This document shows positions 1 to 64,000 of a stretch of 64,000 nt of DNA, piece by piece. A program made the position numbers and the translations under genes. The notes beneath the pieces were generated by a model that was not told the DNA's origin, searched no databases, and saw only the letters and a program-made list of their open reading frames with translations. This DNA is from Candidatus Ruthia endofausta. Its GTDB lineage: Bacteria > Pseudomonadota > Gammaproteobacteria > PS1 > Pseudothioglobaceae. The stretch spans positions 682,001 through 746,000 of the forward strand of contig NZ_CP054490.1 in the NCBI RefSeq assembly GCF_013342985.1, written 5' to 3'. How positions within the stretch are numbered: the first letter of the stretch is position 1; each line of letters starts with the position of its first letter.

Positions 1-235
1 AATCCTAGGCACTGAACACTAAAGCCGAAATCCTTACTACGCGAATTAGGAAGCACTTGAGCATTGCCACTAAATAGAAGACGGTAACTGAGCATTAACC
101 TCAACCTCAATAGAGCTTCACAAGTACGCACCCGAGTCTCGATATAAAGAACCACCAGCGTCGCGGCGGCCCCGCTAAGTGTACCTCGAATCATTGCCAG
201 TAGTAACCGCATGTTTCATATTTTCAGCAGTCTAG
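1..235 (-). pseudogene. remnant of a FISUMP/DUF1566-like surface protein (tentative)
   Basis: Minus-strand frames give short pieces that read like the C terminus of proteins with the 'Fibrobacter major paralogous' (FISUMP/DUF1566-like) domain: 'RRDAGGSLYRDSGAYL' followed, in other frames, by 'SGNAQVLPNSRSKDFGFSVQ'. The ending 'GFSV-C' is typical of such domains. The frame changes at least twice and is broken by stops, so this is not a working gene. The assignment rests on pattern memory only, and the remnant may continue beyond the left edge of the window. Confidence 0.3.
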
Positions 236-542
236 GTTTGGCTGTCAATGGTGACAATACTGCAAGTAATACCACCTGCGACCAGAACCAAACTGATTAA
301 AAAACTCATTGGCTTTGTCATTCATCAAGTTTTCGGCTTTATTAATGGCTTAAATCACTAGCATTGTCTGAGTTTGTAGAGCCTAGGGCGTTGCGTAGTG
401 TGCTACCCTCTTCTTTGAGTAAGGTGGTTGTTTTGGGGTTTTTTTTGTTAACAACGGTTTAACTGTACTTAGTGTTTAAATCTAGGTAAGTGGGTTTATC
501 GAAAGTATCAGTGGTTTGTGCACCAATGAAAAATGAAAGACT
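236..542. other. non-coding or fully degraded stretch
   Basis: I see no open frame of useful length and no recognisable RNA here. A few minus-strand fragments could be further decay of the gene at the window's left edge, but they match no family I know. Confidence 0.4.
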
Positions 543-571
543 AAAAAGAGTGCTCATTGAGTGCTCTTTTT
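543..571 (-). terminator. terminator of the tig-clpPX-hflX-lon operon
   Basis: A 13-bp stem (543-555 with 559-571, including two G-U pairs) and a 3-base loop sits 12 bases past the lon stop codon. The stem ends in a run of five T on the minus strand, as expected for an intrinsic terminator. The outer A/T runs are symmetric, so it could also stop transcription from the other side. Confidence 0.75.
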
Positions 572-583
572 ATAAATTAAATA

Positions 584-2920
584 TTATTTTTCTAAAGCAA
601 TATCCAGCACTTCATCAATCCATTTCACTTGAATAACCTTAAGGTTGCCTTTGATTTTTTCAGGTACTTCGGACAATTCACGCTCGTTATCATCAGGGAT
701 AATCACCGTTTTAATACCACCACGCAGTGCGGCTAACATTTTCTCCTTTAGTCCACCAATTGGGGTGACTTCACCTCGAAGAGTAATCTCGCCTGTCATA
801 GCAACATCGGCTTTAACTTTTCTACCTGTGAGTACTGATACCAGTGCCGTAGTCATCGCTGCACCTGCACTAGGTCCATCTTTTGGTGTTGCGCCATCAG
901 GCACATGAATATGGATATCCAGTTTCTCGTCAAAATTCTCATCAATACCAAATTTCTTGGCTCTGCTTTTAACCACAGATTTTGCTGCTTGGATTGATTC
1001 TTGCATGACATTACCTAACTGACCTGTGTAGTTAAGCTTGCCCTTGCCTTTATAAGCAGTGGCTTCAATGGTGAATAAATCCCCACCTACCGAAGTCCAA
1101 GCAAGTCCTGTTACTTCGCCCACTTGATTATTTTGTTCAGCCAGTCCAAAACGAAATTTCCTCACGCCTAAATATTTCGCTAAACTCTTGACATCAATAT
1201 TGGCTTTGGTTTTACGTTTTTTTAACACCACTTCTTTAACCACCTTTCGACAAATGGTGCTAATCCTCCTACTCAAACTGCGCACACCTGCTTCACGCGT
1301 GTAATAACGAATAATATCTAAAATAGCACCATCTTGAAACTTAATTTCACTGTCCTTAATGCCATTGCCATCCATTGCCTTTTTAATTAAATGGCGCTTA
1401 GCAATTTCAACTTTTTCATCTTCGGTATAGCCAGACAATTCAATAATTTCCATTCTGTCTAAAAGTGGCTGTGGCAAATCAAGTGAGTTAGCAGTTGCTA
1501 CAAACATGACTTGTGATAAGTCATAATCGACTTCTAAATAATGGTCATTAAAAGTGTGATTTTGCTCTGGATCTAACACTTCTAACATCGCCGAAGAAGG
1601 ATCGCTACGATAGTCACTTGCCATTTTTTCAATTTCATCTAACAAGAAAAGTGGATTTTTAACCTTCGCTTTTTGCATTTTTTGTATGATTGAGCCTGGC
1701 ATGGCACCAATATAAGTACGCCTATGGCCACGAATTTCTGCCTCATCTCGAACACCGCCAAGTGCCATGCGAACGTATTTACGATTAACTGCTCCAGCAA
1801 TAGATTCACCTAAAGAGGTTTTACCCACACCTGGAGGACCCACCAAGCACAAAATATTAGCCTTGTTATGAGTCATACGTGTTTGTACTGCTAAATGCTC
1901 TAAGATGCGCTCTTTAACTTTGTTCAAGCCATAATGGTCATCATCAAGAATTTTTTGCGCCTTATTAAGGTCTTTGTTAATAACGGTTTTCTTTTTCCAT
2001 GGTGTATCACACAAGTTTTCAATATAAGTGCGAATAATAGAGGCATCAGATGAGTGTGATGACATCCGCGAAAGTTTTTTTAACTCGCTTTGTGCTTTTT
2101 CCTTAGCCTCTTTTGACATCTTAGCCTTGTTAATACTGGCTTGCAATTCCTCAATTTCATTTTCATCTTCAGCCTGACCCAGTTCTTTTTGAATGGACTT
2201 CATTTGTTCATTCAAATAATAATCACGTTGATTGGATTCCATTTGCTTACGAACGCGTGATTGAATTTTCTTCTCAGTACCTAATACATCAATCTCGCCT
2301 TGAATGACCGATAAGATTTTATTAAGCCTATCTTGGGCATTATCATCACCTAACAAGGCTTGTTTTTCAGACACCTTAAGGTTTAGATTGGCAATAATCA
2401 CATCACTAAAACGCTCAACATCGCTCACTTTTTGTAACACCTTGAGTACCTCTTCTGGCACTCTTTTATTTAACTTAATATAATTCTCGAAACCATCTAA
2501 CGCCAAGCGCATCATTGCTTTTATTTCAGTATCATTATTTGACTTTAAGCTAAATTCACTTAAACTCACCTCAGAAAAACCATCAACTTGTACAATTTGT
2601 TCAATCTTAGCACGCCTGACTCCTTCAACTAAAATCTTGATGGTGCCATCGGGTAATTTTAATATTTGTAGAATAATCGCTAACGTGCCTACTTGATGCA
2701 AATCATCATTCAAAGGCTCTTCTACTTTATCATCTTTTTGAGTCACTAAAAAAATGTATTTATTGGTACCCATTGCTTGAGTAATCGCATTAACAGAGGT
2801 TTTTCTGCCAACAAATAATGGCATAACGGTATGAGGGAAAACCACCACATCTCTTAAGGGCAATAATGGAATATTACCTTTGCTTAAATCAATTTGTTCG
2901 TTGGTGAGCTCTGTTCCCAT
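584..2920 (-). CDS. lon: ATP-dependent protease Lon
   Basis: Cytoplasmic serine protease of the AAA+ class that degrades misfolded and regulatory proteins. The 778-residue product is close to the usual length (784 in E. coli). An N-terminal substrate-recognition domain (LPLRDVVVFPH) is followed by a coiled region, an ATPase with Walker A GPPGVGKT and 'LDEIEK', and a C-terminal protease domain with the catalytic Ser in DGPSAGAAM and the Lys in GGLKEKMLAA. It is last in the operon; its first 37 bases overlap the end of hflX, and no clear ribosome-binding site precedes the ATG, so translation may be coupled to hflX. Confidence 0.97.
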   Translation of the reverse strand: MGTELTNEQIDLSKGNIPLLPLRDVVVFPHTVMPLFVGRKTSVNAITQAMGTNKYIFLVTQKDDKVEEPLNDDLHQVGTLAIILQILKLPDGTIKILVEGVRRAKIEQIVQVDGFSEVSLSEFSLKSNNDTEIKAMMRLALDGFENYIKLNKRVPEEVLKVLQKVSDVERFSDVIIANLNLKVSEKQALLGDDNAQDRLNKILSVIQGEIDVLGTEKKIQSRVRKQMESNQRDYYLNEQMKSIQKELGQAEDENEIEELQASINKAKMSKEAKEKAQSELKKLSRMSSHSSDASIIRTYIENLCDTPWKKKTVINKDLNKAQKILDDDHYGLNKVKERILEHLAVQTRMTHNKANILCLVGPPGVGKTSLGESIAGAVNRKYVRMALGGVRDEAEIRGHRRTYIGAMPGSIIQKMQKAKVKNPLFLLDEIEKMASDYRSDPSSAMLEVLDPEQNHTFNDHYLEVDYDLSQVMFVATANSLDLPQPLLDRMEIIELSGYTEDEKVEIAKRHLIKKAMDGNGIKDSEIKFQDGAILDIIRYYTREAGVRSLSRRISTICRKVVKEVVLKKRKTKANIDVKSLAKYLGVRKFRFGLAEQNNQVGEVTGLAWTSVGGDLFTIEATAYKGKGKLNYTGQLGNVMQESIQAAKSVVKSRAKKFGIDENFDEKLDIHIHVPDGATPKDGPSAGAAMTTALVSVLTGRKVKADVAMTGEITLRGEVTPIGGLKEKMLAALRGGIKTVIIPDDNERELSEVPEKIKGNLKVIQVKWIDEVLDIALEK

Positions 2921-4209
2921 AGCAATGTAACGCCTTTGAAGTTTAGTAATCTAGATAGATAGTGCTTAGTAACAAAAATTTCAAGTAGCCAAGCCCCAGA
3001 ATCATCCACTTTTTCATGATAAATATGTCCAATATCATGAATATTACTACGAATATAGGCACTATTAACATTCAAGTGAATCTTTGCACGAGTCATCATG
3101 CCACTAACCTGTTCGGCTAGGGCTTGATAAAGAAAATCAACACCTTTTCCTGTTTGTGCTGAAAGCCAAACTCGATAAATATGTCCATGTTCATCACAAT
3201 CTATGCGTGGTGCAAAATTATCCAAACAATCAATTTTGTTCATCACCAATATACTTGGGATGTTGTTTGCACCAATTTCAAAAATAATGTCTTCAACTTG
3301 GGCAATTTTCTCAATATTGTATTCATCAGCCGCGTCAACAATGTGCAATAAAACATTAGCACGCTTAGTTTCCTCTAATGTGGATTTAAACGCATCAATA
3401 AGGTCATGAGGCAAGTCTTGAATAAAACCTACGGTATCAGCAATCATTGCCTCCCCAGACGCAGGCAATATCACACGTCTAATGGTTAAATCAAGGGTTG
3501 CAAAAAGCTGATCATTGGCAAATACTTGCGCATTGGTTAGGGTATTAAACAAAGTTGATTTACCTGCATTGGTATAACCCGCTAAAGCAATCATGGGTAA
3601 TTCATTTTTAGTGCGTGATTTTCTACCCAAATCACGTTGCTTGTGCACTTTATCTAATCGCTTGGTAATATTTTTAATGCGCACAGCAATCAATCGCTTA
3701 TCAGTTTCTAGCTGAGTTTCGCCAGGACCACGCAGCCCAATACCGCCTTTTTGACGTTCAAGATGCGTCCAGCCACGAACCAAGCGTGTTGATAAATGCC
3801 TAAGTTGTGCCAATTCTACTTGCAACTTACCTTCAAAGGAGCTGGCACGCAAGGCAAAAATATCTAAAATTAGTCCTGTTCTATCCATCACTTGGCAATT
3901 TAGAGATTTTTCTAAATTGCGTTCTTGCGAAGGTGATAATTCAGAAGAAAAAATCACCAAATCCAATGCCAAATCCTCTACCATTATTGCAATCTCTTCA
4001 ACCTTACCTGTGCCAATAAAAAACCGAGCTAAGGCTGAATTGCGACTTACTTTAATGGTTTTAACAATATCCAGACCTGATGACTTAGCCAGTTCTTTAA
4101 ATTCAGCTTGGGCATTGTGCGATTGTCTATTACTTAGTAATTCAACATACACCAAAAGTGTTCTTTCGCCTTTACCAACGACGCCTTTTTGTTGTTCAAA
4201 TAATGCCAA
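2884..4209 (-). CDS. hflX: GTPase HflX, ribosome rescue/splitting factor
   Basis: TRAFAC-class GTPase that binds the 50S subunit and splits stalled ribosomes, notably under heat stress. The 441-residue protein has the HflX N-terminal domain, the glycine-rich linker GGIGLRGPGETQLE, and a G domain with G1 GYTNAGKST, G3 DTVGF and G4 NKID. In many gammaproteobacteria hflX sits in hfq-hflX-hflKC; here it lies between clpX and lon, 14 bases after clpX. Its C-terminal tail runs into lon. The placement suggests co-expression with proteases; that is inference. Confidence 0.95.
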   Translation of the reverse strand: MALFEQQKGVVGKGERTLLVYVELLSNRQSHNAQAEFKELAKSSGLDIVKTIKVSRNSALARFFIGTGKVEEIAIMVEDLALDLVIFSSELSPSQERNLEKSLNCQVMDRTGLILDIFALRASSFEGKLQVELAQLRHLSTRLVRGWTHLERQKGGIGLRGPGETQLETDKRLIAVRIKNITKRLDKVHKQRDLGRKSRTKNELPMIALAGYTNAGKSTLFNTLTNAQVFANDQLFATLDLTIRRVILPASGEAMIADTVGFIQDLPHDLIDAFKSTLEETKRANVLLHIVDAADEYNIEKIAQVEDIIFEIGANNIPSILVMNKIDCLDNFAPRIDCDEHGHIYRVWLSAQTGKGVDFLYQALAEQVSGMMTRAKIHLNVNSAYIRSNIHDIGHIYHEKVDDSGAWLLEIFVTKHYLSRLLNFKGVTLLWEQSSPTNKLI

Positions 4210-4223
4210 TTAAAGCCTTCGTG

Positions 4224-5489
4224 TTAGCCAACTTTTTTGAACTTGTTGGGAGGTTTTTGGGATTGATAAATAATCAATGGTGCTTTTTTCTTCTCCACCA
4301 CTGCTTTGTCAATAATCACTTCTGTAACATCTTTAAGAGATGGTAATTCAAACATCGTATCTAATAACAAATCTTCTAAAATAGAACGCAAGCCTCTAGC
4401 CCCTGTTTTTCGTTTAATGGCCAATTTTGCAATTGCCAGTAAGGATGGCTTTCTAAAAATAAGTCTAACACCTTCCATGGAAAATATTTCTTGGAACTGC
4501 TTAGTCACTGAATTTTTAGGCTGCGTTAAAATTTGCACCAAGGCAGTTTCGTCCAATTCACCTAGTGCTGTTTGTACTGGCAAACGACCAACAAGCTCTG
4601 GAATTAAGCCAAATTTAATTAAATCTTCTGGTTGAATCAGTGCAAATAAATCGCTCAATGTTTTTTCTTCTTTTTGGTCTTTTACATTTGCAGAAAAACC
4701 AATGCCTGTTACTTTTTCAACACGTCTATTAATAATTTTATCCAAACCATCAAAAGCACCGCCACAAATAAATAAAATCTTCGAAGTATCCACATCAATA
4801 GTTTCTTGATTAGGGTGCTTGCGGCCACCTTGAGGTGGCACACTTGCCACAGTGCCTTCAATCAGCTTAAGCATGGCTTGCTGTACACCCTCGCCTGAGA
4901 CGTCACGAGTAATAGAAGGTGAGTCAGAACGACGAGAAATTTTATCAATTTCATCAATAAAAATAATGCCGCGTTGAGCGCGTTTTAGATCAAAATCACA
5001 TTTTGATAATAAATTTTTAATCACATTTTCAACATCATCACCCACATAACCCGCCTCAGTTAATGTCGTTGCATCAGCCACTGTGAAAGGAACATCTAAG
5101 ATACGTGCTAATGTTTGTGCTAATAGCGTCTTACCTGAGCCTGTAGGTCCAACCATTAAAATATTGGACTTATCCAATTCTACTTTATTAGATACATAAC
5201 CGCTTCGAAGACGTTTGTAATGATTGCAAACTGCAACAGATAGTACTTTCTTGGCATGGTCTTGACCAATCACATAATCATTTAGAAAGTTGTTTAACTG
5301 TTTGGGTGTGTAATTCCAATCCTTAAACTCATTAACCTCTTCTTGTGATGCTTGTTCTTCAATTAAATCATGGCACGATTCAATACATTCATTGCAAATA
5401 TAAATACCAGGGCCTTTAATTAAACGTTCAATCTCAGATTTACCTTTGCCACAAAATGAACAAACCAATTCTTGATTATCGTCTTTCAT
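4224..5489 (-). CDS. clpX: ATP-dependent Clp protease, unfoldase subunit ClpX
   Basis: Hexameric AAA+ unfoldase that feeds tagged proteins into ClpP. At 421 residues it matches the family. It carries the N-terminal zinc-binding domain (CSFCGKG, then CNECIESC), Walker A GPTGSGKT, Walker [11 protein letters not shown], and the IGF loop (GIGFSA) that docks on ClpP. It starts 4 bases after the clpP stop, the usual arrangement, so the two subunits should be made from one transcript. Confidence 0.98.
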
Positions 5490-5493
5490 AAAT

Positions 5494-6090
5494 TTAACGT
5501 TTTGTCAATACTTTGTCAATTAAGCCGTATTTAGCGGCCTCATCTGCTGACATAAAATTATCTCTATCGGTGTCCTTTTGGATGGTTTTAATCGTTTGAC
5601 CCGTATGGAGTTTTAAAATTTGATTGAGTTTTTCTCTCACTTTTAAAATTTCTTGTGCATGGATATCAATATCGCTCGCCTGACCAGAAAACCCGCCCAA
5701 AGGCTGATGAATCATACACCGAACATTAGGCAGTGCAAAACGCTTACCTTTAGCCCCTGCTGTTAATAGCAAAGCACCCATACTTGCCGCCTGACCAATA
5801 CACAAAGTAGACACATCAGGTTTGATAAATTGCATGGTGTCATAAATCGCCAAACCAGCAGAAACTAACCCACCAGGAGAGTTAATATATAAGTGAATAT
5901 CTTTATCAGAATTTTCTGATTCTAAAAAAAGTAATTGCGCCACAATCACATTTGCCATGTAGTCTTCAACGGGGCCCACTAAAAAAATAATACGTTCTTT
6001 TAAAAGACGTGAATAAATATCATAAGCTCTTTCACCTCGAGCAGATTGCTCCACTACCATCGGGATTTGATTTAAATTTTCAATATCCAT
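5494..6090 (-). CDS. clpP: ATP-dependent Clp protease, proteolytic subunit ClpP
   Basis: Serine peptidase that forms the double-ring degradation chamber used with ClpX. The 198-residue product has the catalytic triad at Ser103 (GQAASMGA), His128 (CMIHQPLGG) and Asp177 (TDRDNFM), spaced exactly as in the E. coli enzyme. The N terminus is slightly shorter than E. coli's propeptide-bearing form. It lies between tig and clpX with gaps of 4 bases on each side. Confidence 0.98.
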
Positions 6091-6094
6091 TTAA

Positions 6095-7399
6095 CTACTG
6101 TGTAATTTCTTGAAATTTTTTCTGCTTGAAAGTTACTTTGGCCTTGTCTAAGATTAAATCTTGTACCATTTTTTCGACCACTAATAACTCAATACTTGAT
6201 TTTCTCCTTGGGTTTTGATTGTAAAAATCAATCATTTTCTGAGTGTCTTCACCATATGTCTGAGACATTTCTTGTAATTTTGCATCAATTTGTTTCATGC
6301 TGGCACTTAATTTATTATCACTAGAAATTTGATTAACCAACAAACCTAATTTAACACGACGTTGCGCTTCATCATTAAAGGCAGAAGCAAATATCTCGTC
6401 TTGTGCTGACAAACCTTGCTGTTGCATACGCTCTTTCATCTCTTTAAGTAAGTTTTGCGCTTCATTGTCGATGCTAGACTGTGGCACGTCAAATTGATTA
6501 GCTTCAGAAAGTGCGTCAAAAATAGCATTTTTATTTAAATGACCAATACGGCCATCAATTTCGACCTTCATTTGCGCTTTCATACTCACTTTTAAAGCCT
6601 CCATGTCTTTTTCGCCAAACTTTTTAGCAAATACTTCATCTAATTTTGGCTCTTTGGGCGAGGCCACTTCATTAATATTGATCTTAAAAGTAACGGCTTT
6701 GCCTGCTAATTTATCCATATGATAATCTTTAGGGAATGTCAAATTTAATACCAGTTCACTGCTAGGAGTTGCATCCATTAAACCTTCTTCAAAGCCTTTA
6801 ATCATTGAACCTTTGCCAAGTACTATTTTGGAGCCTTTGGCTTCACCACCCTCAAAGGTTTCTCCATCAATCAAGCCTTTAAAGTCAATTGATAATCTAT
6901 CGCCCGTTTTAGAGTTGCGTTTAACGGCTTTATACTCAGTTAATTGTTCTTTTAATCCATCCAGTGTTTTTTGCTCGTCAGCTTTGGTAATCTCTACTTT
7001 GGTTTGTCCAATAGCAAGTTCTGAAAAATCAGCTACTTTAATCTCAGGAAACACTTCAAACTCCACCGTATAAGAAAAAATTTTCTCATCTTCTGAGTCA
7101 ACTTTGCTAATAACTGGCTGTGCAACAGGCGTTGCTTTGACTTGTGTCAATGCATTAGTTAAGGTTTCGTTCACAATCTCATTAATGGCATCTGAACTGG
7201 CATTACCACCAAAACGCTTACGCACAACAGAAACGGGAACTTTACCTTTTCTAAAGCCGTCAATATTCACTTGCGATGCCATTTTTTGTAAAATTTTATC
7301 CGTTTTTTGGTTAAAAGTATCAATAGGCAAGTCTACTGTTAACAATCTGGCTAGACCTTCTAATGTTTCTAGTGAAGTTTTCATTGCGTTCAAATCCAT
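6095..7399 (-). CDS. tig: trigger factor, ribosome-associated chaperone
   Basis: Peptidyl-prolyl isomerase and chaperone that binds L23 at the exit tunnel and shields nascent chains. The 434-residue protein has the N-terminal ribosome-binding signature GFRKGKVP, a central FKBP-like domain (GDRLSIDFKG, MIKGFEEGL) and a helical C-terminal substrate domain. First gene of the operon. Two starts are possible: the ATG at 7399, used here, or the ATG five codons later, which better matches the family's usual N terminus; neither has a strong ribosome-binding site. Confidence 0.95.
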   Translation of the reverse strand: MDLNAMKTSLETLEGLARLLTVDLPIDTFNQKTDKILQKMASQVNIDGFRKGKVPVSVVRKRFGGNASSDAINEIVNETLTNALTQVKATPVAQPVISKVDSEDEKIFSYTVEFEVFPEIKVADFSELAIGQTKVEITKADEQKTLDGLKEQLTEYKAVKRNSKTGDRLSIDFKGLIDGETFEGGEAKGSKIVLGKGSMIKGFEEGLMDATPSSELVLNLTFPKDYHMDKLAGKAVTFKININEVASPKEPKLDEVFAKKFGEKDMEALKVSMKAQMKVEIDGRIGHLNKNAIFDALSEANQFDVPQSSIDNEAQNLLKEMKERMQQQGLSAQDEIFASAFNDEAQRRVKLGLLVNQISSDNKLSASMKQIDAKLQEMSQTYGEDTQKMIDFYNQNPRRKSSIELLVVEKMVQDLILDKAKVTFKQKKFQEITQ

Positions 7400-7445
7400 T
7401 TTTATACTTGAAAAGAAGAACCAATTATACCTAAAACACGGGTAA

Positions 7446-7469
7446 TAAAAAAGGTAGTATAACTACCTC
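7446..7469 (-). terminator. terminator of the cytochrome c4 gene
   Basis: GGTAGT (7453-7458) and ACTACC (7462-7467) form a short stem with a 3-base loop, followed on the minus strand by six T. It lies about 40 bases after the stop of the diheme cytochrome gene. Confidence 0.6.
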
Positions 7470-7509
7470 TTAATGTTAATTAAAGCTTGTCCCAGCCTTG
7501 ACTCATCTT

Positions 7510-8154
7510 TTAATTTTGCAACCCAGCAATATATTGAGAAACTGCCTCAATCTCTTTATTACTTAAATATTTGGTGATGTTTCTCATCATCCCTTCATAG
7601 TCATTATTACGCTCAGCCGCATTGGTATCCATTTGTACATTATGCGCATCTTGGCGAAAAGCGATGAGTTGTTTGGTTATATAAGCCGCATGCTGAGAGA
7701 CTAAAGCTGGAAACTTAGCAGAAGGAATGCCAGTTCCTATAGGGCCATGACAGGCAATACAAGCCGTTACACCTTTCTCTTTATTACCACCTCTATAAAG
7801 CCGCTCACCCAAAGCAATATTGGCATTTTTACTGGCAACACCTTGAGTGATGGTTTGCTTGGAAAAATAAGCAGCTAAATTCTCCATATCGCTCTCAGTT
7901 AATGGTGCAACCGTGCCTTTCATAATCGCATCTTGACGAACGTTTGATTTAAAATCTTGCAACTGTTTTAGTAAATAGCCTTCGCCCTGTCCAGCTAATT
8001 TAGGAAATGTAGCCACTACCGAATTACCCTGAACACCGTGACAAGCAACACAAGTTACCGCAGTAACTTTGCCTTTGACAACATCGCCAGATGCAAAAAC
8101 ATTGATTGAAGTAAAAGCGATTGCAATAATAAAAATTGAGGCTAATTTATTCAT
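7510..8154 (-). CDS. diheme cytochrome c4
   Basis: Periplasmic electron carrier made of two fused class-I cytochrome c domains. The 214-residue precursor begins with a signal peptide (FIIAIAFTSINVFA) and has two haem motifs, CVACHG near residue 35 and CIACHG near residue 135, each followed by a Met-containing loop (KGTVAPLT preceded by Met; EGMMRN). Length and two-domain plan match cytochrome c4, which usually delivers electrons to cbb3 or similar oxidases. Single-gene unit with its own terminator. The partner oxidase is not in this window. Confidence 0.9.
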   Translation of the reverse strand: MNKLASIFIIAIAFTSINVFASGDVVKGKVTAVTCVACHGVQGNSVVATFPKLAGQGEGYLLKQLQDFKSNVRQDAIMKGTVAPLTESDMENLAAYFSKQTITQGVASKNANIALGERLYRGGNKEKGVTACIACHGPIGTGIPSAKFPALVSQHAAYITKQLIAFRQDAHNVQMDTNAAERNNDYEGMMRNITKYLSNKEIEAVSQYIAGLQN

Positions 8155-8238
8155 AATATATGCGTTTTTTTGAAAACAAATAAGTCAACATTATACATTA
8201 ATTCTGGTCTATTAAAATAGTGAAATAAAGAGTGGTTT

Positions 8239-8330
8239 TTATTGTTTGGATAAATAATCAGCAATTGATTGTTCATGACCAACAACCATTGGCGCCATTG
8301 CATTCATAGTTGGGTCTTTACGTGCGCCTA
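8239..8330 (-). pseudogene. 3' fragment of a second cytochrome c-553-like gene
   Basis: This stretch aligns without gaps, at a fixed offset of 208 bases, to the 3' end of the intact cytochrome gene just upstream of it on the minus strand. It reads 'GARKDPTMNAMAP...', then 'SIADYLSKQ' and a stop. The substitutions keep the Met ligand and the reading frame, so it is the tail of a diverged tandem copy whose haem-binding N-terminal part is gone. No upstream coding sequence remains. Confidence 0.75.
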
Positions 8331-8396
8331 AAATAGTATTTAGCGTTATCATGACCATGTATAGTGTAGTATTTTTTTTTCATTATTATGTTGTTT

Positions 8397-8426
8397 AAAA
8401 AAATCCCTAATAAATTAGGGATTTTT
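8397..8426 (-). terminator. terminator of the cytochrome c-553 gene
   Basis: TCCCTAA (8404-8410) and TTAGGGA (8415-8421) pair across a 4-base loop, flanked by A on one side and T on the other, 18 bases after the cytochrome stop. On the minus strand the stem is followed by seven T. Confidence 0.8.
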
Positions 8427-8443
8427 CAGTTCAAAAACAAGGG

Positions 8444-8734
8444 TTATTTTTGTGTTGCCAAGAAATCAGCAATTGATTGTTCTTTGCCGGCAATAATTGC
8501 CGCCATTGCATTCATAGTTGGATCTTTACGTGCGCCTGTTTGAAAATCTTTTAGTTGTTTAACGGTATAAACCGCATTTTGTCCAGCAAGGTTAGGATAA
8601 GTTGGAATGGCTGATACACCTGCGACACCATGACAACTAGCGCAACCACCAGCAGCATAATCTGCTGCGCCATCTGCTTGAGCAAAACCCATTATAAATA
8701 TAGCGGCAGTTACTGCTAATAGAATTCTCTTCAT
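8444..8734 (-). CDS. monohaem cytochrome c-553-like protein
   Basis: Small periplasmic electron carrier. The 96-residue precursor has a signal peptide ending near FAQA, one haem site CASCHG near residue 31, and the distal Met ligand in DPTMNAMA. A strong ribosome-binding site (AAGGAG) precedes the ATG. It belongs to the class-I c-553/c5 group common in sulfur oxidisers. A decayed relative lies directly downstream, so the locus once held a tandem pair. Confidence 0.88.
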   Translation of the reverse strand: MKRILLAVTAAIFIMGFAQADGAADYAAGGCASCHGVAGVSAIPTYPNLAGQNAVYTVKQLKDFQTGARKDPTMNAMAAIIAGKEQSIADFLATQK

Positions 8735-8809
8735 TACTCTCTCTCCTTATCATTAAAATTAATGGTCCATAAATAACCACGAGTTTTTGATTATACACCG
8801 TTTTTAACA

Positions 8810-9409
8810 ATGCGTAAACACTACCACCAAGCCAAATTTCTGCTCTCTTCTCCCTCTTTAAAAGGCTGTCCGCCAGACGAGGGATATGAAGTTATTTTTG
8901 CTGGTCGATCAAATGCGGGCAAGTCAAGTGCCATTAATACACTCACACTACAAAATAAACTTGCCAAAGTATCGCGCACTCCTGGTAGGACTCAGTACTT
9001 GGTTTTCTTTGAGCTTGACAAAGACCGTCGCCTGGTTGATTTGCCTGGCTATGGCTATGCCAAAGTGCCAGAACGTGTCAAAGCTAAATGGCATAAAGAC
9101 ATGAACGAATACTTTAACAAGCGTGACTGCCTGCGCGGTGCAGTGCTGGTTATGGATGTTCGCCATCCACTTAAACCTTTCGACCAAATGATGCTTGACT
9201 GGTGCCATAGTATTAATTTACCCACACAAATCATACTCACCAAATCTGATAAACTAAAAAAAGGTGCCGCCAGCAACACCTACCTTAAAGTTCGTAATCA
9301 AATTAAAAAATATCCTTATGTTGATGTGCAGTTATTCTCTAGCCTAAAAAAACAAGGTTTAGAAGCGTTGTGGGCTCGATTAGACACCTTTTTTGGCTAT
9401 GTTGATTAA
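8810..9409 (+). CDS. engB: ribosome biogenesis GTPase YsxC/EngB
   Basis: Essential GTPase acting late in 50S assembly. The 199-residue protein shows G1 [10 protein letters not shown]3 DLPGYGYA and G4 TKSDKL, with the short N-terminal region usual for EngB. It is divergent from the c-553 gene, and its 3' end overlaps the start of the next gene by about 11 bases, so the two are probably cotranscribed. Confidence 0.96.
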
Positions 9410-11876
9410 TGCCAATCTAGCTAAGCTTAACGCTAAAGATATAGTTGTTTTAGCCAATAATCGACAAGTACTGGCTTTTAAAAAAACCTTTGCCATTCAA
9501 CATAGCAATACCCAACTGCCAAAAGCCTTATCTTGGGGACAATATTTGCGCCACACTTGGTACCGAATTAGTCTTAATTCAAACTTACGCTTTATTGACC
9601 AGATTGAATCAAGAGACCTTATCAAGCAATCCATGCAAAAACTGAAGCAAAGCACAGATCAACGCCTACTGGATGAAGTGGTTAAAAATAATGATTATTG
9701 TGCCAATCATTTAATTGATTTGAACGAGTTAACTCGTTCAAAAATACGTTCATCTGAATTATTTAGTACTTGGATTGACGCCTATAAAAATACCAAATCA
9801 ACCCTAGGTTTGGTTGATTTACACGACCTGCCAAGTTTAATTATTAAAGCCAATGTATCAATCACTAAACCTCATATATACGGCTTTAAAGCCCTAACTC
9901 CTCAACAACAACTTTTGTTCGATACAATTGGATATCAACAAATTAATGCCGTCAACACCCACAATATATCAGCCCTCACTTTTGATACCAGCACAAATGA
10001 AATACTCAAAGCCGCTCAATGGGCAAAAGCACACTTTGATAATAATCCTGATAAATCAGTCGTCATCGTTAGCCCACAACTTAATGATATACAACATCAG
10101 TTGAGTTCTATTTTTGATCAAGTGTTTGATGATTTTCTTACTGAGATTGGGCAAAAATCCTACAATATATCCTTAGGGCTGCGCTTAAATCAATACCCTC
10201 TTATTCAAGATTTATTATCAATTTTGACACTATCCACGCAACTACAACGCAACAAAATCCAAAGCACGTTATTTAACCAAGTCGTTACTTGTGTTTATGT
10301 CTCTGGCTATCAACAAGAAAGATCAGCCAGAAGTTTGTTAATGAACCAGATTTTATCTTTATCGACTGATGAATTCAGTTTAGATAAAATTGATGAAGCT
10401 CTATCCAAATGCCCAATCTTAAAAACTATTATTGACAATATTAAGTGTGAACAACTAACCAATAATACGCTCGAATCACACCTTTTAGCCTTTAATAGTA
10501 CGCTTAAAACTTGGGGCTTTGCCACTGATAGAAACCTAAGCAGTACCGAATATCAACTATTTAAGAAATACTTACAAACCAGTTTAGGGCTTAATCGGCT
10601 CTCACTTTATTTTGACAGAGTTAGCACCCAATCTGCCATCAAACAGTTAAACAATTTAACCACGCAAGTTATTTTTCAAGCACAAGCAAGCAAAACTAAC
10701 ATCCAAATTCTGGGCGCTTTAGAAGCACAAAGCTTATATTTTGACGAGGCTTGGGTGTTGGGTATGACCAACCAATTCCTACCCGAACGACTCAACTTAA
10801 CTCGCTTTATTGCACATGATATCAGTGTAACACACCAAATTCCGCACACAGATTACGAACTGATTGCAACTGACGCTAAAAACACACTGGAAAGTTTAAG
10901 CTCACTTGCCAGCAAAGTTGTTTTCTCCTATGCATTAACACACCTTGAAAGCGAGCAATTACCCTCACCATTGGTAGAATTTGGCCCAGCCATTAACACA
11001 AATTATATTCAAGAAATATTGCCCATTACACTAGAGTCTATTGTTGACACTCACACAACCCATTTAGAAAAACCCCAAGTCAAATCAGGTGTTCGCATTT
11101 TAAAAGACCAAATGGCTTGTGCTTTTAAAGGCTTTGCGCATCGACTCAATACCTCAAGTTTTGATGCACCACACATCGGTATCAATCGATTAGAACAAGG
11201 CAGTATTATCCACAACGCCTTGCAATATATTTATCAAGAAATTACCTCAAAAGAACAACTTCTAGCCCTTAATACTAAAGAACTTGATAGTCTTATTTTT
11301 AACAAAATAAACGTCGCCCTTAAACGCTATCCAAGCTCAGGTTTTAAAAAAATAGAGAAACTCAGGCTCTCTCGCCTTATTCACTCCTTCATTGAAACCG
11401 ATAAACAAAGAGAAGATTTTTGTGTACTAGCAACTGAGCAAAACATCACCGCCAATATTGCCAATTTAGAATTTGAAACCCGACTAGATAGACTCGACCA
11501 AATGAACAATGGCGACCAAATCATCTTCGATTATAAAACAGGTACGACCTCAATCGCCAGCTGGTGTGGCAAGGCCATTAGTGAGCCACAACTCCCCATT
11601 TACACCCTCATCAATAACGTTCAAGGCGCTGCTTTTATTGAGCTAGCCTCAAACAAAATAAACTTCAAAGGCTTGTCAAAAGACCCAGACTCTCTACCCA
11701 AGCAGTCCAAATACAAAGGAAAATGCCAAGATTGGGACGCACAACTTAAAATCTGGCAACACACTCTAAACACTGCCAGTCTTGATTTTCAAAATGGCAT
11801 CGCCACCGTCTTACCCAACAAAAATGCCTGTGATTATTGTGAGTTTGATTTACTTTGTCGTATTGACTCTGTTTAG
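9399..11876 (+). CDS. AddB/RecB-like PD-(D/E)XK nuclease, probable DNA repair protein
   Basis: Large protein (about 825 residues) of the gammaproteobacterial 'probable DNA repair protein' group related to AddB. The N-terminal two thirds is an inactivated-helicase-like region without a convincing Walker A. The C-terminal nuclease has GSIIHNALQ, then LDRLDQM and IFDYKTG (the D...DYK core). Four cysteines (MACAF, then CDYC and LLC) match the AddB iron-sulfur staple. I chose the second ATG at 9399; 9393 is in frame too. Likely role: processing of double-strand breaks, by family analogy. Confidence 0.8.
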
Positions 11877-11954
11877 CGCCTTTAGGGAGTAAAAATAACC
11901 ATCTAATCTTGTATTTTCCTCAATCACATACTCGCCTACTAACTAACTGATTTT

Positions 11955-11983
11955 TTTATATAGCTTCATTTTGATATTATAAT
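11955..11983 (+). promoter_or_regulatory. putative sigma-70 promoter of the candidate small RNA
   Basis: A perfect -10 TATAAT (11978-11983) lies 17 bases after TTTATA (11955-11960), a 4/6 match to the -35 consensus. It would start transcription near 11990, just before the hairpin-rich stretch that ends in a strong terminator. Confidence 0.4.
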
Positions 11984-11989
11984 ATAAGG

Positions 11990-12118
11990 AAATAATCCCC
12001 TCATATTAACAGTTAGATACGCCTCAGAGTGGTCGTATCTAATGGGCGGCAAGAACAAATTGATTCGTTATACAACTATTAAAAAAATTAAAAAAAGCAC
12101 CTGTTTAGGTGCTTTTTT
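11990..12118 (+). ncRNA. candidate small RNA, about 129 nt, unassigned
   Basis: Between a plausible promoter and a strong intrinsic terminator lies a stretch with no open frame but clear secondary structure: TTAGATACG (12013-12021) pairs perfectly with CGTATCTAA (12034-12042), then GGGCGGCAAG, an A-rich linker and the terminator stem. It does not resemble 6S, 4.5S, tmRNA, RNase P or any riboswitch I know. It could also be the long 3' untranslated region of the nuclease gene. Confidence 0.35.
12091..12118 (+). terminator. strong intrinsic terminator
   Basis: AAAAAAGCACCT (12091-12102) and AGGTGCTTTTTT (12107-12118) form a perfect 12-bp stem with a GTTT loop. It ends the candidate small RNA and/or the nuclease transcript; A/T symmetry makes it bidirectional. 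Confidence 0.85.
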
Positions 12119-12136
12119 GAGGCGCAGACATTCTAG

Positions 12137-12346
12137 ATAGTCAATGAGGATAAGTTACTTTATACGCTAAAAAGGATTAACCTACCCTGTATTAATGACT
12201 CAGAAAATGCAAATATTTTCAAAAAATCATCTACCTTTTTATGCGAATTTTCTGGTGAGCAGATTGTGGAATCTTTTAAATGTAAGATGTCAGATAAACT
12301 TAAAAAATACCCAACAATGGTAGTGCAATTATTGGTTTTGTTTTAA
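12137..12346 (+). pseudogene. open-frame fragment without start codon, unknown
   Basis: About 69 codons stay open (ending 'KKYPTMVVQLLVLF') but no ATG, GTG or good TTG start lies near the 5' end; the only ATG is late. The composition looks like real protein (Lys, Ser, Cys spread evenly). Probably the 3' part of a lost gene. It stops 13 bases before the small membrane ORF. Confidence 0.3.
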
Positions 12347-12359
12347 TAAGGAGACAATA

Positions 12360-12458
12360 ATGGAAATCTTAATATTGTTTGCAACAATGTCTGTTTTGAG
12401 GTTAGTGGCTTTATTTAGTATTTTGTGGTATCAACACAAACACCATAAAACTACCTAA
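12360..12458 (+). CDS. tiny single-span membrane protein (32 aa)
   Basis: A consensus ribosome-binding site AAGGAG (12348-12353) sits six bases before an ATG that opens a 32-residue frame: one hydrophobic helix (about residues 3-23) followed by a His/Lys-rich tail QHKHHKTT. Size and plan recall oxidase-associated small subunits (CcoQ/CydX type), but there is no oxidase gene nearby and I cannot assign it. The strong start site is the main reason to believe it. Confidence 0.5.
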   Translation: MEILILFATMSVLRLVALFSILWYQHKHHKTT

Positions 12459-12738
12459 CAAATCATTCCAGTCGGGGAAGAGCCCCGACGCATCGACTGA
12501 ATTCAAGCATTAAAATGCTTATAGTTATGTACAAAGGGTTAAAAAGCCTTTCAAAATAAAGACATAAACATTAATTAAAAACACCTAGTAAGATGTTGCG
12601 TCTTATCACCTAAAATTAAAGAATAAAAAATTCAAAACCTATCCTCTACCTTACACCTATCATTGTATCTGTATAATCCTTATTAACAGATAAAGACCCA
12701 ACACTCACTTAACTAACGAGCATTTTCAAGCAAACCAA
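12459..12738. repeat. gene-free stretch with two hairpins
   Basis: GTCGGGG/CCCCGAC (12471-12477 with 12483-12489) is an unusually GC-rich hairpin for this region. A second, AAGCAT-TAAA-ATGCTT, follows at about 12508-12523 after the sequence GAATTC. Paired subterminal hairpins beside a TTCAA motif recall ends of IS200/IS605-type elements, but no tnpA or tnpB is present. The rest of the stretch shows nothing. Confidence 0.3.
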
Positions 12739-13258
12739 ATGAAAGACTCTTTAAGCCATTTACCCAGCAACAAGCAAACTCACGTAAGGCAAATTATCCA
12801 AGTAATTCGAGGAGTTTGATGGGGTTGTGAAGCACACTTCGAGCGAGAGAAAACGGGTAAATTGGTTAAAGTTATTCTTTATGGTTTACATGCGACAGGC
12901 AAATGGATAAATAAGCCACATATTGATTATATTAGTGATTATGATAAATGATTTAATAGTGCAAATGATTTTTTTTGAAGGGTTTGTGTTTCATAAAAAT
13001 AATAAACAGTATTATAAAAAAGTAGCCTTTATACTTCACCAAGTAACTGAACACTATTATTCTTGCCTTTCTTTAGTGCTAACTCAATACAAACCTTATA
13101 CCTGTAACTTACAACAACTCAAACAAGCCTATGTTAAAACACGTTACTCGGAGTATTATAAAATCATCGAAAAGGAAAGCTATTTAAGTGAAAGAGTGAC
13201 TTACTTACAAACTTTAACCAAGCAACTTTGTGAGGAAAAGATTAAGTCGTCTGGCTAG
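12739..13258 (+). pseudogene. degraded nucleotidyltransferase-HEPN fusion protein
   Basis: The 5' part reads 'MKDSLSHLPSNKQTHVRQII', then after a stop 'KVILYGLHATGKW' and 'DYISDYD', the remains of a minimal nucleotidyltransferase core (normally GS-x-ARG and D-x-D). A frameshift near 12950 leads into a HEPN domain ('ILHQVTEHYYSCLSLVLTQY', 'LQTLTKQLCEEKI'). Such fusions are toxin-antitoxin-like or defence genes. The Gly-Ser of the nucleotidyltransferase has become Gly-Leu, and there are at least one nonsense and one frameshift change, so it is inactive. Confidence 0.75.
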
Positions 13259-13286
13259 TGTGGGAATGTAGAGATACAAACATTAA

Positions 13287-13379
13287 TCACTCAATAAATT
13301 GGCGTGGTATTAATTTATATTCATCCATAAGGATGATGGCGTATTCAGTGTTGTTGTTATCTAGTGTCAATATTTGCAT
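13287..13379 (-). CDS. short antitoxin-like ORF (30 aa), possibly truncated
   Basis: Starts nine bases after the RelE-like toxin with an AAGGAGAC ribosome-binding site, the same as that of the 32-codon ORF near 12.36 kb. The product 'MQILTLDNNNTEYAIILMDE...' is acidic in part and lacks a DNA-binding motif. By position it should be the antitoxin, but 30 residues is short for any family; the 3' portion may be lost. Confidence 0.4.
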   Translation of the reverse strand: MQILTLDNNNTEYAIILMDEYKLIPRQFIE

Positions 13380-13388
13380 AATGTCTCC

Positions 13389-13613
13389 TTATTTATAAGC
13401 ATCGCTTCTGGGTTTAACGGTATGAATAATGATGTGCGTACTGTCCATACTAAACAACTCTCGATACCTGCCAACCTTTAATCTAAAATCATTATCTTGA
13501 TTTTTCATTTTTTTAACATCGCCCTTTGATAAATCAATAATTGCTTGTTCTATTTGTTGCCTATAACGCCGATCAATTTTTTTTAAATCTTTAATCGTTA
13601 TTTTGATAATCAC
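13389..13613 (-). CDS. RelE/ParE-family toxin-like protein
   Basis: 74 residues with the plan of the RelE/ParE fold: an N-terminal 'KITIKDLKKIDRRYRQQIEQ' helix pair, then 'FRLKVGRYRELFSMD' and a beta-strand 'HIIIHTVKPRSDAYK'. The FRLKVGRYR segment and the His/Arg near the end are typical of the ribosome-dependent mRNA interferases. It is followed by a very short ORF in antitoxin position. It may be a relic of a type II toxin-antitoxin pair. Confidence 0.7.
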   Translation of the reverse strand: MIIKITIKDLKKIDRRYRQQIEQAIIDLSKGDVKKMKNQDNDFRLKVGRYRELFSMDSTHIIIHTVKPRSDAYK

Positions 13614-13657
13614 ATGACTATTATAATTAATTCAAAATGAATTTAGTTTTCTTGATA

Positions 13658-14746
13658 TTACTTCTTTGTTGTTTTAAGGAACAAGTCAATGATTAATCTT
13701 CTCTCTATTTGAATGGCTTTGCCAATGTCTAACTTATCCAGTTTAGATATATCAATATCTTTAAGTAAATCTTTTAGATGTTTAATGGGTGCAATATCAA
13801 TCGCTAGTAGTTGAAACACAGTGAGTAAATCTTCAAATCTATCTTTGCGCCTAAGGGCATCAGTTTTGATAAAGAAATCAAATATTTCATTGCTTGATTG
13901 ATTAGTGAAACCTTGTGCAAATTGGCAAAACTGACTACTAAGCTCAGATAGTTGCTGATATTGTTTAGGGCATTTAATAGTGTTACATAAGGCTTTAATA
14001 TTACGCCTCTTCTCATCTTTAAGCCAAATGGAGAATTTAATATGCGCCTTATTAGTATTGAGATTATCTAAAAACTCAAACGAATTACTGTGATTTTGGT
14101 GTGCTTGATTATCAAGGCTGGGGAAAACTTTTTGATAGGCGCCACAAGCGGTTAATACTTTAAAAAAAGCTGATGGTGTTTCGTACGACAAGGCTTTGTT
14201 AAGTTCTTTAAACACACGTTCAGGGGTAAGGGCATCTACTTCGCCTGAGGTAACCATTTGGCTCATTAATTGGTGAGTTTGGTGCGCTACTTTAAAGCCA
14301 AACTTTTTAAAGCGTGCTGCAAATCGAGCTACGCGTAACGCCCGTACTGGATCTTCGTTAAAGGCGTCAGATACGTGACGTAAAATGCCATTATTTAAGT
14401 CATCTTGACCATCAAATGGGTCAAATAATTCATCCGCTTCTTGTGCGATTGCATTGATGGTTAAGTCACGGCGAGACAAGTCTTGTTCTAACGTAACTTG
14501 GTTTGATGTGTCAAACTCAAACCCTTTATATCCAACACTTGTTTTGCGCTCTAACCTTGCCAGGGCATACTCTTCTTGTGTGCCTGGGTGTAAAAATACA
14601 GGAAAATCTTTACCAACTTGCCGATAGCCTAAATCCAGCATTTCAGCACTGGATGAACCAACCACAATCCAATCTTTTTCAGTGTTGTTATCTGCAATGC
14701 CTAATAACTGGTCTCGCACTGCACCACCGACTAAATAAACTTTCAT
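13658..14746 (-). CDS. cca: CCA-adding enzyme (tRNA nucleotidyltransferase)
   Basis: Adds or repairs the 3' CCA of tRNAs. The N-terminal catalytic half is complete: GGAVRD, the metal-binding pair in 'EKDWIVVG', RRDLTINA, and '[15 protein letters not shown]'. The protein is 362 residues, about 50 shorter than E. coli's, and I see no HD phosphohydrolase motif in the C-terminal half; the tail is probably reduced to an RNA-binding domain. At least one tRNA here encodes CCA in its gene, so the enzyme is partly for repair. Confidence 0.9.
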
Positions 14747-14788
14747 ACTTAATGGGAAAAATTTTATTAATTCTCATATAATACACGA

Positions 14789-15154
14789 ATGGATTTAAAT
14801 AAACTAACCCCAGAACAGTTTAGAATCACGCAACAAGCAGATACTGAAACACCGTTCACTGGCAAATATTACAACCATCATGACCAAGGGGATTATCTTT
14901 GTGTGTGTTGCAATCAGATTTTATTTTCATCTAATACTAAATTTGACTCAGGCACGGGTTGGCCGAGTTTTTCTGATATTTCAAACGCTGATAATATTAA
15001 ATTAATCACTGATAATTCACACGACATGAGCCGAGTTGAAGCGAGGTGTGCTAATTGTAATGCCCACCTCGGGCATGTTTTCCCTGATGGTCCTACCTCA
15101 AGTGGCAACCGCTATTGCATTAACTCTGCCTCACTTGATTTTAAGTCCTCATAA
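14789..15154 (+). CDS. msrB: peptide-methionine (R)-S-oxide reductase MsrB
   Basis: Repairs oxidised methionine (R epimer) in proteins. The 121-residue protein has the two zinc-binding Cys pairs (CVCC and CANC), the signature GTGWPSF, and the catalytic Cys in RYCINSASL. Full length for the family. It starts 42 bases from cca in the divergent direction, and its stop overlaps the start of the mpl remnant. Confidence 0.95.
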
Positions 15155-15987
15155 TGCACATTCATATTCTTGGTATTGCTGGTATGTTTATGGGCTCACT
15201 TGCCTTGACTGCTAAACAAATGGGGCATCAAGTTATTGGGATAAATCAAGGTGTATATCCGCCAATGAGCACCCAGCTTGACGAACAAAATATTAGTTAT
15301 ACGCGAAACTACAAAACTAAAGATTTACCCAAGGTTGATTTATTTATTATTGGCAATGCCCTGTCTCGTGGTAATGCTTGCGTGGAGGAGGTACTCGCCA
15401 GCAATATTCGTATACTTCAGGCGCGCGCAGTAGCTAAGTGAAAACGTATTGCATGATAAATGAGTGCTGCGCGCGTGTGCCCCAGCATTCATGGCAAAAC
15501 TACCACGGCTAGTATGCTAACTTGGATACTTAAATTTACTGGTTACAATCCTAGTTTTTTAATTGGTGGTGTTGCGCAAAATTTTGGGTTGTCATCGCGT
15601 TTAACTGACTCTAACTTTTTTGTGATTGAGGCTGATGAGCACGATACGGCTTTTTTTGACAAACACTCTAAGTTTGTTCATTACCACCCAAGAACATTGG
15701 TGATTAATAATTTAGAATTTGACCAGGCGGATATTTTTGATTCACTTAAAGACATCCAAAAACAATTTCACCATTTAATTCACACCATGCCTAACAATGG
15801 CTTGGTTATTTATCCACAAAATAATGCAAATATTAAGGCTTTGTTTAAAAACAATCACTCAGCTTATTTGTTTGACTCTGTTGATGACATTGTCAACCAC
15901 CTTAGCCATATTAATCATGGCCACTTTGTGATGATGTCCAATGGTAGTTTTGATGATATTTTTAACAAAATAATACCCAAGCTATGA
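15154..15987 (+). pseudogene. mpl: broken murein peptide ligase Mpl with an internal deletion
   Basis: Mpl joins recycled murein tripeptide to UDP-MurNAc. The N-terminal domain (HILGIAGMFMGSLALTAK) is intact up to RAVAK, where a TGA replaces the expected Trp codon and two more stops follow. After that 'HGKTTTASMLTWIL' (ATP site) and the central domain continue up to about 'IYPQNNANIK', then the frame jumps directly to the family's last residues (VMMSNGSFDDIFNKI). About 170 residues, including most of the C-terminal domain, are missing. Peptidoglycan recycling by this route is lost. ubiX starts on its stop codon. Confidence 0.9.
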
Positions 15988-16583
15988 AACCTATTGCCAT
16001 TGCATTAACTGGTGCTTCAGGCATGCCATATGCCATTACCTTACTTAAAGAATTGGTCAAAATCCAGTCGTTAGTTTATGTGATGATTTCCCGTGCTGCC
16101 AATACTGTCATTGCCATGGAAACTGATCTTAATTTAGGTGCTGATACTGCTGCAATTGAAAAAAACCTTACCAAATACTTAAATGCAAAAAATGGTCAGA
16201 TTAAGGTTTTTTCAAAAAATCAATGGACTGCACCAGTTGCCTCAGGCTCTAATCCGCCGCGTGCTATGGTTATTTGCCCATGCACCATGAGCACACTTAG
16301 TGCTATTGCCAATGGTTATGCAGATAATCTTATGCACCGCGCTGCTGATGTGGTGATTAAAGAGCAGAAAAAACTCATTTTAGTGCCTAGGGAAACACCC
16401 TATTCAGCCATCCATTTAGGAAATATGCTTAAACTTTCACGCCTTGGTGTGGTAATCATGGATGCTAATCCTGCATTTTATCAAGCTCCTAAATCTATTC
16501 AAGACTTAGTGAATTTTGTTGTGGCTAGAATACTTGACCATTTAGAAGTAGAGCACAATCTAACACCACCATGGCAAGGTTAG
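15984..16583 (+). CDS. ubiX: flavin prenyltransferase UbiX
   Basis: Makes prenylated FMN, the cofactor of the decarboxylase UbiD in ubiquinone synthesis. The 199-residue protein shows the flavodoxin-like N terminus ALTGASGMPYAITLL, the ASGSNPPRAMVICPCTMSTL segment and the VPRETPYSAIHL motif. Length is normal. The ATG overlaps the stop of the mpl remnant (ATGA), so it was probably in an operon with msrB and mpl and now depends on read-through of the dead gene's transcript. Confidence 0.95.
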   Translation: MKPIAIALTGASGMPYAITLLKELVKIQSLVYVMISRAANTVIAMETDLNLGADTAAIEKNLTKYLNAKNGQIKVFSKNQWTAPVASGSNPPRAMVICPCTMSTLSAIANGYADNLMHRAADVVIKEQKKLILVPRETPYSAIHLGNMLKLSRLGVVIMDANPAFYQAPKSIQDLVNFVVARILDHLEVEHNLTPPWQG

Positions 16584-16611
16584 TTAACAATAAGATTAAA
16601 AAGCAATCACT

Positions 16612-16660
16612 AAAAATCCTAAAAAAACCAGAAATAAAGCAAAGCTTTTTTAGGATTTTT
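16612..16660 (+). terminator. terminator after ubiX
   Basis: Perfect 15-bp inverted repeat, AAAAATCCTAAAAAA (16612-16626) and TTTTTTAGGATTTTT (16646-16660), with a 19-base loop, 28 bases after ubiX. The 3' arm also holds the stop codon of the exporter remnant on the other strand. Confidence 0.65.
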
Positions 16661-17214
16661 TACCGTCAACGCTGTTTGCAACCTTATCACCTAATGGTGC
16701 AAACAGGAAGCTGGTAATAACAATACTTAGTAACGCTTTCATATGGATAAAATCTAAGCCACTAGTAACACTCTCAGCCTCAATGCCTGTTATTATAAAA
16801 TCCACCTGCTTAAATTATCCACATGCCCAGAGATTGCTTATACCAAACCACATAATCAGTGCCACAATGATTTTAAAAATTGCAAAGAAAATTCTCAAAG
16901 AATCAAAACTCAAATACTTTGCAACAATCGCTCCACAAAATACCCCTAATAAAATAGTAGGCGTGAGTTTTATAAAGTTATGCCAATGAATTGTCCTATG
17001 ACAGTGGTACGCCTAAACACTGGAAATAGAAGTAAAAACAATCACAGAAAGTGCGGTGCCAATTGCTGTGTGCGTTAGAACTACTTCATGAACTTCGGTT
17101 GCTAATACATACAGCAGAAGCTGGCACGATAATTAAACCGCCGCCAACACCCAACAAACCTGCTACAAAACCAGAAAACACTCCAAGTAATAATAGTTGA
17201 ACTAATTCAACCAA
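16650..17214 (-). pseudogene. remnant of a TauE/SafE-family (TSUP) sulfite/anion exporter
   Basis: The 5' end reads 'LLLLGVFSGFVAGLLGVGGG' and 'LIIVPASAV', the TSUP signature with its glycine-rich loop. The 3' end reads 'KALLSIVITSFLFAPLGDKV', the usual last transmembrane segment. The centre is broken by frame changes and stops. Members of this family export sulfite or other sulfur oxyanions; its loss fits the loss of sulfite dehydrogenase elsewhere in the window. The start is a TTG, also unusual. Confidence 0.8.
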
Positions 17215-17224
17215 GTGCTGACCG

Positions 17225-17499
17225 TATCAATTAACAAGCCATCTTTTTCATTAAAAAAGTAATCTGCATTCACCATTTTTTGATGGTAATTTTTATTCTT
17301 ACTTGATGCGTTAGCGCGCGCCTTTACAGAGCTTAATACCGGCTCAATATCATCCACACTATACAAATCAAGCATGGGAATATCAATCTTAAATATTTAA
17401 CTTGTGTGCTGCCCAACTCGTTTCTTTAGCATAATCAGGTGTCGTTTTTTCAGATACAACCTAAACAATAACAATAGATAGTATTAATAATAACTTCAT
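17225..17499 (-). pseudogene. remnant of a small secreted protein, unknown family
   Basis: A good ribosome-binding site (GGAGAGG) precedes 'MKLLLILSIVIV', which looks like a signal peptide, then a stop. Later, in another frame, 'IDIPMLDLYSVDDIEPVLSS' and 'YHQKMVNADYFFNEKDGLL' follow. I do not recognise the family. Its position next to the exporter remnant suggests they were neighbours in one unit. Confidence 0.45.
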
Positions 17500-17726
17500 A
17501 AATCCTCTCCAAATATAATTACCATTATATATAAAGAAAAAAACAGTGATACTTTTAAGAACAAGTAAGGCGTAGTAAAATATAATTAATATGCACTTAT
17601 CACAACATTTCAAAAATGCTACAACAAATGTAGTTACATCAAGATATTTTCTTGGGAAAAAATATAATGAATGCAAAGTGTATTATATTAAGTTGGTTAG
17701 CTGATTAATATAGTAGTATTTTGTAC

Positions 17727-18194
17727 TTATTGGTAAATTTGGTAGTTGATATCTAAATCACACCATAATGGATTTAAATTAACACTTAAAGGTCTTAGCG
17801 TTGGTAGCATTTTAACCAAATATGGCAAGGTGTGCCAGCTTTCCATCTTTTTTATCATTAAAGTCCTATGTTTTTCAACGCTTGATCGTGAAATATATAA
17901 CTTTTCAGTCATTTGCTGATTAGTAGCATCAAGTACAATGCAAGCAAATATTTGTTTTTCTTTATCAGTTAGTAATTTATAACGAGTAATAATATCAATA
18001 TTCTTTTGAAACTCATTAATAGCACCAATCACTTTTTGTAAAAGCGCTTCTTCTGGCAATGGCTTTTCAATAAAATCAAGTGCTCTTAATTTAATCGTAT
18101 CAACCACAAAGATTGTTTCACGAATAACCGAACTAGTCAGTTCTACTTTGCCCCAAAAGATAATAATACTTAGAGAATATTGGCAACATCGCAT
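17727..18194 (-). pseudogene. truncated FixJ/NarL-type response regulator
   Basis: The C-terminal half is a clear LuxR-type helix-turn-helix: 'LTDKEKQIFACIVLDATNQQ' and 'LYISRSSVEKHRTLMIKKM'. Before it stands the end of a receiver domain with 'LRALDFIEKPLPEE'. The first two thirds of the receiver, with the phosphorylated Asp, is missing, and the sequence upstream gives no continuation. No histidine kinase is nearby. A truncated regulator could still bind DNA, but loss of the receiver and surrounding decay argue for a pseudogene. Confidence 0.7.
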
Positions 18195-18508
18195 TATTAA
18201 TTATATAAATGCCAACACTGCAGCAATTTTGAGAAGAATGAAGGCTTGGTTAAACATGAAGATTAAGACCAAACCCTTTGTCATATTAGTAACTCTAGTG
18301 ATGAACAGTGATGAACAGTGATGAATTATAATGACGATGTGCGGCTGTCGATATAGAGGAGAGGTATTCCTTATTTATTTAAAATAATAATAATTTTATT
18401 ATGTCCTAATATACCTATAAAGAGTAACAAGACGTAACAATGGGAATTATTAACAATGTGTATTAATTAGTTATTTTAATCACATAGAAAAGGCGATGGT
18501 ATCTTGCT
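18195..18508. other. gene-free stretch with a short tandem repeat
   Basis: Holds 2.9 copies of the 10-base unit AGTGATGAAC at 18297-18325. Otherwise only AT-rich sequence; nothing coding is visible. It probably contains the decayed 5' end of the response regulator. Confidence 0.5.
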
Positions 18509-18955
18509 TTAAGAAAATTTAGACCGAATTAAACCAGACACAACACCCATATCAGTTTTGCCACCCAATTGGCTTTTTAACAAACCCATTAACTTGCCCA
18601 TGTCTTGCATAGAAGACGCGCCGATATCAGCAATTACTTTATTAATGGCAGCATTCACTTCAACATCTGATAATTGTTCTGGCATATAATTATTAATAAC
18701 AACCAACACTGCCTCTTCAACATTAACTAAATCGATACGGCCTGCTTCTTTAAATTGTGAAATTGAATCTTTACCCTGTTTGACCATTTTTTGTACAACG
18801 CTAAGCACCTGCATATCATCCAATTCAATGCGTTCGTCAACTTCTCTTTGTTTGATTACCCCTAAAATCATGCGTATTGCTTTAAGGGTGGCTTTGTCTT
18901 TGGCTTTCATTGCTGATTTCATATCAGCAATAATGCGCGCCTTTAACTCAGACAT
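18509..18955 (-). CDS. yqeY: GatB/YqeY-domain protein
   Basis: 148-residue protein of the YqeY family, related to the tRNA-binding tail of the GatB amidotransferase subunit. It begins 'MSELKARIIADMKSAMKAKD' and ends with the conserved 'MGKLMGLLKSQLGGKTDMG' part. It follows rpsU by 31 bases, the usual rpsU-yqeY pairing; dnaG and rpoD, which often come next, are absent. Its biochemical role is not settled. Confidence 0.9.
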   Translation of the reverse strand: MSELKARIIADMKSAMKAKDKATLKAIRMILGVIKQREVDERIELDDMQVLSVVQKMVKQGKDSISQFKEAGRIDLVNVEEAVLVVINNYMPEQLSDVEVNAAINKVIADIGASSMQDMGKLMGLLKSQLGGKTDMGVVSGLIRSKFS

Positions 18956-18986
18956 AATAGCGAATTATAATACTTAGAATATAGGT

Positions 18987-19202
18987 CTAGTACATGCGCT
19001 TACGATGAACGCGATTTTTAGCCATTTCTTTGTGTGTTCTTTTAACAGCAGCGGCTTTCATGCGCTTATTAACCCAAGTTGGTTTTTCATAGAATTCTTT
19101 TTTTCTTACATCAATGATAACATCAGCTCTGTCACAGGTGCGACGAAAACGTCTAAGTGCGATGTCAAAAGGTTCGTTTTCTTTTACTTTAATTGAAGGC
19201 AT
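18987..19202 (-). CDS. rpsU: 30S ribosomal protein S21
   Basis: 71-residue basic protein needed for base-pairing of mRNA with 16S rRNA during initiation. Begins '[20 protein letters not shown]' and ends in an Arg/Lys-rich tail (HRKRMY). It has been appended to the 3' end of the alpha operon, 11 bases after rplQ. Confidence 0.97.
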
Positions 19203-19213
19203 ATATTTTTCCT

Positions 19214-19609
19214 TTATGAGGCGGTAGTTTCAGCAGCTGCATCTGTCGTGGTTTCAAAGTCAACCAATTGGACAATTGCCATTGGGGCTTTATCACCAGT
19301 ACGAAAACCAGCCTTCAAAATACGAATATAACCACCAGGACAATCTTTATAAAATGGTGCTAATTCGGTGAATAATTTAGCAACCATTGCATCGTCACGC
19401 AATTTTGAAAATGCATTACGACGATTGGCAACACTGTCAACTTTGGCTTTAGTAATTAAGGGCTCAACAACACGTCTAAGCTCTTTTGCTTTTGGCAAAG
19501 TTGTGCGAATGGTCTCATGTAAAAATAATGAGTTTGCCATATTTTTAAACATAGCCTTACGATGAGATGAGTTACGATTTAATCGTCTACCTGACTTTCT
19601 ATGTCTCAT
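19214..19609 (-). CDS. rplQ: 50S ribosomal protein L17
   Basis: 131 residues; starts with the family signature [20 protein letters not shown] and contains '[10 protein letters not shown]'. It ends with a short Thr/Ala tail ([12 protein letters not shown]) beyond the conserved core. Ten bases after rpoA, as in other proteobacteria. Confidence 0.97.
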
Positions 19610-19619
19610 GTCTTATTCC

Positions 19620-20600
19620 TTATTCACTCATTAAATCAACTGGCGGCCAATTTTCAATACTGGTACCTAAGTCAAGCTCTTTTTCAGTTAACACTTCTTT
19701 AATTTCATTAAGTGATTTACGACCTAAATTAGGGGTTCTTAGTAAATCTTGCTCAGATTTTTGAATTAAATCACCAATATAATAGATTTGTTCTGCCTTT
19801 AAACAGTTTGCACTACGCACGGTTAATTCTAACTCATCCACTGCTGCTAATAATTGTGGATCAAAATCTTCTGATGTTGGTAATGCCGTTTCTTCTTCTA
19901 CTAGCTCTAACTCAACAAATGAAGACAATTGCTCTTGTAAGATTGTTGCTGCACGTTTAATGGCAACTTCTGCATTGACTGAACCATTAGTCTCAATCGT
20001 AATGTTTAATTTATCAAGATTAACTTTCTGCTTAACACGCGCCGCATCCACCGTGAAACTAACACGCCTAATGGGTGAAAAACTTGCATCTAACTGCATA
20101 CCACCAATACTTGACGCTTCGTCAGTGCGTGACGTGGCAGTATCATAGCCAATACCAGTACTAATCTTAAGTGTCATACGCATATGACCTTCATCATTAA
20201 TTGTTGCAATCACTTTATCAGGGTTAAATACCGTAATATCAACACCATTAGCCTCAATATCAGCCACTATAATTTCACACGGGCCTTTTTTGTCAATAAC
20301 AACTTGCGCAGTTTCAGCTGTATTTAATGCAACCGACACTTCTTTAAGGTTAAGCAAGATATCTAATACATCTTCTTGCACACCATCAATTGTAGAAAAC
20401 TCATGCATAACTCCATCAATGACAACTTCGGTCACAGCAGAGCCTGTCATAGAAGATAACAATGTTCTTCTTAGGGCATTGCCCAAAGTATGACCAAAAC
20501 CTCGCTCAAGAGGCTCAAGAATTACTTTGAATTCATTAAGACCAGTTTGAGAAGACTCAACCAGCTTTGGCTTTAAAAAATTTCTTGCACTACCTTGCAT
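19620..20600 (-). CDS. rpoA: DNA-directed RNA polymerase subunit alpha
   Basis: Assembly scaffold of RNA polymerase; its C-terminal domain contacts UP elements and activators. I start it at the ATG at 20600 ([12 protein letters not shown]), 326 residues, because AAGGA lies 7 bases upstream; an earlier in-frame ATG would overlap rpsD. The N-terminal domain holds '[20 protein letters not shown]', and the C-terminal domain ends with '[19 protein letters not shown]'. Length is close to E. coli's 329. Confidence 0.97.
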
Positions 20601-20610
20601 AATTAATTCC

Positions 20611-21237
20611 TTATTTAGAATACAGTTCAACGATTAAATGTTCTTGAATATCTGATGGTAACTCATCACGAGCAGGAACATTTTTAAACACACCCTTAAG
20701 TGCTTTGTTATCAATATCAAGCCATTGTGGTTGAGTTGATTGTTCAGCCAATTCAAGTGCCAATTGAATACGGCTCTGCTTTTTAGCTTTTTCTCTAATT
20801 GAAATTTCATCATTAATGCTCACTTGGTAAGAAGGAATGTTAACAACCAAACCATTCACTAAAATAGATTTATGCGAAACCAGTTGTCTTGCCTCAGCAC
20901 GTGTAGAACCAAAACCCATGCGATAAACAATATTATCCAAACGACACTCAAGTAGTGATAATAAATTTTCACCTGTAGAGCCTTTCTTTTGCGAAGCCTT
21001 TTTATAATATAGACGAAATTGCTTTTCTAAAATGCCATAGATACGTCTTACTTTTTGTTTTTCACGTAACTGTAACCCATACTCTGTACCCTTCTGACGA
21101 CGTGCATTAGCACCGTGCATACCAGGAAGTTGAGTCACCTTACATTTAGAATCCAGTGATCTAATACCACTTTTAAGAAATAAGTCCGTGCCCTCGCGAC
21201 GCGCTAATTTACAAGTAGGTCCAGTATATCTAGCCAT
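20611..21237 (-). CDS. rpsD: 30S ribosomal protein S4
   Basis: 208-residue primary 16S-binding protein; in E. coli it is also the translational repressor of the alpha operon. Starts [16 protein letters not shown] and carries the S4 RNA-binding domain ('[20 protein letters not shown]', 'HKSILVNG'). Nine-base gap from rpsK. Confidence 0.97.
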
Positions 21238-21246
21238 AATTTATCC

Positions 21247-21630
21247 TTATACTCTACGTTTCTTAGAAGGACGACAGCCGTTATGAGGGAGTGGTGTCAC
21301 ATCTGTGATTGATTGAATTTTTAAACCTTGTGCGTTAAGACCGCGAATTGCTGGGTCTCTGCCAGGGCCTGGGCCTTTAACACGAACCTCTAAGTTTCTC
21401 ATACCAAAAGCCAATGCTTTCTCACCACAACTGCCTGCAGCTACTTGTGCAGCAAACGGTGTGGACTTTCTTGAACCTCTAAAACCAGAGCCGCCTGAGG
21501 TCGCCCAACAAATTGCATTACCATGACGATCTGTAATCATTACAATGGTGTTATTAAACGTTGCATGAATGTGTGCAATACCATCAGTAATTACTTTTTT
21601 GGACTTCTTTTTTGTAGGTGTTTTAGCCAT
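21247..21630 (-). CDS. rpsK: 30S ribosomal protein S11
   Basis: 127 residues lining the E-site platform. Recognised by '[17 protein letters not shown]', '[18 protein letters not shown]' and the C-terminal '[13 protein letters not shown]'. The N-terminal Lys-rich stretch is slightly shorter or altered relative to E. coli. Confidence 0.97.
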
Positions 21631-21645
21631 AATATCTGCCTATGA

Positions 21646-21999
21646 TTATTTAATTAAACGACGAGGACCCTTGCGAGTTCTTGCGTTTGTTTTTGTTCTT
21701 TGACCACGTAGTGGCAGTGATTTTCTATGACGAACACCACGATAACAACCTAAGTCTTTAAGGCGTTTAATATCCATAACAACTTGACGACGAAGATCAC
21801 CTTCAACTTCATACTTAGCAACTTCTGCACGAATTAATTCCAATTGATCTTCAGTAATATCAATAACTTTGGTAGCTGGGTCTAATTTAAGAGTCATGCA
21901 AATCGCTTTCGCTGTTGTATCGCCAATACCAAGAATTGACTGTAAACCAATCACAATATGTTTATGTATCGGGATGTTTATTCCTGCTATTCTAGCCAT
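21646..21999 (-). CDS. rpsM: 30S ribosomal protein S13
   Basis: 117 residues in the head of the small subunit, contacting tRNA. Starts [17 protein letters not shown] and ends with the basic tail '[17 protein letters not shown]'. A 167-base gap separates it from rpmJ upstream, the largest gap in the superoperon, and could hold a leader or promoter; I see no clear hairpin there. Confidence 0.97.
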
Positions 22000-22166
22000 T
22001 TATCTTATACCTCTAATATGTTTTGTTCTGTTTCATAGACTTTATTTCCTTATATTCTTTGCTTTTTTATCTCTTATTATGCAATTTTTATCTTAGTAAA
22101 AAGTCGCATAATACTAAATTTAAAACCCCCTATTTTACGCTTACAGCTTTCCAATGTCAATCCTAA

Positions 22167-22280
22167 TTAACCTTGTCTTTGCTTATGACGAGGCTCTTTA
22201 CAAATAACACGAACCACGCTATGGCGCTTGATAATTTTACATTTGTTACAAATTTTCTTAACCGATGCTCTTACTTTCAT
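22167..22280 (-). CDS. rpmJ: 50S ribosomal protein L36
   Basis: 37-residue protein [20 protein letters not shown]..., with the zinc-binding set C-x2-C, then Cys and His ([10 protein letters not shown]) intact, so it is the zinc-binding (C+) form. Between secY (14 bases upstream) and rpsM, the standard position. Confidence 0.96.
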
Positions 22281-22294
22281 AATAATGACCTTTT

Positions 22295-23593
22295 TTAGTT
22301 TAAACCTGCCTTTTTCATTAATGACTCATACTGATTAGACATTAAGTGAGATTGGGCTTGTGCAATAAAATCCATCACCACAACAACGATGATTAGCAAA
22401 CTGGTACCACCAAAGTAAAATGGCACATTCCAATATAAAATTAAAAACTCTGGCAACAAGCAAACAGCAGTGATATAAACCGCGCCCGATGCTGTTAGCC
22501 TAGACATAACCAAATCAATATAATCTGCCGAGTGCTTGCCTGGTCGAATACCTGGAATAAAACCACCTGACTTACGTAAATTATCAGCTGTGTCTTTTGA
22601 ATCAAATGTTAGTGCCGTGTAGAAGAAGGTAAAAAACACAATGGCAAGTCCATAAAACAACACATATAAAGGTTGTCCTGGGGAAATACTAGCAGTTATA
22701 TCTGCCAACCAGTCCATGCCCTCACTTTGCGAAAACCAGCCTCCCAAGGTTGCTGGAAATAAAATAATTGATGAGGCAAAAATTGGTGGAATGACACCTG
22801 CCATATTGATTTTTAATGGTAAATATGAACTTTGACCACCAACCATTTTACGACCTTGTTGACGCTTGGCATAATTAACCGTGATACGACGTTGTCCTCG
22901 TTCCATAAAGACCACAAAAGCTGTCACTAGCAGTGTCATAATTAATAAAATTGCCACCAAAATAATAGTTAACTCGCCTGTAGATACCAATGATAAAGTT
23001 GAGCCTAATGCCGAAGGCAAGCCTGAAACGATACCAGCAAAAATAATCATTGAAATGCCATTGCCAATGCCTTTTTCTGTAATTTGCTCACCCAGCCACA
23101 TTAAAAATAAAGTGCCTGTGCTTAATGTCACTACAGTCACCATGCTAAAAGTAAAGCCATCTTGAGTAACCAAAGCAACACCACCAGCACTTTGTGATTG
23201 CAAAGCAATAGAAATACCATAGGATTGAAACACTGCTAATACCACTGTACCTATACGTGTGTATTGTGTAATTTTACGTTTACCTGTTTCGCCTTCTTTC
23301 TTCAATTGTTCTAACTTTAGCACAACAGAGGTCATCAACTGAATAATAATTGATGCCGAAATATAAGGCATAATACCCAAAGTAAAAATAGATAATCTTT
23401 CTAACGCGCCACCTGAAAACATATTAAACATATCCAAAATCGTACCTTGTTGATCTTGTACGAGTGAGGCAAGCGCTGCACTTGAGATAAATGGAATGGT
23501 AATATGCGTACCCAACCTAAAAATGATTAACGCACCCAATAAAAAAAGGATGCGCTTTGATAAATCTTGAGAGAGGCCTAAGGGTTGGTTCAT
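22295..23593 (-). CDS. secY: preprotein translocase subunit SecY
   Basis: Central channel of the Sec translocon in the inner membrane. The 432-residue protein shows ten hydrophobic segments, the plug region '[20 protein letters not shown]', and cytoplasmic loops with '[20 protein letters not shown]' used for ribosome and SecA contact. Three bases after rplO, so cotranslated with the spc operon. Confidence 0.98.
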
Positions 23594-23596
23594 AAT

Positions 23597-24040
23597 TTAC
23601 TCGTTCACTGAGCCTTTAACAGCTTCAATCGCCAACTTTGCGCCTTTAGTTGCTTTGATACCAGTCAATGTAACTGCTCTGGTAATTTCACCAGAAAGCA
23701 TGACTTTAACACGTTTGATATTTTTAGTCACTAAATTGTGTACTTTTAAAACGTCAATGGTAATGTCAGTCTCAGTCAGTTTATCAACTTCAGATAATGT
23801 TACTTGTGAGGTAATAATGGACACTCTTGATGAGAATCCAACCTTCGGAAGACGATGTTGTAAAGGCATTTGACCACCTTCAAAACCAATCTTGCTGAAA
23901 CCGCCAGAACGTGCTTTTTGACCCTTATGGCCACGACCACAAGTCTTACCAAAGCCACTGCCAATGCCACGACCCACACGTTTTCTTGATTGCTTCTCGC
24001 CTTCGGCGGGTGACAATGTGTTTAATTGCATAATGTTCAT
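23597..24040 (-). CDS. rplO: 50S ribosomal protein L15
   Basis: 147 residues; '[20 protein letters not shown]' and the glycine-rich '[13 protein letters not shown]' identify it. The first ATG (24040) has GAGG nine bases upstream; a second ATG three codons later matches the usual start of the family, so the N terminus is uncertain by three residues. Confidence 0.97.
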
Positions 24041-24044
24041 TTTC

Positions 24045-24401
24045 TTAATCCTCTACTTTTAGTAAGTAAGCTACTTTATTAATCATGCCTCTGATTTCAG
24101 GCGTATCTTTAAGCTCTTTTGTGTGGTTAATGCGCTTTAAGCTAAGCCCTGTAATGGTTGCACGGTGAGATGGCAAGCGACCATGAAAACTTTTAACCAG
24201 AGTAACACTCACTGTATTGTGCTTACTAGATGCTTGTGTGTTTTTAGTTGTTGTCGGTTTTTTAGCCGCTGCTATTCTTTTAGACACAACTTTAACTGGT
24301 GTTTTTTTTTCTGGTGTTTTTACTTGTTTAACGCGTGCTTTCTTAGCAGTCGGTTTTTTAGTTGCTGCTATTCTTTTAACTACTTTGCTTTCTTCAGCCA
24401 T
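24045..24401 (-). CDS. rpmD: 50S ribosomal protein L30 with a long Lys/Ala-rich N-terminal extension
   Basis: The last 60 residues are a normal L30 ('[20 protein letters not shown]' to '[13 protein letters not shown]'). Before it stand about 58 extra residues rich in Lys, Ala, Thr and Pro, built around a repeated 'KRIAA-KKPT' unit (near residues 9-18 and 41-50). The extension is in frame without stops, has no internal ATG, and its ATG has GGAG correctly spaced and overlaps the rpsE stop, so it is probably translated. It resembles histone-H1-like tails and is unusual, since L30 is normally about 60 residues. Confidence 0.93.
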
Positions 24402-24919
24402 TATCTTTCTCCAGTAATTTGATCAGCAGTCTTACCACGCTTGGCAGCAACCAGTTGTGGAGATGACATAGAAGTCAAACCTTCAACTGTTGCACGCACC
24501 ACACTAATTGGATTACGAGTACCGTTACATTTCGCCAAAATATTATGTACACCTACCGCTTCCAATACGCTACGCATTGGACCGCCAGCAATAACACCTG
24601 TACCTTCTGAAGCTGGTTGCATATAAACTTTAGCTGCACCAACACTTGAGGTAATTGGATAATGAAGTGTGCCATTTACCAGTGGTACAGACTTCATTGC
24701 CTTGCGTGCTTTATTCATTGCTTTTTGAATAGCAGCAGGCACTTCACGTGCTTTTCCTGTGCCATAGCCAACCTTACCATTACCATCACCAACAACAACC
24801 AGTGCTGAAAAACCAAAGATACGCCCACCTTTAACTACTTTTACAACACGACGGATATTAACCAATTTTTCAATATAATCATTATCATCGTTGTTGTTAT
24901 TTTTCTTATATTCAGCCAT
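24401..24919 (-). CDS. rpsE: 30S ribosomal protein S5
   Basis: 172 residues involved in translational accuracy. Has the S5 double-stranded RNA-binding part ('[20 protein letters not shown]') and '[18 protein letters not shown]'. The N terminus has a short Asn/Asp-rich stretch (NNNNDDNDY). Stop and rpmD start overlap by one base. Confidence 0.97.
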
Positions 24920-24962
24920 TATTTATGCCTTTTTAATTTTTTAAATTAATCTTATTAATAAC

Positions 24963-25310
24963 TTAGAAGTCTAGACCACCTTCTCTTGCTGCATCAGCCA
25001 ATGCCTTGACACGACCATGATATTTAAATCCAGAACGATCAAAAGCCACCTTTGTTACTTTTACACTGGTAGCAGCTTTAGCAATTGCCTCACCAATCTT
25101 AGTTGCTGCATCTAGATTACCACCATTTTTAAGTTTAGCTGCCAATGTTGAAGCAGAAGCCAAAGTTTTAGTGCCACAAGGACTAATAATCTGAGCATAA
25201 ATATGCTGTGCAGTTTTGTGAACGCACAAGCGTTCAACACTTCTTTGTACGTGCTTGGCCCTAAATTTGGCTGCTCTTCTTAAGCGAGCTTGTTTTTTAG
25301 AAAGTTTCAT
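24963..25310 (-). CDS. rplR: 50S ribosomal protein L18
   Basis: 115 residues; binds 5S rRNA. Recognised by '[20 protein letters not shown]' and the C-terminal '[20 protein letters not shown]'. A 43-base gap to rpsE follows, longer than most here. Confidence 0.97.
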
Positions 25311-25327
25311 ATTAATACCTTGGTCAA

Positions 25328-25873
25328 TTATTTCTTCTTAGCTTCTTTGCGAACCACTTGTTCATCAGCATAACGAACACCCTTACCCTTGTAAGGTTCT
25401 GGTGGACGATAAGCTCTAATTTCAGCGGCCACTTGACCTACTTTTTGCTTGTCCATGCCTTTGATAACAATTTCAGTTTGAGAGGGTGTTTCAACTGTAA
25501 TGTCTTCTGGGAGTTTGTAATTAATTGGGTGTGAAAAACCCAACGTCAAATCCAACACTTTCCCCATTATTTTGGCACGATAACCAACCCCAATTAGGGT
25601 TAACTTCTTTTCCCAGCCTTCTGTTACACCTTGAATAAGGTTTGCAGTATTGGTTCTTACTGTACCGGCTTGAGCCCAAGTTTTCTTTTGCTCTTTTTTT
25701 TCAGAAATAGTAATATCAAAACTAAGTTCATTATCAGTGTTTGTAACTACTACACAAGAATGGATATTCATACTCAACTGGCCCAATTTACCCTTGGCAG
25801 ACATTAAATTACCAGTAATGGTAACTTCAACACCAGTTGGTATGGTAATGGGTGATTTTGCAACTCTAGACAT
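25328..25873 (-). CDS. rplF: 50S ribosomal protein L6
   Basis: 181 residues with the two-fold repeated L6 domain and the signature '[14 protein letters not shown]' near the C terminus; starts [17 protein letters not shown]. Slightly longer than the 177 of E. coli because of the Lys-rich end. Confidence 0.97.
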
Positions 25874-25888
25874 TCTAACTCTCCAATA

Positions 25889-26284
25889 TTAGTAAATGCC
25901 GCACAAAACTTCGCCACCAACATTTTGGGTGTGCGCTGCTTGTCCAGTCATCACACCCTTGGGCGTGGAAACAATAACAATACCTAAACCATTCATCACA
26001 CTTGGCATTTGCGAACTGCCAACATAAACTCTTAAACTTGGCTTTGATATGCGCTGTAATTTTTCAATAACTGGCTTGTTGTTATAATATTTTAATTTGA
26101 TGTTTAATGTTTTGCTAGCAGCAATACCATCAACACTAAAAGATTCAATATAGCCTTCTTGTTGCATTACACTTGCAATGGCAAATTTTAGATTTGATGC
26201 TGGAACATTAACTTCTTTTTTCTCAACCATTTGTGCATTGCGAATGCGCGTTAACATGTCAGCAATAGGATCAGACATACTCAT
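25889..26284 (-). CDS. rpsH: 30S ribosomal protein S8
   Basis: 131 residues; begins [20 protein letters not shown] and ends with '[20 protein letters not shown]'. In E. coli S8 represses the spc operon by binding its mRNA at rplE; gene order here would allow the same, but I have not identified the site. Confidence 0.97.
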
Positions 26285-26295
26285 ATTATTTCTCC

Positions 26296-26601
26296 TTACC
26301 AGCTTGCTTTAGATAAACCTGACACTTCACCATTCATAGTGCGCTCTCTAAGTTTGGTTCTAGCAAGACCAAACTTACGGTAAAAACCATGTGGGCGACC
26401 TGTCAAAGCGCAACGACTACGCTGACGTGTTGGCGAAGCATCACGTGGCAGAGCTTGCAATTTAATGGTTGCTTGAAAACGCTCTTCATCAGATGCGTTA
26501 ATACTCTTAATAATTTTCTTAAGCTCAAGGCGTTTTGCTTTGTATTTTTCAACCAGCTTTGTACGCTTGATGTCTCTATTTATCATAGACTTTTTAGCCA
26601 T
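26296..26601 (-). CDS. rpsN: 30S ribosomal protein S14, zinc-free form
   Basis: 101 residues, the longer proteobacterial type without the CxxC zinc ribbon. Contains '[20 protein letters not shown]' and ends in 'GLSKASW'. Five bases after rplE. Confidence 0.97.
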
Positions 26602-26606
26602 TTTTC

Positions 26607-27146
26607 CTATCCTCTAAATGGAAATTTAAACATTGCCAATAGTTTCTTAGCGTCTTCGTCACTTTTTGTAGTGGTGGTAATAGCAATATCCATCCCATGC
26701 ACCCTTGTTACTTTTTCAAAATCAATTTCAGCAAATGTAATCTGTTCAGTAATGCCCATATTGTAATTACCACGACCATCAAACGCAGTGGCTTTTAAAC
26801 CACGAAAATCACGAATACGAGGAATAGCAACATTGAGCAAACGATCAAGGAATTCATACATTCTTTCCTTGCGTAAAGTGACCTTACAGCCAATTGGGTT
26901 TCCTTCTCTTAGCTTAAAACTTGCCACTGATTTACGCGCATTACAAGTGAGTGGCTTCTGACCAGAAATAAGACTCATTTCTTCTAAAGCGCTTTGTAGT
27001 AGCTTTTTATCACCCAATGCACTACCCAATCCCATATTGATTGTAATCTTTTCAATCTTAGGTACTTGCATAGGATTAGACATACCTAACTCTTTTTGCA
27101 AAATTGGTAAAATTTCATTTTTGTATTGTTCCTGTAATCTAGACAC
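26607..27146 (-). CDS. rplE: 50S ribosomal protein L5
   Basis: 179 residues; binds 5S rRNA and contacts P-site tRNA. '[19 protein letters not shown]' and '[20 protein letters not shown]' are diagnostic. Length matches E. coli. Confidence 0.97.
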
Positions 27147-27168
27147 GCTTATATTTCCTTATACTTAA

Positions 27169-27480
27169 TCAAACGATTGCTTCATCATTTGATTTAAAAA
27201 ATCTTTCTTTAATACCATCTTTATTAGTGCGGATGCCCACTCTATCAGCCTTTTTACTTGCTGGATTATAAATAGCAATATTAGAAATCGCCAAAGGCAT
27301 TTCTATCTCTTTAATACCACCCGTAACACCTGCATTTGGGTTGGGTCTCACATGCTTCTTGGCAAGATTTAAACCTTCAAGCAGCACTTTGGCATTTAAT
27401 ACCTTGGTTACTGTGCCTGTAGAGCCTTTGTCTTTACCAGCAATAACAACAACCTCATCATTTAATTTAATCTTTTGCAT
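27169..27480 (-). CDS. rplX: 50S ribosomal protein L24
   Basis: 103 residues; assembly initiator with a KOW motif ('KLNDEVVVIAGKDKGSTGTV'). ATG overlaps the rplN stop by one base, implying coupled translation. N terminus starts directly at MQKIKLND. Confidence 0.96.
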   Translation of the reverse strand: MQKIKLNDEVVVIAGKDKGSTGTVTKVLNAKVLLEGLNLAKKHVRPNPNAGVTGGIKEIEMPLAISNIAIYNPASKKADRVGIRTNKDGIKERFFKSNDEAIV

Positions 27481-27848
27481 TATAAAACCTCTGGTGCAAG
27501 TGAAACAATTTTCATAAATTGTGCATTGCGTAATTCGCGAGTGACTGGGCCAAAAATACGAGTACCGATTGGCTCAAGCTTTGTATTTAGAAGTACAATT
27601 GCATTATTATCAAAACGAATACGAGATCCATCGCTACGACGAACACCATGAGCAGTACGCACAACAACTGCGTCATACACATCGCCTTTTTTAACTTTGC
27701 CACGCGGTGCGGCTTCTTTAATACTAACCTTGATGACATCGCCGATATTAGCATAACGACGCTTAGAACCACCCAGCACTTTAATACACATTGCTTTAAC
27801 GCCACCACTATTATCTGCGACCTTAAGTTTTGTTTGCATTTGAATCAT
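27480..27848 (-). CDS. rplN: 50S ribosomal protein L14
   Basis: 122 residues; '[20 protein letters not shown]' and '[17 protein letters not shown]' identify it. First gene of the spc section, 28 bases after rpsQ; I see no separate promoter. Confidence 0.97.
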
Positions 27849-27876
27849 GATTTACTCTCTTTTAATAAACTTAATA

Positions 27877-28143
27877 TTAATCAACAGAAATTGATTTTTC
27901 AACCACTTCCAATAATGCCCAATGCTTAGTTTTTGAAAATGGTTTTGCTTCAACCACTCGAACTAAATCACCACGTGTGCATTCATTCTTTTCATCATGT
28001 GCATGCACCTTGGTACTGCGTTTGATGTATTTTTTATAAATAGGATGTCTCACTTTGCGTTCAATTAAAACAGCAATTGTCTTGTCACGATTGCTACTCA
28101 CAACCGTGCCTGTTAATACGCGTTCTACTTTTTTATCACTCAT
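27877..28143 (-). CDS. rpsQ: 30S ribosomal protein S17
   Basis: 88 residues with the OB-fold of S17 ('[20 protein letters not shown]', '[20 protein letters not shown]'). Overlaps rpmC by four bases (ATGA). Confidence 0.97.
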
Positions 28144-28328
28144 GCTTGTTTCTGCCTAATAATAGTTTTAACTTGTGCAATGAATCTTTTAGTTTTGCCT
28201 AACTTTGAAGCATCATCCAATTGTGCGCTTTTATGTTGCATACGCAACTCAAAATGTTCCTTTAGAAGTTTAATTAGCGTTTCATTAAGTGTTGAAACGT
28301 CTTGATCTCTTAATTCTTTAACATTCAT
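28140..28328 (-). CDS. rpmC: 50S ribosomal protein L29
   Basis: 62 residues, two-helix hairpin near the exit tunnel. '[20 protein letters not shown]' then '[15 protein letters not shown]'. Overlaps rplP by one base and rpsQ by four. Confidence 0.96.
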
Positions 28329-28738
28329 TACATTACCGTTCGTTTAATTACTGTCGTTTTAACTGGCAGCTTTGCTGCCGCTAACGCAAACGCCTCTCTA
28401 GCAATTGTCTCTTCAACGCCTTGCATTTCAAATAACATTTGACCAGGTTTAATTTGTGCAACCCAATACTCAACACTACCTTTACCTTTGCCCATTCTAA
28501 CTTCTAGTGGTTTTTTAGTAATAGGCTTGTCTGGAAATACACGAATCCAAATTTTTCCTTGACGCTTAACATGGCGTGTCATTGCACGACGTGCAGATTC
28601 AATTTGTCTAGCAGTCATACGACATCTGCCTGTTGCCTGAAGTCCGATTTCACCAAAACTAACCTTATGACTCGTTGCAAGGCCACGATTATGGCCTTTC
28701 ATCATTTTTCTAAATTTTGTTCTCTTAGGTTGTAACAT
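28328..28738 (-). CDS. rplP: 50S ribosomal protein L16
   Basis: 136 residues; starts [20 protein letters not shown] and has '[20 protein letters not shown]', the region that contacts the A-site tRNA elbow. Exactly the E. coli length. Confidence 0.97.
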
Positions 28739-28754
28739 TTATCAATCCTTCACT

Positions 28755-29447
28755 TTATTTTTTGGCAATTTGATTCGTTGCACCACGACGAGCAACCTCA
28801 TCTAGTGTGCCTTTTTTGTGATCTAAAATCTCACCCTTGAAAATCCAAACCTTAATACCAATAACACCGTATTGTGTATTTGCACCATAAGAAGAGTAAT
28901 CAACATCAGCTCTAAAAGTATGCAGGGGCACTCGACCTTCACGATACCACTCAGAACGCGCAATTTCTGCACCATTTAAACGGCCACTGACCATCACTTT
29001 AATACCTTGGGCACCCAAACGAGTTGCATTGCCTAGTACACGCTTAACAGCACGACGATACATCACACGTTTTTCTAATTGTTGGGCAATATTTTCAGCC
29101 ACCAAACGCGCATCAAGCTCAGGTTTTTTAATTTCTTCAATGTTAATATGAACAGGAATACCCATCATTTCTGAAACAATTGACTTTAACTGCTCAATAT
29201 CAGCACCTTTCTTGCCAATAACAATGCCTGGACGTGCCGTATGAATAGTAACTTTGGCATTATTTACCAAACGCTCAATCTGAATACGACTAACAGAAGC
29301 ATTCGTTAATTTATCGAACAGATAATCTCTAACTCCAATATCAGATAATAAATACTTAGAATAATCTTGACTATTGGCATACCATTTAGAATCCCAATCT
29401 TTGACAATACCTAATCTAATACCTTTTGGATTTACTTTTTGACCCAT
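28755..29447 (-). CDS. rpsC: 30S ribosomal protein S3
   Basis: 230 residues; KH domain with '[20 protein letters not shown]' and the C-terminal '[20 protein letters not shown]' signature. Forms part of the mRNA entry channel. Confidence 0.97.
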
Positions 29448-29454
29448 ATTAAAC

Positions 29455-29793
29455 CTACTTGCTTACGCCAACTGTAATGTGGCTTGTTCTTTTTAAAATT
29501 CTATTCGCCTTACCTTTTGCTCTTGGGCGAATTCTTTTCATGGTTGAACCTTCGTCAATATAAATACTGGTAACGAATAATTCATCAATATCTAGTCCAT
29601 CATTGTGCTCAGCATTGGAAATGGCCGAGTTCAACACTTTTTTGACTAAAATCGCTGCCTTTTTATTACTGAATGATAAAATATTTAAGGCTTCTTCTAC
29701 TGATTTAAGACGAATCTGATCCACCACCAATCTTGCCTTAAAAGCGGATGTTTTTGCATATTTATGTATTGCTTTAACTTCTTTCATTGTCAT
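29455..29793 (-). CDS. rplV: 50S ribosomal protein L22
   Basis: 112 residues; a beta-hairpin reaches into the exit tunnel. '[20 protein letters not shown]' and '[20 protein letters not shown]' are diagnostic. Seven bases before rpsC. Confidence 0.97.
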
Positions 29794-29801
29794 CTACCTA
29801 T

Positions 29802-30071
29802 TTAAGCTTTGCGATCACCAGAGTGGCCCTTGAAAGTTCTAGTAATAGCAAACTCGCCCAATTTATGACCAATCATATTTTCATTGATAGATACAGGAAC
29901 ATGCGCTCTGCCGTTATGAACTGCAATCGTAAGACCGATCATTTCAGGTACGACAACACTACGACGCGACCATGTTCTAATCGGTTTTCTGTCATTTTTT
30001 TCTTGAGCCACTAATACTTTTCTAATTAAGTGCTCGTCTACAAATGGTCCTTTTCTTAATGATCTAGCCAT
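29802..30071 (-). CDS. rpsS: 30S ribosomal protein S19
   Basis: 89 residues; starts [19 protein letters not shown] and contains '[20 protein letters not shown]'. Contacts S13 in the head of the small subunit. Nine bases after rplB. Confidence 0.97.
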
Positions 30072-30080
30072 GATTAACCC

Positions 30081-30905
30081 TTATTTCCTATGACGCACGA
30101 TAAGCTTATCTGTGCGTTTATTACTACGTGTTTTATAACCCTTGGTTGGTGTGCCCCAAGGAGAAACTGGGTGTCTACCACCACTAGTTTTACCTTCACC
30201 GCCCCCATGCGGGTGATCAACTGGATTCATAACAACACCACGAACAGTTGGACGAACACCTCGCCAACGAGTAGCACCCGCTTTACCTAATTTTCTTAGA
30301 TTGTGTTCAGACCTAGAAACTTCTCCAATCGTTGCGCGACAATCTGCTAAAACCTTGCGCACCTCACCAGAGCGAAGTCTCAAAGTAACATAGTTACCTT
30401 CTTTAGCAATCAACTGAGCAGAAGTACCAGCACTACGGGCAATTTCTGCCCCCTTCATGGGTTTTAATTCAATACAATGAACCACACTACCTAATGGGAT
30501 GTTGCTTAATGGCATTACATTACCCGCTTGAATGGCAACGGAATTACCTGACACAATCGTATCGCCAACGCTCAAACCACGAGGTGCAATAATATAACGA
30601 CGCTCACCATCAGCATATAAAACCAAGGCAATGTTAGGACTACGATTTGGATCATACTCTAAACGCTCAACACGTGCAGTAATATCATCTTTGTTACGTT
30701 TAAAATCAATAATACGATAACGACGCTTATGCCCGCCACCCTTATGACGTATGGTAATACGTCCTGCGTTATTACGACCACTAATTCTATTTTTGCTCTG
30801 TGTTAATGGCGCATAAGGTGCACCCTTATGTAGCTCTTCATCTACAATACTAACAACAAATCTTCTACCTGGTGAGGTTGGTTTTCTTTTAATTACTTGT
30901 GCCAT
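30081..30905 (-). CDS. rplB: 50S ribosomal protein L2
   Basis: 274 residues; close to the peptidyl-transferase centre. Conserved '[20 protein letters not shown]' and '[20 protein letters not shown]', the latter holding the His implicated in activity. Confidence 0.98.
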
Positions 30906-30915
30906 AATAATCTCT

Positions 30916-31206
30916 TTAAGTGCTGCTCACATCAATCATTTGGCCTTCAGACACTTTTACCATTGCCTTTTTCCAATTTGGACGCGATCCAACCCTGCCT
31001 TTAAACATTTTTTTCTTACCTTTGACAATTGAGGTTGTTACATTTTCAACATTAACGCCGAATAACATTTCAACTGCCGCTTTAATCTCTCTTTTAGTAC
31101 TGTCAACACGAATCTTAAATACATATTGATTATGTGCTGATAACATGATCGTTTTCTCAGAAACGATTGGTGCTAATAAGGTTTTTAATACTTTCTCTTG
31201 ATTCAT
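30916..31206 (-). CDS. rplW: 50S ribosomal protein L23
   Basis: 96 residues; docking site for trigger factor and SRP at the tunnel exit. '[20 protein letters not shown]' and '[16 protein letters not shown]'. Starts within the last four bases of rplD. Confidence 0.97.
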
Positions 31207-31817
31207 AACATTGCCTCAATTTTTTTGAGTGCCGCCTCAGTTACCACAACATTGTCATAGCTAATCAAACTAACTGGGTCAATACTTTGTGTATCGCAAA
31301 CACCAACATGATATAAATTACGAGAAGATAAATATAAATTTTTATCTAATTCATCAGTCATTAATAAAGCATCTTTAACATTAAGCGCTTTGAGCAATGC
31401 AGTGACATTTTTAGTTTTAATCTCTTTAATGTAAAACTCTGACACCACCTTTAAACGCTCAGATTGAGCAAGTTCAGAAAAAATAACACTGATTGCACCC
31501 TTGTACATTTTCTTATTAACCTTTTGCGCATAACTTCTTGGCGCAGCTGCAAATGTCACACCACCTGAACGCCAAATAGGACCACGAGTAGTACCAGCAC
31601 GGGCACGACCTGTACCTTTTTGTGCCCAAGGCCGCTTGCCACCACCACTAACAGCGGAACGATTTTTTTGTGCTTTGGAGCCTTGACGACCACCAGACAT
31701 ATAGGCTGTAGTCACTTGGTGAACCAATGATTGGTTAAAATCTCTTGCAAAAACAGTATCAGCCACCTCAATCGTGCTTGACTTGTTTGTACTTATATTT
31801 AATACTTTTAATTTCAT
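31203..31817 (-). CDS. rplD: 50S ribosomal protein L4
   Basis: 204 residues; the long loop in the tunnel wall carries '[20 protein letters not shown]'. In E. coli L4 represses the S10 operon through the leader RNA; here the leader between the S10 promoter and rpsJ is short, so the same control is uncertain. Confidence 0.97.
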
Positions 31818-31818
31818 T

Positions 31819-32553
31819 TTAAACCCTTAACGCTTCTTCAGTTTGGGCAACTTCATCAGTTACTTGATTTTGAATATTTTTGCTAACTTCTTGATTAATC
31901 TTATCTTTCTTAGGTGATAAAGAAACTTTAACAAAGCCCTTGGTTGCACCAGGAATTGAGCCTTTAACAAGAATGATGCTTCTTTCACTGTCCACTTTAA
32001 TAACCTTGAGACATTCTTGAGTTACTTGTTCATCACCCATATGTCCAGCCATTTTCTTGCCTTTAAATACACGACCTGGCTCTTGACATTGTCCTGTAGA
32101 ACCAATAGCACGATGAGAAATTGAGTTACCATGAGTGGCGTCTTGCATTTGGAAATTATGGCGCTTTACACCACCTTGAAACCCTTTACCTTTAGATCTG
32201 CCAATAACATCAACATAATGACCAGCACCAAATAATGAAATATCAACACTTGTTGCATCGGTTATTTCATCAGCCTCTAGTCTAAATTCCCAAAGTCCCA
32301 AGCCAATTCCTTGAGAGGCTTTAGCATAATGACCTTTAATCGCAGCGGATACGCGACGCACTTTGGCTTCGCCTTTTTTATTTATTTTCGCCCCTGTCGT
32401 TACTTGAATAGCACTATAGCCATCTGTATCAATCGTTCTTGTTTGAACAATACGATTGGGCTCAATTTTAATTACACTCACTGGTGTGATAGAGCCGTCA
32501 TCGCTTATCAAGCGTGTCATTCCTATTTTTTGTCCTACTAAACCCATTGCCAT
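31819..32553 (-). CDS. rplC: 50S ribosomal protein L3 with an extended C terminus
   Basis: Core L3 is normal ('[20 protein letters not shown]', '[20 protein letters not shown]'). The product is 244 residues, about 35 longer than E. coli's; the extra part is a hydrophilic tail ([20 protein letters not shown]...). The frame is open and rplD starts one base after its stop, so the tail is likely real. Confidence 0.96.
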
Positions 32554-32589
32554 GATCTTATTCCTAAATTATTTATTTGCTTTTGTTGC

Positions 32590-32901
32590 TTAATTAAGCT
32601 TAATTGCAACATCAACGCCTGCTGCTAAATCTAACTTCATCAGCGCATCTACTGTTTTGTCTGTTGGGCTAATAATATCCATTAATCTGACGTAAGTTCT
32701 TAATTCGTATTGATCTCTTGCTTTCTTGTTAACATGAGGAGAAGTCAATACAGTGAAACGCTCTTTCTTGGTAGGTAGAGGAATTGGACCTCTAACACTG
32801 GCACCTGTGCGCTTAGCTGTTTCTACAATTTCAAGCGCTGATTTATCGATTAAACGATGATCAAATGCTTTTAATTTAATTCTAATATTTTGATTGCTCA
32901 T
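32590..32901 (-). CDS. rpsJ: 30S ribosomal protein S10
   Basis: 103 residues; also the antitermination factor NusE. '[20 protein letters not shown]' and '[20 protein letters not shown]'. First ribosomal gene after tuf, preceded by its own predicted promoter. Confidence 0.97.
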
Positions 32902-32920
32902 GTGCCTTTATACCCTATCT

Positions 32921-32935
32921 ATTTGCGTCGCAAAT
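32921..32935. repeat. 15-base palindrome in the S10 leader
   Basis: ATTTGCG-T-CGCAAAT, 20 bases upstream of the rpsJ start. The same TTTGCG/CGCAAA words form the neighbouring terminator stem. It could be a protein-binding site or a small leader hairpin. Confidence 0.4.
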
Positions 32936-32944
32936 TTCTCAAAC

Positions 32945-32976
32945 AAAAAACGCAAAATTATACAATAAACTTTGCG
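32945..32976 (-). terminator. terminator after tuf
   Basis: CGCAAA (32971-32976) pairs with TTTGCG (32951-32956) across a 14-base loop, then six T on the minus strand. It lies about 16 bases after the tuf stop and overlaps the S10 promoter. Confidence 0.6.
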
Positions 32977-32986
32977 CTTTAATCAA
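32957..32986 (-). promoter_or_regulatory. putative sigma-70 promoter of the S10 operon
   Basis: Reading the minus strand, TTGATT (32986-32981) and a perfect TATAAT (32962-32957) are separated by 18 bases. The -10 box lies in the loop of the tuf terminator hairpin, so the terminator and promoter are physically interleaved. It would start the rpsJ transcript near 32950. Confidence 0.55.
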
Positions 32987-32991
32987 CTACT

Positions 32992-34182
32992 CTAATCCGT
33001 CACCTTAGAAACCACACCCGCACCCACCGTACGACCACCCTCTCTAATAGCAAATCTTAAACCATCTTCCATAGCGACTGGTGACAATAATTCTACTTGC
33101 ATTTTCACGTTGTCACCTGGCATCACCATCTCTACACCATCAGGAAGCTGACAAGCACCTGTCACATCTGTTGTTCTAAAATAGAACTGTGGACGGTAGT
33201 TGTTAAAGAATGGGGTATGACGACCACCTTCATCTTTGGTTAAAATATAAACTTCGGCTTCAAACTTTGAATGTGGCTTGATTGAACCTGGCTTAGCCAA
33301 TACTTGACCGCGCTCAACTTCTTCACGCTTGGTACCACGAAGTAACACACCGACATTGTCACCTGCCTCGCCTGAATCAAGTAACTTTCTAAATATTTCA
33401 ACACCTGTACAAGTGGTGGTTTGAGTATCTTTAATGCCAACGATTTCTAACTCGTCACCGACATTAACAATGCCTGCTTCAATACGACCTGTTACCACAG
33501 TACCACGACCTGAAATTGAGAATACGTCCTCAATTGGCATGATGAAGGATTTATCTGTGTCACGCTTAGGGGTTGGAATGTAGGTGTCTAGTGCTTCTAC
33601 TAATTTAATAATGGAAGGCACGCCAATATCTGAGGTGTCGCCTTCTAAAGCTTTCAGTGCTGAACCGAAGATAACCGGGGTGTCATCACCTGAGAAATCG
33701 TATTCGTCTAATAGCTCACGGATTTCCATTTCAACCAATTCAACCAATTCATCATCATCAACCATATCGGCTTTGTTCATGTAAACAACGATGTAAGGTA
33801 CGCCTACTTGCTTAGATAATAGAATGTGTTCACGGGTTTGAGCCATTGGACCGTCTGTGGCAGCAATGACAATAATAGCACCGTCCATTTGAGCAGCACC
33901 TGTGATCATGTTCTTAACGTAGTCGGCGTGTCCTGGACAGTCAACGTGTGCGTAGTGACGAACTTCAGACTCATACTCTACATGGGCTGTTGAGATAGTA
34001 ATACCGCGTTCTCTTTCTTCAGGGGCATTATCAATATCTGCATAATCTTTGAATTCACCGCCGCGCGCTTCCGCCATGACTTTAGTGATGGCGGCTGTGA
34101 GTGTGGTTTTGCCGTGGTCAACGTGACCGATTGTGCCGACGTTGACGTGTGGTTTGGTTCTTTTGAATTTTTCTTTTGACAT
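32992..34182 (-). CDS. tuf: elongation factor Tu
   Basis: GTPase that delivers aminoacyl-tRNA to the ribosome. 396 residues with G1 [10 protein letters not shown]3 [13 protein letters not shown]4 NKADM, and the three-domain layout to the end '[15 protein letters not shown]'. The three tRNA genes directly upstream mimic the thrU-tyrU-glyT-thrT-tufB unit of E. coli, yet rpsJ follows directly, which is normally the tufA/fusA context. fusA, rpsG and rpsL are not here. Confidence 0.98.
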
Positions 34183-34222
34183 TTTATTCCCCTACGTTTA
34201 ACAATTAAATTTAAAAAAAAAT

Positions 34223-34300
<78 letters not shown>

Positions 34301-34322
34301 ACAACCCCCTCCCCTCCCATCT

Positions 34323-34396
34323 TGGAGCGGGTAACGAGAATCGAACTCGTCTCATTGGCTTGGAAGGCCAAGGTAATACCAATATACGATACCCGC
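34323..34396 (-). tRNA. tRNA-Gly (TCC)
   Basis: Acceptor GCGGGTA/TACCCGC, anticodon stem TTGGC/GCCAA with loop CTTCCAA (anticodon TCC), T loop TTCGATT, encoded CCA. 74 bases. Confidence 0.95.
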
Positions 34397-34413
34397 AAAC
34401 CTATTATGTTTTA

Positions 34414-34498
34414 TGGTGGAGGGGGAAGGATTTGAACCTTCGAAGGCAGAGCCGACAGATTTACAGTCTGCTCCCTTTGACCACTCGGGAACCCCTCC
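34414..34498 (-). tRNA. tRNA-Tyr (GTA)
   Basis: Type II tRNA with a long variable arm (GTCGGCTCTGCC...), anticodon stem CAGAC... with GTA anticodon, acceptor GGAGGGG/CCCCTCC, encoded CCA. 85 bases. First gene of the tRNA-tuf transcript. Confidence 0.95.
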
Positions 34499-34513
34499 AA
34501 AAAACAATCAGGC

Positions 34514-34542
34514 ATTATCCCATAGCTATCTTTAGAGCGCAA
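34514..34542 (-). promoter_or_regulatory. putative promoter of the tRNA-tuf operon
   Basis: On the minus strand TTGCGC (34542-34537) and GATAAT (34519-34514) are spaced by 17 bases, and the -10 is followed by a GC-rich discriminator (GCC), which is usual for growth-controlled stable-RNA promoters. Confidence 0.6.
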
Positions 34543-34594
34543 GCGCTAATTTAACGTTTTTTATTGTTTTTTAAAAGTTTGTATTCTTGCTATA

Positions 34595-35815
34595 TTACAA
34601 ACGTGAAACGCCACTTGAAACAGCGGCATCAAATACCGCTTTTGGCACTATACCTATCAACCTTGGATCAAAAGGTTTGGGGATGATATAATCCTTACCA
34701 AACACCATGGACTTTGCAGCATAAGCTTTTAAAACACTGTCTGGTACTTCAAGTTTTGCCAAGTCCTTAAGCGCATGAACCGCTGCTATTTTCATTTTTG
34801 AATTGATTTCACTGGCTTTTGCATCTAGCGCACCTCTGAAAATAAAAGGAAAACCTAATACATTGTTAACTTGATTTGGATAATCACTTCGACCTGTTGC
34901 CATGATTAAATCATCACGTACTGAATTGACATCTTTGGGTGAAATTTCAGGGTCTGGATTTGACAAAGCGAACACAATAGGCTTATCTGCCATGGATTGA
35001 ATCATCTGTTTTGATACCAAGTTAGCAGCAGCAACACCAATAAACACATCTGCGCCTTGCATGGCATCTACCAAGGTTTTTTTATCCGTTTTTGCGCTAT
35101 ATTGTGCTTTAATTTGACTAACATTTTCCATGTCTTGAGAAATAACACCTTCTCTATCAACCAATAGAATATTGTCCTTTGACAAACCTAATTCACACAA
35201 TAAGTTTAAAGTAGCAACACCTGCCGAGCCAGCACCCAAACAAACCAACTTGGCAGTTTCAATATATTTGCCTTGGATTTCAAGCGAATTTAACAACCCT
35301 GCTGCGATAATAATGGCTGTTCCGTGCTGGTCATCGTGAAAAACAGGAATATCAAGCATCTCAATTAAACGTTTTTCAATTTCAAAACAACGAGGCGCTG
35401 AAATGTCCTCAAGATTAATGCCACCAAACGTTGGCGCAATATTTTTAACCGTTTGTACAAATTCATCAATATCTTGAGTATCAATCTCAATGTCAAAGAC
35501 ATCAATATCTGCAAAATATTTAAACAATACTGCCTTGCCTTCCATCACAGGTTTAGATGCTAGCGGCCCCACATTGCCAAGCCCTAAGACTGCCGAACCA
35601 TCAGAAATAACAGCAACCAAATTACGTTTAATGGTAAAGTCATAAACTTTGTTTGCATCTTGCGCAATCTCACGAACAGGTGCGGCAACCCCAGGTGTAT
35701 ATGCCAAACTAAGGTCTTCACACGTTGCTAGTGGCTTGTGTGATGAAACAATGATTTTTCCTGGGCGCTCGCCTTGGTGATATTCTAGTGCTGATTGATG
35801 AAATTTTGAGCTCAT
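34595..35815 (-). CDS. maeB: malic enzyme (oxaloacetate-decarboxylating), short form
   Basis: Converts malate to pyruvate and CO2 with NAD(P). 406 residues, the length of the catalytic part alone; E. coli MaeB has an additional phosphotransacetylase-like domain that is absent here. The substrate region ('[15 protein letters not shown]'), the metal site ('[20 protein letters not shown]') and the Rossmann motif ([10 protein letters not shown]) are intact. Monocistronic, between the tRNA operon and the dead sdh genes. With succinate dehydrogenase lost it may be an important link between C4 acids and pyruvate; that is inference. Confidence 0.93.
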
Positions 35816-35853
35816 TAGTAGTTTTTATGTAAAGTTAAAAGGTAATATTGTTA

Positions 35854-36275
35854 TTATCCAAGAATCTTATTCATCCTTATAATATTTTGTAATGATACGT
35901 CTTTAGGAGAAGCACACGTACAATGCCTGTGATTTGAACAACTACCGAAGCCTTCAGGTTGCATTTTTAAAATGAGTCTTTTGCCCTGTTTTTGGACTCA
36001 ATTTTACCTTGGGGTAATAATGCTAAATGGGTTATTTTTGCTGCCACAAACAGTGTTGCATTTTCATTTGGGCAAACCGCCACACAAGCACCACAAATAC
36101 CTTCACGATAATCATAATCAAACAGAATACAATCTCCACCTTGTGTGATTAACCGTTCATTTAGCTGATCTAACATTTCTAAAGATGACGTATCACTATC
36201 AACATTGTCAACCTCATAAACCACAAATCCACCTTGAGTATTTACGTTCTTTTATCGCCAAATATGCAATACAAA
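35854..36275 (-). pseudogene. sdhB: succinate dehydrogenase/fumarate reductase iron-sulfur subunit, decayed
   Basis: Recognisable pieces in order: 'GGFVVYEVDNVD', 'LEMLDQLNERLI', 'FDYDYREGICGAC' (the [2Fe-2S] loop), a deletion, 'LFVAAKITHLALLPQGK', and in another frame 'GFGSCSNHRHCTC' with 'SLQNIIRMNKILG' at the end. Several Cys ligands of the cubane clusters are gone or out of frame. Third gene of a C-A-B order. Confidence 0.85.
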
Positions 36276-36277
36276 AA

Positions 36278-37265
36278 TCATTTATAGTTTCTAATACTGA
36301 GCTTAATAAATTCAAAATGTAAGTGCTCTTCATGAAGTTTAGCCCCCTTTTGTTGATCCCACGCCGCAACAAAACTATAATTTTTATCATCACGCTTTGC
36401 TTCATCTTCTGAGGATAAATACTCCACTCGAGCATGTACATCACAAGATTCTTCTCTATAAAGGGTATCTTTACACGTCAGATAAAGTCAGCCATTTCTC
36501 TCTACACGCTCTAAAGTTTGATTTAAATCTTGGTTAATACCCGTGACCTTAATGATTTTACAAAACTCTAATTGCAATGTTTCAATTTCATTAATTGCTC
36601 AATTCTAACTTTAGCGGCATTTAAAGCTTGTTGAAGTTTTTCATGATTAGGCTTAATTTTATCAAACTTCTTTCTAGCTAAATAATTAGCAATAGTTTGT
36701 GGCAAAATAAAATAACCATCTGCCAAACCTTGCATGAGCGCAGAAACGCCAAATCGATTAGCATCGTGGTCTGAAAAATTAGCCTCGCCAGAAACAAACA
36801 AGCCATCAAACGTGGTCATTAAATTATAATCCACTCATGGAATAATGCGGTGCTGGGTATATTTTCATCGGCGTTAAATAAGGGTTATCGTCTGTAATGC
36901 GTTGATACATTTCAAACAAATTACCATATTTTTTCTCAACCTGTGCCAAGCCTATTTTTTTAATAACATCACTAAAATCTAAATATACGCCGAAGCGCCT
37001 GCCATGAATCTTAACACCAACCACGACCTTCATCACAAATGTGTTCAACAGAACGTGAAGCTACATCACGTGGTACTAAGTTAGCAAAAGTAGGATACGG
37101 CCTTTCAAGAAAATAATCTCGATTTTCTTCTTTGATGTCTTTTGGATTTTTCTCGCAATCTTTGGCTTGTTTTAGCTCCCAAATACGTCCATCATTTCTA
37201 AGCGACTCACTCATTAAAGTCAGTTTTGATTGATTTTCAAGTATTGGTGGAATGCAGTTTGGATG
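36278..37265 (-). pseudogene. sdhA: succinate dehydrogenase/fumarate reductase flavoprotein subunit, decayed
   Basis: Pieces in at least three frames: '[20 protein letters not shown]', '[13 protein letters not shown]', '[14 protein letters not shown]', '[14 protein letters not shown]', 'GLFVSGEANFSDHDANRFG' and the C-terminal 'KLHEEHLHFEFIKLSIRNYK'. The N-terminal FAD-binding domain is completely missing. The signature 'GEANFSDH-ANR-G-SALMQG' places it in the non-classical (SdhCAB, single-cytochrome) type. Not functional. Confidence 0.88.
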
Positions 37266-37277
37266 GATTTAATTGGC

Positions 37278-37529
37278 TCATAAAACCACACTCATTGGAA
37301 TAGAAATAAAACCAACCAGCAAAATTAATGCAAGCAAGACAAGCAGTAAATGGTAAGGTTTGCTTGAAATGTCTAACGTAATAGGATTAGATAACGCATG
37401 ATGTAAGTGTACACTAAGCGTTATCACACCTAGTGTGTAAATTATTAGCATTATGGGCTGGGAAGTCGTTTTGTCTTTTAAGACTGATATCTGAGCTAAT
37501 CTGAGCAAAGAAAGAACTGTCTCCTCCAA
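37278..37529 (-). pseudogene. sdhC: succinate dehydrogenase cytochrome b subunit, 3' part
   Basis: An 83-codon frame with two hydrophobic segments; 'TLGVITLSVHLHHAL' (possible haem His) and the end 'LLLVLLALILLVGFISIP' resemble the last helices of the b558-type SdhC. The 5' half is missing. Position directly before sdhA supports the call. Confidence 0.6.
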
Positions 37530-38055
37530 ACTCGCCTTAATCGCCTTTTTCTCCTTGTAATCCTAAAGCACCATCTTGTCCAACTTCACCTGTATCTCCC
37601 TTGGCACCTTGCAAACCAGTTAATCCTTTGCTAGAGATGAATACTTGTTATCTAACAATTGGACTTTAACATAACGACCCATTACAACACTCGTGTCAAT
37701 ACTATTACTTGGGTTGGGATAAGTATGAAAATCTTGTTGATAAGTAACACTATTAAAGTCAGCATCGGTGGAACACTAACTTAGTAGTTACTGAATCTGT
37801 CTTTACAGCAGCTACTGCGATTGTAAACAATGATTTGGTTGTTTTGTAAGTCAACACGCTACCAAGCGCCTTGTTGTTTTTGGCTATAGGTGGTGCTTTT
37901 GTAGTTGTAATTACTACTAGTGTTGCCATCAACGGCTCTTGAGGAAACAACCACCCCAGCCTGTGGAAGACTGTGTGGTGGGTTTATTGAGGGCTAGGTT
38001 GGTAGTAGTTGCGTGAACAGTAGTGGTTAATAAGGTGAAAGTCTTGAAGCCAATC
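37530..38055 (-). pseudogene. remnant of a secreted F5/8-type-C lectin with collagen-like repeats
   Basis: Read from the 5' side: a hydrophobic leader 'IGFKTFTLLTTTVHA', then 'NLALNKPTTQSSTGWGG', 'SSRAVDGNTSSNY', 'STTYSQKQQGAW', 'CCKDRFSNY', 'DFHTYPNPSNSIDTSVVMGR' and 'YVKVQLLD', the order of a fucolectin-like F5/8 type C (discoidin) domain. It is followed by about ten Gly-X-Y triplets (GLTGLQGAKGDTGEVG...) of collagen type. Frames change several times and stops interrupt. A sugar-binding, collagen-stalked surface protein would suit host contact; function is inferred from domains only. Confidence 0.82.
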
Positions 38056-38147
38056 AGTGTCTAATTAAACCATCAATATTGGAAGGTAGTTTTGTTTGTG
38101 GTAGGGCGGCAATGAAATGAAAGTATCAAAATAAGGCGCAAAGCCAT

Positions 38148-40962
38148 TTACTCAAAATCCTTAATGTCTGGACACGAGCAGAATAAATTTCGATCGCCAT
38201 ACACATTATCGATCCGTTTAACAGGTGGAAAGTATTTATTTTGTTTTAGTGAATCTACTGGGTATAACGCTTCTTCCCGTGAATAAGGGTATTGCCATTT
38301 TCCAGCCATTTCAATTGCTGAATGTGGGGCATTTTTAAGAAGATTGTTGTTCCTATCCCACTCGCCTTTAATTATTTTTTGAATCTCGGTATAAATACTA
38401 ATCATTGCTTTAATAAAACGATTAATTTCACGCAGTGATTCACTTTCTGTGGGTTCAATCATGAGTGTGCCCTGCCACTGGAAATGACATAGTTGGCGAA
38501 TGAAAACCATAGTCCATCAAACGCTTGGCAATGTCTTCCTCAGAGATACCACTTTGTTCTTTTAAAGGACGAATATCAATAATACACTCATGTGCGACCA
38601 TATTGTGCTCACCTTGATACAGAATCAGAAAATAATTTTTCAATTCGTTAGCAATATAGTTAGCACTCACAATTGCAACTTCGGTGGACTTTTGCATACC
38701 GTATTTACCTAGTAGCTTAATATATGACCAAGAAATTGGCAAGATTGAAGCGCTACCATACATAGCTGCGGATACAGCGTTAGAATTTTTAATTAGTGGA
38801 TTTCCTGGTAAAAACTCTTTCAAGTGCGCTTTAACGCCAATCGGTCCCATACCGGGACCACCGCCACCGTGCGGAATGGCAAACGTTTTATGTAAATTAA
38901 TATGTGACACATCTGCACCAAATTCACCCATACGAGTAATACCGACCATGGCATTTAGATTTGCACCGTCTAAATATACTTGAGCGCCATGGGTGTGAAT
39001 AATCTCGCATATTTGTTTAATTTTAACCTCAAATACGCCGTGGGTAGAAGGGTAAGTCACCATAATAGCTGATAATTTATCTGCGTATTTCTCAGCCTTT
39101 GTTGTTAAATCTTGAATATCAATATTACCAGATTCATCACATTTGACAATCACTACTTTCATGCCTGCCATGACTGCACTGGCAGGATTAGTACCGTGTG
39201 CTGATTGAGGGATTAGACAAATATTGCGCCCTTCTTCATCTCTAGACTGATGATACGACTTAATTGCTAAAAGACCTGAAAATTCACCTTGAGAGCCCGC
39301 ATTGGGTTGCAGAGAAGCTGCATCGTAGCCTCTAACTTCTACTAATACCCGCTCTAAATCTTGAAACAATTGCTGATAGCCTTTGGTTTGATTTTCTGGT
39401 GCATACGGATGCAAATCAGAAAAACCAGGTAGTGTAATTGGATACATTTGCGTCGCAGCATTAAGCTTCATAATGCAAGAGCCTAGTGCAATCATTGAAT
39501 GATTAAGCGCGATGTCTTTATTTTCCAAACGCTTCAAGTAGCGTAACATTTCAGTCTCACAGTGGTAGTTGCTAAACACAGGGTGAGTCAAATAATCTGA
39601 AGTACGTAAATTATTTTTAGTAATATTTAAAAGCAAATTTTCTGACTGATAATAAGCAGTTTTATCTCTTGATAGGATTGACACAAGGCATGATAATTCA
39701 TTAATTGTTGTAGTTTCATCAAGTGCGATGCTTAATTGGTTATCATTAATTAAACGTAAATTAATGTTGTTTGATTGTGCTGTATTAAACAAACTAATAG
39801 CATTAGTCGTATTAATAGTGATTGTGTCAAAAAATTGTTCTGTAACTAATTCAAAGCCCGCACTAGTCAAGCTTTTAGCAAGATTATTGGCTTTAGCATG
39901 CACACTTAACGCAATTTTTTTCAAGCCTTTAGCACCATGATAAATGCCATAAGCGGCAGCAAGCACTGCTAATAAAACTTGGGCAGTGCAAATATTACTG
40001 GTGGCTTTATCTCGACGAATGTGTTGCTCACGAGTTTGTAATGACATGCGCATTGCTGGATTACCTAAAACATCTTGAGACATGCCAATAATCCGACCTG
40101 GTATCATGTGTTTAAATTCATCACGCGTACTTAAAAATGCGGCGTGTGGTCCACCAAAACCCATTGGCACACCAAAGCGTTGAGAGCTTCCCACTGCAAT
40201 ATCAGCCCCCATTTCTGCAGGGGTTTTAATCAATGTTAGTGCTAAAAGGTCACAAGTAACAATGCTTAACACATCATTACCTTTTGCCCTAGTAATATCA
40301 GCAGTTAAATCTCGAACTTCACCATTTGTGCCTGGATATTGCATCAAACAAGCAAAACAACCACTAAAATCATCATGTTGAATGTCTTTAATAATCAACT
40401 CAATGCCTAACGGCTTGGCACGAGTTTGCAAAATGGTGATGGTTTGTGGATGGATGTTAATATCAATCAAAAAACAATTGGATTTGTTTTTCCTATTAGC
40501 GCGCTTGGCCATCATCATCGCTTCAGCACAAGCAGTTGGCTCGTCTAATAATGACGCATTGGAAATATCCATGCCCGTTAAATCAATAATCATTTGCTGA
40601 AAATTAAGCAGCATTTCCAAACGACCTTGAGAAATCTCAGCCTGATAAGGTGTATAAGCTGTGTACCAACCCGGATTTTCTAAAATATTGCGTTGAATGA
40701 GGACTGGCATCAACGTGCCATAATAACCTTGACCAATAAAATTAGTTGCCAAAATGTTCTTAGCAGCAAGGCTTGAAGCTAAAGCCAAAGTGTCTCGTTC
40801 AGTCATACCTTCATCAAGTGCCATTCGATTGCCAAATAAAATATCTTTAGACACTATTTTTGACACCACTTCATCAACAGATAAGCAACCAATACTGCTT
40901 AGCATAGCCTCAATATCATCTGCACTCGGGCCAAGATGTCTGGCTAAAAATTCGTTACTCAT
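38148..40962 (-). pseudogene. gcvP: glycine dehydrogenase (P-protein) with a single-base frameshift
   Basis: PLP-dependent decarboxylating subunit of the glycine cleavage system. Corrected, it spans about 938 codons, near the family's usual 950. The PLP-binding 'NLHKTFAIPHGGGGPGMGP' and all other conserved blocks are intact. Near codon 830 an extra G in a run of three (38470-38472) shifts the frame: 'MSFPVAG' continues as HTHD and a stop, while '[12 protein letters not shown]' and the last 100 residues are in the next frame. Either a very recent pseudogene, a programmed slip, or a sequence error. Confidence 0.85.
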
Positions 40963-41044
40963 GATGGGAGATAATTACAAAATATAAGATGCAGATTTTA
41001 GGCTTAAATGAAAAAAATACCATCTAAAAAGAATAGGGCTTTAA

Positions 41045-42126
41045 TTAAGCATTTGTCCTTTTTTATAATGTTTCAAACTTATCTATAAATGGATTTGCAG
41101 AATGTACAACCTCAATATAATAAAAATTTATGGATAAGTTATCTTTATTATATCTTGCTTTAACCCAAAATGTTTTTTATACTTTCTAAGCAAAGCTCCC
41201 TTTAAATCCTTTAAATAATCAAGTTGTACCATGCTCAATATTTACATCTTCACAAGAGTAATCAGAAAACACTTGCCTTAAATATTCATTTGCATAATTA
41301 ATATCAAGAAGCGACCCTAATGAATTTGGTTTTTAACCAGTAAGTCAGTATGTCTTAATGTCTGAAACCCATTATTATCAAAATACCCACGTTTGACAAG
41401 CAACTCTTTAGCAGATTTTATAGGGCTTAATTTCCAATTAGGTACTTTTGAAAATAATTGATCTTTACTCACGCTTCTTTTTATTCTCAGAAACTCGGGA
41501 GCTTTTTGATTCAATCCCTTTATAATTTGGTTCTTTATTAGAATTGGCCTTGATTCCCAATCCTGTTTCTAGTGTCATCCTCACATCTGTATCACCCACA
41601 ATTACAGTAGGAATAAATCCTTTACTTGAAACTAAAATAAGTTTGTTAAGTAATTCTTCTGCTGTTTCACTCAATGACAAGCCTAACTTTGGAAGAAATT
41701 GAGAGAGTTTCACCTATTGATTTTAACTGAGGACAATTCATTATAAACAACTTTCTCTTTACTGCTATTAAAGCCAATAAATTATTAGGATTCGCCAATT
41801 TATTTAACCCACTAATCCATATTCTAGAGTCGCCACCCTTGCCTTTAGCTTCTGGTTTATAAAGAGATACTTTTCTTCCTTCAATGCCATTATTAGTAAT
41901 AAATATAGCTGTGATATACCTTTTAACACCTGGTGTTTGTCCTTCAAACCCATGTATTCCATTTCTTGAAAGAAATACCCTTAAAGAGGTATGTGATCCA
42001 AAATATATTTCCCAAACCAGTGCTAGTTGGAACCAAGAAACCCACATCATATCCTCTATTGTTTACTGCCTTGTTTATAAAAAGTTCTTGATTTATTTGC
42101 TCAACATATGCATTTTTTGCCACCAT
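41045..42126 (-). pseudogene. MvaI/BcnI-family restriction endonuclease, decayed
   Basis: Four frame-shifted pieces in order: 'MVAKNAYVEQINQELFINKA', 'TPGVKRYITAIFITNNGIEG', 'GDTDVRMTLETGLGIKANSN' with 'EPNYKGIESKSSR' (the E-x-K catalytic pair), 'LFSKVPNWKLSPIKSAKELL' and 'FYYIEVVHSANPFID'. This layout matches the MvaI/BcnI type II enzymes that cut CCWGG/CCSGG-like sites. At least three frameshifts, so inactive. It followed its methyltransferase in one operon. Confidence 0.8.
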
Positions 42127-42129
42127 TTA

Positions 42130-42811
42130 GTCTAAGATCATCAATAGCATCACAAACCCTTCTCCATTGAGTTCTCTGATACTTAAACAATGGCGACAAA
42201 AACGAATTAGAAAATATATTTTTAGAGCTTTTAATTTCATAACACTCTAAATCGCCATACTTAACGCTATCCCTACCTTTAATACTTTTACAAAAGCTTT
42301 CTGAGTTGAAAAAAATATCTAAACTAATATCATCCTTTGTATTATTTTAGATATTTTTAAATTCACACTTTTTTATTGCAATCATAATAAAACGTGGTCG
42401 GTTCTGAGCAACACCTGAATATTTAGCATTAACATGAACACACACTGGCATATAACCTATACTTGAAAATGCTTTTACCACTTCAAACCACGTATAATAT
42501 TTTTTATATTTGCATTGTCCAAAGTTAAATCGTTAAACCCTTTACCCAAATCTAGCACCTCCTTAAGGTTTCTCTCAATCTGCTATCCATTTGTGAAACA
42601 TCAAATTTACTATTCAGCCAATAAGTGTGTTTTGGTCGACTTCCTAAAAAAGGAAGCTCGTCAAGATTTTCATTAAAAAAATTATATACATATATACATA
42701 GGTCTTACTAGCTATTGACGACAATTCATTTACGAACAGCAGCTTAAATTCTGCAGATTCTAGACCCAAAGAAAGTCCACCACAACCTGCGAATAACTCA
42801 ATATAATCCAT
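42130..42811 (-). pseudogene. C5-cytosine DNA methyltransferase, decayed
   Basis: Begins 'MDYIELFAGCGGLSLGLESA', motif I (SAM binding) of C5 methyltransferases, and keeps 'NAKYSGVAQNRPRFIMIAIK' (motif VIII). The PCQ catalytic motif IV is not found, and there are frameshifts and deletions; the whole is only 680 bases against the 1000 or so expected. The remaining 3' part reads 'DSVKYGDLECYEIKSSKN' and runs into the endonuclease. Cognate methylase of the adjacent enzyme. Confidence 0.8.
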
Positions 42812-42915
42812 TAATAAATTTATCTATTATCTGATGTTCATCATGAAGATATATAACAGTAATTTTTTGGCGAGTATTTTTTTAACACAGAAGAAAGAAA
42901 ATACAAAACTAAAAA

Positions 42916-43254
42916 TTAGCCTGGTGGCCAAGTCAATGCTCGCCCACCTAGGCAATGAAGATGAATATGGTAAACCGTTTGCCCACCTTGTTCATTACAA
43001 TTCATTACCACGCGATAACCCTCATCAGCAAAGCCCAAATCTTGAGCAATATTGCTTACTGTTAGTGTTAGTTTGCCTAATAACTTCGCATCATCAATAT
43101 CATTTAAAGTTTTAATGTGTGCTTTTGGAATGACTAAAAAATGATGGGGTGCTTGTGGATTAATATCATGAAAAGCAAGAACATCTTCATCTTCATAGAT
43201 TTTATTGACTGGAGTGTCACCATTAACCATTTTACAAAATAAACAATCAGTCAT
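42916..43254 (-). CDS. hinT: HIT-family nucleotide-binding protein (HinT)
   Basis: 112-residue purine nucleoside phosphoramidase. The HIT triad is complete (HIHLH with the preceding 'GQTVY'), along with 'DCLFCKMVNGD' at the N terminus and 'AFHDINPQAPHHFLVIPKAH'. Free-standing gene between the dead restriction locus and the dead sulfite dehydrogenase. Confidence 0.95.
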   Translation of the reverse strand: MTDCLFCKMVNGDTPVNKIYEDEDVLAFHDINPQAPHHFLVIPKAHIKTLNDIDDAKLLGKLTLTVSNIAQDLGFADEGYRVVMNCNEQGGQTVYHIHLHCLGGRALTWPPG

Positions 43255-43318
43255 AAATTACACCATAAAAAGTAAAGATAAATTTTATTTTATCCTTATC
43301 TAATAAATGCACAAACCG

Positions 43319-43370
43319 CTTTTCTTACTAATCTATATTAATAAATATTAATATAGATTAGTAAGAAAAG
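43319..43370. repeat. 25-bp perfect inverted repeat, 2-base loop
   Basis: CTTTTCTTACTAATCTATAT... (43319-43343) and its exact complement (43346-43370) flank AA. Located between hinT and the soeA remnant. Much longer and more AT-rich than an ordinary terminator, with no T run beyond the stem. Confidence 0.85.
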
Positions 43371-43374
43371 AAGG

Positions 43375-43871
43375 TGAGCAACGTGGCGAGTCACAATTTA
43401 GAGCATACAAGAATTTTTTGATCCCTTACCTTTATACTACGGCCCGATTGAATTTCAACATACAGACATTAATAAATTTTCTTTAAATACAACCACCCAA
43501 CGCCCCATGACAATGTATTACTCGCATTTAATTATGCACAAAAGCCGTTGGTAAGGCAGGTAGTTTTAATGATGGTGATTGGGTTGTGGATAGAATCTCC
43601 ACACGGAAAAGTTCGCTGCATGTGTCGCTTTAGTGAAGCTGTAGAGCCAAGAAGTGTATGGATTTGAAATGCAATTGGCAGGTCAAAAGGTGCTTGGAAT
43701 TTATCAAACAAAGCCAATGAATCCAATCAAGGTTTTTTAATGAATCACCTAATTGCTGAAGATTTATCCTTTAGTAACAAAGAGCAAAATGGCAGACTCA
43801 TTTCTAATTCTGATCCAGTAACAGGTCAAGCTGGCTGGTTTGAAGTGCGTGTTAAAGTTTATAAAGCATAA
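43375..43871 (+). pseudogene. soeA: sulfite dehydrogenase (quinone) molybdopterin subunit, 3' remnant
   Basis: Pieces match the C terminus of SoeA-type DMSO-reductase-family enzymes: 'YYGPIEFQHTDINKFSLNTT' and 'TQRPMTMYYSH', 'SFNDGDWV', 'SPHGKVRCMCRFSEAVEP', 'NAIGRSKGAWNLSNKANESN', 'GFLMNHLIAEDL' and 'SNSDPVTGQAGWFEVRVKVY'. Three frame changes and internal stops. The N-terminal iron-sulfur and catalytic parts are gone. SoeABC oxidises sulfite at the cytoplasmic side of the membrane. Confidence 0.75.
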
Positions 43872-44212
43872 ATGCAAAACTCAAACCGAAATCAACCCTA
43901 CAAAGTGTCATTAGTGTGCGTCATGATAAAATCAAGTGTCAATGAGTGCCTATGGGTGGCTCGTATAATACACGCGAATATCCTCACAGTAAAAGTGCTA
44001 TTTTCCTAAAAAGCATCAAATGGATTTTTATACTGATGGTTTTTGTTGTGCCATTATCCCTACTAAGTAGTACAATGATCAACGCCCACTATAAACTACT
44101 CTTCATTTGCACAATCAGTCAATACATTGATCTTATCGCCGAATTCTGGTTCTTTTTTTGCACAAGCAAATCATCCGAAAAACATCTATTATCAAACAGT
44201 TTAATTTCTATA
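43872..44212 (+). pseudogene. soeC: sulfite dehydrogenase membrane subunit (SoeC/DmsC-like), 3' remnant
   Basis: After the soeA stop a short ATG frame (possible soeB start) collapses within a few codons, then 'GSYNTREYPHSKSAIFLKS', 'WIFILMVFVVPLSLLSS', 'ISQYIDLIAEFWFF' and, one base out of frame, 'FAQANHPKNIYYQTV' give the end of a DmsC/NrfD-like membrane anchor. Almost all of soeB and the first helices of soeC are deleted. The end overlaps the 3' end of the next, opposite gene. Confidence 0.7.
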
Positions 44213-45331
44213 TTGACGCAAATACCACCAAGCAAAAACCTGCTTGGCATAATGCATCAAACGACAATTTGGTAGCATTAATCCACCTTTGAGTGTGCGT
44301 GATATATACATACCTTTATTATTTGAATCAACAATACACATCAATTCAATCTTAAAGGTATGACTAGCAGGCTTGTCATCCAACACGTCCAATACATTTT
44401 TTGCAGCAGCGACAGCTTGTAAATCTGCCATATGTGCTTGCTTTGGTATCCACTCTGGTCCTGGAAAAGAACCTGAATCACCTGCCACAAACACCCTTTC
44501 AGCACCTTGAACTTGGCAAAACTTATCTGCTTTAAGTAAGCCACCTTCACTACGCTCAAGATCGGTGTTGTCAAACCACTGATTGCCTGTCATTCCTGGC
44601 ATAAACAAAATCAAATCTGCGGCAAACTCACCGCCTTCAGTAATGACCTTGTCAGCCTCAAAAGCCTTCATCTTATATCCAAGATGCGTCTTGATGTTGC
44701 GCTTTTTCATCTCACTTAATAAACCCTTAACTGCCTTTTCACCTAAGCGAGCACCTGGCTTTTTTGCAGGAGTAAAAAAGGTTAGATTAAACTTATCACG
44801 CCGCCCTTCTTGTCGTAATTGCGTATCCAAACCAAATAAAAATTCAAACATCGGACCGCCACGCATAGCACTTGGTTCCTTAGGGTTGCTCGTAAAACCA
44901 ATGGCAATATTACCGCTATTCATAGCCTGAATTCTATCACGTATCTGTTCAACAGCACTCAGCCCCTCATACGGCATAATGGCGTGCTCAATGCCAGACA
45001 ACTTCTTAAGAAACTGTCCACCTGAGGCGATAATAAGGGCATCATTTTCATACTCACCTGTTAGGGTAAATACGGTTCTAGCATGGTTCGCTAAACCTGT
45101 GACTTCACTAGCAATATAGCGAATATTCATACGCTTAAAAAAACGATCAAGTGGCACAACAATGTCTTTTTTACTAACTATGCCTGATGGTACCCAAATC
45201 AAACTTGGCATATAAACCAGCTCTGCCCTGGGCGATATTAAGGTAATTTGTGCGTGTCTATCACTTTTTCTAAGGGTTCTAACAGCCGTTAATCCTGCAA
45301 AGCCTGATCCAATAATGGTAATTTTTTTCAT
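44201..45331 (-). CDS. sulfide:quinone oxidoreductase-like FAD flavoprotein
   Basis: 376 residues of the pyridine-nucleotide-disulfide oxidoreductase superfamily. N-terminal FAD-binding 'IIGSGFAGLTAVRTLRK', a second nucleotide-type segment, and 'ERVFVAGDSGSFPGPEWIPK' near the end correspond to the SQR/flavocytochrome-c-flavoprotein/Ndh2 group. The three Cys present (KFCQ, LMCIV, PNCR) do not clearly form the SQR redox pair, so the substrate is uncertain. SQR would feed sulfide electrons to quinone. The context of decayed sulfite genes supports sulfur metabolism. Confidence 0.7.
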   Translation of the reverse strand: MKKITIIGSGFAGLTAVRTLRKSDRHAQITLISPRAELVYMPSLIWVPSGIVSKKDIVVPLDRFFKRMNIRYIASEVTGLANHARTVFTLTGEYENDALIIASGGQFLKKLSGIEHAIMPYEGLSAVEQIRDRIQAMNSGNIAIGFTSNPKEPSAMRGGPMFEFLFGLDTQLRQEGRRDKFNLTFFTPAKKPGARLGEKAVKGLLSEMKKRNIKTHLGYKMKAFEADKVITEGGEFAADLILFMPGMTGNQWFDNTDLERSEGGLLKADKFCQVQGAERVFVAGDSGSFPGPEWIPKQAHMADLQAVAAAKNVLDVLDDKPASHTFKIELMCIVDSNNKGMYISRTLKGGLMLPNCRLMHYAKQVFAWWYLRQYRN

Positions 45332-45333
45332 CC

Positions 45334-45637
45334 TTAAAAAATCTCCAATATTTGAGTTGTGCTTGTTTCCATATTAGCAATACGACAAAAATGTGCCATC
45401 ATCTGTGGCCATTGTTCTCTCGCTTCAAGTAATTTGATGAAATTTGCATGATACACCTTACTTTGCCATTTAACCAAACAAATACACACGCCCATCTTCA
45501 TCAACCCCAGAATCACGTGAAATAAACCCATCAGCCTTGGCAATATCCTCATCAATTTTTTTTGATAAAGTCTTCCAGTCATTGACTAAATCTTGATTGT
45601 TTAACTCAAATGACATAATCACAAAATGTTCACTCAT
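45334..45637 (-). pseudogene. antibiotic-biosynthesis-monooxygenase-like small protein, frameshifted
   Basis: Two halves in adjoining frames: 'MSEHFVIMSFELNNQDLVND' to 'DEDGRVYLFG', then 'KWQSKVYHANFIKLLEAREQ' to the stop. One extra T in the run near 45469-45471 explains the shift. Corrected length about 100 residues, ferredoxin-like ABM fold by pattern. It ends two bases before the flavoprotein gene, so it belonged to the same transcript. Confidence 0.6.
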
Positions 45638-45639
45638 TT

Positions 45640-46068
45640 TTATTCTCCTAATTTGTTATGACAAAAATGTTCATCATCTGGTTTTTCTACGCTTTTTGCA
45701 ATATTATCAACAAACGCCTGCAGCTCATCAAACTCTAATACGGTTAATATACGCGCTACAATATCTGGTGCAACCCTAAGTGTGCATAATCTATCATCTT
45801 TTAGTTTAACTTCCATGCCTGCCGCACTCATGGCTAAGCCTTCATCATTTTGTTCTAATAATTTTTCTAGCTCGCTCTGTAATTTATCGTATAAATTTTG
45901 CAATTCCTCCAATAGGTTCTCACTGGTTTCATCAGAAATTGAAACAATTGCACCCTGCACAGAGCCAAACGCACTGTCTTGTTCGCATTTAAATTTTATA
46001 TCCACCTTTGTTAAATGGTCTTTAAATTTGTTTGATAGTTTGGCATCAAAAAATATATAATCTAGCAT
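45640..46068 (-). CDS. conserved hypothetical protein, acidic, coiled
   Basis: About 142 residues from the ATG at 46068 (MLDYIFFDAKLSNKF); an upstream ATG would overlap the divergent nitroreductase gene, so I prefer the shorter form. The centre 'SENLLEELQNLYDKLQSELE' is a likely coiled coil, followed by 'KDDRLCTLRVAPDIVARIL'. No family recognised. It is two bases upstream of the frameshifted ABM-like gene. Confidence 0.6.
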   Translation of the reverse strand: MLDYIFFDAKLSNKFKDHLTKVDIKFKCEQDSAFGSVQGAIVSISDETSENLLEELQNLYDKLQSELEKLLEQNDEGLAMSAAGMEVKLKDDRLCTLRVAPDIVARILTVLEFDELQAFVDNIAKSVEKPDDEHFCHNKLGE

Positions 46069-46100
46069 ATTATTATTTATGAACAGTTGAGGGTATTTTA

Positions 46101-46682
46101 ATGCTTGATAAGGACACACTAGATACTTTATTTTGTCATGCAAGAAGTCACAATGGCTGGTTGAAGCAAGATGTATCTGAGACGCAAATCCATCAAATTT
46201 ATGAGCTGATGAAATTTGCCCCCACTGCAGCTAACAATTGCCCTGCACGCATTACTTTTATTAAATCAGATGATGCTAAACAACGTTTAAAACCACATCT
46301 TGATGAAGGTAATATTGACAAAAGTATGAACGCACCAGCTGTTGCTATTATTAGCTATGACACGGAATTTTACGAAAAATTGCCGTTTTTATTTACTCAT
46401 ACTGATGCCAAAAGTTGGTACCAAGGTAAACCTGAAAAAATAAAATCAGCAGGAGAAATGAACGCCACTTTACAAGGTGCTTATTTCATCATGGCAACCC
46501 GTGCTGTCGGGCTAGATTGTGGACCAATGAGTGGATTTAACAACGAAACTCTAGATAATGGGTTTTTCCCAAATGGTAAAACCAAATCTATTTTCTTATG
46601 TGGCATTGGCTATGGCGATCATAGTAAAATTTTTCCAAGATTGCCGCGTTTAAGTTTTGATAAGGCTTGCAAAATTATTTAG
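46101..46682 (+). CDS. RutE/HadB-like nitroreductase
   Basis: 193-residue FMN-dependent enzyme of the RutE subgroup (3-hydroxypropionate dehydrogenase/malonic-semialdehyde reductase in E. coli). 'KFAPTAANNCPARITFIKSD' binds FMN; 'GPMSGFNNETLDNGFFP' and 'FLCGIGYGD' are typical. The rest of the Rut pyrimidine pathway is not seen here, so the real substrate is open. Divergent from the hypothetical gene. Confidence 0.85.
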   Translation: MLDKDTLDTLFCHARSHNGWLKQDVSETQIHQIYELMKFAPTAANNCPARITFIKSDDAKQRLKPHLDEGNIDKSMNAPAVAIISYDTEFYEKLPFLFTHTDAKSWYQGKPEKIKSAGEMNATLQGAYFIMATRAVGLDCGPMSGFNNETLDNGFFPNGKTKSIFLCGIGYGDHSKIFPRLPRLSFDKACKII

Positions 46683-46689
46683 GCACCTT

Positions 46690-47035
46690 TATTTTATGCA
46701 AAAACAATTTATATTACTTCCAAGAGAAGGTCGGTAAATTTTTAGAAGTAATGATTATGCCTTCAACCTCAGATGATATGTCAGTTATTTCAGCAGTACT
46801 ACAATTATAGCTTCCAAAAATAATAAATCACCACCACAGGTCTTTGTTGTATTACACCTTCCATGTCCATAATCAATGATTGTATCATTTTTCTTAACTA
46901 AATGTAACTGATGTAACTGGTCTAGATGACACCAATAAGGATGTTGATCTTGATTTTTCTTTAACTCATCAGTCTTTTATGCGCCCCTACCTAAGGTTCA
47001 AAAAAATAAAATCAACAGTAAACTAAACGACTTCA
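46690..47035. other. degenerate, unassigned
   Basis: Short plus-strand fragments ('MQKQFILLPREG', 'MIMPSTSDDMSVISA', 'SFMRPYLRF') in shifting frames suggest a decayed gene, perhaps of a subtilisin-like peptidase judged by the 'ILLPREG' start, but this is not secure. Confidence 0.25.
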
Positions 47036-47284
47036 TTAAGTGTTATACATTTCTAAAATATAATACAAAGTCATGCCTTCAGATGACCTAGATGGGCCCA
47101 GTGCTTTTGCAGCGTATAAATGATTACTAGGGTCTGATTTTTCCATAGCGACATCTAAATCTTCAACCACTTCTACATTATTAGCCGGTACACGTTCACG
47201 CTTAATTCTTGGGATTCTAACCACGGCAAATACTTCTTTAACAACGCTAATGCTTGGATGCGGATCTAGCGAATAACCTCTCAT
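47036..47284 (-). CDS. hypothetical protein, 82 aa, possibly partial
   Basis: Open frame 'MRGYSLDPHPSISVVKEVFA' to 'SEGMTLYYILEMYNT'. No ribosome-binding site and no known family. It directly follows the ETHE1 remnant on the same strand. Either a small intact gene or a surviving piece of a longer one. Confidence 0.35.
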   Translation of the reverse strand: MRGYSLDPHPSISVVKEVFAVVRIPRIKRERVPANNVEVVEDLDVAMEKSDPSNHLYAAKALGPSRSSEGMTLYYILEMYNT

Positions 47285-47289
47285 AACGT

Positions 47290-47801
47290 TTTAATCATAA
47301 TTTTTTGTACCATAAACTTGATTAGCAGGCACTGCAACATGGATTTTTTTAGGCAAATCTAGTTCCATTACATTGACTCGATGGATAAATGTTTGTTTGT
47401 CTGCATTCGCATCAATCATTTCGTTAAATTGCTTTTCTTCCCAAATTGAATCACTGTTCTACCGCCATAATCATGGGCAGGAGATAAACTAACTAAAGTA
47501 TCACCATCATTAAGAAAAACACCTGCACAAGTAACTGCATTGGCGCCCCGGGGTACCCCCAGCCGATTTTAGCCTGACTAAATGCTGCTTTAATGGACAA
47601 GAACTGGTAATGTGATCGGCATGCACATGTGTTTCAAGAATATATTTAAGATTCAAGCCTAATTCTTCAATCAAACCAATATCTCGTTGCTTGGTTTCAT
47701 CCACTGTGTCAGTGATAATAGCATCCAGAGTTTGTACGTCTGCCAAAAGATAGGTATAAGTTGAACTAATTTTTTCATAAAGGACGTAGTAATAAACTCA
47801 T
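47290..47801 (-). pseudogene. ETHE1-like persulfide dioxygenase, internally deleted
   Basis: N-terminal part reads 'YEKISSTYTYLLADVQTLDA', 'IGLIEELGLNLKYILETHVH' and 'ADHITSS' (metal-binding HxHxDH). After 'HLVRLKSA' the sequence jumps over the central 'HTPGHTPG' region to 'FLNDGDTLVSLSPAHDYGGR' and the family end 'DLPKKIHVAVPANQVYG'. About 70 residues plus several frames are lost. Unusually GC-rich bases (GCCCCGGGGTACCCCC) lie near the junction at 47546-47561. The enzyme oxidises persulfide to sulfite. Confidence 0.85.
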
Positions 47802-48098
47802 AGCAATACCTTTTTAAATGGTTTAATAATAACGCTTGCATAAGCACCAGACTTAATATAAGGGTCTGTATCTGCCCAAACTTTTGCAACTTCTAAAGAA
47901 TCAAATTCTGCCACCACCAATGAGCCTGTAAAACCTGCTTCACCAGGTTCATTGGTATCAATAGCAGGATGAGGTTCCTGCCAAAATTAAATGTCCTTGA
48001 TTTTTTAAAACCTCTAATCGCTTAATATGTGCTGGACGTGCTAGCATTCTTTTTTCTAGTGAATCGTCAACATCTTGTAAAATAATAGCATATAACAT
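47798..48098 (-). pseudogene. YciI-family protein, single frameshift
   Basis: Frame 1 gives 'MLYAIILQDVDDSLEKRMLA' to 'NQGHLILAG'; one base later frame 2 gives '[20 protein letters not shown]' and '[20 protein letters not shown]'. Together they are a complete YciI-like ferredoxin-fold protein of about 100 residues (DUF YCII). The lesion is one extra base near 47976. Its stop overlaps the start of the ETHE1 remnant (ATGA), an old operon. Confidence 0.75.
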
Positions 48099-48104
48099 AA
48101 CTTT

Positions 48105-48357
48105 TTTAATATTTCTCCCGCCAATTACGCCAATTGAACAACGCCAATAGTGTGGTAACACAAAAAAATCCATAAGTACACACGCAAATTTGAAACTAAC
48201 ATAAGCACTAAAATACCAACAACAATCAAAACTGGGATATTTATCCGTTCACCAAGTAGCTCTATTATAAGGGCTAATTGCCAATACAGTAAACAAAGTT
48301 ATATAAATTACCAATAAAATGAGCGGCACTTTATGCGTATATGTGGTCGCATTTTTT
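48105..48357 (-). pseudogene. remnant of a small membrane protein
   Basis: Frames give 'HKVPLILLVIYITLFTVLAI' then, shifted, 'NIPVLIVVGILVLMLVSNLR' and 'VYLWIFLCYHTIG': three hydrophobic helices. I cannot name the family. It adjoins the dapB stop on the same strand. Confidence 0.45.
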
Positions 48358-49368
<1,011 letters not shown>

Positions 49369-49370
<2 letters not shown>

Positions 49371-49411
49371 TTATACCAAAACTGGTCTAGTTAGTCAATT
49401 TTGGTATAATT
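49369..49411. repeat. 13-bp perfect inverted repeat
   Basis: AATTATACCAAAA (49369-49381) and TTTTGGTATAATT (49399-49411) around a 17-base loop, between the PIN and ligase remnants. Each arm holds a TATAAT-like word facing outward. Confidence 0.7.
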
Positions 49412-49429
49412 CTTTAAAATACTGGGTAT

Positions 49430-50215
49430 TTATGCTTTTTATTTTTAGTTAGCCCGTAATATTTAAAGGTAATCTCACTGTCAACAGTAAGTAGGCGGAT
49501 GTGCTCGCTCAATATCTATAAGCCCAGAGCCGATCTTAACAATCATCCTTTTTTTAGTTTTGCATTTAACCGAGCCCATTTGTCTTTATATTGACCTTTT
49601 CCGCTCAATATTTCAATAACGATACATTCCTTTTCAACCTTTAAAGCACTTGATAAACGTCCAGTTTAATAAGGCGTTTTAGGATTGCGCACCACAACAC
49701 CCTCCCCCTTATTATCAATCACTTTTTCTAGGAAATTATCCAGTTGTTGCTTGGACTTAATAGGTGTTTGTCTGATAATTTTTAAAATTCTATTAGGATG
49801 TTACTTAAGATACGTTTATAAAACTTCTAAATCTTACAACAACCCACCTTTTTGATTAGGCACTTCAAAAATATTAAAACTCACAACTTTCCAACGATTG
49901 TCAGGCATTTTTTGTCTAACAATTGATGAGAAATGCTCAAAATCACCACGTCTTGTTCAAAGTTTGCCATCAATTTCAAAATCTGGGAAATTCATCGTTC
50001 AAAACTTTGGCGGATTAAGTGTCTTTCCACCTCAGCTGATTAGTTTTTTTCCGTCCCAAAATCCTTTAATACCGTCTAATTTTTCACTCATTATCCAATC
50101 AATAACATCAAGATTTTTATTATATGTCTTAAGTAAAAAATAAATCAGGTTTGTTTGCAAGAGTTAAACAAGGCAATATTAATAAGAATAATAATTTGCT
50201 ATTTATTTTTTAATC
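49430..50215 (-). pseudogene. periplasmic ATP-dependent DNA ligase (LigE/B-like), decayed
   Basis: A signal peptide-like start 'LFLLILPCLTLANKPDLF' leads to 'IMSEKLDGIKGFWDGKKLIS' (adenylation motif K-x-D-G), 'DFEIDGKL', 'FEHFSSIVRQKMPDNRWKVV', 'KGEGVVVRNPKTPY', 'VIEILSGKGQYKDKW' and the OB-fold end 'EITFKYYGLTKN'. Stops and three or more frameshifts. Exported ATP ligases of this type occur in many Gram-negative bacteria and are linked to DNA in the periplasm. Confidence 0.8.
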
Positions 50216-50234
50216 TATTTGATTAAGTTACTTA

Positions 50235-50553
50235 AAAGTCGTTAATATAGTGTTGCATTTTTTCAATACGGTGGTTAATGCTAAAAAACGAACACCATAT
50301 TTTTCAAGTTTAACCTGCCCCACACTATTTAATTTGCAATAATCTTTCTTCATTATTAGACAAAAAAATGCGCCATTTCTGTTAGCGCCTTATTGTCAAA
50401 AATAATATAAGCTGGCATACCTTCTTCTTTGGCAATTTCTCGTCTTAGCACTTGTAATGCTTCTAAAATTTTCTCATCTACCGCTTCTTGCAATAGAGGA
50501 AACTCATCAAACCCGAAAGTATTTTGTAATATTTGATGCTTGCTTTTAAGCAT
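50235..50553 (-). pseudogene. recQ: RecQ helicase collapsed by a large internal deletion
   Basis: The first 27 codons are the RecQ N terminus ('KHQILQNTFGFDEFPLLQEA'), fused in frame to its last domain, HRDC: 'LEALQVLRREIAKEEGMPAY' and 'IIFDNKALTEMA'. A frameshift then leads to 'SNNEERLLQI', 'VGQVKLEKYGVRFL'. The whole helicase core, some 500 residues, is missing. No activity possible. Confidence 0.85.
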
Positions 50554-50619
50554 GGGTTATTTTATCTAAGTGTTTAAAAAAATATCGTGCAATCTTTAAA
50601 TAATTCAAAGGAATGAAAA

Positions 50620-50850
50620 ATGATAAAAGACAACAAGCAAAAAACTCTCTCCAATTACTATTTCATTACATTGGCTTGTTGCCATTGTTTTTATTGCATT
50701 GATTGTAGTGGATATATACATGGAGGAAAACAAGGTATGTTCTCTATACCCAATACACAAATCAATTGGAATACTGGTTTTTGGTGTTATTTTAATGCGT
50801 GTTATTTGTCGCATTAAAAATGGCTGGCCTGTATCTATTTAGTCAATATA
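50620..50850 (+). pseudogene. cytochrome b561, 5' remnant
   Basis: A ribosome-binding site AAAGGA precedes the ATG, but a frameshift within ten codons leads into 'LSPITISLHWLVAIVFIALI' and 'PIHKSIGILVFGVILMRVIC', the first two helices of a b561-type di-haem membrane protein with its two His. It ends after 'KNGWPVSI' in a stop. The second half of the protein is missing. Confidence 0.75.
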
Positions 50851-50981
50851 AAGTTGCATATTATCGGGGCATCAAAACACCATTGTATTGACAAAGATAG
50901 CACCTTACGTAGAATATTTGGTAAAAAATAAATATTTAAGATTTTATAATCGAAGACTTTAAGTAAATATCTCGTATCAAC

Positions 50982-51013
50982 TTAGTATCAATAAAAAATT
51001 TTATTGATACTAA
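50982..51013. repeat. 15-bp perfect inverted repeat, 2-base loop, before the EF-hand gene
   Basis: TTAGTATCAATAAAA (50982-50996) and TTTTATTGATACTAA (50999-51013) flank AA, 22 bases before the EF-hand start codon. It could be an operator or a 5' leader hairpin; it shares the 'AA' loop with the longer repeat near 43.3 kb. Confidence 0.75.
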
Positions 51014-51035
51014 CCAAAAATATAAGGAAATAATT

Positions 51036-51371
51036 ATGAAAAAACAACCATTAATATTAACCCTAACAACAACTTTATTATTAACAACAAGTAGTTATGT
51101 TTTTAGCGATAATAGCAGAGCGTATGATCAAGATAATCATGAACATCAATCATACAATCAACACCACACGTCATACTACGCTAACAAAAATCACAAGTTT
51201 GAAAGACATAATATGAATAATACTGGTAAAAGAATCACCTTGGATGAATTCATCACACTTAAAAAAGCAAAATTCTCTCAAATGGATACGAATGGTGATG
51301 GCGTATTAACTCAAAATGAAATGAGAAATCATAGACGAAATCAACACCAATCAATGAAAGGAATGTTCTAA
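51036..51371 (+). CDS. secreted EF-hand protein
   Basis: 111 residues: signal peptide (LTTTLLLTTSSYVFS), a His/Asn-rich middle (NHEHQSYNQHHTSYY), and one canonical calcium-binding EF-hand (DTNGDGVLTQNE) preceded by a degenerate one around 'LDEFITLKKAKF'. A good AAGGA ribosome-binding site precedes the ATG. It heads a group with an ECF sigma factor and a Spy-like protein, so it may sense or buffer a divalent cation in the periplasm; that is inference. Confidence 0.8.
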   Translation: MKKQPLILTLTTTLLLTTSSYVFSDNSRAYDQDNHEHQSYNQHHTSYYANKNHKFERHNMNNTGKRITLDEFITLKKAKFSQMDTNGDGVLTQNEMRNHRRNQHQSMKGMF

Positions 51372-51426
51372 TTTTTCTTGCTAATAACCCTCTAACAAAC
51401 CTAATGAGCGTTATTAGCAAGAAAAA
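51372..51426. repeat. 16-bp perfect inverted repeat spanning the sigma-factor start
   Basis: TTTTTCTTGCTAATAA (51372-51387) and TTATTAGCAAGAAAAA (51411-51426) with a 23-base loop. The presumed ATG of the sigma gene (51404) lies in the loop. The stem starts at the EF-hand stop codon. It can act as terminator, attenuator or translational lock. Confidence 0.75.
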
Positions 51427-51943
51427 TGACGAATGCTTGATGATTATGATTCAAAAACACCATCATCAGGCATTTGATATTTTGGTTCAAAGACATCATC
51501 AGCGTTTTTATACTATGTCTTATCGCATGTTGTTCAATCAAAACGATGCTCAGGATATTGTCCAAGAAGCCTTTTTAAAGCTTTGGAACAATCCTAATAG
51601 TTACCAATCTGAAAAAAGTCTTTTTACCACTTGGTTTTACAAAGTGGTTGCTAATTTGTGTCTAGATCATAAGAAAAAAATTAAAACACAATCGATTGAA
51701 CATATTGACCATGTCGCAGACCCATCCGATTTGACAGAAAATTTAGAACAAGAACAAGCACAATTTAATCTTAAACAAACCATTATTTCACTACCCAAAC
51801 GGCAACGTTTAGCAATTGTTTTATGCTTTTATGAGAATATGAGCAATAAGCAAGCCGCTCAAATTATGAACATTCGACTTAAAGCTTTGCAATCACTATT
51901 AATGCGTGGCAAAGCACAACTCAAACAAAAACTTAATCTATAA
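51404..51943 (+). CDS. ECF-type RNA polymerase sigma factor
   Basis: 179 residues. Region 2 'FYTMSYRMLFNQNDAQDIVQ' with 'EAFLKLWNN' and region 4 'SLPKRQRLAIVLCFYENMSN' with 'KQAAQIMNIRLKALQSLLMR' are intact; region 3 is short as in ECF sigmas. No ribosome-binding site precedes the ATG at 51404, and a later ATG (51440) is also possible. It probably controls its own operon and envelope genes, kept inactive by the membrane protein that follows. Confidence 0.88.
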   Translation: MSVISKKNDECLMIMIQKHHHQAFDILVQRHHQRFYTMSYRMLFNQNDAQDIVQEAFLKLWNNPNSYQSEKSLFTTWFYKVVANLCLDHKKKIKTQSIEHIDHVADPSDLTENLEQEQAQFNLKQTIISLPKRQRLAIVLCFYENMSNKQAAQIMNIRLKALQSLLMRGKAQLKQKLNL

Positions 51944-51952
51944 TAAAAAAAT

Positions 51953-52237
51953 ATGCTTAATAACGACAAAGAACTCCAATTACAACTCAACAAGCTAAAG
52001 ATTCAAGCGCCCTCCGCTTATGCCATTCAAAGTATTATTAAAAAAAGCAAAGCCCAGATGAACGCCTACATACCTTCAGAAACTATAGCATTAAGTCTAT
52101 TAACACTACCTAAAAAAATGATACTACTATTTATCTTAATTTTAGGAATTGCTATTGGATGGGGTTTGACCAATGAGATAGCAGACCAAGATTCTTATTT
52201 ATTTTCCGATTACCAACAAGGTGTTTTTTATGAGTAA
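51953..52237 (+). CDS. small single-span membrane protein, candidate anti-sigma factor
   Basis: 94 residues: a charged cytoplasmic N-terminal half (LNNDKELQLQLNKLKIQAPS...), one hydrophobic helix (MILLFILILGIAIGWGL, about residues 57-73) and a short acidic periplasmic end. No zinc-finger motif. Position immediately after an ECF sigma gene (9 bases) and topology fit an anti-sigma factor; no family match recognised. Confidence 0.6.
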   Translation: MLNNDKELQLQLNKLKIQAPSAYAIQSIIKKSKAQMNAYIPSETIALSLLTLPKKMILLFILILGIAIGWGLTNEIADQDSYLFSDYQQGVFYE

Positions 52238-52664
52238 AAAAATTAAAATTATCTTAACCATTTCACTATTGTTAAACATTTTACTAATCGGTTTTCACAT
52301 TGGCATGATTGCTAAAAAGCAATGGCATGGTCATTATAAAAAGCCATTACATATAAAATTCTCAAACAGCTTGGCGCATTTACCCAATGCACAACAACAA
52401 TTAGAAGAAAAATTACAAACGTTTCAACAACAAGAAATGACCAATCATAAGAAAATGAAGCTCTTATATTTAGATATTTTTAATTTATTATTAGCGCCTG
52501 TGTTTGAGCCAAGTTTGTACGAGGAAAAAAGCCAACAACTAGCGCAATTAAAACAACGAAAGGATAAATTGATAAAAAACTTTATTAAAGAAACAGCACT
52601 ATCATTAGACCAACAACAACGCAAAAGATTTTTTCGCGCCTTAAGAAAAAGCAATAGACATTAA
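52230..52664 (+). CDS. Spy/CpxP-like periplasmic protein (heavy-metal-sensor type)
   Basis: About 144 residues from the ATG at 52230, which overlaps the stop of the membrane protein; AAGG lies 8 bases upstream. A signal anchor (IILTISLLLNILLIGFHIGM) is followed by a helical domain rich in Gln/Lys ('LEEKLQTFQQQEMTNHKKMK', 'LAQLKQRKDKLIKNFIKETA', 'LSLDQQQRKRFFRAL'), typical of Spy/CpxP/CnrX sensors that modulate ECF systems. Confidence 0.75.
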   Translation: MSKKIKIILTISLLLNILLIGFHIGMIAKKQWHGHYKKPLHIKFSNSLAHLPNAQQQLEEKLQTFQQQEMTNHKKMKLLYLDIFNLLLAPVFEPSLYEEKSQQLAQLKQRKDKLIKNFIKETALSLDQQQRKRFFRALRKSNRH

Positions 52665-52686
52665 TCACATAAATAACTAGGTATTT

Positions 52687-53520
52687 TTACAAACCATCTT
52701 CTAAAAAGCCATTTTTCTTAGTTATATTATCTAATTCTTGCAAGGTTTTAAGTAATTCTTCTATTTTATCAATCGGCATAGAATTAAGACCATCGCTCTT
52801 GGCATTCTCAGGATTTGGATGGGTTTCCATAAAAATACCACTGATGCCAACAGCAACAGCCGCTCTTGCCAAAACTGGCACCATTTCTTGTTGCCCACCT
52901 GAGGTTGTGCCTTGTCCGCCAGGTTGTTGTACTGAATGCGTGGCATCAAAGACCACAGGGCAATTTGTACTGCGCATACTTGCCAAACCGCGCATATCAG
53001 AAACCAAAGTATTGTAACCAAACGAAGTACCACGGTCGCACACAGTAATTTGTTGATTGCCTGTAGCATAAGCCTTCTCAACAACATTATTCATATCCCA
53101 AGGGGCTTGAAATTGGCCTTTTTTAATATTAACAGGCAAACCTTGTTTGCAAACATTTTGAATAAAATTAGTTTGGCGTACTAAAAAAGCAGGCGTTTGC
53201 ATCATGTCAACCACACTCGCCACTTCATCAAGTGGCGTGTCTCCATGAACATCGGTTAAAACAGGCACGCTAACCTCGTCTTTAACCTTTTGCAAAATTC
53301 TTAGACCTTGCTCCAACCCCAAGCCTCTAAAACTATTAGCACTGGTACGATTTGCCTTGTCATAGGATGACTTATAAACAAAGTTGATGCCCAAATCATT
53401 AGTGACTTTTGCCAAATAAGTCGCCGTTTCCATTGCCAAGGTTTCAGATTCAATAACGCAAGGACCTGCTATTAAAAAAAATGGTTGATCAATGCCTACT
53501 TCAAAATCTAGTAATTTCAT
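52687..53520 (-). CDS. kdsA: 3-deoxy-D-manno-octulosonate 8-phosphate synthase
   Basis: Condenses arabinose 5-phosphate and phosphoenolpyruvate to Kdo-8-P for lipopolysaccharide. 277 residues, with '[20 protein letters not shown]', '[13 protein letters not shown]', '[19 protein letters not shown]' and '[17 protein letters not shown]'. Convergent with the Spy-like gene. The metal-independent type appears likely since Asn replaces Cys in the N-terminal segment as in E. coli; I did not verify this. Confidence 0.96.
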
Positions 53521-53588
53521 GGCTTGACTCTTGCTTAAAAATTTAAAGTTTAATTATAAGTTATACAATTCATTTAAAATACTTAATC

Positions 53589-54386
53589 ATGACAAATACC
53601 CCCGACATTTTAAAAAAAATTATTGCTAGAAAGCAGCAAGAAATTGCGCAATGTATAAAAACCATGCCTTTGGTAGAGATTATTGAGCAATCAAAAAACG
53701 CATCAAAAACACGTGGCTTTTACCAAGCGCTTAAAACCAAAGTAGATGCCAAGCAAAATGCTGTGATTGCTGAAATTAAAAAAGCCTCCCCTTCAAAAGG
53801 GATTTTACGCAAAGATTTTAACCCAAAAGAAATCGCCAAAAGTTATGAACTAGGGGGTGCTACTTGCTTGTCTATTCTTACTGATAAAGATTTTTTTCAA
53901 GGTGATAATCAATACTTAATTGATGCAAGAGCGGTTGTATCACTACCTATTTTACGTAAAGAATTTATTATTGATGCTTACCAAGTTTATGAAGCACGCG
54001 CAATGGATTCAGACTGTATTTTGCTCATCGCTGCTTGTTTAACTGATACTCAAATGAATGAGCTTTCATCATTAGCAATATCCTTAACGATGAATGTATT
54101 AATCGAAGTGCACAACTTAAGAGAACTCAAACGCGCACTTAAACTTAACCTGCCAATGATAGGCATTAACAATCGAAATCTACGTACATTTGAAGTGTCT
54201 TTACAAACCACAATAGATTTATTAAAAGAAATTAAAGAAGGTACTTTGGTAATTACCGAAAGCGGCATTTTAAACACTGAAGATGTAACACTCATGAAAT
54301 CAAACAATATTCATAGTTATCTGGTGGGCGAAGCCTTTATGCGCCAACCCAACCCAGGCCAAGCATTACAGGAGATTTTTGCATGA
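53589..54386 (+). CDS. trpC: indole-3-glycerol phosphate synthase
   Basis: Fourth step of tryptophan synthesis. 265 residues, single-domain (not fused to TrpF). 'AEIKKASPSKGILRKDFNP' and 'SYELGGATCLSILTDKDFFQ', 'LPILRKEFIIDAYQVYEARA', and 'MIGINNRNLRTFEVSL' carry the catalytic Lys/Glu residues. The next gene starts on its stop (ATGA). Confidence 0.96.
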   Translation: MTNTPDILKKIIARKQQEIAQCIKTMPLVEIIEQSKNASKTRGFYQALKTKVDAKQNAVIAEIKKASPSKGILRKDFNPKEIAKSYELGGATCLSILTDKDFFQGDNQYLIDARAVVSLPILRKEFIIDAYQVYEARAMDSDCILLIAACLTDTQMNELSSLAISLTMNVLIEVHNLRELKRALKLNLPMIGINNRNLRTFEVSLQTTIDLLKEIKEGTLVITESGILNTEDVTLMKSNNIHSYLVGEAFMRQPNPGQALQEIFA

Positions 54387-54796
54387 AAACAACCGTTAAA
54401 TGGGTTGATAATATGATGATGGTCGGCGAATCAGCCAGTGGTCATGCTCTGGTTATAGATGGTCCTGAGGAATTAGGTGGCAAAAATTTAGGCATTCGCC
54501 CTATGGAAATGCTACTACTTGGTATGGGTAGCTGCACGACTATTGATGTTATTTCAACTTTAAAAAAAATGCGTGCAGAAGTGCGAGATTGCCATGCAAA
54601 AATTACCGCCAAACGCGCAGACGAACACCCAAAAGTATTTACTGACATTCACATCCATTTTGTCATTAAAGGCAATAACCTAAATGAAAAAAAAGTAGCC
54701 AAAGCAGTCAGTTTATCTGCAGATAAATATTGCTCTGCCTCTATCATGCTAGGAAAAACTGCCATCATTACACACGATTTTGAAGTTCATGAATAA
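54383..54796 (+). CDS. OsmC-family protein (YhfA-like)
   Basis: 137 residues; peroxiredoxin-like fold. The two Cys are present: 'GMGSCTTIDVISTLKKMR' and 'KYCSASIMLGKTA'. The YhfA subgroup is not a classical stress peroxidase, so the substrate is unclear. Translationally coupled to trpC by a 4-base overlap. Confidence 0.88.
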   Translation: MKTTVKWVDNMMMVGESASGHALVIDGPEELGGKNLGIRPMEMLLLGMGSCTTIDVISTLKKMRAEVRDCHAKITAKRADEHPKVFTDIHIHFVIKGNNLNEKKVAKAVSLSADKYCSASIMLGKTAIITHDFEVHE

Positions 54797-55010
54797 CACT
54801 TGGGGGTGGTTTGGCACGATTACCGGCATTACAGGTGGCTTATTAATAGCACTTAACTTTGAATGGTCTAAATTTGGTTATTTTTTTTTTATGGCATCGG
54901 CCATCAGCTGGATTATCCAAGGCACTAAAAATAATGACAATTCTCTAGTATTGCTTAATACGGCCCTTATTTGCGTTAATACATTAGGGATTTATCATTG
55001 GTTTTTCTAA
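54789..55010 (+). CDS. small membrane protein, unknown
   Basis: About 73 residues with three hydrophobic helices ('WGWFGTITGITGGLLIALNF', 'YFFFMASAISWIIQGT', 'LVLLNTALICVNTLGIYHWF'). I start it at the ATG at 54789, inside the OsmC stop region. It resembles one-domain PnuC-like or NADH-related small proteins, without a firm match. Confidence 0.6.
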   Translation: MNNTWGWFGTITGITGGLLIALNFEWSKFGYFFFMASAISWIIQGTKNNDNSLVLLNTALICVNTLGIYHWFF

Positions 55011-55384
55011 AATTATTACTCATTTTAGCCTTTAGCTTTAGCGCTTTAGTCAATCACAGTTTAGCGCAAACAGTCAAAGCATTAGATATTAAAGTGCTTA
55101 ACCTTGAAATTAGTTACAAGTTAGGCGAAAACGTCTTTGATATTAAAAATCAAGCAAAAGACATTAAAAACCAACTATTTTATCATGAGTACCAACTAGG
55201 CACACCCATCAGCTATGACGAGCAATGGAGCAAGTCAGAACAAGCCATTCTCAATGTCAAAATGAAGCTCAAAGCATTAGAAGAAAAAGTCAAATTCGAA
55301 GGCGACTGGGGCAAAATACGACTCAAACTTGATCCTAAAGAACACTATCGAAAAATCAACCTAAAATACCAGTATGGTTTCTAA
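54998..55384 (+). CDS. secreted hypothetical protein
   Basis: 128 residues beginning at a TTG codon that overlaps the previous gene; a signal peptide (LLLILAFSFSALVNHSLA) is followed by 'LDIKVLNLEISYKLGENVFD' and charged repeats of 'DIKNQ' (residues 48-60). No family recognised. Last gene of the trpC cluster. Confidence 0.55.
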   Translation: MVFLKLLLILAFSFSALVNHSLAQTVKALDIKVLNLEISYKLGENVFDIKNQAKDIKNQLFYHEYQLGTPISYDEQWSKSEQAILNVKMKLKALEEKVKFEGDWGKIRLKLDPKEHYRKINLKYQYGF

Positions 55385-55433
55385 AATTCGGCATTTAAAT
55401 TTTAACAACTTAGCGTATAATATTTTTCTCAAC

Positions 55434-55526
55434 GGAGAGTTGGCCGAGTGGCTGAAGGCGCGCCCCTGCTAAGGGTGTATAGGGTTTTATTCCCTATCGA
55501 GGGTTCAAATCCCTCACTCTCCGCCA
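55434..55526 (+). tRNA. tRNA-Ser (GCT)
   Basis: Type II tRNA with a long variable arm (TATAGGG...CCCTATC), acceptor GGAGAGT/ACTCTCC, anticodon loop CTGCTAA (anticodon GCT), T loop TTCAAAT, CCA encoded. 93 bases, 17 bases before thiG. Confidence 0.95.
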
Positions 55527-55543
55527 TTACTTAAAAAATCCTT

Positions 55544-56329
55544 ATGATGATGACTGACACACTACTGGTAATTGCAGGAAAAACTTACCACTCTCGCTTG
55601 CTGGTTGGCTCAGGAAAATACAAAGATTTAACACAAACAAAACTAGCAACTGAGGCTGCTGAGGCTGATATTATTACTGTTGCCATTCGGCGAATCAATA
55701 TCGGGCAGGATAAGAACGAGCCAAATTTATTAGACGTTATCAGCCCCGATAAATACACCATTTTACCCAACACTGCAGGTTGCTATAGCGCCAAAGATGC
55801 TGTACGAATTTGTCAATTAGCACGTGAACTTTTGGGCGGGCATAATTTGGTTAAATTAGAAGTGTTGGGCGATGAAAGAACCTTATACCCCAATATTGTT
55901 GAAACCCTATCTGCTGCACAAGCCTTGGTTAATGATGATTTTGATGTCATGGTTTATACCAGTGATGACCTAATCATTGCTAAAGAATTAGAACGCATCG
56001 GCTGTTGCGCCATCATGCCCCTTGCCTCACTCATCGGCTCAGGCCAAGGCATTGCCAACCCAGCAAATATCAAACTCATTAAAGAACACGCCAATGTACC
56101 CGTACTGGTTGATGCAGGCATTGGTTGCGCCTCAGATGCCGCCAAAGCTATGGAGCTAGGCTGCGATGGCGTACTGATGAACTCAGCCATTGCCAATGCC
56201 ACCAATCCAGTCCTAATGGCAAGCGCCATGAAACACGCCGTCATTGCAGGGCGTGAATCTTTCCTTGCAGGCAGAATGATGAAAAAAACTTACGCCTCAG
56301 CCTCATCCCCGATGGAAAATTTAATTTAA
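55544..56329 (+). CDS. thiG: thiazole synthase ThiG
   Basis: Builds the thiazole phosphate of thiamine from deoxyxylulose phosphate, dehydroglycine and ThiS thiocarboxylate. 261 residues with the Schiff-base Lys in '[17 protein letters not shown]', '[15 protein letters not shown]' and '[20 protein letters not shown]'. The usual neighbours thiS and thiH are not in the window. The first three codons (MMM) leave the start uncertain by a few residues. Confidence 0.96.
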
Positions 56330-56474
56330 TAAGTTGCTTAACAACTTAGAGAAAACAACATACAAACCAACGAAAATAAAATTTCTTAATTAAATATTTT
56401 TTTAATACTTGTGCCACTTTATTTTTGTTTTTTGCTAAACTCTTTATTTTTCCCCACCCGGCGTGCGTTATTTC

Positions 56475-56597
56475 TTAGGTAGGTATATTCAATAGTTTAA
56501 AAATAAAATTTTGAATATACCTCTCAATCAGAAACGAAACAAACCCTGCTAAAAATACAATTAACAAAACTGCATTTCCCAAAAAAGCTCCACCCAT
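56475..56597 (-). CDS. possible 40-aa membrane protein
   Basis: 'MGGAFLGNAVLLIVFLAGFV' begins a mostly hydrophobic frame ending in 'FIFKLLNIPT'. No clear ribosome-binding site. Its 3' end coincides with the inverted repeat described next. May be spurious. Confidence 0.3.
   Translation of the reverse strand: MGGAFLGNAVLLIVFLAGFVSFLIERYIQNFIFKLLNIPT
56481..56522. repeat. 12-bp perfect inverted repeat
   Basis: AGGTATATTCAA (56481-56492) and TTGAATATACCT (56511-56522), 18-base loop. No T run on either side. Downstream of thiG by 150 bases. Confidence 0.65.
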
Positions 56598-56628
56598 TGT
56601 TTATATTTGTAATAATTCAGGCATATTT

Positions 56629-56826
56629 TTACCAGCCATACACATCACAAACAAAAACATGCCTGTCATCGCAGCAATAAAAAGCAGGTAAGTCAGAAAA
56701 ACCCAAAAGCGTGTAAAACAAGTGTTGATACACTATTATACTGAAAATAAACTCAACAAATAGACTAACCTTCCAAGCCTTTCTGTATTGTGTGTAAGTA
56801 CTATTAAAAGGCATTTCTTTAAACAA
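56629..56826 (-). pseudogene. hydrophobic ORF fragment, unassigned
   Basis: A 65-codon frame (MFKEMPFNSTYTQYRKAWKV...) with one hydrophobic segment, without a ribosome-binding site. Probably a remnant or chance frame; the sequence around it is degraded. Confidence 0.2.
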
Positions 56827-56894
56827 ATAATATTTATTCTTAATTAAATTATTTTTAATTTTTTAAGTCAAAGACGAATGGTTCGATACATTTT

Positions 56895-57651
56895 TCATTT
56901 GTAAGCATTGATATTCATGGAATCTAACTTAGCAAGCACTTCGCCTTGCAAATTAGCAGGAAGAGTGAATTTGTTCAAAATATCTTACCCATTTCCAGTT
57001 TTTTCAAATGCTTCTTCATGGCTTGAATAATACAACTCGTCATTCTTTTCCTTTTTGCAGTAGTTGTATTCAGCTTGTTGAAGATAATGTCGCTTGTGAG
57101 TTTTTATAGTAGAGCCAGGAGTAACAATATAAGAATTACTAGGGGTCCCTCCCCCCTTGGTATTACCTGCATATTCTCTGTAAGAACAGATTGCTACTTT
57201 ATCATCTGTTTCACAAGGATATTGAAACGCAAAAATGCAACGATGTATGGTGATCTACTTCAATCAAACAAACAAACAAAGGTGTAGGATATCCATGATG
57301 TCGTAGATAGAGCATAAATTCATAGTATTCAGGTGGAGATGGCACTTCAGTAATTACAAACTTAGTTTCGGTTGGCCGGCTAACTCCAAAACATGACTCA
57401 AAAGCATATTTTGTGCTTTTTATCTCTTTTGAAAATTCTCCCATGGTTAGGAATTTTGTTGTATTTCGTTCTAAATTGATTTTAACTCCCAACTTGCACA
57501 TTTTTGACCCCCTAAAAAGGAGGTTAGAAACACCTTCTTCAGTACCTTCACGCAAAGTTTCTTCTTCCTTTGGTAAATTTGAAACAAAATCTTCCCAATC
57601 CGATCAACTTGTAAGAGGGATAGTTTTAATTGTATTTTCTTTTTCCGCCAT
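56895..57651 (-). pseudogene. FRG-domain protein, decayed
   Basis: Starts 'MAEKENTIKTIPLTS', in-frame TGA, then 'SDWEDFVSNLPKEEE', 'NLLFRGSKMCKLGVKI' (the F-R-G core), 'PPEYYEFMLYLRHHGYPTPL', shifted 'SRSPYIVAFLRF', 'TIKTHKRHYLQQAEYNYCKK', and the end 'LPANLQGEVLAKLDSMNINA'. This is the order of FRG-domain proteins, often found in mobile or defence islands. One nonsense and at least two frameshifts. Confidence 0.75.
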
Positions 57652-57735
57652 TATCTTATATCCTAAAAAAATATGATTATATAACAATTAAATAAAAAAA
57701 AATTTATATAATTTCACGTTTGACAAATTCAGAAC

Positions 57736-58056
57736 TTAATCTAGAAAATTTTCTTCCTCTTTTTCCTCTTCAGGTTTTTTAGTTCGTACACCAGGCTTGG
57801 ACAGGACTTCTAAGAAAAAAGAATCCAAACCCTCTGCATTAGCCTCTGAAATTACTTTGTTAATTTCAGAAACATGAATCACGCCACAAGAAGTTTCGTC
57901 GGTACCATAGCGACAATCAAAATCCCAAAAATCTACTTCTTCAGGTAGTTTTTTATTACGCTCACGTTTAATATATTTTTTAAGCTCGTATTTAATGGCT
58001 TCAACCACTCTGGGTCTTTGTTTTTTAGGGTGTGAAAAGCTGAATATTTTTTTCAT
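57736..58056 (-). CDS. DUF6172-family protein
   Basis: 106 residues from the ATG at 58056 (MKKIFSFSHPKKQRPRVVEA); an earlier ATG seven codons upstream is less likely. The core 'IKYELKKYIKRERNKKLPEE', 'DFWDFDCRYG' and 'EGLDSFFLEVLSKPGVRTKK' is a small conserved family of unknown role in marine proteobacteria. Ends in an acidic tail. Confidence 0.7.
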   Translation of the reverse strand: MKKIFSFSHPKKQRPRVVEAIKYELKKYIKRERNKKLPEEVDFWDFDCRYGTDETSCGVIHVSEINKVISEANAEGLDSFFLEVLSKPGVRTKKPEEEKEEENFLD

Positions 58057-58130
58057 AATGTATTTAGGTAATAGCAAGAGGTCGATTATATTGTATTATC
58101 AAATTGCCTTACAAACTATAAAATAGATTT

Positions 58131-59240
58131 ATGGATTTTTCAAAAAAATTATCAAGTCTTAAACAGAGCCATCTTTATCGCTCAAGAAAAACATCTGAAA
58201 ATATACAAGATACTCAGATAATTATCAATGGAAAATCGTTGATAAATTTTTGTTCAAATGATTATCTATCGCTTGCCCGACATCCACAAGTTAAAGAGGC
58301 GTTCAAACAAGGGGTTGATAAATTTGGGGTTGGTGCTGGTGCATCACACTTGATTAGCGGGCACACACCAGCGCATCAGGCGTTAGAAGAGGCACTGGCT
58401 GATTATACCGGGCAAGAGGAAGCCTTGTTATTTTCAACGGGTTATATGGCGAACATAGGGGTGTTTTCTGCACTTAAAGATGAGCTTGATTGGGTATTGC
58501 AAGACAAGCTTAACCACGCCTCACTCATTGATGCTAATCATTTAATTGGCTTGCCACTTCAGCGTTATTTGCATAATGATATTGAATCATTAAAGAAAAA
58601 AATAGGCAAACAATCTGGGTGTGGATTAATTGTGACTGATAACGTCTTTAGTATGGATGGTAATCGGGCTGATATTAGAGGCATTGAAAAAATTGTGAAA
58701 AAATCTAGTGCGCTTTTAATGCAGGATGATGCGCATGGATTTGGTGTATTTGAGCCAACCATTCCAAAAAATTCGATTTACATGGCAACACTAGGCAAGG
58801 CTGCAGGTACAATGGGGGGGTTTGTGGCTGGTGATGAGGATTTAATTGATTTTTTAATCCAAAAATCACGCTCTTATATTTACACCACAGCAATTGCATC
58901 CGCTTTGTGCGTTGCCACGCTAAAAAGCTTGGAATTGATTAAACAAGGTGAGCAGAATACTAAATTATTAGCCAATATTCGTTATTTTCAGAACCTTTCT
59001 AAAACGTTAAATTTACCCATGACAAATTCTAATAGTGCCATTCAGCCATTCACTGTGGGTAGTAGCAAAAAGGCAATTCACCTTTCAAAAGAATTACTAA
59101 GTACAGGCTTTTATGTCAGCGCCATTCGCCCACCGACTGTACTAAAAGACACAGCGCGTTTAAGAGTAACGCTAAGTGCCAACCATACACAAAATCAAAT
59201 TAAACAACTGCTCACCCAATTAAAACATGCTCTACAGTAA
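58131..59240 (+). CDS. bioF: 8-amino-7-oxononanoate synthase
   Basis: PLP enzyme that condenses pimeloyl-ACP/CoA with alanine, the first committed biotin step. 369 residues: 'INFCSNDYLSLARHPQVKEA', 'GAGASHLISGHTPAHQALEE', 'DDAHGFGVFEP', and the PLP Lys in 'ATLGKAAGTMGGFVAG'. Ends overlapping bioH by 14 bases. bioA, bioB and bioD are elsewhere. Confidence 0.96.
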   Translation: MDFSKKLSSLKQSHLYRSRKTSENIQDTQIIINGKSLINFCSNDYLSLARHPQVKEAFKQGVDKFGVGAGASHLISGHTPAHQALEEALADYTGQEEALLFSTGYMANIGVFSALKDELDWVLQDKLNHASLIDANHLIGLPLQRYLHNDIESLKKKIGKQSGCGLIVTDNVFSMDGNRADIRGIEKIVKKSSALLMQDDAHGFGVFEPTIPKNSIYMATLGKAAGTMGGFVAGDEDLIDFLIQKSRSYIYTTAIASALCVATLKSLELIKQGEQNTKLLANIRYFQNLSKTLNLPMTNSNSAIQPFTVGSSKKAIHLSKELLSTGFYVSAIRPPTVLKDTARLRVTLSANHTQNQIKQLLTQLKHALQ

Positions 59241-59964
59241 CACACAAGGTCTTGGGGCTAATTTGGTGGTACTTCATGGCTGGGGATTTAATTCAGAGTT
59301 GTTTAACGCTTTGATTAATGATTATAAAGATCAATACCGTATTACAAAAATTGATTTACCTGGACATGGTAGAAGTGCTAATATTGATGGCGGACTTGAT
59401 GAATGGTGTGATGAAATTATCAAAATTTTACCAAAAAATACTATCCTATTGGGCTGGTCATTGGGTGGATTGCTTGCGATTAAAATTGCCAGTAAAATAA
59501 CTATATCAAGGCTTATTCTTATTGCGTCAACACCTAGTTTTATTCAAACAAACAGCTGGGAGTTTGGCATAGATGCAAACAATTTTGAGAAATTTTCAAG
59601 TGCTTTACAATTGAATTTATCTAAAGGTTTAGAACGCTTTACTAGTCTACAAACTAAAGACAAGTCAAAGCTTGAAGCTCTAAATAAAGCCATTGAACAA
59701 TACCCAGCAACAGCACAAGCACTTAATCAGGGCTTGGAAATCTTATTTAACACAAATCTAAAGAATCAATTTAGAAAACTAGCCATACCAATAGAAGTGA
59801 TGCTGGGCAAATATGACACTTTAGTGCCCGTTAAAATCAGCCATTGGTATCATCAAAACAACATCAAAACTTATGTGTTAGATGCTGGACATTTGCCTTT
59901 TTTGCATCAAGATTTTGCCCTACCCCCAATACTTAAAGTTAAGTATAATTCGAATTATACTTAA
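59227..59964 (+). CDS. bioH: pimeloyl-ACP methyl ester esterase BioH
   Basis: Alpha/beta-hydrolase that releases pimeloyl-ACP for BioF. 245 residues: '[18 protein letters not shown]' (oxyanion region), the nucleophile elbow GWSLGG, an Asp in '[13 protein letters not shown]' and the His in '[10 protein letters not shown]'. Its last codons lie inside the long palindrome before purE. Confidence 0.92.
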
Positions 59965-59968
59965 CTTT
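59935..59968. repeat. 34-bp perfect palindrome between bioH and purE
   Basis: AAAGTTAAGTATAATTC (59935-59951) is followed directly by its exact reverse complement (59952-59968), with no spacer. It covers the last bioH codons and stop and ends just before the purE ribosome-binding site. GTATAAT occurs on both strands. A regulatory or hairpin role is possible. Confidence 0.9.
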
Positions 59969-59978
59969 GGAGAAACTG

Positions 59979-60467
59979 ATGAATGCACTAGTGGGTGTTA
60001 CTATGGGGTCAAAATCAGATTGGCCAACCATGAAAAATGCAGTGGATATACTCAAAGAACTTGGCGTGCCACATGAAATTAAAGTGGTTTCTGCACATCG
60101 CACGCCTGATTTGATGTTTAACTATGCATCCAGTGCGCTTGAGCGCGGACTTAAAGTCATTATTGCAGGTGCTGGCGGTGCTGCGCATTTGCCGGGCATG
60201 CTAGCTAGCAAAACCATTGTGCCAGTATTGGGTGTGCCTGTTCAATCACGTGCACTTAGTGGTCAAGATTCTTTATTATCCATTGCTCAAATGCCTGGTG
60301 GTATTCCTGTTGGCACATTAGCTATTGGTGAAGCGGGTGCTAAAAATGCAGGTATTTTAGCGGCTCAAATTATTGGTAATGAGAATCAAACCATCAGAGA
60401 TGCAGTGGCTGCTTTTAGAGCCAAACAAACTCAGGATGTTTTAGATAATCCTAACCCACAAGATTAA
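59979..60467 (+). CDS. purE: N5-carboxyaminoimidazole ribonucleotide mutase
   Basis: 162-residue class I PurE of purine synthesis. '[20 protein letters not shown]', '[13 protein letters not shown]' (active-site His) and '[15 protein letters not shown]' are complete. The ATG at 59979 has GGAG six bases upstream; a TTG further up is not needed. Three bases before purK. Confidence 0.97.
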
Positions 60468-60470
60468 CGG

Positions 60471-61562
60471 ATGAAAGTTGGCATATTAGGCGCAGGCCAG
60501 TTGGGTAGAATGCTGGCTATTTCTGGCTATCCGCTAAATCATCAGTTTGGTTTTTCTGGTAACACACATGATGAGCCGTCCTCTTTACTAGGACATATGT
60601 TCGCACAGCAAGACAACACTAATAATATTGACTCTTTAGTGAATTTTGCTGATGTTATTACTTTTGAAAGTGAGAACACTGAGGTTGAAATTGTTAAAAA
60701 AATTAACAAAAAAATACCTGTTTATCCTAATGATAAATCCTTATTTATTACACAGCACCGTGGTCGGGAAAAAGTTTTATTTAAGCAATTAAACATTCCT
60801 TGTGCGCCTTACCAAATAATAAACACCCTTGAAGATTTAAAGACAGCGATTGACATAATTGGCCTGCCCGCTATTTTAAAGACTACCATGGAAGGCTATG
60901 ATGGTAAAGGTCAATTTTTAATACATCATCAAGAGCAAATTAATGATGCTTGGAAAAGCATGAAGGGTGTTGAATCAATTTTGGAAGGATTTATAAATTT
61001 CAAACGTGAGCTGTCTTTAATTGCCGTTCGTGGTATTGATAATAGTCATAAATACTATCCACTGATTGAAAATACGCATCATCAGGGTATTTTAAGGCTA
61101 ACCATTGCACCTGCTCAAAATATTAATAAACAGGTTCAAGAAATAGCGCAACATTACATGCAAACTTTGCTTGATGAAATGAATTATGTTGGTGTGCTTA
61201 CTATTGAACTGTTTGAAGCTGAAACTGGCTTGGTGGTTAATGAAATGGCACCACGGGTACACAATTCTGGACATTGGAGCATTGAAGGGGCTAACACCTC
61301 ACAATTTGAAAATCACATCCGTGCCATTACTGGTATGCCACTTGGCAACACGATGCCAACGCATCCATTTTGTGCAATGATTAATATTATTGGTGAACTT
61401 GGCGATATTGATACTGTGCTTAAAATGCCAAATGCATACCTGCATTTATACAACAAATCTGAGCGTAAAAACCGCAAACTCGGTCATATTAATATTATCG
61501 CCAATTCTCAAGTTGAGTTGGATGAGAGCATTGCAAAATTAAAAGACTTTTTACCTCAATAA
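60471..61562 (+). CDS. purK: N5-carboxyaminoimidazole ribonucleotide synthase
   Basis: ATP-grasp enzyme working just before PurE. 363 residues: 'VGILGAGQLGRMLAISGYPL', 'TTMEGYDGKGQFLIHHQEQI', 'FINFKRELSLIAVRGIDNSH' and 'NEMAPRVHNSGHWSIEGAN'. Forms a purE-purK pair, as in most proteobacteria. Convergent with the glutaredoxin-like gene. Confidence 0.97.
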   Translation: MKVGILGAGQLGRMLAISGYPLNHQFGFSGNTHDEPSSLLGHMFAQQDNTNNIDSLVNFADVITFESENTEVEIVKKINKKIPVYPNDKSLFITQHRGREKVLFKQLNIPCAPYQIINTLEDLKTAIDIIGLPAILKTTMEGYDGKGQFLIHHQEQINDAWKSMKGVESILEGFINFKRELSLIAVRGIDNSHKYYPLIENTHHQGILRLTIAPAQNINKQVQEIAQHYMQTLLDEMNYVGVLTIELFEAETGLVVNEMAPRVHNSGHWSIEGANTSQFENHIRAITGMPLGNTMPTHPFCAMINIIGELGDIDTVLKMPNAYLHLYNKSERKNRKLGHINIIANSQVELDESIAKLKDFLPQ

Positions 61563-61565
61563 GTA

Positions 61566-61940
61566 TTAGCCAAAATGCTTATTGAGGTAAGCACTAATCT
61601 CATCAGATTCAAACATCCATTGAACCTCATTACCATTAGTAATCTTTAAGCAAGGCACTTGAACTTTACCCGTTTCTTGTTGCATTTCATCTCGAAATTC
61701 ACTGCCAATGGTTTGTGTATTACGCGTAACAATGTTTAGGTTTAATCGTCTAATTACTCGACGGATTTTGATGCAGAACGGACAAGCAAAAAACTGATAC
61801 AGCTCAATACTGACAGTTTTCTTATCTGCTTTTTGTTGCTGTTCGCTGGTACGCTTAATCTTGCTAACTGGGATTAGCCAACTAATAAAAGCGATAATAG
61901 CGCCTAAGCCGTTTCTCAATCCTTTTAATAAAAATTTCAT
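61566..61940 (-). CDS. membrane-anchored glutaredoxin-like protein
   Basis: 124 residues: an N-terminal hydrophobic segment ([14 protein letters not shown]), a linker rich in Lys/Gln, then a glutaredoxin fold with the active site [11 protein letters not shown] and the cis-Pro 'VQVPCLKI'. Active-site sequence CPFC is not the CPYC of classical Grx. Its ATG overlaps folD (4 bases). Confidence 0.85.
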
Positions 61941-62770
61941 ATTTTTGCCTCATATGCGGTTAATGTGTTTTCTAATAAGGTAGCAATGGTCATTGGCCCG
62001 ACACCCCCTGGCACTGGTGTAATCCAACCAACAACTCGCTTAACAAACTCAAAATCAACATCGCCAACTAAACGACCATTATCCAATCGATTAATACCTA
62101 CGTCAATCACAATAGCACCTGGTTTAATCCAGTCACCTTGGATCATCTTAGCAATACCCACTGCAACGACAACAATGTCTGCTTGCTTTAACTTAGTAGA
62201 AAGATTTTTGGTTTTGCTATTGCAAATGGTAACTGTTGCTTGAGCATTTAACAATTCGCACGCCATCGGACGACCAACAATATTAGATGCGCCTACTACC
62301 ACGCAATTTTTACCCACTAAATCCACCCCAGTAGCCTCAAGCATTGTCATCACACCCTTAGGCGTACATGGACGTAAGAAAGGCTTATTTTGCATCAGTT
62401 TGCCAATATTTTCACTATGAAAACCATCCACATCTTTTTTAGGAGAGATGGCTTCAATGACTGAATTTGTATCTAAATGCTTTGGGAGTGGTAATTGCAC
62501 CAAAATGCCATCAATTTTATCACTATTATTCAAACGCTCAATTTCAGATAATAATTCTGCTTGGGTGGTATTGACAGGTTTGTTAATTTTTTCTGAATAA
62601 AAACCCACCTCTTTACAAGCGTTGTCTTTATTACGAACATAAGCTGCTGAGGCAGGGTCGTTGCCAACTAAAATAACTGCCAGTCCTGGTTTTCTATCAA
62701 GCGTATCAACTTTTAATTTAATACTTGCTCGTAAATTCTGTGCAATTTGTTTGCCATCAATAATGTTCAT
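61937..62770 (-). CDS. folD: bifunctional methylene-tetrahydrofolate dehydrogenase/cyclohydrolase
   Basis: 277 residues; supplies 10-formyl-THF. '[20 protein letters not shown]' (catalytic Lys), '[16 protein letters not shown]' and '[20 protein letters not shown]' (NADP site), '[20 protein letters not shown]'. Three bases after kdsB. Confidence 0.97.
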
Positions 62771-62773
62771 AAT

Positions 62774-63508
62774 TCAGCTCAACTCTTTTCTTGCTTTATC
62801 TAAATCACGTTGCATATCAACACCATGCCCAATGCTAGCACAAGCTAGCGCCACATGGATATCAAACCCTTCGTTAAGCACAGTTAATTGTTCTAATTTT
62901 TCAACTTGCTCATATGAAGAGCTATCCATGGTTAAGTATTGTTTGATAAATCTTGCTCGATAAGCATATATACCAACGTGTTTAAAGCACAACTTTAAAT
63001 CAAAATCCTTTGCCTCTCTAAAAAAAGGAATGGCGGCACGTGAAAAATATAAAGCCTTGCCAACTTTACTAAAAACCACCTTAACACAGTTAGGGTCAAG
63101 ATATTGCGCCTCATTAGTAATTTGCTCACACAAAGTTGCCATGTGCATAGGACTGCTTGCTAAGTTATTAGCCACTTGGTCAATCACACTTGGATCTAGC
63201 ATTGGCTCATCGCCCTGCACATTAACGATAATTTCATCATCATCAATATCTAATACCTCTAACACTTGTGCAATTCTTGAAGTGCCAGAAGTATGACATT
63301 CGTCAGTCATGCAAGTTAAAGCGCCAAAATCATTAGCAACTATTTCAATGCGCTTATCATCGGTTGCAATAATGACACGATTTGCACCACTATTGATTGC
63401 ATTTTCATAAGCTAATTGAATCAAAGGCTTGCCATGAATATCTTTAAGTAGTTTGGCTGGCAATCTACTTGATGCGTACCTAGCAGGAATGATAACGGAA
63501 AAATCCAT
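62774..63508 (-). CDS. kdsB: CMP-Kdo synthetase
   Basis: Activates Kdo with CTP for lipopolysaccharide. 244 residues: 'VIIPARYASSRLPAKLLKDI' (nucleotide-binding), 'DEIIVNVQGDEPMLDPSVID', 'HVGIYAYRARFIKQY'. Starts on the last base of the YcaR-like stop. Pairs with kdsA at 52.7 kb. Confidence 0.97.
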   Translation of the reverse strand: MDFSVIIPARYASSRLPAKLLKDIHGKPLIQLAYENAINSGANRVIIATDDKRIEIVANDFGALTCMTDECHTSGTSRIAQVLEVLDIDDDEIIVNVQGDEPMLDPSVIDQVANNLASSPMHMATLCEQITNEAQYLDPNCVKVVFSKVGKALYFSRAAIPFFREAKDFDLKLCFKHVGIYAYRARFIKQYLTMDSSSYEQVEKLEQLTVLNEGFDIHVALACASIGHGVDMQRDLDKARKELS

Positions 63509-63687
63509 TACTTTCTATCAGTACCTTGCTCTAATTGACGCGCCTCTTCGACCAGCAAAATTGGAATGCCGTCTTCAATTGGATAGGCCAAGCCACTCAC
63601 TTCACAAATAAGCTCATCACCTACTTGTTTAAGTGGAGCTTTGCTCTTAGGACATACTAATAATTTTAATAAGGCATCGTCAATCAT
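63508..63687 (-). CDS. ycaR: Trm112/YcaR-family small protein
   Basis: 59 residues: '[20 protein letters not shown]', then '[19 protein letters not shown]', the Trm112 zinc-ribbon-like fold with two of the four usual Cys present (others Ser/Leu). Lies between lpxK and kdsB with overlaps at both ends, as in E. coli. Function in bacteria is not defined. Confidence 0.92.
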
Positions 63688-64000
63688 AATTTAGTATCTA
63701 GTTTTTTAAAAAAATCATCGCTCAAATCAGCTTCAACTTGAAGATACCACATTTGATTATTTGCGAATTGTACACATTTTACACAATCCTTAGCAGTCAT
63801 AAGAATTGGATGGTTATCTTCAAACGCTAAATCATTTTCTTGATAAGCGTAATGATCAGAAAACACATGTGACTCTAAATGAATACCCAGCCTTATTAAT
63901 GCATTAAAAAAACGTTGGGGATATCCAATTCCAGCAACACCATGACAACACTCACCTTTGAAATAATCCAGTGGCTTTTCTTCACCTGTTTGAACATTAA
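63684..64000 (-). CDS. lpxK: tetraacyldisaccharide 4'-kinase, 3' part
   Basis: The window ends inside this gene; 105 codons are present. '[20 protein letters not shown]', '[20 protein letters not shown]' and '[20 protein letters not shown]' match the C-terminal part of LpxK, which phosphorylates the lipid A precursor. Four-base overlap with ycaR. The order lpxK-ycaR-kdsB is conserved. Confidence 0.9.

Follow-up and report, generated by a model that had tools for sequence, protein, structure and literature searches.

Remnant of a collagen-stalked F5/8C lectin, a probable adhesin, in the genome of a clam symbiont

For the F-type lectins, the fucose motif has been described as a His, a spacer and Arg-X-Asp-X4-Arg/Lys, with the spacer given as 24 in the text of the available part of the source while eel lectin residues 52 and 79 imply 26, and the cation motif as a small hydrophobic pair followed by Asp-Gly-small polar (PMC5712786). 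In the symbiont literature, as far as the available portions of the sources go, Bathymodiolus mussels acquire their symbionts from the surroundings (PMC4612132), and clam symbionts are inherited maternally with occasional movement between hosts (PMC7004080). In the genome of the thermophilus mussel symbiont, 10.74% of the genes carry adhesion- or toxin-type domains (PMC5581435). Among the literature matches listed, as represented by their titles and abstract openings, neither an experiment on the present lectin family in symbionts nor a publication on this lectin in clam symbionts was found.

The locus described here lies in the window, the whole stretch of 64,000 bases that was analysed (G000:C1:682001-746000), and the host genome is a single contig of 1,188,809 bases. 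Compared with the described lectins, the cation motif was found in a window piece as AVDGN. The fucose motif was absent, its His and Asp being replaced by Tyr and Ser in the window and by Asn and Asn in G007, a genome of the same genus that holds a second copy. In g4, a genus that includes named mussel symbionts, 17 open domains were examined, and 12 of them have the motif, its spacer measuring 26 or 27. Since the remaining 5 deviate as well, the replacement of His and Asp is no proof of decay.

Identity and extent of the remnant

The lectin pseudogene was located at positions 38042 to 37465 on the minus strand, its homology extending about 65 bases beyond the lower end given in the preliminary description (Table 1). 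This was deduced from a tblastn alignment (5e-28) of a protein of the B. brooksi thiotrophic gill symbiont, which matched the window in four collinear pieces, the first three as in Table 1 and the fourth at 37629-37465 in frame -2, with three frame changes and three in-frame stops. The collinearity with this unbroken homologue bears out the proposal that an F5/8C lectin persists with its domains in the correct order across shifting frames. The segment following the collagen run matched residues up to 231 of the G050 protein and residues 122-142 of the protein of G024, a B. heckerae symbiont (tblastn). A signal-like leader had also been proposed; only its last part, from 38042, is present in the window, and the longer leader with its start region and ATG, as found in G007, is missing. 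At the other end, blastn, tblastn and alignment agree that the lectin homology ends at 37465 and sdhC homology starts at 37464, the sdhC tail thus replacing the 3' half of the lectin.

Table 1. Features of the lectin remnant and its neighbours (window coordinates)
Feature	Position	Strand	Basis
gcvP (upstream), which a frame change splits close to its 3' end	38148..40962	-	835 aa frame
Short gene remnant between gcvP and lectin	38044..38115	-	Counterpart in G007 (blastn 38115-38032)
Piece 1: leader end and F5/8C start	37962..38042	-	Frame -3; tblastn, B. brooksi symbiont residues 8-35, 54% identity
Piece 2: F5/8C middle, two in-frame stops	37772..37945	-	Frame -1; tblastn, residues 44-105, 53% identity; PF22633
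Piece 3: F5/8C end	37626..37772	-	Frame -3; tblastn, two homologues (37745-37626, 37772-37626), 50-51% identity
Collagen-like Gly-X-Y run, 12 triplets, one stop inside	37519..37626	-	Frame -2
Post-collagen segment, common to B. brooksi and B. heckerae symbiont proteins	37465..37518	-	tblastn
Truncated sdhC tail, fused to the lectin remnant	37264..37464	-	blastn, 82-86% to G004, G007 and G008; alignment
Broken sdhA and sdhB, downstream neighbours	35967..37214	-	blastn against the open sdhA and sdhB frames of G004 and G008

The domain assignment is supported by profile searches of the pieced translation. When the window pieces were joined by X, both F5/8C families were matched above their curated cut-offs, PF22633 at 6.4e-11 (43.2 bits against 27.8) and PF00754 at 2.7e-8 (34.4 bits against 28.2); three shorter pieces, each searched alone, gave no match. 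A PF22633 search of the whole genome found only the lectin locus (1.8e-7, 31.9 bits, above the cut-off) with two stops inside the match, and no second copy was found in this genome, as both matches of the G007 protein fell on the same locus. Where about ten Gly-X-Y triplets had been reported, 12 were found when the run was read across one stop. The longest such run elsewhere in the window was 3, and 40 simulated windows from a second-order Markov model reached 3 or 4. Pfam Collagen (PF01391) matched the window piece at 1.6e-5 with 25 bits (24.1 bits in a second search), slightly below its curated cut-off of 27.2.

The identity of the remnant as an F5/8C lectin with collagen, and its decay, are well supported. 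We take it to be the pseudogene of a secreted, collagen-stalked lectin adhesin lost in general genome reduction, a reading to which we assign a probability of roughly 0.8. When functional, the protein would have carried a signal peptide for export and an F-type (fucolectin-like) discoidin domain, presumably glycan-binding, mounted on a collagen-like stalk that was probably trimeric; RCC1-like repeats presumably came next, as in the B. brooksi symbiont. A role in surface attachment is likely, in which the protein may have anchored the bacterium to glycans on host or neighbouring cells.

Neighbouring genes and the second copy

In the window, gcvP is followed by the short remnant and then by that of the lectin, after which come the tail of sdhC, the broken sdhA and sdhB genes and a further gene that presumably encodes malic enzyme. 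Open gcvP frames of 941-949 aa were found in six other genomes of the genus; gcvP is broken in G007, has left only traces in G009 and had no match in G001, G005 and G006. For the short remnant between gcvP and the lectin, a family search of its G007 counterpart found none. From 35967 to 37464, sdhC, sdhA and sdhB are all broken. In two other genomes of the genus, G004 and G008, sdhC precedes sdhA and sdhB frames that are open, and the sdhC frame of G008 matched sdhC_b558_fam at 1.4e-21 (77 bits against a cut-off of 96).

In G007 the lectin lies at the same place, directly after gcvP, and is broken by other lesions. Its leader, middle and end are in frames 1, 2 and 1, giving two frame changes that are absent from the window alignment, and it ends within its collagen-coding stretch, ahead of a transposase that has an integrase core. 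By eye, no disabling lesion is common to the two copies. The G007 copy gave no Collagen match of its own. G007 contains two copies, 99.8% identical, of a 2,181-base piece that carries the broken lectin and the transposase (L061 3716-5896, L062 8804-6624).

The alignment of the window and G007 copies spans 128 codons, of which 126 were compared after removal of two stops. The differences at codon positions 1, 2 and 3 numbered 18, 18 and 44 (binomial 5.5e-5 against one third) and dN/dS was about 0.17, from which it is concluded that the lectin gene was constrained for much of the divergence. The synonymous difference of the lectin (pS 0.50) was higher than that of lon (0.22) or of the part of gcvP compared (0.29), an excess that plain orthology would not predict.

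Distribution and cause of the loss

Searches covered the 83 genomes of the family, 12 of them in the genus of the window. At a threshold of 0.001 the G007 protein matched 7 of the 83, namely 2 of 12 in this genus and 5 of 12 in g4, the latter including symbionts of Bathymodiolus sp. 5 South, B. azoricus, B. brooksi and B. heckerae as well as G042. A check for an intact homologue in free-living SUP05 or horizontally transmitted symbionts had been suggested. For the former it gave no support, none of the 59 genomes in the family's other nine genera (chosen by genus, not lifestyle) giving a match at 0.001; for the latter, unbroken homologues occur in gill symbionts of Bathymodiolus mussels. PF22633 matched 12 of 95 relatives, including four of other families and G027, which belongs to a different genus of the family and whose domain differs from the lectin studied here. 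Within the genus, G002, G003, G004, G008, G010 and G011 showed no remnant beside gcvP or sdh when fetched stretches were searched with four homologues (tblastn to E 1), and whole-genome searches at 0.001 gave no lectin match in G001, G005, G006 and G009.

Some features of the wider relatives were also recorded. PF22633 matched 22 times in G042 and 23 times in G058, both of g4, and several proteins at g4 loci L086, L091, L095 and L096 join F5/8C domains to repeats; RCC1 matches were seen in two scanned g4 proteins, L086 and L090. In the larger genomes G004 (L192, G004:C1:890300-891112) and G008 (L191, L194), other collagen-like frames scored above the Pfam cut-off and are not tied to the lectin.

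In a scan of bacterial contigs, 111 relatives were found and 80 retained, of which the top 16 were all from Bathymodiolus symbionts, mostly at 54-60% identity with two at 45-48%, and the next best relative was at 45%. A domain tree of 127 bacterial rows was built by a quick method on few columns. Its input excluded identical matches, those shorter than 86 residues and those containing stops; no locus contributed more than four, and loci L097-L112 were left out, the same mussel symbionts being represented by other loci. In this tree the window and G007 copies form a pair (SH-aLRT 98), which joins 21 g4 domains at a support of 86, under the starred level, with 104 other bacterial domains outside. 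In the genus tree of lon and gcvP, rooted on G008 by choice, the window groups with G002 (100/100) and the other relevant forks are weak. Two mobile sources were considered and rejected: the G007 copy had no match in 50,697 phage records at 1e-5, and window 36500-38500 matched two plasmid records only by pieces of sdhA and gcvP. Transfer from an animal host, considered as a further origin, lies outside the bacterial rows of the tree. Since the lectin occurs in both the window and G007, an ancestral gene with repeated loss is the simplest reading, and spread by transfer between symbionts is also compatible with the data. It may be proposed, very tentatively, that the ancestor of the clam symbionts had a working host-contact lectin, selected until fairly recently, which the lineages lost independently. 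If so, the dates of loss could mark when each lineage stopped infecting hosts from outside.

The lectin would have been lost as its start region disappeared, three shifts of frame and three stops arose and a deletion joined it to sdhC, probably as part of general genome reduction. Such reduction suffices because the neighbouring metabolic sdhCAB genes are broken too, and it explains the loss equally well as the strict vertical transmission favoured in the preliminary description. That proposal, in which inheritance through the egg made adhesion superfluous and the lectin disappeared for this reason rather than by unselective erosion, is consistent with the clustering of its relatives in mussel symbionts, which come from the environment (PMC4612132, from the portion available), and with two copies in the genus broken by different lesions after long constraint. 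It is nevertheless unlikely in our judgement, because the adjoining metabolic genes also decay, the G007 protein has no match in 7 of the 12 g4 genomes (a count by genus, not by host) or in 10 of the 12 of the present genus, and clam symbionts sometimes switch hosts, according to the part of PMC7004080 available.

Slightly less likely, though in line with the colonisation, matrix and phage-protection roles proposed for attachment-related proteins of the thermophilus mussel symbiont in the available part of PMC6976577, is that the ancestral protein served an inter-symbiont matrix or phage defence and not host contact. That the breaks are sequencing or assembly errors in a whole gene is highly improbable: they are known from the assembled sequence alone and neighbours such as gcvP also show frame changes, but three substitution-type stops, the missing start region and the sdhC junction exceed indel noise, many housekeeping frames in the window are uninterrupted, and the gene is broken in G007 too.

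With the remnant read as a lost adhesin, the locus shows that a clam symbiont retains the ruins of a contact-type lectin whose relatives have multiplied in some mussel symbionts, and together with G007 it provides two syntenic copies that broke separately and bear signs of past constraint. The loss of an adhesin en route to egg inheritance could thereby be made datable and comparable across genomes. In other respects it is ordinary, one pseudogene in a shrinking genome.

Comparison with known proteins

The closest counterpart is the protein of the B. brooksi symbiont (NZ_CAHJWD020000022.1; L090, L106), an open frame of 686 aa whose start is not seen because the frame runs to the contig end. 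It matched F5/8C, Collagen (35.4 bits) and RCC1, all above cut-off. Like the window copy, it comprises the end of a leader, the F5/8C domain, the collagen run and the post-collagen segment in the same order. It is uninterrupted and continues into RCC1-like repeats, whereas the copy in the window is interrupted and runs out into sdhC.

When the G007 copy was used as the query against PDB, six distinct sequences were found up to E 0.1, all of them F-type lectin kin, the best being FBP32 (3cqo, 4.7e-14) and others including a fucolectin-related entry (2j22, 6.7e-9) and eel lectin (1k12, 1.9e-5). These entries differ from the present lectin in that no collagen stalk or RCC1 occurs in the matches, and the window and G007 copies differ in lacking the His and Asp of the motif. 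The collagen stretch of the B. brooksi protein, in turn, resembles the NCBIfam entries Scl2/SclB, Scl1/SclA and Lcl (1.1e-11 to 1.4e-8). Its scores of 44, 41 and 34 bits lie far below the respective cut-offs of 325, 400 and 500, so it is not a member of these families, and their head domain is unlike that of the B. brooksi protein.
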